A stretch of 35,334 bases of DNA from Clostridia bacterium (GTDB lineage Bacteria > Bacillota > Peptococcia > Peptococcales > BICA1-8): the NCBI GenBank assembly GCA_012800195.1, contig JAAZJU010000035.1:1-35334 (forward strand), read 5' to 3'. Below, piece by piece: positions 1 to 35,334 of the stretch. How positions within the stretch are numbered: the first letter of the stretch is position 1; the number at the start of each line of letters is the position of its first letter. The notes below the pieces were generated by a model. The model was not told the origin of the DNA. It saw only the letters and a list, made by a program, of their open reading frames with translations, and did no database searches. The translations under genes and the position numbers were made by a program.

Positions 1-145
1 CCCCTCAGCACTAAATTAATTGAAGCCCAGGCTAGACTTTTTGCCCCTTTGCTATAAGGGTCAGGGGACACACCTGCGGAAGTATCGGCAGTTCCTGTTG
101 ACAGGAATGTCCCCAACTAAGTCAGGGGCCCCTAGGCCCCTGTCA

Positions 146-1201
146 TTATTCATAGATTATTAATTCCTTTTCTCCTATTCTACTTGTATCTACCTTTTCT
201 TCTTGATCCTTAGGCACAGCAATAGTGTCAGGATCGCCATCACTTATATATCTCAAATGAGGATTTTTATCAAAGTAATCTAACCATTTCAAGAGATTGT
301 CTTCTGCTCCCTCACCAAAAACTTGCACTCTTGGTAATAGAGTTGGATCATAACCTTTAGCCACTGGAGACTTCATAGGAGTAGAGCCTACATCTAAGAC
401 GCCGATATTATGGTAATCTATCCCTTGATACTCCCCTTGAACAGCCCAGTTGATATCTTGGGGCTTAATACCAAAGGGTAGGGCTAAGGTATCCATTTTA
501 TAGCCAGGAACCACTTCTTCTATCATCTCAACCATCAAAGCCAGTTCTTTGGCTACTTCTTCCTGACTTAGCTTGTTAAGTTTAGGATGATTGACCGTAT
601 GATTTCCTATATCCATACCCAATTCAATTACTTCTTTGACTTTATCCTGCCAATAAGCCCTTTGTTCAAAAGGAATAGGGTATTTATTTACAAAGAAGGT
701 TGCCTCTAGTCCAAAATCGGGATATAACTCGTTCATTTCCTTTAAGATGCCTACGGCACAAGTTGGGTCAATTATCATTTCTCCATCTTTTTCTATGTAG
801 CGAAAATGACCACTTGTCCCATCATCAAAGGTTAAAATAACAGGGGTAAAGCCTGCTTCTGTACTAATATTATTATTTAAAACATCCCTAAGACTGACTA
901 ATCTATAACCTCTTTCGTAGAGGGTTTCTAAATCCTTACGGAAGTTTTCATAAGTTCTGGCCCATCTGCCTTCTTTTTCACCAATGACATGCCATTCTAA
1001 AACCATAATTTGGCCTACTTCATTGGCTTTAATTTCTTTTAAGTCAATGGGTTCTTCCTGGACAATCTCTTCACCATTGTTTTCTGGAGAGTTTTCCTCT
1101 GGCTCTTTAATTGATCCCGAGGTATCAGTACTACATCCTAAAAGGGTAAAAGTGAATAAGATAAGTATTGCCCATAGTAATAGGTTCTTTGCTTTGAACA
1201 T
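146..1201 (-). CDS. Polysaccharide deacetylase family lipoprotein
   Basis: Signal peptide with lipobox (FTLLGCS); NodB-type motifs ILTFDDGTSG and DIGNHTVNHPKL. Confidence 0.9.
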   Translation of the reverse strand: MFKAKNLLLWAILILFTFTLLGCSTDTSGSIKEPEENSPENNGEEIVQEEPIDLKEIKANEVGQIMVLEWHVIGEKEGRWARTYENFRKDLETLYERGYRLVSLRDVLNNNISTEAGFTPVILTFDDGTSGHFRYIEKDGEMIIDPTCAVGILKEMNELYPDFGLEATFFVNKYPIPFEQRAYWQDKVKEVIELGMDIGNHTVNHPKLNKLSQEEVAKELALMVEMIEEVVPGYKMDTLALPFGIKPQDINWAVQGEYQGIDYHNIGVLDVGSTPMKSPVAKGYDPTLLPRVQVFGEGAEDNLLKWLDYFDKNPHLRYISDGDPDTIAVPKDQEEKVDTSRIGEKELIIYE

Positions 1202-1286
1202 TTTAACTCCTCCTATGATTTCTTGGTCTCCATCCTGCTCTTATCCTTATTTCGTGGCCCTTGGATATTTTCCCTCTTGGATAAAA

Positions 1287-1847
1287 CTAGTAACTAACCT
1301 TATTTGCATCCAAGGTAGATAAAATTGCTTTAACTACCTGATAAACTTCTTCTTTTTCTTTGACAAGGGTAAAACTACTTTGACATTCTCTAGCAATTAT
1401 CCTACCATGGGCCCGAACAAGATTTATACTATCAACAGACTGTAAACAATCCAAAAAAGTTCCATCTAAGAAAATAATCCTGCTTTTTTTCCGATTTAAA
1501 AACTCAACAGCTTTTATTTGACTATTCACTACATATCCCCTAGACCCTTCATCCTTAATTACGACCTCCCTAATTTTAACTGGTAAAAGAATTAAATTAG
1601 GGTGTAAGGCTAAAGGAGTCGATGTTTTTCTGCCGACCAACTTACCATATTTTTTCTTTAGCTCTACCAGGTCCAATGCAAAAACCCGAGCTAAATTTTT
1701 TAAAACTGTATTTGTTCTATTTTGAATAAGAACCTTGCCGCCATTTTCCATGTATATTTGAGTACTATTCCCGCCGTTCTCATCGGTTATAGGAATTAAA
1801 CAATTAATTTGGGGCCAGTACTCCTCAAAATCGAATTTACTTACCAT
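1287..1847 (-). CDS. Hypothetical protein, possibly ComK-like
   Basis: 186 aa intact ORF with RBS-like aaaggagg upstream; segment GRK-ST...NLILLPVK...IIFLDGTFLDC...R resembles the ComK layout from memory, weakly. Confidence 0.45.
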   Translation of the reverse strand: MVSKFDFEEYWPQINCLIPITDENGGNSTQIYMENGGKVLIQNRTNTVLKNLARVFALDLVELKKKYGKLVGRKTSTPLALHPNLILLPVKIREVVIKDEGSRGYVVNSQIKAVEFLNRKKSRIIFLDGTFLDCLQSVDSINLVRAHGRIIARECQSSFTLVKEKEEVYQVVKAILSTLDANKVSY

Positions 1848-1973
1848 CGGTAAACCTCCTTTATTTTTTCTTAGGCGAAGGTAACTTTAAGAACAATTTT
1901 ACCGAACATATGTTTGGTTGTCAATGTGTAAAAATTACGCAGATTTTTAAAAACCTGCGTTTAGTCCTTACTT

Positions 1974-2804
1974 CTATAAAGCTAATAATATAGTGCCAAA
2001 GCCGGTATGGGTTCCAATTACCGGTCCCAATTCGCTAACAATAATCTCTTTGGGTCTAAGATTATTATTTAATTCCTCCACTAATTCTGAAACCTCTTCC
2101 TGGGCTCTAGCATGAGTAATACCTATGGTACATTCGCTAAAGTCCTTTCCTGTAGCTTCCACTAGTTCCAAAAGCCTCCGCAGGGATTTTTTTCTGCCCC
2201 TAACCTTTTCTAAGGTACCTATGGTTCCATCTGCCTGATTATACAGAACTGGCTTAATATTTAAAACCTGACCAATAGCTCCCTCCCACGAAGATAGCCT
2301 ACCTCCTTTAATTATATTTTCTAGTGTATCAAGGGTGAAATAGGTCTTCATGTTGTTTCTATAGGAGATGATCTCTTGGCGGATTTCCTTTAAGGTAAGT
2401 CCTTCTTCTGCCATTTGACAGGCCTTGATTACTTGCAAACCAGTTCCAATACTAGCATTTAAAGAATCAATCACTTCTATTTCTTGGTTTAGCATTTTCT
2501 TGGCTAAGAGAGCGCTTTCATAAGTACCACTTAAACCAGAAGAAAGGGTAATACACAATACTGGTCCTTTTTCTACTCCCTTAAGAAAAGCTTCTTTGAA
2601 AGCTAGTGGGCTGGGTCTGGAGGTTTTGGGTAACTGGTCATTTTCGTGGAGCTTTTGGTAAAACAAATGGTTACTAATTTCTACTTGGTCCAAATATGTA
2701 TCGGAACCGAATTGGATGGCCAGAGGAACAACTTGGATGTTATATCGTTCAATAAAATTAGAGGGTAAATCAGCTGAACTGTCAGTTATTATTTGTACTT
2801 TCAC
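1974..2804 (-). CDS. DegV family fatty-acid-binding protein
   Basis: N-terminal VQIITDSSADLP and LSSGLSGTYESA motifs typical of DegV. Confidence 0.95.
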   Translation of the reverse strand: MKVQIITDSSADLPSNFIERYNIQVVPLAIQFGSDTYLDQVEISNHLFYQKLHENDQLPKTSRPSPLAFKEAFLKGVEKGPVLCITLSSGLSGTYESALLAKKMLNQEIEVIDSLNASIGTGLQVIKACQMAEEGLTLKEIRQEIISYRNNMKTYFTLDTLENIIKGGRLSSWEGAIGQVLNIKPVLYNQADGTIGTLEKVRGRKKSLRRLLELVEATGKDFSECTIGITHARAQEEVSELVEELNNNLRPKEIIVSELGPVIGTHTGFGTILLAL

Positions 2805-2844
2805 TATGGTTCCTCCTAAATGTCATGTGTTTTACATTTTTATT

Positions 2845-2997
2845 CTAACCCAGCCCTTTTAAATTTTCAATTACTTTAGAAAGTTCATTTATAGAGATAC
2901 TTAAATGCTCCAATTTCCCCTCTACCCTCACTAATAAATAAATACTCACAACCATAGGAAACCCAAAGTTGCCTATTTGTTGAAGTAAGCTATCCAT
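2845..2997 (-). CDS. yvrJ: YvrJ family small protein
   Basis: MDSLLQQIGNFGFPMVVSIYLLVRVEGKLEHL pattern; start at internal Met preceded by a ggaggg RBS rather than the longest ORF (to 3051). Confidence 0.8.
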   Translation of the reverse strand: MDSLLQQIGNFGFPMVVSIYLLVRVEGKLEHLSISINELSKVIENLKGLG

Positions 2998-3220
2998 TAG
3001 ACATCCCTCCTTTCTGAAATTCCCATTCTTCAATAATCTCCTCTTGGCCATTGATAATATTTAACATAGCCATAAGACACTGTTCACATAATTCTAAATC
3101 CCCTACCACCTGATTCTCATGCCAAAGGACTAAACGCCTCTCAATTCTTTCCAGTCGATCACAGCAATTACATTTGTGTTTTTTGGCCAATTGAAATGGT
3201 TGAATTTCAACTTTATTCAT
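2990..3220 (-). CDS. Small conserved protein with Cys pairs (CNCC, CEQC)
   Basis: Start at MNKVEIQPF after ggggggataaag; overlaps the yvrJ start by 8 bp, co-directional; four Cys in two clusters. Confidence 0.6.
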   Translation of the reverse strand: MNKVEIQPFQLAKKHKCNCCDRLERIERRLVLWHENQVVGDLELCEQCLMAMLNIINGQEEIIEEWEFQKGGMSNG

Positions 3221-3281
3221 CTTTATCCCCCCAGATATATTTTGGGGTGTGGACCCTGGAGATCCACACCACTTTTTTTTA

Positions 3282-3515
3282 TTACATTTCAATCAATTCC
3301 ACAACCTGACGAGTAACCAGCCTAGCTCCCACCACCTGTACTAAATCACCTCCGGTAGAGTTAATAATATTTTGATTGATAATCTCATCCATTGCTTCTT
3401 CAACTTCTGTTGAGGTTAAATCATCCTTAGGCTCAGCAACGCTGATAGTCACCCGAGCATTATTAGCGTTTAAAAAAATCATTTGTAGGGTTTTGCTTTC
3501 AGTCAATCCTGTCAC
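3282..3515 (-). CDS. DUF2922 family protein
   Basis: Length and motif (KTLQMIFLNANNARVTISVAEPKDDLT...) and neighbourhood with DUF1659 and YvrJ. Confidence 0.85.
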   Translation of the reverse strand: MTGLTESKTLQMIFLNANNARVTISVAEPKDDLTSTEVEEAMDEIINQNIINSTGGDLVQVVGARLVTRQVVELIEM

Positions 3516-3541
3516 CTCCCTTCATATGTATTTGTTGAAAA

Positions 3542-3775
3542 TTACATCTCCTCTAGCTTCACTTCATTAACACGGTTGATTGCAAAAACTGGATGTTTCT
3601 GCAGCCCTCCCAATACAGTTGCTACCTGGTACACACTTTCATCGGTAGCCTCAGCCTTGATTCTGCTATAGTTGCGGGTAGCAACCACAGGATTCCCCTG
3701 AGGGTCAGTACCAGTTTGCACCATTAAACGAAGTCTAGAGTCCGCTGGGCTCGTGATAATTGCCATTATTTTCAC
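3542..3775 (-). CDS. DUF1659 family protein
   Basis: SRLRLMVQTGTDPQGNPVVATRNYSRIKAEATDESVYQVA pattern; neighbourhood. Confidence 0.85.
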   Translation of the reverse strand: MKIMAIITSPADSRLRLMVQTGTDPQGNPVVATRNYSRIKAEATDESVYQVATVLGGLQKHPVFAINRVNEVKLEEM

Positions 3776-3820
3776 CTCCCTCCCTCTTGATTTAAGTTAA
3801 TTGTACTCAGGCATAAAAAA

Positions 3821-3838
3821 GAGGGGTAATCACCCCCT
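3821..3838 (-). terminator. Intrinsic terminator-like hairpin in the leader of the DUF1659 operon
   Basis: Minus strand reads CAGGGGGTGATTACCCCTCTTTTTTATG: GC stem followed by a T tract, upstream of the DUF1659 start. Confidence 0.6.
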
Positions 3839-3992
3839 GAGAACAAAACCTCTGCTATTTTTAACAAAACCTATTGATTTTTAATAGTAACCCTACTAAA
3901 TTTATTCATAATCTTTTATTATAATAATAAACCTAGATTTAACATATGATATAAAATGAGCTTATTATAGAAGAAAAGGGGAGTGAAATGGA

Positions 3993-4427
3993 TTGAAAGC
4001 AAATGTAATCTGGCAAGGCAATGTCCAGTTTGAAGCAGAGGTAACCTCAGGACATAAAATAAAAATGGACGGTACTGAAGCTATAGGGGGGCAAAATAAA
4101 GGACCTAGACCTACAGAATTATTATTAAGTGGGGTCGGAGGTTGCTCGGGCATAGATATGGTAACTATTTTAGAAAAAATGCGGCAAAATTTAACCAGTT
4201 TAAATGTGGAAGTAACGGGCAAAAGAAATGATGATTTCCCGAAAAGATTTACAGACATCCATGTTCATTTTATTCTAGAAGGTGATGTAGACCCGGAAAA
4301 AGCAGGTAAGGCAGCCCAATTATCCATGGAAAAATACTGCTCAGTTTCCCTTTCTTTAAATTCAAACATAACCTATAGCTATGAGGTTAATGGAGAAAGG
4401 TATGGCGAGTATCGAAAATTAAAATAG
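3993..4427 (+). CDS. OsmC family peroxiredoxin-like protein
   Basis: TTG start after aaaggggag; GPRPTELLLSGVGGCSGIDMV and MEKYCSVS motifs with the two conserved Cys. Confidence 0.92.
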   Translation: MKANVIWQGNVQFEAEVTSGHKIKMDGTEAIGGQNKGPRPTELLLSGVGGCSGIDMVTILEKMRQNLTSLNVEVTGKRNDDFPKRFTDIHVHFILEGDVDPEKAGKAAQLSMEKYCSVSLSLNSNITYSYEVNGERYGEYRKLK

Positions 4428-4454
4428 GGAGACCAATGGCCTCCTTATTTTTTT
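4428..4454. terminator. Terminator between convergent genes
   Basis: GGAGaCCAaTGGcCTCC then TTATTTTTTTA after the OsmC stop. Confidence 0.7.
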
Positions 4455-4801
4455 ATCACCTGAGTATATTTCCAAACAGCTAAGATTAGCATATAAATGG
4501 TAATCCCATAGGCCATAATCAGCCCTTGAATTTGACTTATAATCCCACCCACTATAAGTAAGTAGGACAGGCTTCTCCCATTATTGGCAATCAGATCATA
4601 TTTAGCTGTATCTATTCCTAGATTTTTAAATTCATTTCGGACTGTTTTGCCTATCTCACTAGTTTCTAAGGGTATCGACAATATACTTAAAGTTAAAAGA
4701 AAACCAAAGGACCAGGCATAAGATATATTACCACTTTGAATGGCAATTATAGTCATTACCAATTCTAAAGCAGCAACTATAATATAGCTGAATAAAAGCA
4801 A
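4445..4801 (-). CDS. Hypothetical integral membrane protein
   Basis: 118 aa intact ORF with several hydrophobic segments. Confidence 0.65.
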   Translation of the reverse strand: MLLFSYIIVAALELVMTIIAIQSGNISYAWSFGFLLTLSILSIPLETSEIGKTVRNEFKNLGIDTAKYDLIANNGRSLSYLLIVGGIISQIQGLIMAYGITIYMLILAVWKYTQVIKK

Positions 4802-4953
4802 TCCTCTTATTCCTCCTCGCTAATGAAAATAATCTTATCTCAGAATGATATACTTTACTTCCATGATGAACAATAGCATGACTATCTCTACATCCCCAAT
4901 ACTATTCTGTAAAATTATTTTTTATCCTGCAAAAAAATTATGTCTTTTGTTAT

Positions 4954-4982
4954 TTGTAAAACATTGTAAGTTTTGGTATACT
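4954..4982 (+). promoter_or_regulatory. SigmaA-type promoter for the DUF1858 gene
   Basis: TTGTAA - 17 bp - TATACT, 34 bp upstream of the start. Confidence 0.6.
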
Positions 4983-5015
4983 AGCTACGATTCTTAAAAT
5001 AGGAGGTAAAACCAG

Positions 5016-5216
5016 ATGAAAATCACTAAAGATATGAGTATAGTAGAAGTAGTACAAAAATATCCTGAAACAGCAGAGGTTTTTATGGCATTTGGGATGG
5101 GTTGTTTAGGTTGTGCTGCTGCAAGATTTGAAAACATAGCGCAGGGTGCCGGAGTGCATGGTATTGATGTGGACCAGTTAATCACTGCCTTAAACAAAAA
5201 AGTAGAAGATAAATAA
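5016..5216 (+). CDS. DUF1858 domain protein (hybrid-cluster-protein-associated redox disulfide type)
   Basis: MKITKDMSIVEVVQKYPETAEVFMAFGMGCLGCAAA with GMGCLGC motif; aggaggt RBS. Confidence 0.92.
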   Translation: MKITKDMSIVEVVQKYPETAEVFMAFGMGCLGCAAARFENIAQGAGVHGIDVDQLITALNKKVEDK

Positions 5217-5230
5217 CTACATAATTTTAA

Positions 5231-5261
5231 AAGCTGAAGGTCTTTGACCTCCAGCTTTTTT
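5231..5261 (+). terminator. Intrinsic terminator
   Basis: AGCTGAAGGTC-TTT-GACCTCCAGCT followed by a T7 tract. Confidence 0.85.
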
Positions 5262-5297
5262 TACGCTTCTCTTTTTTAAATCTACCTATTTTACTTT

Positions 5298-6500
5298 CTA
5301 TTCAGATAATTCTAATTCGTCCTCACTAGCAGCAACTACCACAGCGGCTACAGCATCACCGGTAATATTTAGAGTAGTTCTGGCCATATCTAAAATCCGA
5401 TCTACTCCAGCTACTAAGGCCACTCCCTCCAAGGGTAAATTAACCGAGGTTAAGACCAGAGTTAACATTATTAAGCCTGCTCCTGGAACACCAGCTGAAC
5501 CAATGGAAGCTAAAGCTCCAGTGATTACAACAATTAACTGTTGTGCAATGGTTAATTCCAGACCATATACTTGGGCTACAAAGAGGGCCGCCACCCCTAC
5601 ATAAACAGCAGTTCCATCCATATTAATAGTTGCCCCTAAAGGTAAAACAAAGCTAGAAACTTCCTTGGAAACTCCTATATTTTCTTCAACACATTTTATT
5701 GTTACAGGTAAAGTAGCACCGCTACTACAGGTGGAAAAAGCAATTACCTGAGCAGGGAAAATGGCCTTATAAAAGTCCAGTAAGCCTAATTTGGTGAAAA
5801 GTCTTAAAGCTGCACCATAGACGAAAAAACCGTGGAGAAATACCCCAATATACACAGTTGCAATAATTTTAAATAAAGGGAATAAAACATCCGGACCATT
5901 GACAGCAACTACTGGGACTATTAAACCAAAAACGCCATAGGGAGCAAAGGCCATCACAAAACCAGTCATTTTATACATAATCTCTGCAAAGCCATCAAAG
6001 AAATTTCTAACAATCTGGGCCTTTTCCCCAGCAGCAGTGATAGCTATTCCAATAAACAAAGCAAAGGTAATAATCTGTAACATTGAACCTTGGACCAAAG
6101 CTTCTAAAGGTTTGTTGGGAATAATATTTAGCAAAACTTCAATGATGGGGGGAGCTTCACGTCCAGCATACTCTGCATCTACTGGTAGGGTTAAACCTGC
6201 CCCTGGAGCAATAATATTGGCTAAAACTATACCAATGACAACCGCTATACCGGTAGTAACAAGATAAAAAGCCATTGTTTTACCACCTAGGCGCCCCAGT
6301 TTTTTCATATCTCCTACACTAGAAGCTCCCACAATTATTGTAGAAAATACTAGTGGTACAATAATCATATTAATTAACCGTAAGAATAATGTACCTAGAG
6401 GGCCAATAAAAGTACTAGCCCAGACTGGGTTGCCTTGAAAAAACAAACCAACGATAACACCACTAAGTAAACCAATTAAGATTTTAGTGGACAACTTCAT
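5298..6500 (-). CDS. Dicarboxylate/amino acid:cation symporter (DAACS family)
   Basis: IIVPLVFSTIIVGASS, AFSTCSSGATLPVT and LPLGATINMDGTAVY signatures. Confidence 0.95.
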   Translation of the reverse strand: MKLSTKILIGLLSGVIVGLFFQGNPVWASTFIGPLGTLFLRLINMIIVPLVFSTIIVGASSVGDMKKLGRLGGKTMAFYLVTTGIAVVIGIVLANIIAPGAGLTLPVDAEYAGREAPPIIEVLLNIIPNKPLEALVQGSMLQIITFALFIGIAITAAGEKAQIVRNFFDGFAEIMYKMTGFVMAFAPYGVFGLIVPVVAVNGPDVLFPLFKIIATVYIGVFLHGFFVYGAALRLFTKLGLLDFYKAIFPAQVIAFSTCSSGATLPVTIKCVEENIGVSKEVSSFVLPLGATINMDGTAVYVGVAALFVAQVYGLELTIAQQLIVVITGALASIGSAGVPGAGLIMLTLVLTSVNLPLEGVALVAGVDRILDMARTTLNITGDAVAAVVVAASEDELELSE

Positions 6501-6584
6501 ATTACCAAATTCCCCTATAAATTAAAATGTGCTTATATATATGTCTTAGAGAGAGGATTAGCCACAAGTAAATATTGGTAATTT

Positions 6585-7277
6585 TTATTTTGTGTTATAG
6601 GCTCTAGCTACAATTTCTTTAGCCAGTATAGTAGTAGGATCGAAAATCTCCAGGGAACAATTATCTTTAGAAATTATCAAAGGTAGTTCAGTACATCCAG
6701 GTATAACTCCCTGAGCTCCTCTACTTTGGACATGTTCTAGTACTTTGGCAATGGCACCATATGCTTTTGGGTAATCCCCTGACTTGACTCCATAGATAGC
6801 TCTCATGATTTCTTCTTGAAACTCTGGATCTGGTAGGATAACCTCTAGACCCGCTTGGATCAGTTTTTCTTCGTAAAGCTTAGTCTTTAGAGTAGCTGTA
6901 GTGGCCAAGAGAGCAATGTTTTTTATACCACTAGCCACGATCACCTGAATTGTTTCCTCAATCATATTAACCACAGGTATATTGACGGCTTCCATTACAT
7001 ACTGCACATAATAATGGGCAGTGTTACAAGGAATAGCTAACATTTCTGCTCCCCAATTTTCCAAACCTTTAGCCATTTCCGCTAATACTGGTCCAGGATT
7101 TTCACTACCCTCTAAAATAGCATCTATCCTTGATGGAACCTGAGGATTATTATCAACCAATAATCTAATATGTTCCTGATCTGTTTTAGCAGGAGTAGCC
7201 CGGATTATTTTGCTCATTAAATCCACCGTTGCTTCGGGACCCATACCTCCTAAAATGCCTACTGTTTTATTAGCCAT
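6585..7277 (-). CDS. Aspartate/glutamate racemase family protein
   Basis: GGMGPEATVDLMSKI, IPCNTAHYY and PGCTELPLI with both catalytic Cys. Confidence 0.93.
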   Translation of the reverse strand: MANKTVGILGGMGPEATVDLMSKIIRATPAKTDQEHIRLLVDNNPQVPSRIDAILEGSENPGPVLAEMAKGLENWGAEMLAIPCNTAHYYVQYVMEAVNIPVVNMIEETIQVIVASGIKNIALLATTATLKTKLYEEKLIQAGLEVILPDPEFQEEIMRAIYGVKSGDYPKAYGAIAKVLEHVQSRGAQGVIPGCTELPLIISKDNCSLEIFDPTTILAKEIVARAYNTK

Positions 7278-7329
7278 TATTATCCTCCTTTAAATGCTAA
7301 AATGAATTGTAAATGGATAGGCCAAATGA

Positions 7330-8739
7330 TTACCATCTATAGAAACCGCTATTAGGTAAATCCACCACTATAGATTGAAGGCCTTTTTCTTGAACAGCCT
7401 TTTCTCCTTGAGCTGTGGTAATGATTTTACCACCTTGGCCACAAACAAAACCATTATACATTATTACTTGACCATTTGCCATGCTCATAAAGGGTTTCTG
7501 CCTTTCAAAATCAAGGACAGTTATGTCAGCATCAGCCCCCATTTGGAAATGCCCCTTATTGGTTAAGCCTAGGATTTTGGCAGGATTAACACTGGTTTTT
7601 ATTACAAACTCTTCCATAGATAAAGCCTGTAATTTTACCATTGCCAATCCCATTTCCACAATAACATTACGGGGTATACCGCCGCCATCAGTACTAATAC
7701 AATCCACCACAAATTGTCCATTATCTCTCCTAGCTGTGGTTAAGCAATAACGAGGCTCCTCAGGATTAACAGCAAAACTCACAGTAGTATCGGTTCCTTT
7801 GGATCGCCAATATTCCACTGCCTCTTGACCCACAATCAAAATAACTTTCCCACCAGCTTCGGCATTTATCTGAGCCCAACCAGCTAAAATAGCCTCCTCT
7901 AAGCCTTTTTCTGTTGCCTCAAAGCCCCCTGTCTTTAGACAATTATGGGTCACTAAACTCTCTGGAATACCATTGGAACACTTGGCACTAGTACCATTTA
8001 ATGGTGAAAGATAGGCCTCAGAACGAATATTAGGATTCTCTTTTAGAGCTTTAATTGCCTCTTCAGTCTCTGTTATGGGGCTTCTGATTGATCCTCGACA
8101 GTAGCTATTGATATGGGCCATGTGTAAGCAATTGCCATTGGCCAACTCCACTGCCTCTAAAAATCCTTCAATATTGGATCCCTTGGCTAAACTCCCAGCA
8201 TGGAAAGCTACATATGCCTTTTTCTGATTGGCCACTTCTATAGCTCTAGCAGTAGCCTCTGAAGTTAAAGGATAGTGGCCACCTAAAAGTTTGATCCCCA
8301 AGGCTCCCCGAGAGAAAACATTATCTATTAAAGTCTCCAATTCAATCTGGCTGGGGTCGTTGGTTTTTACCGTATGTTCGGGACGAACATACTCGATACA
8401 GGCCAGATTTATGCCCACTCCATAGTCTTTTGCTATATCCAAGACACTATCTACTGGACCCGACATATCTAAGGCAGAAGTCACCCCTGCTTGTGCTAAC
8501 ATCTTATGACCAAATTTGCCTCCTAGCCAAGCGGAGGAATGGGTATGAATATCAATAATGCCAGGGACGACATATAAACCAGCTACATCAAAATTCTCTA
8601 GAGCTAAGGTTTCACTGATTTCCGGGGCAATTTCTACAATTTTACCCTCTTTAATTCCAATATCCATAACCCCGTTAAGATTAGTTGTTGGATCAATTAC
8701 TTTTCCCTTCTTTAAGACTACATCATATTTATAAGCCAT
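7330..8739 (-). CDS. Cyclic amidohydrolase (dihydroorotase/hydantoinase-like)
   Basis: GIIDIHTHS, GIKLLGGHY (candidate carboxylated Lys), MAHINSYC, STDGGG: amidohydrolase-superfamily metal-ligand layout. Confidence 0.85.
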   Translation of the reverse strand: MAYKYDVVLKKGKVIDPTTNLNGVMDIGIKEGKIVEIAPEISETLALENFDVAGLYVVPGIIDIHTHSSAWLGGKFGHKMLAQAGVTSALDMSGPVDSVLDIAKDYGVGINLACIEYVRPEHTVKTNDPSQIELETLIDNVFSRGALGIKLLGGHYPLTSEATARAIEVANQKKAYVAFHAGSLAKGSNIEGFLEAVELANGNCLHMAHINSYCRGSIRSPITETEEAIKALKENPNIRSEAYLSPLNGTSAKCSNGIPESLVTHNCLKTGGFEATEKGLEEAILAGWAQINAEAGGKVILIVGQEAVEYWRSKGTDTTVSFAVNPEEPRYCLTTARRDNGQFVVDCISTDGGGIPRNVIVEMGLAMVKLQALSMEEFVIKTSVNPAKILGLTNKGHFQMGADADITVLDFERQKPFMSMANGQVIMYNGFVCGQGGKIITTAQGEKAVQEKGLQSIVVDLPNSGFYRW

Positions 8740-8763
8740 ATTACTCTTCTCCTCATAAAAAAT

Positions 8764-10059
8764 TTAGCCGACAATATCCACCACAGTCCTAATAATTAGC
8801 TCTATACCAGGAGCTAAACAGCTCTCATCAAAATCAAAGTAGTAGTCATGATGGCCTGCTGTCATATTAGCTCCAATCATAATATAGGTGCCGATACCAC
8901 CATTCTCCTGAACCACAGACATAAAATGGGAATAATCCTCAGAGGCACCAAAATCGGAATTCTCTTGGATATTTTTAAAGAAATCCATTTCCTCAGCTAT
9001 TTTTTTCACTTTAGCAATCATTTCCGGACTACTTTCACCGCTTTTGGTTCCGCCAACAATCTCAATATGATAATCCACATCATACATCTGGGCAGCTCCA
9101 GCAATAACATTTTTCGCAGTTTCAACTAGATATTCATCTATTTCAGATACTATTCCTCTAGTTTCAATTTTCAGTATTGCATTAGGTGGTACAACATTCC
9201 TTCCTTGGCCAGCATTTAGTATACCTACATTAATTCTGGAGGTACCTTTACTATGTCTAGGTATACTATGCAGGTTTAAAGCTGCTGTTGCTGCTGCCAA
9301 AAGAGCGTTTTTCCCTTTCTCAGGAGCGGCACCAGCATGAGCAGGAACACCCTGATAGGTAACATCTAGCTTGGTGGTAGCTAAAAAGCCTTCTGTGCCA
9401 CAAATAATATCTCCTAGTTGTTTGGCCTGAAAACCTATATGGACCCCAAGAATATAATCCACATTATCCACGGCACCAGCGGAAACCATAGCTCTGGCTC
9501 CCCGAACCCCTTCTTCACCAGGTTGGAATATCAATCTAATGGTACCATTTAAACTATCCTTCATTTCAGCTAAAAGCTCTGCTACTGCTAAACCCATGGC
9601 AGTATGACCATCATGGCCACAAGCATGCATAACTTTTGGGTTTTCTGAAGCAAAACCCTCCCGGAAAGGACGATGTTTTTCGTCTTGAGCCTCACTAATA
9701 TCATTAGCATCCATATCAAAGCGTAGGGCCACTGTTGGGCCTTCGCCACACTTTAACTGGGCAACAACTCCTGTTAAGCCCCCTTCCATTTTCTTTACAA
9801 TCTCAGGATTAGCCCCTTGGTTAATAGCTCTTTCCATATGTTGCTTTAGTTCCTCAGGAGAGGGGACCCCCATCATATCTTCCTTTGCTACTGCCTCAGG
9901 GCCATATTTAACTTCATAACCCATAGCCTGGAGCTTTTCAACAACTATAGCAGCTGTCCTAAACTCTGTCCAACCAGCTTCAGGGTATTTATGAAAATCC
10001 CGACGATATCCAATAAATGTAGGCTCTAGAGCTTTTATTTTCTCTTGAAGATTTTTCAT
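8764..10059 (-). CDS. M20 family amidohydrolase, AbgA-like (aminobenzoyl-glutamate utilisation type)
   Basis: HACGHDGHTAMGL, PGEEGVRGA, GASEDYSHF, TAGHHDYYFDFDE; insertion after MGYEVKYG reminiscent of AbgA. Confidence 0.85.
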   Translation of the reverse strand: MKNLQEKIKALEPTFIGYRRDFHKYPEAGWTEFRTAAIVVEKLQAMGYEVKYGPEAVAKEDMMGVPSPEELKQHMERAINQGANPEIVKKMEGGLTGVVAQLKCGEGPTVALRFDMDANDISEAQDEKHRPFREGFASENPKVMHACGHDGHTAMGLAVAELLAEMKDSLNGTIRLIFQPGEEGVRGARAMVSAGAVDNVDYILGVHIGFQAKQLGDIICGTEGFLATTKLDVTYQGVPAHAGAAPEKGKNALLAAATAALNLHSIPRHSKGTSRINVGILNAGQGRNVVPPNAILKIETRGIVSEIDEYLVETAKNVIAGAAQMYDVDYHIEIVGGTKSGESSPEMIAKVKKIAEEMDFFKNIQENSDFGASEDYSHFMSVVQENGGIGTYIMIGANMTAGHHDYYFDFDESCLAPGIELIIRTVVDIVG

Positions 10060-11306
10060 TTTATCATCTCTCCCTCTTGAGCAAGTTTAATAGTTACAGC
10101 TAGTAATAATTCTGTTCCTTGGACAATATCTTCCATCTTTGAGTTTTCGGCTATATTATGACTGATACCATTAATACTAGGGATAAAGATCATCCCCGCT
10201 TGAGCAATATCCGCCATATGCATGGCATCGTGACCAGCTCCACTAGGCATTTTAATATAAGGAATATCTTTTTCTTGGGCAGTCACTTCTATAGTATTAA
10301 TTACCTTTTCGGCTAAACTTACAGGCTCATCATGGGTTAATATTTCATAGTCTACCTTGACTCCCCTTGTGGCAGCAATTTCCCCCATTAATCTTTTAAC
10401 AGCATCTACAGCCTTTAGTTTATCTTCACTGTTGATATCTCTAATATCAATACCCAATTCCACTTTACCTGGAACCACATTCATTGCTCCCGGTTGTACA
10501 TAGAGATAACCTACAGTACCCACCGTGTTCTCTCCAGCTTCTTCTCGGGCAATTTTTTCTACCCCTAACACCAGTTCACTAGCAGCGGCTAAGGCATCTT
10601 TTCTTAAACCCATAGGGGTATTACCAGAGTGGTCTGCTCTACCTTCAATAATTACCTTAAATCGAGTGGGTGCGGCAATGGAGGTAACAATACCGATTGG
10701 AATATTATTTGCTTCCAAAACAGGCCCCTGTTCAATATGCAGCTCAACAAAAGCATAGATATCCCCTGTCCCTATCTGAGCGCTGGCAATATCATTGGGT
10801 CTAAAACCTTTGGATTCCAGTTCTTCATAAAGACTTATACCTGCTTTATCCTTATATTTCTTAAGGTCATCTATACCAATTTTTCCAGCCATTGCTTTAC
10901 TACCTAGGGTTGCTCCACCAAAACGGCTAGATTCTTCACAAGAGAAATTTATAACTTCCACCGGTCTTTTAGTGATAATATTATTTTCATTTAAAACCCT
11001 AATAACTTCTAGAGCACCAATAACCCCTACTACCCCATCAAAGTGTCCCCCTTCAGGGACAGTGTCTAAATGAGAGCCGATGATAACTGGAGGTAGATTT
11101 TCTCGTCCATCTCTTCTACCCCGCATATTACCAAAGGCATCGATACTAATAGTGAGGCCCAGTTCCTCCATGACTTCCTTAAGATATTCCCGTACCTTCA
11201 TGTCCTCTGGGGTAAAAGCTAGGCGGGTTACCCCGCCCTTTTCTAAACTGCCAAATTGAGCAATATTATTAAAATCTTTTTCTAATCTCTGTCTATTTAC
11301 TTGCAT
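10056..11306 (-). CDS. M20 Zn-dependent hydrolase (allantoate amidohydrolase / N-carbamoyl-L-amino acid hydrolase type)
   Basis: GSHLDTVPEGGHFDGVVGV, FSCEESSRFGGATLGSKAM, LHIEQGPVLE, PSGAGHDAM; 4-bp overlap with the next gene. Confidence 0.92.
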   Translation of the reverse strand: MQVNRQRLEKDFNNIAQFGSLEKGGVTRLAFTPEDMKVREYLKEVMEELGLTISIDAFGNMRGRRDGRENLPPVIIGSHLDTVPEGGHFDGVVGVIGALEVIRVLNENNIITKRPVEVINFSCEESSRFGGATLGSKAMAGKIGIDDLKKYKDKAGISLYEELESKGFRPNDIASAQIGTGDIYAFVELHIEQGPVLEANNIPIGIVTSIAAPTRFKVIIEGRADHSGNTPMGLRKDALAAASELVLGVEKIAREEAGENTVGTVGYLYVQPGAMNVVPGKVELGIDIRDINSEDKLKAVDAVKRLMGEIAATRGVKVDYEILTHDEPVSLAEKVINTIEVTAQEKDIPYIKMPSGAGHDAMHMADIAQAGMIFIPSINGISHNIAENSKMEDIVQGTELLLAVTIKLAQEGEMIK

Positions 11307-11315
11307 GATAACCTC

Positions 11316-12596
11316 CTATAGCAGTACAAACATAGTAACAATAGCAGCAATAATCATACCAGGGGCGTTACGCTTGGCTAGTTCCATAGGACTAACACCG
11401 GCAATAGAGGCACAAACAATAGCAGCACCAGCTATTGGGGACATGGTTCTACCTAATGCACCACCTAGAGCGGCAATACTACCCATATTAATTATTTCTA
11501 AGCCAAACATTTGCGCATGGGGTGTTACTGCTTCATTAAAAGCAAAGGCAGCAGCATCACCAGAACCAGAAATTACTCCTAGCAAAAAGGGACCAAAGGT
11601 TGCTGCAATATTTACAACACTTTCTGTATTAACCAACATATTGATAAAAGCTTCTACAATCCCGATGGCTTCCATTCCACTGACAAAAACTGCAGCAGCA
11701 ATAATAATACCCATGATTTGGCCATAAGCACTTCCCATGCCGTCAAAGAAAGCCTTGGAAACATCTTGGGGATTGGTACGGGTTACGGCTATAGCAATAA
11801 TAGCACCGATTAACATAGCTTGAGGCACACCCATTTTTAAAGCTGGCAAAATAGTGGATCCTAAAACAAGTATAACTATGGGGAGGATTGGTACTAAGGC
11901 ATAAAAAAGATTAGCCTTGGGGGTTTCAACATTTACTTCGGAAGTAGCAGCAGCTTGGCTTTTAGCAATATACCCTTTATCTTCATTTAAAAATTTAGCA
12001 ACAACAGCAATAGAGATAGCAGCAATAACAACAGAGATAACATCGGCTGTGGAGTGGACAGCGATAACATCCATGACCTCTACCCCTGCTAATTCGGCAA
12101 TAAAGGGGTTATGGGATAGACCTGGACTTAACATACTTCCAAAGGTTCCAGCTAATACAGCAGCACCAGCTATAGCAGGGGATACTCCAGCAGCAATCAG
12201 AATTGGTATAAAAATAGCTCCTACAGCTGCTGCAGCACCAGCGGCACTGGGTAAAGCAATATTAATGGCAAAGGTAGCAATGGTTGCCCCAGGAATTAAT
12301 ATCACTCTAAACTTAGTTAAAAATCCAACAACCAAATTAACTAGGTGCTGGTCACATTTGGTGACTTTCATTACAAAGGCAAAACCCATAACAGAACAGA
12401 TAGCGGTAATCAGCCCACCGGTTGTCATTCTGCTTGCAAAGGAATCAAGAGCTACCATCGGGGCTCCGGCTAATAAAGCCATTAGTAGACCAGAAGCAAA
12501 TAGAACCATTCTTGATTCATACTGTTTTACTAATAAGTAAATCGTTGCCAGTACAATCGCACCACCCAAAACTATCATCATACTCATTACCTCCAA
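11316..12596 (-). CDS. DcuC-type C4-dicarboxylate / anaerobic carrier family transporter
   Basis: Multi-TM with SVMGFAFVMKVTKCDQHLV, GTFGSMLSPGLSHNPFIAELAG, GRTMSPIAGAAIV. Confidence 0.85.
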   Translation of the reverse strand: MEVMSMMIVLGGAIVLATIYLLVKQYESRMVLFASGLLMALLAGAPMVALDSFASRMTTGGLITAICSVMGFAFVMKVTKCDQHLVNLVVGFLTKFRVILIPGATIATFAINIALPSAAGAAAAVGAIFIPILIAAGVSPAIAGAAVLAGTFGSMLSPGLSHNPFIAELAGVEVMDVIAVHSTADVISVVIAAISIAVVAKFLNEDKGYIAKSQAAATSEVNVETPKANLFYALVPILPIVILVLGSTILPALKMGVPQAMLIGAIIAIAVTRTNPQDVSKAFFDGMGSAYGQIMGIIIAAAVFVSGMEAIGIVEAFINMLVNTESVVNIAATFGPFLLGVISGSGDAAAFAFNEAVTPHAQMFGLEIINMGSIAALGGALGRTMSPIAGAAIVCASIAGVSPMELAKRNAPGMIIAAIVTMFVLL

Positions 12597-12791
12597 ATTT
12601 TTATAATTTATTGAAAATTATGAAATTTAATATTGATTATATCACATAAAATTTCTCGTTCCCATTATCATTTTTATTCCTTTAAAAAGCACTACATATC
12701 ATTCCATCCCCTCCTTAATTTAAAACATTAAGTTCTTTATACTATGCAACTTTACCTGCTTTATTGTTAAAATATACTGTATACTTGAAAC

Positions 12792-13799
12792 TCAGCAGGA
12801 ATTTTTAAGAATATCTTCCATGTAAGCAAAGAGGGCTGGTGAACCTCCAGTGTGAACAAACAGAACATTCTCTCCCTTTTTAAAGTAGCCTTTACTAATT
12901 AAATCAAGAAGGCCAGCAAAGGCTTTTCCGGTGTAAACTGGATCTAATAATATTCCCTCAGTTCTAGCTAATAATTGAACAGCTTTAGTCATTTCAGGAG
13001 TTGGTAAGGAATAACCGGGACCTACATATTCATCAAAGCATTTAATTATCTCCCTTGGTAGATCTCCCCTAACTCCAACCCATTTAGAAGTCCGGGCCGC
13101 TAAATTATACACTAACTCCTCTTGGACATCCTTTTTTCTACTGATATTAATACCGATTACAGGAATATTGCTGTTAGAACCATAAAAACCAACTGCTAAC
13201 CCAGCATGAGTACCGGCACTACCACTAGTAGTAATAACATAATCTAGGTTGATACCCTTTTCAAAGGATTGTTCCATTATCTCCTGAGCACAAGCTACAT
13301 AACCCGTTGCCCCAATTTCATTAGATCCTCCGCCAGGGATAATATAGGGGTTCCGATCTTCTGCTCTAACTTCTTCGGCAATCTTCTCCATTTCAGCCAA
13401 CATATTGGAGCCACCTGGGACTACAGTGATTTGTTCTACCCCCATAAGCTTAAAAAGAAAATTATTACCACTAGCCTCAGGATGGTAGCTACCAGGGACT
13501 CGTTCTTCTAAAACCAGCCTACATTTTAACCCTTCTTTAACTGCAGCGGCTAGAGTTAAACGACAATGATTGGATTGAACTGCACCGCAGGTAATTAGGG
13601 TGTCTGCACCTTTTTGCAAAGCATCGGCCACTAAGAATTCTAATTTCCTTGTTTTGTTTCCTCCCGCGGCTAAGCCCAATAAATCATCCCTTTTTATATA
13701 AATATTGGGACCATCCAAAAGCCTGGTCAGATTTTCTAATTTCTCCAATGGAGTTTTCCCTTCTGTATACCTTCTACGTGGAAATTGAGCTAAATTCAT
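12792..13799 (-). CDS. dcyD: D-cysteine desulfhydrase / ACC deaminase family PLP enzyme
   Basis: KRDDLLGLAAGGNKTRKLEFL with PLP Lys, CGAVQSNHCR, VLFVHTGGSPALFAY; start at MNLAQF after ggggga (ORF track extends to 13859). Confidence 0.85.
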   Translation of the reverse strand: MNLAQFPRRRYTEGKTPLEKLENLTRLLDGPNIYIKRDDLLGLAAGGNKTRKLEFLVADALQKGADTLITCGAVQSNHCRLTLAAAVKEGLKCRLVLEERVPGSYHPEASGNNFLFKLMGVEQITVVPGGSNMLAEMEKIAEEVRAEDRNPYIIPGGGSNEIGATGYVACAQEIMEQSFEKGINLDYVITTSGSAGTHAGLAVGFYGSNSNIPVIGINISRKKDVQEELVYNLAARTSKWVGVRGDLPREIIKCFDEYVGPGYSLPTPEMTKAVQLLARTEGILLDPVYTGKAFAGLLDLISKGYFKKGENVLFVHTGGSPALFAYMEDILKNSC

Positions 13800-13881
13800 A
13801 ATGATACCTCCCCCTAGTATTAGGAATATAATTCTTTTTATTATGAAATTTTCCTGCAATTAATGAAGCTGTCAGAAATTT

Positions 13882-14571
13882 TTATAGAGAATCTTGGATA
13901 CCCTGCCCAATAGCCTGGGCTATCCTTTGTCTAAAATCCTCCTTACAAAGCATTTCTCTATCTTGTTCATTGGACAAAAAGCCTATCTCTACAATTACTG
14001 TAGGGAAAGGAGCGTTATCCAAAAGATAGTATTCCCCCACTGCAGCCTGCCGGTTGGTAGTTCGCAACTGAGATAACTCTCGTTGAATATTAATAGCTAA
14101 TTTTTCACCCTCTAAATCCCCTTCCTTATAAAAGGTCTGGGGGCCAAAATGATTTTTGTTGCCACTGCTATTACAATGGATGCTGATTAGGATAGGATAA
14201 CTTTGCTTTTTAGCAATATCTACTCTTTCTTTTAAAGATGCCCTTTGATAAGATCCCCTATCTTTCCAATTAACTAGATTAGTATCTGTAGTCCTAGTTA
14301 AATGGACCTTATATCCTCGATTTTCTAAATAAGTTTTTATTCGTTTGGCTATATCTAGGTTAATTTCTTTTTCTAAGATATTTCCTACATTAGCTCCTGG
14401 ATCTCTTCCCCCATGTCCAGGGTCAATTACTATAGTCAACTTCTGGCCCTCACCTAAAACTGGACTAGCTAAAGAAAAAAATAATAACCCTCCTATTATT
14501 TTTAGAATCAGTAACAATAGAAAAGTTATTATAAGGTAGTTAGTTTTTTTCCTGTTGAGAATAATAATCAT
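13882..14571 (-). CDS. N-acetylmuramoyl-L-alanine amidase (CwlD-like)
   Basis: VIDPGHGGRDPGA, ISIHCNSS, VIVEIGFLSNEQD amidase_3 motifs; N-terminal TM. Confidence 0.9.
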   Translation of the reverse strand: MIIILNRKKTNYLIITFLLLLILKIIGGLLFFSLASPVLGEGQKLTIVIDPGHGGRDPGANVGNILEKEINLDIAKRIKTYLENRGYKVHLTRTTDTNLVNWKDRGSYQRASLKERVDIAKKQSYPILISIHCNSSGNKNHFGPQTFYKEGDLEGEKLAINIQRELSQLRTTNRQAAVGEYYLLDNAPFPTVIVEIGFLSNEQDREMLCKEDFRQRIAQAIGQGIQDSL

Positions 14572-14652
14572 TCTTCTTCACCTTGGTTGAAATTTAATTA
14601 TTATTACGCCAACAGGAAGATGTCTAATGACTGGTAATATATGTTATATATT

Positions 14653-15489
14653 TTATCCCGATACTTTGGTTTTTGTTTTGGTAGTTTTCTTTTTGCTTGC
14701 TTTCTTTTCCTCTTTTTTGACTTCCTGGGCCTGAGTAATACTGGCCTTTAAAGCTTCCATTAAATCTATAACTGTAGCTCCCTCAGGTTTATCAGGAACA
14801 GCTATTTCCTCTCCCGCAATTTTAGCTTCAATTACTTCCATCAGTGCTTCCCGATAATTACTGGTATACTTGCCTGGGTCAAATTCCGTACTTAAGCTTT
14901 CTATCAAACTAATAGCCATCTTTAATTCTCTTTCATTTACTTCTACTTTCTGCTCCAATTCTGGCAACAAATCGGTGGATCTAATTTCATTAGGGAAAAA
15001 GATAGTTTCCATCACTAGAGCTTTCTCATAAAGTCGTAAACATGCCAAAGTTTCCTTAGAGCGCAAGACCACCTTAGCAATAGCTATTTTCCCCGTTTCC
15101 TCCATGGCTTTATATAAAAGATGGTAGGGTTTTAAACCCAGTTCTGTAGGGGTTAAGTAATAGGATTTAATAAAATAGATTGGATCAATCTCTGCTAAAT
15201 CTACAAAGTCTATTATCTCAATAGCCTTTACTGTTTCTAAGGGTATTTTTTCAAAATCCTCATCATTAATTATGACAAATTTTCCTGTTTCATACTCGTA
15301 ACCCTTAACCAAATCCTTATTTTCTACTTCCGTCTCACATACAGGGCAAATCCTTTTATAATTGATGGGTGATTTGCACCGTTCATGGAGAAAACGAAAT
15401 TTAATATCCTTAGATTCCGTAGCTGTATAGAGTTTAATAGGGATATTTACTAATCCAAAGGAAATGGCACCTTTCCATATTGGCCGCAT
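14653..15489 (-). CDS. ku: Ku protein (bacterial NHEJ)
   Basis: MRPIWKGAISFGLVNIPIKLYTATE, LHERCKSPINYKRICPVCE and K-rich tail; start at MRPIW after ggaggtg. Confidence 0.95.
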   Translation of the reverse strand: MRPIWKGAISFGLVNIPIKLYTATESKDIKFRFLHERCKSPINYKRICPVCETEVENKDLVKGYEYETGKFVIINDEDFEKIPLETVKAIEIIDFVDLAEIDPIYFIKSYYLTPTELGLKPYHLLYKAMEETGKIAIAKVVLRSKETLACLRLYEKALVMETIFFPNEIRSTDLLPELEQKVEVNERELKMAISLIESLSTEFDPGKYTSNYREALMEVIEAKIAGEEIAVPDKPEGATVIDLMEALKASITQAQEVKKEEKKASKKKTTKTKTKVSG

Positions 15490-15606
15490 TTTTCCACCTC
15501 CATAATTAGCTTTTACCCCCAAAGTGCTTTTCATACAGGAGAATACTATTTTGATACGCCCCTTAGCTTTGTGTGTTAGAATATTATTAATTTGGAGGTG
15601 ATTTAA

Positions 15607-16860
15607 TTGAAAAGATTCTTACTTTTATTTTTTACAGTACTATTCTTTTTAATCTTTTCCTTACTGCCGGTCACCGCTCACCCTCCGGTACAAGTTAAGA
15701 TTGATGGTTTAGGGGTTAAATTTGATGTTCTGCCAGTTATTAAGGAAGGTAGAGTACTGGTTCCTTTTCGTGCTCTAAGTGAGGGACTTAATACCAAGGT
15801 AAAATGGGATGAGAACACTCAAAGTATTACAGCTATCCAAGGTAATAACACTATTATCTTAGAAATTGGTAAAAACACAGCTTTAATCAATGATAGCCCC
15901 CTTCCTTTGGATGTACCTCCGACAATTTTAGATGGTCGTACCCTTATCCCTTTGCGTTTTTTTAGTGAAGCTTTAAATTGTCAGGTGAACTGGAATGCCC
16001 AAGACTACATAGTAGATGTAAAATCCGCCCCTAAAAGCCTCAATGTTATTGGCTTTTATGCCTTAGGGGATAGGAATACTAGCAGTTGGACAAACCTTTT
16101 TCAAAGGGAATATCCGGAGACTAGCTTGGGAAATACTCATTTAGTACATGAATTAGCTCTCGGTTGGTACAGTCTAGATCAAGAGGGACAGCTTTTAACT
16201 AAAAGCACTACTGGCTGGCAAAGACCAGTAGGCTGGGAAAATGTGTTAGCAGCTTGTAACAGATATAATCTAAAGCCCGATATGGTGATCCATGCTACCA
16301 ATAAAGACCGACTATTAATTGATTTTCTAAGTAATGAGACAGCTGTAAATAATTTAGTTAATAGTATATTAGCCGAAGTTTCTCTTTATGGGGGAGTAAA
16401 TTTAAATCTGGAAGGTTTGGGACTTTCCCAACAGGGAGAAGAATTATTAACAATCCAAGAGAATTTTACTGAATTTGTAAATAAACTAGCCCATGGATTA
16501 AAACCTATTAATAAGAAATTAACCTTAACCCTTCATGCCCCTAATAGTGTTTATAAAGGCTATAACTATCAAGCCTTAGGAGCTATTGCCGATAGAATTA
16601 TTATTATGGCTTATGAGTATGGAGGAACTCCAGAACCAGCAGGAAAAGTTGTAGAAGCGGTAGAAATGGCTAAATCACTGGTCCCTATAGATAAATTAAT
16701 CTTGGGTATCAATATTCCCCGGGAAACATCAGAAAGTCTCATAACTAAGGTGGGGATTGCCAAAAAATATGATTTAAATGGGATAGCCTTGTGGCGTTTA
16801 GGCCTACTTACACCTCAAATGTGGAGTAATTTAGAAACTACTATTATCCCGAGATTTTAG
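15607..16860 (+). CDS. Secreted protein: copper amine oxidase N-terminal-like domain plus GH18-like domain
   Basis: Signal peptide; two VLVPFRALSEGLNT.VKWDE / TLIPLRFFSEALNC.VNW repeats; C-terminal VNLNLEGL and IIIMAYEYGG GH18-like motifs; TTG start with ggaggtg. Confidence 0.85.
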   Translation: MKRFLLLFFTVLFFLIFSLLPVTAHPPVQVKIDGLGVKFDVLPVIKEGRVLVPFRALSEGLNTKVKWDENTQSITAIQGNNTIILEIGKNTALINDSPLPLDVPPTILDGRTLIPLRFFSEALNCQVNWNAQDYIVDVKSAPKSLNVIGFYALGDRNTSSWTNLFQREYPETSLGNTHLVHELALGWYSLDQEGQLLTKSTTGWQRPVGWENVLAACNRYNLKPDMVIHATNKDRLLIDFLSNETAVNNLVNSILAEVSLYGGVNLNLEGLGLSQQGEELLTIQENFTEFVNKLAHGLKPINKKLTLTLHAPNSVYKGYNYQALGAIADRIIIMAYEYGGTPEPAGKVVEAVEMAKSLVPIDKLILGINIPRETSESLITKVGIAKKYDLNGIALWRLGLLTPQMWSNLETTIIPRF

Positions 16861-16884
16861 TTTTCTAGAAAACTATTTAAAAAA

Positions 16885-16906
16885 GGTCGCCCTTTTTGGG
16901 GCGACC
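16885..16906. terminator. Hairpin terminator between convergent genes
   Basis: GGTCGCC-cttttttg-GGCGACC stem flanked by A and T-rich DNA. Confidence 0.7.
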
Positions 16907-16910
16907 CTAT

Positions 16911-17246
16911 TTATCTTAGACCTGCTAAATATAAATTACCACAAGCGGAATACATAGAATAATTACTAACCATTAGGACAATATTCTTCTCCTTTGCTAA
17001 CTCTATCACATCATTGTTAGGTATTCGATCTTGAATGAAAACAACTGCTGGAATATCACTCATTTCTGCCGTCCTTACCACTTGAATATTATTTAAGCCC
17101 GTAATCAGTAAAGTATTGGTACCAGAGGTTGCTAAAACATTACTCATTAAATCGGTAGCGCAAACTTCACCTATCTCTAAATTTAGCAATTCCTCACAGC
17201 ATAAGACTCGACAATTAAGTATCTTTTTTATGTCCTCTAATAACAT
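16911..17246 (-). CDS. DRTGG domain protein
   Basis: Small protein MLLEDIKKILNCRVLCCEE...LLITGL...IPAVVFIQDRIPNNDVIELAKEKNIVLM, DRTGG-like. Confidence 0.7.
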   Translation of the reverse strand: MLLEDIKKILNCRVLCCEELLNLEIGEVCATDLMSNVLATSGTNTLLITGLNNIQVVRTAEMSDIPAVVFIQDRIPNNDVIELAKEKNIVLMVSNYSMYSACGNLYLAGLR

Positions 17247-17272
17247 CCTATTCCCCCCGAAAGTTCATAGCA

Positions 17273-17719
17273 TTAAACAACTTGATCCACTTGTCTTAAA
17301 TCATCTGCACTGAGTAAATTATCTAGTTCCAATAATGTAATTAATCGATCCTCTAGCTTTCCTATACCAGCTATACCCACAGAATGTCCTAATATACGGG
17401 GGGCATCTTCTATATTTTCCTCAGGGATTAATAAAACCTCATAGACATTGTCCGCTATTACTCCCGCCAAAGTTTCTGCAATTTTAACCACAATAATTCT
17501 GGTATCTTCGGTAATCTCAGAGACTTGCTGATAGAGCTTATATTTTAGGTCAATTATAGGTATTATTTTATCCCTTAAATTAATAACACCCAGAATATAA
17601 TCAATGGTCTCAGGCAATTTTTTAACCTCTTGATAACGAACAATTTCCTGAACCTTGTTTATATCCAAGCCATAATCTTCATTATTTAGGCCAAAAAGAA
17701 CAATCTGTTTATCGGCCAC
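17273..17719 (-). CDS. cheW: CheW-type chemotaxis coupling protein
   Basis: IVLFGLNNEDYGLDINKVQEIVRYQEVKKLPETIDYILGVINLRDKIIPIIDLKYKL. Confidence 0.95.
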   Translation of the reverse strand: MADKQIVLFGLNNEDYGLDINKVQEIVRYQEVKKLPETIDYILGVINLRDKIIPIIDLKYKLYQQVSEITEDTRIIVVKIAETLAGVIADNVYEVLLIPEENIEDAPRILGHSVGIAGIGKLEDRLITLLELDNLLSADDLRQVDQVV

Positions 17720-17910
17720 AGTAACCCTCCTATTCCATCCGCTAATATTTATATATATATAAGTTTCTACTTTTAAGTCTAGATTCCTCTATATTATACA
17801 TGTTCTTAGATATATTGCATGTATCTTTGGTAAATTTTAATAGGATTTTGAATTTATTTATAGTATGATTTATTATGTATATTAAGTAATCTTAAAGGAG
17901 GGCAAAACTT

Positions 17911-18216
17911 TTGTTAATGTTTGTAGATAGTAATGATCCTGCTCTTATTAAAACTATATTTTTCTTTGCCTATCTTGCATTTTTACTGTATGCCTATAAT
18001 AAAGGTAGACAGTTTAGGCTTAAGAAAAAAGAAAAAAAATTTGTAAAATCACTTCAGGAAGCTTTAGAAACTGAAGATTTGCCTCTCTATAAAGGAGAAG
18101 AAACTGTTAACTGGCATAAGGTTTATACCATGTTAAAAAAGTTACCTGATAGCCCTGAAAAGAAAAAGTTAATCAAAGAGGTCCAAGAAAGAAAAACTAA
18201 TAGAGGTAAAAATTAG
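17911..18216 (+). CDS. Hypothetical small membrane protein
   Basis: TTG start after aaaggaggg; one N-terminal TM plus charged tail; followed by a terminator. Confidence 0.65.
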   Translation: MLMFVDSNDPALIKTIFFFAYLAFLLYAYNKGRQFRLKKKEKKFVKSLQEALETEDLPLYKGEETVNWHKVYTMLKKLPDSPEKKKLIKEVQERKTNRGKN

Positions 18217-18224
18217 TCCAAACG

Positions 18225-18252
18225 AAAAAGTCGGTATTAACCGACTTTTTTT
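18225..18252. terminator. Intrinsic terminator
   Basis: AAAAAGTCGG-TATTAA-CCGACTTTTTTT. Confidence 0.9.
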
Positions 18253-18347
18253 GCTTTGACTTATTCTGTTGCTCCTTCACCCAAATATATGCATCTCCTT
18301 TGCATTTACTAAGCAATCGCTTTTTCGCAAAAAATAAGAGGAGATTG

Positions 18348-19073
18348 CTATTTTACTAACTTCTCTACCTGTTCTAAAACTTCCCCTGCTTTACCCTTAA
18401 TCAATAAATCTGCCTCATAATCTAACATTGTGGGCTCGAGATTAATAATAACTAGCTTAGCCCCCATTTGTCTTGCTAATGAGGGAAAATAGTTAGCTGG
18501 AGATACTTCTAAAGAAGAACCAATGACAATAAATAACTTGCTTTCTCTAGACAAGGTATCAGCTTTCTCTAAAGCATCCACGGGTAACCTTTCCCCAAAG
18601 AGAATTACTCCAGGCTTTATTTTGCCCTGGCAATCACATTGAGGTATCTTTTCCTCCAAAAGCTTATCTGAAGGATAGACCTTTTGACACTTAATGCATA
18701 CAGCTTCCCGTAAGGTACCGTGTAACTCAACAACATTATTGGAACCAGCCCGATGATGTAAACCATCCACATTTTGAGTAATAATACCCTTAATTAATCC
18801 CCTCTGTTCCCATTGGGCAAGGATTTTATGTCCCTTATGGGGGTCAGCCAATCCAAGATTATGTAAACGCATCCGATAAAAATCATAGAATTCTTCAGGA
18901 TTCCTTTTCATAGCATCAATAGATGCTAATTGACGGGGATCTTTTTTCTTCCAGAGTCCATCTTTGGAACGAAAATCTGGTAAGCCTGCTTCCGTACTCA
19001 TTCCTGCTCCTGTAAACACCACAGTAGATTGGGAATCTTGAAGCCACTTGGCTAGCAAAGCGATATTTTCCAT
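18348..19073 (-). CDS. Sir2 family NAD-dependent protein deacylase
   Basis: VFTGAGMSTEAGLPDFRSKDGLW, TQNVDGLHHRAG, ELHGT, CIKCQ...CDCQG Zn site. Confidence 0.96.
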   Translation of the reverse strand: MENIALLAKWLQDSQSTVVFTGAGMSTEAGLPDFRSKDGLWKKKDPRQLASIDAMKRNPEEFYDFYRMRLHNLGLADPHKGHKILAQWEQRGLIKGIITQNVDGLHHRAGSNNVVELHGTLREAVCIKCQKVYPSDKLLEEKIPQCDCQGKIKPGVILFGERLPVDALEKADTLSRESKLFIVIGSSLEVSPANYFPSLARQMGAKLVIINLEPTMLDYEADLLIKGKAGEVLEQVEKLVK

Positions 19074-19234
19074 TATTTCCTCCTTAACAGAACTTTTTTA
19101 TTTATATTCTTGAGGAATAACAGGGTTTCCTGCTATAAAACCTTAAATAAAAAAAGGAAGGAAGCTATTATCTCTTATGGGGGACAAGCTTTAAGAAATA
19201 ATAGACAGTTTCCTCCCCAAAAATATTATTAAAG

Positions 19235-19322
19235 CTTAGATTCTTCACTGGCGTTCAGAATGACACTTGCAAAAATGACTTAGATTCTTCACTGACGTTC
19301 AGAATGACGCTTGCTAAAAGAG
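19235..19322. repeat. Two tandem ~44-bp units containing TTAGATTCTTCACTGrCGTTCAGAATGACrCTTGC
   Basis: Copies at 19235 and 19279 read directly. Confidence 0.85.
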
Positions 19323-19340
19323 TTATCTCTCCCACTTCCT

Positions 19341-19412
19341 CACTGTCATGCAGATTATCCTGTTAGCCATCACACTAACACACTATCATTCAGTTTAACC
19401 TATTAGCCATCT
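19341..19412. repeat. Two ~40-bp units CACTrTCATkCAG...AkCCATC related to the 31.1-kb array
   Basis: Copies at 19341 and 19381; core TGCAGATTATCCTGTTAGCCAT matches TGTAGATTATCCCGTGAGCCGT (reverse strand at about 31134-31155) at 18 of 22 positions. Confidence 0.75.
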
Positions 19413-19963
19413 TACGGTAATCCAGAGCCTTCGAAGAAATTTTCATCAATGGGCAATTCTTTCCCTATGGTTGTTTCCTCCACATTTGTAAAGCAGAATC
19501 GATAATAATTACCGGGTCCTTTTTGGCCATAAAACTTATCCGGGAGCATCCTGATGCCTCCCTCATCTAAGTACAGATCCATTAGTTTATTGTTATTGGT
19601 ATCAAAGACGGAGTAATGATACTCCTTAATCTCTGGAAAAAGATAAGATAGGTTCAAAGCATGAAGTGCAGACCAATGCCAAATTTCATTTTTAAAAATA
19701 ATGGAGCCAAAGTCAGGAATAAATTTAATATAGACCTTAACCTTATCCTCAGAATAAAAACTTACCTCACATTCCTCTAGCTTAGAAAAATGTTTGGTAG
19801 AATAGTTTTGTATCCTTTCCCTAATAAAATCCTGGATTTGTTTCTCATATTCTCCTTGAACAGTTTGACTGCTCTTATTGCATCCCATTAATGACAGAGC
19901 TAAAAAAACTAGAACTAAAAATAATATATACTTCCTGGTAACCTTGAGCTTTTTGGTCTTCAG
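19412..19963 (-). CDS. Hypothetical lipoprotein, apparent CTG start
   Basis: Upstream of the first ATG, in frame, the sequence encodes (L/M)KTKKLKVTRKYILFLVLVFLALSLMGCNKSS with a lipobox; CTG at 19963-19961 preceded by AGGGGG 8 nt away; ORF track starts at 19888. Confidence 0.65.
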   Translation of the reverse strand: MKTKKLKVTRKYILFLVLVFLALSLMGCNKSSQTVQGEYEKQIQDFIRERIQNYSTKHFSKLEECEVSFYSEDKVKVYIKFIPDFGSIIFKNEIWHWSALHALNLSYLFPEIKEYHYSVFDTNNNKLMDLYLDEGGIRMLPDKFYGQKGPGNYYRFCFTNVEETTIGKELPIDENFFEGSGLP

Positions 19964-20055
19964 TTTAAAAACCCCCTATTATCCAGCTAATACTATCTTG
20001 CCCAGGAGGTTTTTATTATATAGACGAAATATGTAACTTTTTGTTCCCTGCTTGT

Positions 20056-20676
20056 TTAATCTCTATATTCTACAATTTCTGTTAAATCCTTGCGAACTGG
20101 AGCTTTATAATCCCGGGCTGGTTTACCAATGGGGACTAGAGCCTTAAGTTGCCAATTTTCCGCGACTCCCAGTAGCTTTTCTATTTCTGGACTGGCAATA
20201 TTGGGACTACATAACCAACAGGAGCCATATCCTTTGCTATGAGCCATAAGTAAGATATTCTGAATGGCTGCTCCAATACTTTGTAAATCCGATTGACCCC
20301 GTAGTCTTTGGATCTCCAAGGGTTGATAACCCAGTCCTTCCAAAGCCTCCTCAATTTTACTGATATAGCGCTCCATAAAAACAGCAATAGTTACTGGGGC
20401 TTGATTAAAAAAGGTAGCCATAACCTTATTGCCCTTCAATTTATTACCCAGACCAGCCTCCTCTGCAAGTTTATCAATCTTATCCCCTACCATTTTAGAC
20501 ATCTCGTCCAATAGATCGGGGTTCTTAATAACGATAAATTTCCATCCTTGTTTATTCCCACCACTAGGTGCCCACTGAGCAGCCTCTAATATTTCTTCTA
20601 AATCCTCATGAGGGATAGGTTCCTTAAGAAATTGGCGCACACTTCTCCGTTCTTTAATCAATGTCAATAAATCCAT
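20056..20676 (-). CDS. Nitroreductase family protein
   Basis: LIKERRSVRQFLKEPIPHEDLEEILEAAQWAPSGGNKQGWKFIVI. Confidence 0.95.
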   Translation of the reverse strand: MDLLTLIKERRSVRQFLKEPIPHEDLEEILEAAQWAPSGGNKQGWKFIVIKNPDLLDEMSKMVGDKIDKLAEEAGLGNKLKGNKVMATFFNQAPVTIAVFMERYISKIEEALEGLGYQPLEIQRLRGQSDLQSIGAAIQNILLMAHSKGYGSCWLCSPNIASPEIEKLLGVAENWQLKALVPIGKPARDYKAPVRKDLTEIVEYRD

Positions 20677-20764
20677 AATTACAACTCCATCCTTTTCTAA
20701 TTAATTCTTGCTGATATCTTACCCATTATTAAACCTACGCAAACTTCCCCTTTGTACCCCTAAC

Positions 20765-20792
20765 ACACTCTAGGCCCCTTTAACATACCATA
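20765..20792 (+). promoter_or_regulatory. SigmaK-like promoter upstream of the CotS-like gene
   Basis: ACA - 16 bp - CATAccaTA, matching the ACA-N16-CATANNNTA consensus. Confidence 0.55.
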
Positions 20793-20825
20793 AATTGAAG
20801 GACCAATAAAAGAAGGGGGGTTTTT

Positions 20826-21863
20826 ATGCTAGAAAATACCAGTCCTAACTTAATAGATTATGTGGCAGATGCACAGCTGGTCCTTAAAAAGTACCCTATC
20901 AACTTATTTTTAATAAAGAAGTATCAGTTTCAAGATAAAAAAGCAGTTTGGTTTATTAAAACAAGTAAGGATCTTTTATCCCTCAAAAGATATGCTTTAG
21001 ATGAGCAAAAGTGGCAAGCAATGATTTCTGCTTATGATTTTCTTAGTAAAAAGGGCGGCAATATCTCTCCTTTAATCTACACATGGGATAATAAGCCTTG
21101 GGTTTATTCCAAGGATTATTACTATATTCTTAGCCCCTGGGTTAAGGGTAAACCCGCAAATTATTTAAACCAAGAAAATGTTATATCCATAGCCCAAGCC
21201 GTCGCAAAGATACACAGTCTGTCCAAAAATTTCCGGGTGCCTAAGGATTCCTACTGGCAGGAATACCTGGGTTCTTGGCCAGAAAAAACCCGTAGAAAAC
21301 AAGGCTTGCTTTTGGAATATAGATATCAATCGGAAAATCTTTTGCCTCAAACCTTTGCAAAAATATATTTAGATAACTTCCAAACATTTTTTAGCCTTTT
21401 GGAAGATGTTTCAGAAGCCTTTGAGGGACCTTTATACAGGGAATGGGTTAAAAAAATTTCCCGGGAACCTTGCCTTTGTCTTAATGGTTTTTCACCTAGA
21501 AATTTTTCTGTAGGCAAGGATAAGACTTGGATCTTACACATCGATAATATTTGTATTGATTTACCAGCTAGAGATTTAAGAAAATTTCTTTATCAGGTAA
21601 TGTCCACTAAGGAAACTTGGTGCAAAGAAACTTTTGCCACTATTATGAAGGAATATTTGAAGTTGTATCCTCTTTCTGACGATGAATTAAAAATCCTTCT
21701 AGCAGAACTTAAAACTCCTTATCATTTCATGAATATTACCAGTAGATATTTTCTCCAAGAAGACTCTTCTAAATTGGAAAACTTCTCTACACTTTTAAAC
21801 AAAACCCTTAAATTAGAACAAAGTAAATTCAGTCTTTTATACCGTTTTTGGCAATTAATTTAA
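20826..21863 (+). CDS. CotS/YutH-like spore coat kinase-fold protein
   Basis: 345 aa; VWFIKTSKDLLSLKRYALDEQKWQAMISAYDFLSKKGG...P, WVKGKPANY, spacing as in the CotS family. Confidence 0.75.
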   Translation: MLENTSPNLIDYVADAQLVLKKYPINLFLIKKYQFQDKKAVWFIKTSKDLLSLKRYALDEQKWQAMISAYDFLSKKGGNISPLIYTWDNKPWVYSKDYYYILSPWVKGKPANYLNQENVISIAQAVAKIHSLSKNFRVPKDSYWQEYLGSWPEKTRRKQGLLLEYRYQSENLLPQTFAKIYLDNFQTFFSLLEDVSEAFEGPLYREWVKKISREPCLCLNGFSPRNFSVGKDKTWILHIDNICIDLPARDLRKFLYQVMSTKETWCKETFATIMKEYLKLYPLSDDELKILLAELKTPYHFMNITSRYFLQEDSSKLENFSTLLNKTLKLEQSKFSLLYRFWQLI

Positions 21864-21886
21864 AGTATTTCTTTTTAAATTAAAGC

Positions 21887-21914
21887 ACACAATTTTCCCT
21901 TCTTTCATAGGATG
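21887..21914 (+). promoter_or_regulatory. SigmaK-like promoter upstream of the Cys/Pro-rich protein
   Basis: ACA - 16 bp - CATAggaTG, one mismatch to ACA-N16-CATANNNTA. Confidence 0.5.
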
Positions 21915-21975
21915 TAGTGAGAATCTAGGGAGCAATAATCCTAAGGAAACATTTCATTAAGGAGGTAATAAATAT

Positions 21976-22662
21976 ATGAGTGAGGTTAATCATGTTAAAC
22001 CTACATTACCACCAGTAGGACCGGGGCCATGTCCCATTGACAGAGCTACAGGCTTACCAGTTTGCCCACCCCCAGTGGAAATTGATGTTATCAAAGTCAA
22101 AAAAATTTTTGAAGAATGTATGCACACCCAAGTAGAAGAGGTTGAACTTGAGTTTGAGGTTGAAGAAAACAATGTTGAGCTTTTAACTGCCCAATGTGGA
22201 ACTGTTGAGGTTCTAAGTCAAGAATGTAGACTCTTAAATAGCGGTTTAGTAAAAGTAATCGCTACCCTCAGAGTTACCAGTACTCTCAATGGTTATACGG
22301 AAAGTCAAGATTTCCAAATTGAGAAAGTCTTTAGATTAAATAGAGCTGGAGAACCAGGCTTAACTCCTCAGTGCCATATCTACCCAGAATGTTTACAGTG
22401 CTTTATCTCTGATGTTGATAGTGATGAAGAGGAAGAATTTGTAACTGTAACCTGTTGCATTGGAATACTTATCTTAATTAAGCTTGAGGCTGAAGTTCAG
22501 CTGCTTGTTCCTACTTATGGTTATGCTCCCGAACCACCCGAATGCCCAGAAGTTCTTGGAGAATGTCCTGCTACTTATAATCCTGAATGGCCACCCTATC
22601 CACCTCAAAATAGACCACCTTTTAATCCTGGTAACCCTGGAGGTTGCAAAGGGTGTAAATAA
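21976..22662 (+). CDS. Hypothetical Cys- and Pro-rich protein, probable spore-surface component
   Basis: RBS aaggaggt; Pro-rich ends, many Cys, C-terminal PPYPPQNRPPFNPGNPGGCKGCK. Confidence 0.65.
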   Translation: MSEVNHVKPTLPPVGPGPCPIDRATGLPVCPPPVEIDVIKVKKIFEECMHTQVEEVELEFEVEENNVELLTAQCGTVEVLSQECRLLNSGLVKVIATLRVTSTLNGYTESQDFQIEKVFRLNRAGEPGLTPQCHIYPECLQCFISDVDSDEEEEFVTVTCCIGILILIKLEAEVQLLVPTYGYAPEPPECPEVLGECPATYNPEWPPYPPQNRPPFNPGNPGGCKGCK

Positions 22663-22689
22663 TAAAAGTCGGCGATGCCGACTTTTATT
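22661..22689. terminator. Intrinsic terminator
   Basis: AATAAAAGTCGGC-GAT-GCCGACTTTTATT perfect 13-bp stem. Confidence 0.85.
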
Positions 22690-22752
22690 ATTCTAGTTAG
22701 GTAAATTTTACTTGTCCCTAATGTGCAACCTATTTTATTTTTTATCGTCTAA

Positions 22753-23394
22753 TTATTTAGCTGCAAAAATTTCAGTAATATATAAGGTTGAGCCCTTTTG
22801 AACAATACCAACACCTACATGGGTATAGTTACTATTTAAGATATTACTCCTATGTATACTACTGTTCATCAAGGTACTGTGAGCCAAAGAAACACTTCCA
22901 GCCTTGGCTAAGTTTTCACCAGCATAACGGAAGCTTACACCACCATTTTTAAGCATAGTGGAAACATTACCATAAGTAGGAGATTGATGGGCAAAGTAAT
23001 TTTTATTTACCATGTCTTGGCTTTTGACTCTCGCCCATTTGCTTAATTCAGCATCTACCTGTAGGGGCTTTAAACCTTTCTTAGCCCGCTCCTTATTAAT
23101 CAGATCAGCCAATTGTTTTTCTTGGCTGCTCATACTACTGGGTTGAGCAGTAGGCTGAGAAGTGCTTGGCTTAGTATTAGAAGGAGCTGGAGATTGTTTA
23201 GACGGTGTTTGCTTAGGGGTTTGGGTTTGGGTCTGGGTCTGTTTTTGTTGTTGCGATTGATTATTGCTAAAATATTGGTTAAACCATTGTGGACTTAACC
23301 AACCAAAGGCGTGGGCAGCTTGGACATTTAAGCTGAAGGAAAATAATAGGGTGATACTGGCTACAAGGGTAACCTTAGCTAGATATTTCTTCAT
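22753..23394 (-). CDS. CAP (SCP/YkwD-like) domain secreted protein
   Basis: Signal peptide, Q/T/P-rich linker, LADLINKERAKKGLKPLQVDAELSKWARVKSQDMVNKNYFAHQSP...GENLA. Confidence 0.95.
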   Translation of the reverse strand: MKKYLAKVTLVASITLLFSFSLNVQAAHAFGWLSPQWFNQYFSNNQSQQQKQTQTQTQTPKQTPSKQSPAPSNTKPSTSQPTAQPSSMSSQEKQLADLINKERAKKGLKPLQVDAELSKWARVKSQDMVNKNYFAHQSPTYGNVSTMLKNGGVSFRYAGENLAKAGSVSLAHSTLMNSSIHRSNILNSNYTHVGVGIVQKGSTLYITEIFAAK

Positions 23395-23430
23395 GTCAAT
23401 CCCTCCAAAAATTTAGGTGCCAACCTCATA

Positions 23431-23458
23431 ATAAAGACTGGGTTGACCCAGTCCTTAT
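23431..23458 (-). terminator. Terminator downstream of the propeller/coiled-coil gene
   Basis: GACTGGGT-TG-ACCCAGTC stem flanked by AATAA/TTATT. Confidence 0.7.
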
Positions 23459-23588
23459 TGTACTAAAATCTTAATTTTTCACAAAGTTTAAAATTGCCCT
23501 CTTAGCCGGATTTTTCTTCACTTTAGCTTCAAAAAACTCTTTTTTATTCCCACATAATATTAATTAATATGGTATTCCAAATTGTCCC

Positions 23589-25235
23589 TTAGAAAATTTT
23601 TCTCCAAAAGGGTTGTTTTATATATTTTTCTAATTCACCTTGTACATTCTTTAATTCTTTTTTTAAATTTTCCTCCCTAATGGAGTTGTTTTTAATTATT
23701 TCTTCCTTTTTCTCCAGCTTTTCCCTCAGTTCTATAATAATTTCATTAGCTTTTACCAGTTTTTCCTGTAAATTTTTCTTTTCCCCGTCAAGAACTTTTA
23801 TCCTATTTTTTTTGCTATTGAGATTTTCCTCATATTCCTTATTATTCTTCAGGATATTTTCTTTGAGTTTCTCAAGTATTTGCTCTGAAACTCTCTGTTC
23901 CTTGGAAATTTTCTCAATTTCTTGAGTCTTCTGGGAAACTTTTTGAGTTAAAATTTCAATCTCTTTATTTTTTTCTTCAAGGGTCTCTTTCATCTGCAGA
24001 TTAGTTAATCTTACATCCTCTGTTTCAAAATACATTTTTTTAAAGTTACCATTGATTTTTTGCAACTGTTCTTCTAAGCCTTTTTGACCAAAATCTATAG
24101 AAGGATAATTGCTTTCCTTTAATTCTGGTAAATTTAAAAGAACCTCCTCTTCTGACCCCTCTTCCTCTTGGAATACTGTAGCTAGTAAGGCCACAGAAGT
24201 ACTTCCAGTATCAAAGGTAGCCATAGTGTTTAGACCTTGAGTCTTATATGCATCCAAAGTAATTATATTTTTATAGAGAAGTCCTTGGTACCTTTCTTGT
24301 AACTCTGGTTTAGCAAAGGTTCTTCCTTCATCAAGGGAAACTGCCTTATAAATTCCATCCACCTGTTGCCAAATCACAACAACCTTTTTATCCAGAATGC
24401 CTATAGTGGGACTATAGCAATTATATCCAGGTAAAGAGAGTTCCCTATCCTCTTGCCACCCTCCCACCATCCAACCTCCTCTAGTTTTTTGCCGATAAAT
24501 AACTCTATAATTCATCCCATCGGATCTAACCCAAACTAAATGGAGGGTACCTTTTTCATCAATAACTAAACAGGGGTTGAGATTGCTCCTTTTTGAGCCA
24601 GTTATAATGGATTTATCCTCCCAGAAGATACTATTGGGTTTTTTTTCCCTAATGACAAATTGATATATTCCTTCTTGATAAATCTGATATATTAAATATA
24701 AAGTTCCGTCTAAATCAAATGCTGCCGTTCCCTGCTCCAATCCAGGGCCTACCCCATAGTCCAAAACCACAGGCTTACTCCATTCTTGGTTTTCCCTAAT
24801 GGTGTATTTTATCTTCCATATTTTTTCCCTTTTATTCTCAGTAAAATACAATAAATGCACCCTATCTTCCTCATCAATTAAGATGTTTTGATAGGTCACC
24901 TGTTCCTGATCTAAATAACCGTCCTTTAAAATATTAACTGTAAATTCTTGACCTTGCCAAAGAATATAGGCTATCTCACCAGTAGTTTTTTTGCACAGCA
25001 AATGTAAAGCATCCTGACCATTAAAGTTAAAAGAAAAATAACCATCATAATCAGTAAGCAAGACCTGCCAATCTAGCCAATTTTCCCCTAAATCTAAGGA
25101 CATCTTACCCCATAACTTGCCCTCTTTAATTCGTAAACACCATAAATAATCTTTATTTTTGATAAAAAAGATTTCTTGTCCTAATATTCCCCTATTACGG
25201 GGTATTCTTAATAATCCTCTATCTTTGTCCTGCAT
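23589..25235 (-). CDS. Hypothetical protein: N-terminal beta-propeller-like repeats plus C-terminal coiled coil
   Basis: Repeated 'D.DG.LYLIYQI / DEKGTLHLVWVRSDG / D..GRTF' modules (sialidase/BNR-like), then a long K/E-rich heptad region from about aa 395 to the end. Confidence 0.7.
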   Translation of the reverse strand: MQDKDRGLLRIPRNRGILGQEIFFIKNKDYLWCLRIKEGKLWGKMSLDLGENWLDWQVLLTDYDGYFSFNFNGQDALHLLCKKTTGEIAYILWQGQEFTVNILKDGYLDQEQVTYQNILIDEEDRVHLLYFTENKREKIWKIKYTIRENQEWSKPVVLDYGVGPGLEQGTAAFDLDGTLYLIYQIYQEGIYQFVIREKKPNSIFWEDKSIITGSKRSNLNPCLVIDEKGTLHLVWVRSDGMNYRVIYRQKTRGGWMVGGWQEDRELSLPGYNCYSPTIGILDKKVVVIWQQVDGIYKAVSLDEGRTFAKPELQERYQGLLYKNIITLDAYKTQGLNTMATFDTGSTSVALLATVFQEEEGSEEEVLLNLPELKESNYPSIDFGQKGLEEQLQKINGNFKKMYFETEDVRLTNLQMKETLEEKNKEIEILTQKVSQKTQEIEKISKEQRVSEQILEKLKENILKNNKEYEENLNSKKNRIKVLDGEKKNLQEKLVKANEIIIELREKLEKKEEIIKNNSIREENLKKELKNVQGELEKYIKQPFWRKIF

Positions 25236-25307
25236 ATCCTCACCACCTTTTTATTGCCTCTAATTACCTCATCATATTTCTATTCAATAATCTGGTGGTT
25301 ATGCTTC

Positions 25308-25814
25308 TTAGGATTTTTTCTCTTCTAACATTTGTAGAAGTAATTTAGCCAGAGGATTACTAGCCATATCTGGATCTTCTTCTAGCATTTTATGCAGTAG
25401 GTTTTCTACATCAATTCCATTTTCCTTTTCTCCCACGGTTTTATCCTCATCTTTAGAGCTTACCTTGCTAGAGAAATTATCTGCATTTTTTCCCCCCGTA
25501 TTTATACCAACTAGGCTAATCAGACTTTCTGGTGAAAATGGCTTACCCTTTTTATTCATTTCAGTTATAACCTGAATTATTTTAATCATCCTTAAAAAAT
25601 CTTCTAATTTATCGGCCATAGTTCTAATCTTACAGACCATCCGCTCTAAGTTTTCTAACATATTGGTACTTGGATTTTCTTGGACAAGTACTGCATTTCT
25701 GGTCGGAGCATTTTCTCTGGCCATTGCTTTTTCAACCTCAACCAAAGCAGCATTTAAGACCTCAGAACGCCCATCTCGATCTTTATCTTTATCTCTATCA
25801 TTATCATTATTCAT
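25308..25814 (-). CDS. Hypothetical acidic/charged protein
   Basis: 168 aa intact ORF with N-terminal NDNDRDKDKDRDGR; co-directional with the propeller gene. Confidence 0.6.
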   Translation of the reverse strand: MNNDNDRDKDKDRDGRSEVLNAALVEVEKAMARENAPTRNAVLVQENPSTNMLENLERMVCKIRTMADKLEDFLRMIKIIQVITEMNKKGKPFSPESLISLVGINTGGKNADNFSSKVSSKDEDKTVGEKENGIDVENLLHKMLEEDPDMASNPLAKLLLQMLEEKKS

Positions 25815-26015
25815 ATTGCCACCATCCTTTTTATTTAACCACTATGCCCATATAACCTTTCATAGACTAGACCTCCCTTTATTTTATGTCTATAGCTAGT
25901 CCCTTGTGTTAACACTAGGAAAGAACCTTTGGTTTAATTACATATTATTTCTCTATTAAGCAATAATACTAAAAAAAGGTATTTAAAAATTATTAAAGGA
26001 AATAGGGGTGATTGA

Positions 26016-27623
26016 TTGTTTAATTATTTAGCTAAAAAATTTAACTTAGTTAGATTACTAAGAAAACAATCAACCCAAAATGCTAATGGAAAAAAACAAA
26101 GCGGACTAAAAATCTCCCCCCACCTTAAGCAAAACCTAGAAACTTTAAAAAAGACTTTCAAGGAAAGTAATGACTTTGTTATCCGTGAATTTTCCTTTGG
26201 AAGTAAAGAAGAACCAATTAATGTAGCCCTAGTCTATATAGAAGGTTTAGTAGCCAAAACATCTATCAATGATGATATTATGAAACCTCTAATGTATGAT
26301 AGTAGTTTTGCTGGCTTTATTAATACCTATCAACCCAATGATATTATCGCTTTTATCGATGAACGCCTTCTATCCATGGCTGATTCTATCAAGGTTTCCA
26401 ACTTAGAAGAAGTTGTAGAAGGTTGCCTCGATGGACATACCATCTTATTAGTTGAGGGTGAAACTCAAGCTCTCTCTATTAGTAACCAGGGTTGGGAAAG
26501 AAGAAGCATTTCCGAACCTCAAGGAGAAGTAGTAGTCCGAGGTCCTCGGGAAGGCTTTACCGAAACCCTCAGAATCAATACCTCCCTCCTAAGAAGAAAA
26601 ATCCATAATCCTGATTTGGTCTTGGAAATGCTCAAAGTTGGGCAGAAAACAAGAACCAATGTCTGTATTGCTTACATTGCAGGCATTGCCGATGACGGAG
26701 TTGTCCAAGAGGTTAAAAACCGCATTGAAGATATTAAAACCGATGCTATTTTAGAATCCGGTTATATAGAACAGTTTATTGAAGATGCTCCCTTTTCTCC
26801 CTTTGCCACTATAGGCAATAGTGAAAAGCCTGATGTGGTGGCAGCAAAATTACTGGAGGGACGAGTGGCAATTTTAGTAGACGGCAGTCCCGTAGTTCTA
26901 ACTGTTCCCTTTCTTTTTATCGAGGGCTTTCAAAGTGCTGAAGACTATTATTCACGACCCTATTATTCAAGTCTTGTCCGTATCTTAAGATATATGGGCT
27001 TTTTATTTAGCCTCTATGGCCCTGGTTTTTTTGTAGCGGTGGTGGCCTTTCACCAGGAATTAATCCCTGACGCCTTGATTATTACCATTTCCAGTGCCAT
27101 GGAAGGCACCCCCTTTCCCGTAGCATTAGAAGCTATAGGGATGGGAATTGTATTTGAAATCTTAAGGGAGGCAGGGGTTCGGCTCCCTAAGGCTGTGGGC
27201 CAATCGGTTAGTATCGTAGGAGCCTTGGTTCTGGGGGATGCAGTAGTTAGTGCTGGCTTTGTCAGTTCCACCATGGTGATTGTAGTAGCCTTCACTGCTA
27301 TAGCATCCTTTGTAGTCACATCCCATTCCGATGCGGAAAGTATCATCCGCTTTGTAATGACCCTCTTAGGGAGTGCCTTGGGCCTATTTGGTATAACTAT
27401 TGGTACCATAGGTATCTTAATCCATCTTTCTGCACTAAGATCCTTTGGCTCACCCTATTTATCTCCCTTAGCACCAATTAGCTGGTTAGACTTAAAAGAT
27501 ACATTCCTCCGCTTCCCCCTTTGGGCAATGATTACAAGGCCTAAGACCATCGGATGGAACAATTATCAACGTGAAAGCTTGGACTTAATACCCAAACCTC
27601 CCCAAAAGAAAAAGGATAAATAG
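26016..27623 (+). CDS. Spore germination receptor A subunit (GerA/GerKA family)
   Basis: FREFSFGS...NVALVYIEGL, GPREGFTETLRINTSLLRRKI, SPYLSPLAPISWLDLKDTFLRFP. Confidence 0.96.
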   Translation: MFNYLAKKFNLVRLLRKQSTQNANGKKQSGLKISPHLKQNLETLKKTFKESNDFVIREFSFGSKEEPINVALVYIEGLVAKTSINDDIMKPLMYDSSFAGFINTYQPNDIIAFIDERLLSMADSIKVSNLEEVVEGCLDGHTILLVEGETQALSISNQGWERRSISEPQGEVVVRGPREGFTETLRINTSLLRRKIHNPDLVLEMLKVGQKTRTNVCIAYIAGIADDGVVQEVKNRIEDIKTDAILESGYIEQFIEDAPFSPFATIGNSEKPDVVAAKLLEGRVAILVDGSPVVLTVPFLFIEGFQSAEDYYSRPYYSSLVRILRYMGFLFSLYGPGFFVAVVAFHQELIPDALIITISSAMEGTPFPVALEAIGMGIVFEILREAGVRLPKAVGQSVSIVGALVLGDAVVSAGFVSSTMVIVVAFTAIASFVVTSHSDAESIIRFVMTLLGSALGLFGITIGTIGILIHLSALRSFGSPYLSPLAPISWLDLKDTFLRFPLWAMITRPKTIGWNNYQRESLDLIPKPPQKKKDK

Positions 27624-27633
27624 GAGGAGACCA

Positions 27634-28788
27634 ATGGCAAGAAATACGAGAATTATTCAATTAATAATAATTCTAATTCTTATTACCTTTTTTTTCAGTG
27701 GTTGTTGGAACTACCGAGAATTGGATGACCTAGCAATTGTTACGGGAGTAGCCTTTGATCAGGCAGAAAATCCAGATAAGATTCTAATGACCACCCAAGT
27801 GGTAGTACCAAAAAACTTGGGCTCTGAAGGAGGAAATGGACCTACCTTTATTAATGTCAAAAGTACTGGTTTTACCGTTATGGAAGCAGTGAGAAACTAT
27901 AATGCCAAACTTGACCGCCGACCCTTTTTTCCTTTTACTGAAATAGTTGTTTTTAGTAAAGAAATTGCTCGGGAAGGGATTGCTCCTTATTTGGACTTTT
28001 TTATTCGTGATCCAGAGCCCCGTAGTCAAGCATGGATTATAATTTCCGATTCCGATGCTCAAGATTTATTGGAAGAGTTTGCAAATATAGAGGGGATACC
28101 CACCCGAGCCTTAAGGCAAATGATCGAAAGGCAGCAGGGAGCCATGAGTAATATAGCTAGCTCAGACGTTGTGGAATTTGCTCAAGCCTTTCATAGTAAA
28201 TCCAGGCAACCAGTAGCTAGTATTATTGAAATTAAAGGGGAAGGAAAAGAAAAGGAAGTTTTACTAAAGGAAACTGCTATCTTTAATGAGGATAAATTAA
28301 TTGGTACCTTAGATCGTTCTGAAGGGCGAGGTTATCTTTGGATCATAAATAAAGTGGAATCGGGGATAATTGTGGTGGAAGAACCTGGGTTAAGTAACGA
28401 TAAAATCAGCTTAGAGCTTCTCCTTTCCCAATCTAAAATGATTCCTAGGATAACTGGTGATAAACTGGAAATTAAAATAGAAGTTTCCATGGAAAGCCAA
28501 ATAGCGGAACAAATGGGGGATCTAGATTTATCTAAACATGATGTTTTACAATCTTTAGAACGAAGACAGGCCGCTGTCATCCACAATGAAATAATGGCAG
28601 CAGTAAAAAAAGCCCAAGACCTCCGGACTGATATCTTTGGTTTTGGTCAGGCCTTTACAAGAAAATACCCTAAAGAAATGCGGTCCCTAGAAGCAAAATG
28701 GGATGAGCATTTTCCATTGATAGAAGTTTCCACCGAGATTAAGAGTAGTATCAGAAGAACTGCTGTCCAAACAAGACCATTAACGTAA
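27634..28788 (+). CDS. Ger(x)C family spore germination lipoprotein
   Basis: FFSGCWNYRELDDLAIVTGVAFDQ lipobox plus GerC N-terminus. Confidence 0.96.
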   Translation: MARNTRIIQLIIILILITFFFSGCWNYRELDDLAIVTGVAFDQAENPDKILMTTQVVVPKNLGSEGGNGPTFINVKSTGFTVMEAVRNYNAKLDRRPFFPFTEIVVFSKEIAREGIAPYLDFFIRDPEPRSQAWIIISDSDAQDLLEEFANIEGIPTRALRQMIERQQGAMSNIASSDVVEFAQAFHSKSRQPVASIIEIKGEGKEKEVLLKETAIFNEDKLIGTLDRSEGRGYLWIINKVESGIIVVEEPGLSNDKISLELLLSQSKMIPRITGDKLEIKIEVSMESQIAEQMGDLDLSKHDVLQSLERRQAAVIHNEIMAAVKKAQDLRTDIFGFGQAFTRKYPKEMRSLEAKWDEHFPLIEVSTEIKSSIRRTAVQTRPLT

Positions 28789-28801
28789 GGTAGGGGTTAA
28801 T

Positions 28802-29896
28802 ATGAAACTAGAAGGCGGTAAAATACCAGCTAATCAATTGGTTTTTTTAATAATAGGCTTTATATATGGCACAGTGGTTATTATTAATCCCGGCCGAGCT
28901 GCTGGTAATGATGCTTGGCTAGCTTTTATTGTTTCTATGTTAGTGGGTCTTTGCTTTGCTGCCATTTATGTTATTTTAGCCCAGCGTTTTCAAACTAAAA
29001 ATTTATTAGAAATCAATGATTTAGTTTTTGGCCCTTATCTGGGCAAATTAATTTCCCTAGTCTACCTTTGGTACTTCTTCCATTTGGGAGCGATAGTGTT
29101 AAGGAACTTTGGAGATTTTTTAGCTGGAATTATCTTTCCCGAGACCCCTATTTCTGTTTTTTTAATTACTATGGTTTTAATTTGTGCATCCGCTGTGCGC
29201 AATGGTATTGAAGTCATTGGTAGAACTAGTATTATTTTAACTATTATAACCACAATAATTTTAGTCCTTACCTCTTTACTGAGTATTCCCTTGATGGATT
29301 TTAATAATTTACTACCCATTCTTCAAACCACTAAACTAAAGGAATTCCTTACTACAGTTCTTATTTCCGCCACCTTTCCCTTTGGAGAAACTGTAGTGTT
29401 TCTTATGATATTCTCTACGGTTAATAATCCTAAAAAGCTAAAATTAACTACGCTGATTGCTTTCCTATTTGGCGGGGGCTTATTATTAATCCAAGCTATC
29501 CGTAATATTGCTGTTTTGGGAACACTAATGGATATCTATACCTATCCTTCCTATACGGCTGTTCGGGCAGTAAATATTTTCGAAGTTATTACTAGGATAG
29601 AAATCCTAGTGGTCATTAACTTTCTAACCATGGGTTTTATCAAAGTTACTGTCCTCTATTATGCTGTTTCCTTAGGAACTGCCCAGCTATTAAAATTAAA
29701 GAGTTATCTGCCCGTGGTTTTACCCATAGGGATATTAATGATCTGTCTAAGCTTATTACAATTTGAAAGTTCCTTTGAAAACAGCTATTTTACCTATACA
29801 ATCTATCCTTTTTATGCTCTACCCTTTCAAATTTTTTTACCTCTCTTAACCCTCTTAGTAGCGATTATCCGAGGTAAGAAAGGAGTTCCAGGATGA
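28802..29896 (+). CDS. Spore germination permease B subunit (GerB/EndB family)
   Basis: Ten-TM profile; GTVVIINPGRAAGNDAWLAF; gene order A-C-B. Confidence 0.94.
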   Translation: MKLEGGKIPANQLVFLIIGFIYGTVVIINPGRAAGNDAWLAFIVSMLVGLCFAAIYVILAQRFQTKNLLEINDLVFGPYLGKLISLVYLWYFFHLGAIVLRNFGDFLAGIIFPETPISVFLITMVLICASAVRNGIEVIGRTSIILTIITTIILVLTSLLSIPLMDFNNLLPILQTTKLKEFLTTVLISATFPFGETVVFLMIFSTVNNPKKLKLTTLIAFLFGGGLLLIQAIRNIAVLGTLMDIYTYPSYTAVRAVNIFEVITRIEILVVINFLTMGFIKVTVLYYAVSLGTAQLLKLKSYLPVVLPIGILMICLSLLQFESSFENSYFTYTIYPFYALPFQIFLPLLTLLVAIIRGKKGVPG

Positions 29897-30114
29897 TTAT
29901 AGTAGGCTATATTTTTGCTTTGATTGGTATAATTCTTTTTGAAATACCCACTTTAATTTTGAATAAATCTTGGTGGGAAATGGCTGTTTTCCTCGGTTTA
30001 ACGGGCTTTGCTTTCCTTCTGGGCTTATTAATGATTTTACAGGTTAATATCCCCAATCCCGTATATTTGATTAATAAAACTGTGGAATATTTTTTTGACC
30101 TGGTCCCTATTTAA
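29893..30114 (+). CDS. Small two-TM protein in the ger operon
   Basis: 73 aa, ATGA overlap with gerB, two hydrophobic segments. Confidence 0.7.
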   Translation: MIIVGYIFALIGIILFEIPTLILNKSWWEMAVFLGLTGFAFLLGLLMILQVNIPNPVYLINKTVEYFFDLVPI

Positions 30115-30508
30115 GAACCAGGTCAATAGCTTCCTTAGTTAATTCATTTAAAGGCTTATTAACTACCCCCACCAGCTCAACATGGGGTTGATTAATTGGT
30201 AATAAAATCTTCCTACACTTGGCTGAGGCAATTATTTCGGCAATTAAAGGGGTGATTTCTCCCATCATAGCATTGGGAACAATTATTCCCAAAGGCCCTA
30301 AAACTATATCAGCGTCATTGATACTAACTCTAATCACATTTTCTCCGCTAGCCCCCTTATGGGCTCCGGCCTTAACCATGGCTGCAGTGGCAATAGCATT
30401 AGTCCCCAAAGCCCAAATTTTATCCTCAGGAGCTAAATGGGGCAATAAGCTCTGAACAATATGAGCTCCTATCCCACCACCCATGCCATCTATTACTGCA
30501 ATTATCAT
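30107..30508 (-). CDS. DUF3842 family protein
   Basis: MIIAVIDGMGGGIGAHIVQSL...ALGTNAIATAAMVKAGA pattern. Confidence 0.85.
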   Translation of the reverse strand: MIIAVIDGMGGGIGAHIVQSLLPHLAPEDKIWALGTNAIATAAMVKAGAHKGASGENVIRVSINDADIVLGPLGIIVPNAMMGEITPLIAEIIASAKCRKILLPINQPHVELVGVVNKPLNELTKEAIDLVLK

Positions 30509-30526
30509 TAACCTACCTTCCTTCTA

Positions 30527-30991
30527 TTACTTATTTCTTGGTAAATATCTAAGGATAATTATAGCAATTAATCCGCCAGTTAAGGCAGTAACAAGCTGAG
30601 GAAAACTTAAGGCAGTAACTACTGGAGGTGGAGCATCAATAATAAATCTAACAGCTAAAGATAAAAGAATAAATTTTAAAATTGCACCAATCACAACCCC
30701 TACTAGAGGGTTAATTTTTTTACCCCAAGCGTAGCCAATGCATAGTAAAGCATTGCCAAGCATGATAAAAGGTATCGCTGGAGCAAAGCCCATTATACCC
30801 ATAATTAAAGCCAATAGTGGTGTGAAAATACCAATGATTATTCCGCTTAAAGCACCTATATAGCCAGTAGCTAAAATTAAAATTGCATTAACTCCAGGTC
30901 CAGTTAGCCATTGAATTTTAAATTGCTGAACAGCTAGAGCTAAAGCTAGTAACAAAGCAGTAGTAGTTAACATTCTAGTATTGAACTTCAT
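30527..30991 (-). CDS. ECF transporter S component
   Basis: Six-TM; LALALAVQQFKIQWLTGPGVNAILILATGYIGALSGIIIGIFTPLLALIMGIM. Confidence 0.85.
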   Translation of the reverse strand: MKFNTRMLTTTALLLALALAVQQFKIQWLTGPGVNAILILATGYIGALSGIIIGIFTPLLALIMGIMGFAPAIPFIMLGNALLCIGYAWGKKINPLVGVVIGAILKFILLSLAVRFIIDAPPPVVTALSFPQLVTALTGGLIAIIILRYLPRNK

Positions 30992-31123
30992 TTTGCTCCT
31001 CCTATGTTCGAACTATTCCCCTATTTTATTCTAACTATAACAAATATTCAATTACTTAGAAAGAAAACAATAAGTTATTGTAAAAAAGTGTGATGAACAT
31101 TATGACTTAAAGGCCTATCTAAT

Positions 31124-31347
31124 AAGTCGGCACTACGGCTCACGGGATAATCTACAGGTCAGCGTGACGGCTCATGGGATAGACTGGACGTCAGCATTAT
31201 AGCTAACAGGATAGTCTGCATGGCAGCATTTAAGCTTAATGTTGACCAGTGAGCTAGACATAAAAGCCGTAATGCTGTCCCCTATGCTAGACCCATAAGA
31301 CGTAATGCTGACCAATTTGCTATGCCCCTTGAGCCATAATGCCACAA
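31124..31347. repeat. Degenerate ~32-bp repeat array: four units one way, then about three inverted units
   Basis: Unit starts at 31124, 31156, 31188, 31220 (exact 32-bp spacing), then inverted units with cores at about 31265, 31298 and 31332. Confidence 0.8.
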
Positions 31348-31376
31348 CTATCACAACAAATAGCCCATGAGTTTTT

Positions 31377-31443
31377 AACGCGTTTACGCGCTCGCGAAGA
31401 ACGCAAATACGTTTAATGCGTGCCCGCGGAGTCGCGAAATAAC
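31377..31443. repeat. CpG-dense island with decayed direct duplication (CGTTTAyGCG...TCGCGAA)
   Basis: CGCGTTTACGCGCTCGCGAAG followed by CGTTTAATGCGTGCCCGCGGAGTCGCGAAAT. Confidence 0.6.
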
Positions 31444-31453
31444 GGAAAATATT

Positions 31454-32872
31454 TCACTCTTTTTCTTGACCCGCAAATTCCTCACTAGTCTTCTCCTCTT
31501 TCTGGCTGCCAGCAAATTCAGCTTTAATTATCTCTTCTTTATCCTTTAACTTTTTTAATTGGGCAGTTTTAGGCCTTAATACTAATCTACCTATGGTATT
31601 TTTCATGGTTAAGGTATCGAAAATCTTTTTACCCATGGTGTCCTGTTCTTGCTCCTTACTTGTAGATTGGTTTTGACTCTGGATAAATTTTTGTTTAACA
31701 AAAAGCATGCATCCAACCGAGGCTAAAAAAGCTAGGCCCGCCGGGGTTAAAAAGGTGGCTAAATTACTTATTTCCATCAAAATACCAAAAACCGGGGGGC
31801 CAATGGCTACCCCGAAAAATCTAACTGCTCCATAAAGGGAAGTAATCATTCCCCGTTCTTCCATAGAAACAGAACCAGTAATTATGGTGTTTAAGCAGGT
31901 CAAGACTAAACCACTTCCCACTCCACCTACTACTAACGCAGCAATAAAGATATAGATATTTTCTATAAAAAAAGGAATCACTGAATTGGCAATACCAATT
32001 AAGATAAGTCCACCTACAACAAAGAACTTATATTTATTTGACTTTTTTCCTGTAATCATACCAGTTATAAAACTGGTAGAAGAGCTGGCTAAAACAGGTA
32101 TGGCCAAGACTAGTCCTTTCCTAACTCCAAATAAGTTATATTTTTGTTCTAAATGATCCGAAAGGAAAAACAAGGTCCCAAATAAAACAAAAAGGGCTAT
32201 AGAACCACCAAAAAAAGCACTTGCTAAATGAACGCCCTTCCCTTGAAAGATCTTCTTTAAAGCAGATAAGTAGTTTTTTACTGACTTGGGTTTCTTATTG
32301 GTCATAGGATCTTGGACCAAAAACCAGACCGCTATAGCAGTTGGCACACAGAGTACGGGAAAAACAAAAAAAGTAGCATACCAAGCTAACATCCCTATAA
32401 GGGATCCAAAAATGGGACTAATTACTTTCCCTAAACCGTTAGAAGCCTCTAGAAGACCTAAGGATTTGCTCCGGTCACTAGAAGTAAAAATATCACTTGA
32501 TAAAGCCATAGCAATAGGTGCTGTTCCAGCTGCTCCTATTCCTTGCAGCACCCTGCCCGCCATAATAACATAGTAGGGTTTTTCCATTAACCATATTCCC
32601 AAAAGAGCCACTACTCCTCCCAAGCCATAAAGGATAAGAGCTGGTACTATAATTTTCTTTCTACTTATCCTATCAGATAAAAAACCTGCAAAAGGAATAG
32701 CTAATCCAGCAGGAACAGAGAATAAGGTTATAACTAAACTAACCTGAAACTGAGTAATATCTAGGGTAGATTTCATTTTAGGTAGTACAGGTATTAACAT
32801 GGAATTACCTAAAACCATTATTAAAGGTACTCCAGCTAAAGCAGCCAAAGTAAATTTTTTCTTCATATCCAA
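31454..32872 (-). CDS. MFS transporter (multidrug efflux type)
   Basis: GFLSDRISRKKIIVPALILYGLGG loop, GRVLQGIGAAG motif C region, 12-TM pattern, charged C-terminal tail. Confidence 0.93.
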   Translation of the reverse strand: MDMKKKFTLAALAGVPLIMVLGNSMLIPVLPKMKSTLDITQFQVSLVITLFSVPAGLAIPFAGFLSDRISRKKIIVPALILYGLGGVVALLGIWLMEKPYYVIMAGRVLQGIGAAGTAPIAMALSSDIFTSSDRSKSLGLLEASNGLGKVISPIFGSLIGMLAWYATFFVFPVLCVPTAIAVWFLVQDPMTNKKPKSVKNYLSALKKIFQGKGVHLASAFFGGSIALFVLFGTLFFLSDHLEQKYNLFGVRKGLVLAIPVLASSSTSFITGMITGKKSNKYKFFVVGGLILIGIANSVIPFFIENIYIFIAALVVGGVGSGLVLTCLNTIITGSVSMEERGMITSLYGAVRFFGVAIGPPVFGILMEISNLATFLTPAGLAFLASVGCMLFVKQKFIQSQNQSTSKEQEQDTMGKKIFDTLTMKNTIGRLVLRPKTAQLKKLKDKEEIIKAEFAGSQKEEKTSEEFAGQEKE

Positions 32873-32934
32873 ACTTAATCACTCCTTATGTTGACAACAT
32901 ACTTATTTTGCCCAAGATATAGCTATAAATTCAT

Positions 32935-32960
32935 AAAAAAAAGCCCCTTGTTTCAGGGCT
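32935..32960 (-). terminator. Intrinsic terminator downstream of DUF441
   Basis: Minus strand AGCCCTGAAACAAGGGGCTTTTTTTT. Confidence 0.85.
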
Positions 32961-32961
32961 G

Positions 32962-33435
32962 TCATGTTAATAACTCAAATATTTTCATAAACATGGCTGC
33001 TAATCCTGCAGCCATTAAGGGACCTACAGGCACACCTTTAAAAAACACTATTCCAATAATACTACCTAGTACTAAACCGCTTAAAAGTTCCGGTTGAATT
33101 TTTAGCATTTGTAAACCAGAACCATTCATATAAGTAGCTAAAGCTCCACCTATGGCACAGAAAAGTCCAGGCCAACTAAAGATCCCCTTTATTATAGTCT
33201 TAGTTGAGATTTGATCACCTGCAAAGGGTACCAAAACTGACATCATTAGAAATAAAAGGCCCATTTCTAGCCCTCTTCTTTCTATTAAGGGAAAGTAATG
33301 TTGTAATCTGGCAAGTTTTAAAACTAAAATCAAGGACGCAGAAGTAGCCAATACATTGGATTTGCTAATTACTCCTATAAAAATTAATGTTAATAAAAAT
33401 CCCTCTGCCCACATAGCTTTCCTCCTAGATACCAT
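32962..33435 (-). CDS. DUF441 family membrane protein
   Basis: LARLQHYFPLIERRGLEMGLLFLMMSVLVPFA...VLGSIIGIVFFKGVPVGPLMAAGLAA. Confidence 0.93.
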   Translation of the reverse strand: MVSRRKAMWAEGFLLTLIFIGVISKSNVLATSASLILVLKLARLQHYFPLIERRGLEMGLLFLMMSVLVPFAGDQISTKTIIKGIFSWPGLFCAIGGALATYMNGSGLQMLKIQPELLSGLVLGSIIGIVFFKGVPVGPLMAAGLAAMFMKIFELLT

Positions 33436-33559
33436 TAGCTCTTGCGGCTATAAAGTTTATTCCTTCTGTCCCCTAAAATTTATGCATCGGGAAGCATATC
33501 TATTACCCTCTAATGCATAAGTATTAAAAAAAGTATCTAACAATGCTTAAAGAAAACTT

Positions 33560-33616
33560 TTTTTGTTATTCGTAACGGATTACGGTGAAATCATTTCCTA
33601 CGAATAATAACAAAAA
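33560..33616 (+). promoter_or_regulatory. Inverted repeat upstream of the yqhV-like gene
   Basis: TTTTTGTTATTCGTA ... TACGAATAATAACAAAAA (3-nt insertion in one arm); inner GAAATcATTTC. Confidence 0.55.
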
Positions 33617-33636
33617 TTAGAGGATGGATAATAAAT

Positions 33637-33900
33637 ATGGGCTTAAAAATTGTTTTAGGAATGGCTTTATTGAGGATTATTTCGGGGTTAATTGAGCTTT
33701 CTGCAGCGGGTCTAATGCTCTATTTTAATAAAGTAGAGACTGCTTTTAAAATTAATGCTTGTCTGGCTATTATTGGTCCAATTATTATGCTTACTGTAAC
33801 TTCCCTAGGTGTAGTAGGTTTAGCAGGTAAAATACCCTTATCAAAATTAGTTATTATTTTATGTGGCGTAGCTTTAATTTTTACAGGTCTTTTAAAATAA
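33637..33900 (+). CDS. yqhV: YqhV-like (DUF2619) membrane protein
   Basis: VLGMALLRIISGLIELSAAGLMLYFNKVETAFKINACLAIIGPIIM, resembling B. subtilis YqhV from memory. Confidence 0.85.
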   Translation: MGLKIVLGMALLRIISGLIELSAAGLMLYFNKVETAFKINACLAIIGPIIMLTVTSLGVVGLAGKIPLSKLVIILCGVALIFTGLLK

Positions 33901-34003
33901 ATAAAAGGTTTTTTTAATTTAAAAAATTGGCAATTATAATTAACCTCCTCTAGAAGCATACTAAAAGTGTAATAAAAATTATTTTCGAGGAGGCTATTAT
34001 TAA

Positions 34004-34294
34004 ATGACAGTTGGGACAATGATGCATCAAACCTTGGCCAGTCTTGAAGGAGCAAAAGCCAATATGAAAACCTTTGCCCTTCAAACGGAAGATAAAACTG
34101 CTAAACAGATGTTTGCCCAATATGCCAACCAATTAGAAAGTATTTGCCAAGGTATGTCATCTCGTTGTAATTATATTGAGCAGCAAGAGCCTCAATATAA
34201 AGTGTTCCAAAATATGCTAGAGCCTCAGCAGCAACAACAACAGGTCCAACAACAGCTACAACAACAATTAGAACAACAAAAGGCAAAAAAATAG
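34004..34294 (+). CDS. DUF1657 domain protein with Gln-rich C-terminal extension
   Basis: MTVGTMMHQTLASLEGAKANMKTFALQTEDKTAKQMFAQYANQLE; tail QQQQQQVQQQLQQQLEQQ. Confidence 0.88.
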   Translation: MTVGTMMHQTLASLEGAKANMKTFALQTEDKTAKQMFAQYANQLESICQGMSSRCNYIEQQEPQYKVFQNMLEPQQQQQQVQQQLQQQLEQQKAKK

Positions 34295-34307
34295 TTTTTT
34301 CCCTAAA

Positions 34308-34334
34308 ATGAGCATCATTTGATGCTCATCTTTA
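34308..34334 (+). terminator. Intrinsic terminator
   Basis: ATGAGCATCA-TT-TGATGCTCAT then CTTTAATTT. Confidence 0.8.
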
Positions 34335-34351
34335 ATTTACATATTGCAAAT

Positions 34352-34386
34352 AAAACACTCTCCTTACCTGGGGAGAGTGTTTTTAT
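34352..34386. terminator. Bidirectional intrinsic terminator
   Basis: AAAACACTCTCC...GGAGAGTGTTTTT. Confidence 0.85.
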
Positions 34387-34397
34387 TGTAATTTTTT

Positions 34398-35334
34398 TTA
34401 ATTTTTAAGATTAATACTAAAGAAATCCTCTTGTTCTTCATCGGAAATATAACCTAGTTTAATTCCCGTAGCTTTTGAAAGAAAAGGATCTAGAGAACAT
34501 AAATCGGATCTACTAACCTTGGAAAAATCTGTCTTACCCATGGAAATGGTAACTAACTCCATTTCCTTAACACAAGCCTGGAGATAGTTATAGAGACCCT
34601 GAGCACCCTTATCAATGTCCAATTGATCTGTCATTTTGCCACTGTAAACCACCATACTGGTAGGTGGTTCAAAGGGTACTGTTTCAATCATCTGTTCACT
34701 AACCACGGCCATCACCGCTGCTGTTCCAATATATACAGCATCAGCTCCTAGAGCCAAGGCCTTGAGAAATTGTCCAGGGGTAACCAAACCACCAGTAGCA
34801 ATTATATTTACCTTATTTAAGGCTTTTTGTTTATTAAAATACTTCACGGTTCTATTTAGGGCATATAAAGTGGGTAATCCCAAATCATCCTGCAAAATAG
34901 GAGCCCCTCCATGGGTCCCCCCTTCAGCACCATCAATAGTAACAAAATCAACTTCCCCTTCCAGGGCTATTTCTAATTCCTTTTCTAGATAATGGGTTGC
35001 GGCAATCTTTAAACCCACAGGAACACCAGTTTCATCTTTAAGTCTTCGCACCAGTTGGATAAAATCTTCCTTGCTATCAACCCCAGGTAATCGGGAGTGG
35101 ATTAGAGCATTTTCCCCCTGTGCCAATCCAAAGACCTTCTGATAATCCTCTCCAATGTTTTCGGCGAGAGACTTTTGAGGGCTGGAACCTTGAGCACCTT
35201 GACCCAGCTGAATTTCAATAGCATCTAACTGAGAATATTTTTCTGGAGTATTGAGCCATCCCCCTCTATTATATTGTCCAATAAGGAGATTGGCGGCCTC
35301 TCTCTCTTCCTCCATTAACCCTGCTTCCCCAGTA
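34398..35334 (-). CDS. FMN-binding glutamate synthase-like protein, truncated by the window edge
   Basis: Frame stays open to 35334 (TGEAGLMEEEREAANLLIGQYNRGGWLNTPEKYSQLDAIEIQLGQGAQG); VDFVTIDGAEGGTHGGAP, IATGGLVTPGQFLKALALGADAVYIGTAA. Confidence 0.95.
   Translation of the reverse strand, partial: TGEAGLMEEEREAANLLIGQYNRGGWLNTPEKYSQLDAIEIQLGQGAQGSSPQKSLAENIGEDYQKVFGLAQGENALIHSRLPGVDSKEDFIQLVRRLKDETGVPVGLKIAATHYLEKELEIALEGEVDFVTIDGAEGGTHGGAPILQDDLGLPTLYALNRTVKYFNKQKALNKVNIIATGGLVTPGQFLKALALGADAVYIGTAAVMAVVSEQMIETVPFEPPTSMVVYSGKMTDQLDIDKGAQGLYNYLQACVKEMELVTISMGKTDFSKVSRSDLCSLDPFLSKATGIKLGYISDEEQEDFFSINLKN

Follow-up and report, generated by a model that had tools for sequence, protein, structure and literature searches.

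The window analyzed here is a stretch of 35,334 nucleotides from a Clostridia bacterium (contig JAAZJU010000035.1). Near its right end, the genes for an MFS transporter and for the substrate-specific component of an ECF transporter lie on the minus strand, and the spacer between them carries a degenerate repeat array that spans approximately positions 31093-31345. The array runs from three 32-bp A units through a palindromic center to three inverted 33-bp B units. It overlaps neither gene, and the non-coding character that had been assigned to it in an initial annotation is supported. The features discussed below are as follows.

19339-19412, minus strand: two degenerate A-type units (GTGTGATGGCTAACAGGATAATCTGCAT, GATGGCTAATAGGTTAAACTGAAT)
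30527-30991, minus strand: downstream gene, ECF transporter substrate-specific component (PF12822), from ORF call and domain match
31093-31125, plus strand: outer left unit, 33 nt, ATGAACATTATGACTTAAAGGCCTATCTAATAA, like the terminal B unit yet inward-pointing
31126-31157, plus strand: A unit 3 (A3), 32 nt
31158-31189, plus strand: A unit 2 (A2), 32 nt
31190-31221, plus strand: A unit 1 (A1), 32 nt, with a linker ending in TCTGCAT
31222-31246, no strand assigned: palindromic center GGCAGCATTTAAGCTTAATGTTGAC (consensus GTCAGCATTTAAGCTTACATGCTGAC), where the orientation flips
31247-31278, minus strand: B unit 1, with linker AGCTAGAC
31279-31311, minus strand: B unit 2, 33 nt
31312-31345, minus strand: terminal B unit
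31454-32872, minus strand: upstream gene, MFS transporter (PF07690), from ORF call and domain match

The A and B units have the core GTCAGCATTACGGCT in common and differ in their linkers, which end in TCTGCAT in the A arm and carry GTCTAGCT in the B arm (read on the strand of the B core). The center of the window array can also be written GCAGCATTTAAGCTTAATG, and the outer left unit was compared with the terminal B consensus from other loci, GTAAGCATTATGACTCAAAGGTCTAGCTAATTG. TRF reported the array as a period of 32 (score 80) and a period of 33 (score 88), while a seed-based repeat finder did not detect it because the units are degenerate. The initial annotation had placed four direct units at exact 32-bp spacing and about three inverted units within 31124-31347. 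The three inverted units were recovered with a spacing of 32-34 bp, and A3, A2, and A1 held their 32-bp register, but the fourth direct unit (ATGGCAGCATTTAAGCTTAATG) turned out to be the palindromic center and the array begins one unit earlier, with the outer left unit. The relatives that had been noticed near 19.3 kb are real and correspond to the two A-type units listed above. A 44-bp tandem repeat, CTTAGATTCTTCACTGACGTTCAGAATGACACTTGCAAAAATGA (two copies, 92% match, window 19235-19319), adjoins these units, and a GC-rich repeat (AACGCGTTTACGCGCTCGCGAAGAACGC...CCCGCGGAGTCGCGAAATAACG; window 31374-31445) adjoins the array itself. CGCG-rich stretches similarly abut arrays at other loci, such as L003, L006, L007, L009, and L012, which suggests a second interspersed repeat family. 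An Rfam search of the window array returned no family at gathering score, no intrinsic terminator (a GC-rich hairpin followed by a T run) was found there, and a promoter search inside the array gave nothing beyond chance and nothing convincing.

The window array is real and not a chance pattern. Its sequence recurs in the same assembly (G000; 2.0 Mb in 256 contigs, 96% complete) with blastn E values down to 4e-28, far above what chance would give. A covariance model of the center recovered 13 full copies in G000 (E values of 2.5e-19 to 4.8e-12) besides fragments; because 11 copies had been used to train this model, we take the blastn result as the independent evidence. The 'C1-C45' sample of G000 excluded array-bearing contigs, and its zero arrays give no density estimate. 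Of the four other genera examined in the same taxonomic family, three had related arrays, and array-bearing genomes amounted to 4 of the 60 searched, all from one family, with none among other relatives. When 84,980 species were scanned for the pattern, 44 stretches matched, and repeated hits to the tandem unit came from just three MAGs, all belonging to this family (UBA3933, BRH_c20a, and AS01afH2WH_13); these were matched to the genomes G001, G004, and G003, respectively, by identical array layouts at the loci compared. The scattered matches outside these MAGs were isolated and were judged to look like chance. Searches of viral contigs, plasmids, and phages returned no match to the array. 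Neither the dispersal of the element nor its restriction to one family could have been shown by the initial annotation, which was made from the window alone.

We parsed 88 arrays from four genomes and found 44 arranged head to head, one tail to tail, and the remainder on one strand only; head-to-head layout therefore accounts for 44 of the 45 two-armed arrays. The number of modules varies widely between copies, and, as far as ends read by eye can tell, the right end is conserved and the left ends differ from locus to locus. A hairpin scan that used no unit sequence and strict gap costs likewise gave a period of 30-33 bp for most of the longest hairpins; lenient costs had flagged almost every stretch scanned. 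Many arrays of G004 use another core, GCGTCTGACA, with the period unchanged and the linkers likewise specific to each arm. This second core is confined to the taxonomic family: it matched 87 times in G004 and once each in G002 and G003, and 41 other genomes of the class gave no match. Unit spacing stays constant at 31-33 bp across both core families, and an in-register comparison of modules showed a slight excess only, at register 0. A bias in the A-to-B direction relative to the flanking genes was considered and rejected: it was not significant in G000 (10 of 13, p = 0.09) and also failed in G004, where the arrays were few and the direction was not the same.

The arrays occupy extragenic positions, almost exclusively between co-directional genes or at 3' ends. 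For 74 arrays outside ORFs both flanking genes could be called, giving 66 co-directional, 5 convergent, and 3 divergent contexts, and two of the three divergent calls are doubtful, as they rest on ORFs of 82-86 aa. Divergent spacers made up 72 of the 366 spacers with a length of 200 bp or more (Fisher p = 5e-4) and are therefore avoided by the arrays, with gene context taken from ORF calls and array sampling enriched for array-bearing loci. Three further arrays lie inside called ORFs; in one of them the array precedes the recognized LysM domains, and the other two ORFs are short and look spurious. In G004, an array of approximately 300 bp takes up all the space from a stop codon to the following Shine-Dalgarno sequence, and the same two genes in G001 are 31 bp apart with no array between them; arrays are thus present or absent at an orthologous spacer between genera. 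Because some arrays fill such stop-to-Shine-Dalgarno gaps inside operons, their placement indicates that they are probably transcribed along with the neighboring genes.

The MFS-ECF spacer of G004 also contains an array, of the same architecture as that in the window but with the other core, GCGTCTGACA. The gene order MFS transporter, ECF S component, and DUF3842 (window 30107-32872) is kept in G004 (L032, L097). When 79 orthologous co-directional gene pairs were compared between G000 and G004, arrays occurred in both genomes at two spacers, in G000 only at one, and in G004 only at one (Fisher p = 0.003, from small counts and with G000 loci enriched for arrays). The lengths of orthologous spacers correlate between the two genomes (Spearman 0.76), and this conservation of length may explain the co-occurrence. 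Spacers in these genomes are mosaics with several unrelated repeat families. A different palindrome-rich family (GATGCATC-type) occupies L113:19029-19458 and L177:545-818, in spacers that hold 32-bp arrays in sister genera, and word-like repeats (GTAGAACTGTAGAAC, GTGTAAGTGTGTAAG, and GTGCCACGATG) recur in G000 spacers (L016, L017, and L129).

The palindromic layout had been proposed to form a long hairpin, and the window copy can indeed fold, its energy being lower than that of shuffled sequences whichever strand is folded (z = -5.2 for one and -5.7 for the other). One explanation would accordingly be a structured non-coding RNA or mRNA hairpin in which base pairing itself is selected. Arrays of relatives at L024, L025, L026, and L063 fold well (z of -6 to -9), and two genera that use different cores both have complementary cores and unpaired linkers; these observations speak for this explanation. 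However, several copies fold like their shuffles (z near 0 for L003, L005, and L008, with 40 shuffles), and arm-swap tests did not single out the hairpin as the conserved feature. In G000, the arms of one locus paired no better than arms taken across loci, and in a cleaned G004 set native and swapped arms did not differ. A preliminary result in which native G004 arms were worse than swapped ones was dropped, as that set had included a double-axis array and poorly centered arrays. The expected hairpin pairs were formed in 73.8% of cells, as against 75.0% after the pairings had been shuffled, and RNAalifold returned a positive covariation term and did not choose the long hairpin. When the other genomes were pooled, the arm-swap test reached p ~0.04 at a single arm length out of three, which lends weak support to constraint at the level of the hairpin. 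We consider selection on base pairing quite unlikely as the explanation of the family. In the B arm, the linker GTCTAGCT is nearly invariant amid freely varying neighbors (chi-square 95.9, 14 df, p ~3e-14, a value that overstates independence because the units are related to one another), and this uneven conservation of columns could stem in part from the shared ancestry of the units. Given that swapped arms pair as well as native ones and that the most constrained linker is unpaired, the data favor dispersal and a putative sequence-specific recognition over a finely tuned hairpin.

Such recognition might operate on DNA alone, the array serving as a series of sites about three helical turns apart for a cooperative protein, for instance one of nucleoid organization, a gyrase-like enzyme, or a replication factor, with no role for RNA. 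The constant 31-33 bp spacing in two core families, the near-invariant unpaired linker motif, and the fixed polarity toward the center would all suit a binding array. Nevertheless, the avoidance of divergent spacers suggests that compatibility with transcription matters, the number of units is highly variable, and there is no candidate protein, so that we regard a purely DNA-level role as unlikely. We are similarly doubtful that the arrays are neutral debris, left by slippage and template switching wherever spacers are permissive, with neither a function nor a specific factor. The mosaic nature of the spacers speaks for neutral accumulation, as does the finding that orthologous spacers hold different families and yet keep their length; uneven column conservation and the 44:1 polarity would be unexpected under it, although common descent could contribute to both. 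Finally, the defined center, the conserved right end, and the inward-facing outer left unit of the window copy are reminiscent of a relic of a MITE or an insertion sequence. This origin appears very unlikely to us, as the internal unit number varies, the left ends are unlike between loci, a search of G000 for Y1 transposases gave no match, and neither did phages, plasmids, and viruses.

On balance, we hold it to be moderately probable that the window array is one copy of a lineage-restricted, non-autonomous repeat dispersed between co-directional genes, for which we propose spread, recognition, and the formation of hairpins in transcripts. The module is the 32/33-nt unit, composed of the core common to both arms and an arm-specific linker, with tandem modules always pointing toward the palindromic center. 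In the proposed mechanism, copies would spread as DNA, a mobility that we infer, and duplication of units or slippage would lengthen or shorten the arrays. A sequence-specific factor would read, or may once have read, the core together with the GTCTAGCT and TCTGCAT linkers. Arrays in operon-like spacers would be transcribed with their neighbors and form long imperfect hairpins, which, by analogy with REP elements, may alter mRNA processing or decay; the hairpin would be an incidental outcome of the inverted arrangement and not a structure tuned at each locus. More tentatively, a family-specific trans-acting factor might recognize the 32-nt module while the core is rewritten genome-wide in concert with that factor, by which genera would keep the head-to-head architecture, and partly the same gene spacers, with different cores; we think this extension improbable.

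The arrays can be compared with several known systems. In CRISPR arrays, near-identical repeats alternate with unique spacers; the present units are similar in length (~32 bp) and regular spacing, but they are degenerate, lack variable spacers, and change orientation in the middle of the array. Like MITEs, the arrays look non-autonomous and dispersed, with a defined center and one conserved end, but their module number varies. REP elements are short dispersed extragenic repeats that commonly form head-to-head pairs, lie near gene ends and operons, and have the potential to form RNA hairpins (PMC12306157), and GTAG- and CGTC-tagged types have been described (PMC3733652). Although the present family is likewise extragenic, dispersed, and multi-copy, its unit is not self-palindromic (best folds of -1.6 kcal/mol for A, -2.4 to -3.9 kcal/mol for B, and near 0 for the G004 core); weak folding of the unit is not uniform across genera, as the G003-type unit reaches -7.0 kcal/mol when one of its strands is folded. 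The A/B consensus of G000 has no terminal GTAG or CGTC tag, and the CGTC found in the G004 core GCGTCTGACA lies inside a non-palindromic unit. A search of G000 for the Y1 transposase/RAYT domain (PF01797) gave no match at 96% completeness. The same domain had 19 matches in G004 and a single match in each of G001, G002, and G003, so that G000 bears arrays although it alone among these genomes had no match. BIMEs are composite mosaics of regularly spaced intergenic units in alternating orientation (PMC2817692), and the arrays are also composite, with regularly spaced units in intergenic DNA; however, their tandem runs flip only once, at the center, and each arm has its own linker. In our reading, therefore, the placement resembles that of REP elements and BIMEs, but the family is not a member of either, as it fails the tests for a palindromic unit, an end tag, alternating orientation, and, in the window's assembly, a RAYT. 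The family thus represents a dispersed intercistronic repeat that is built differently from REP/BIME, in a lineage that has received little study and with no RAYT evident in the window's assembly. If the proposed factor and an effect on operon mRNA do not hold, the family still usefully illustrates how repeats turn over within operon spacers that stay fixed; if they do, the arrays would have arrived independently at what REP elements do.
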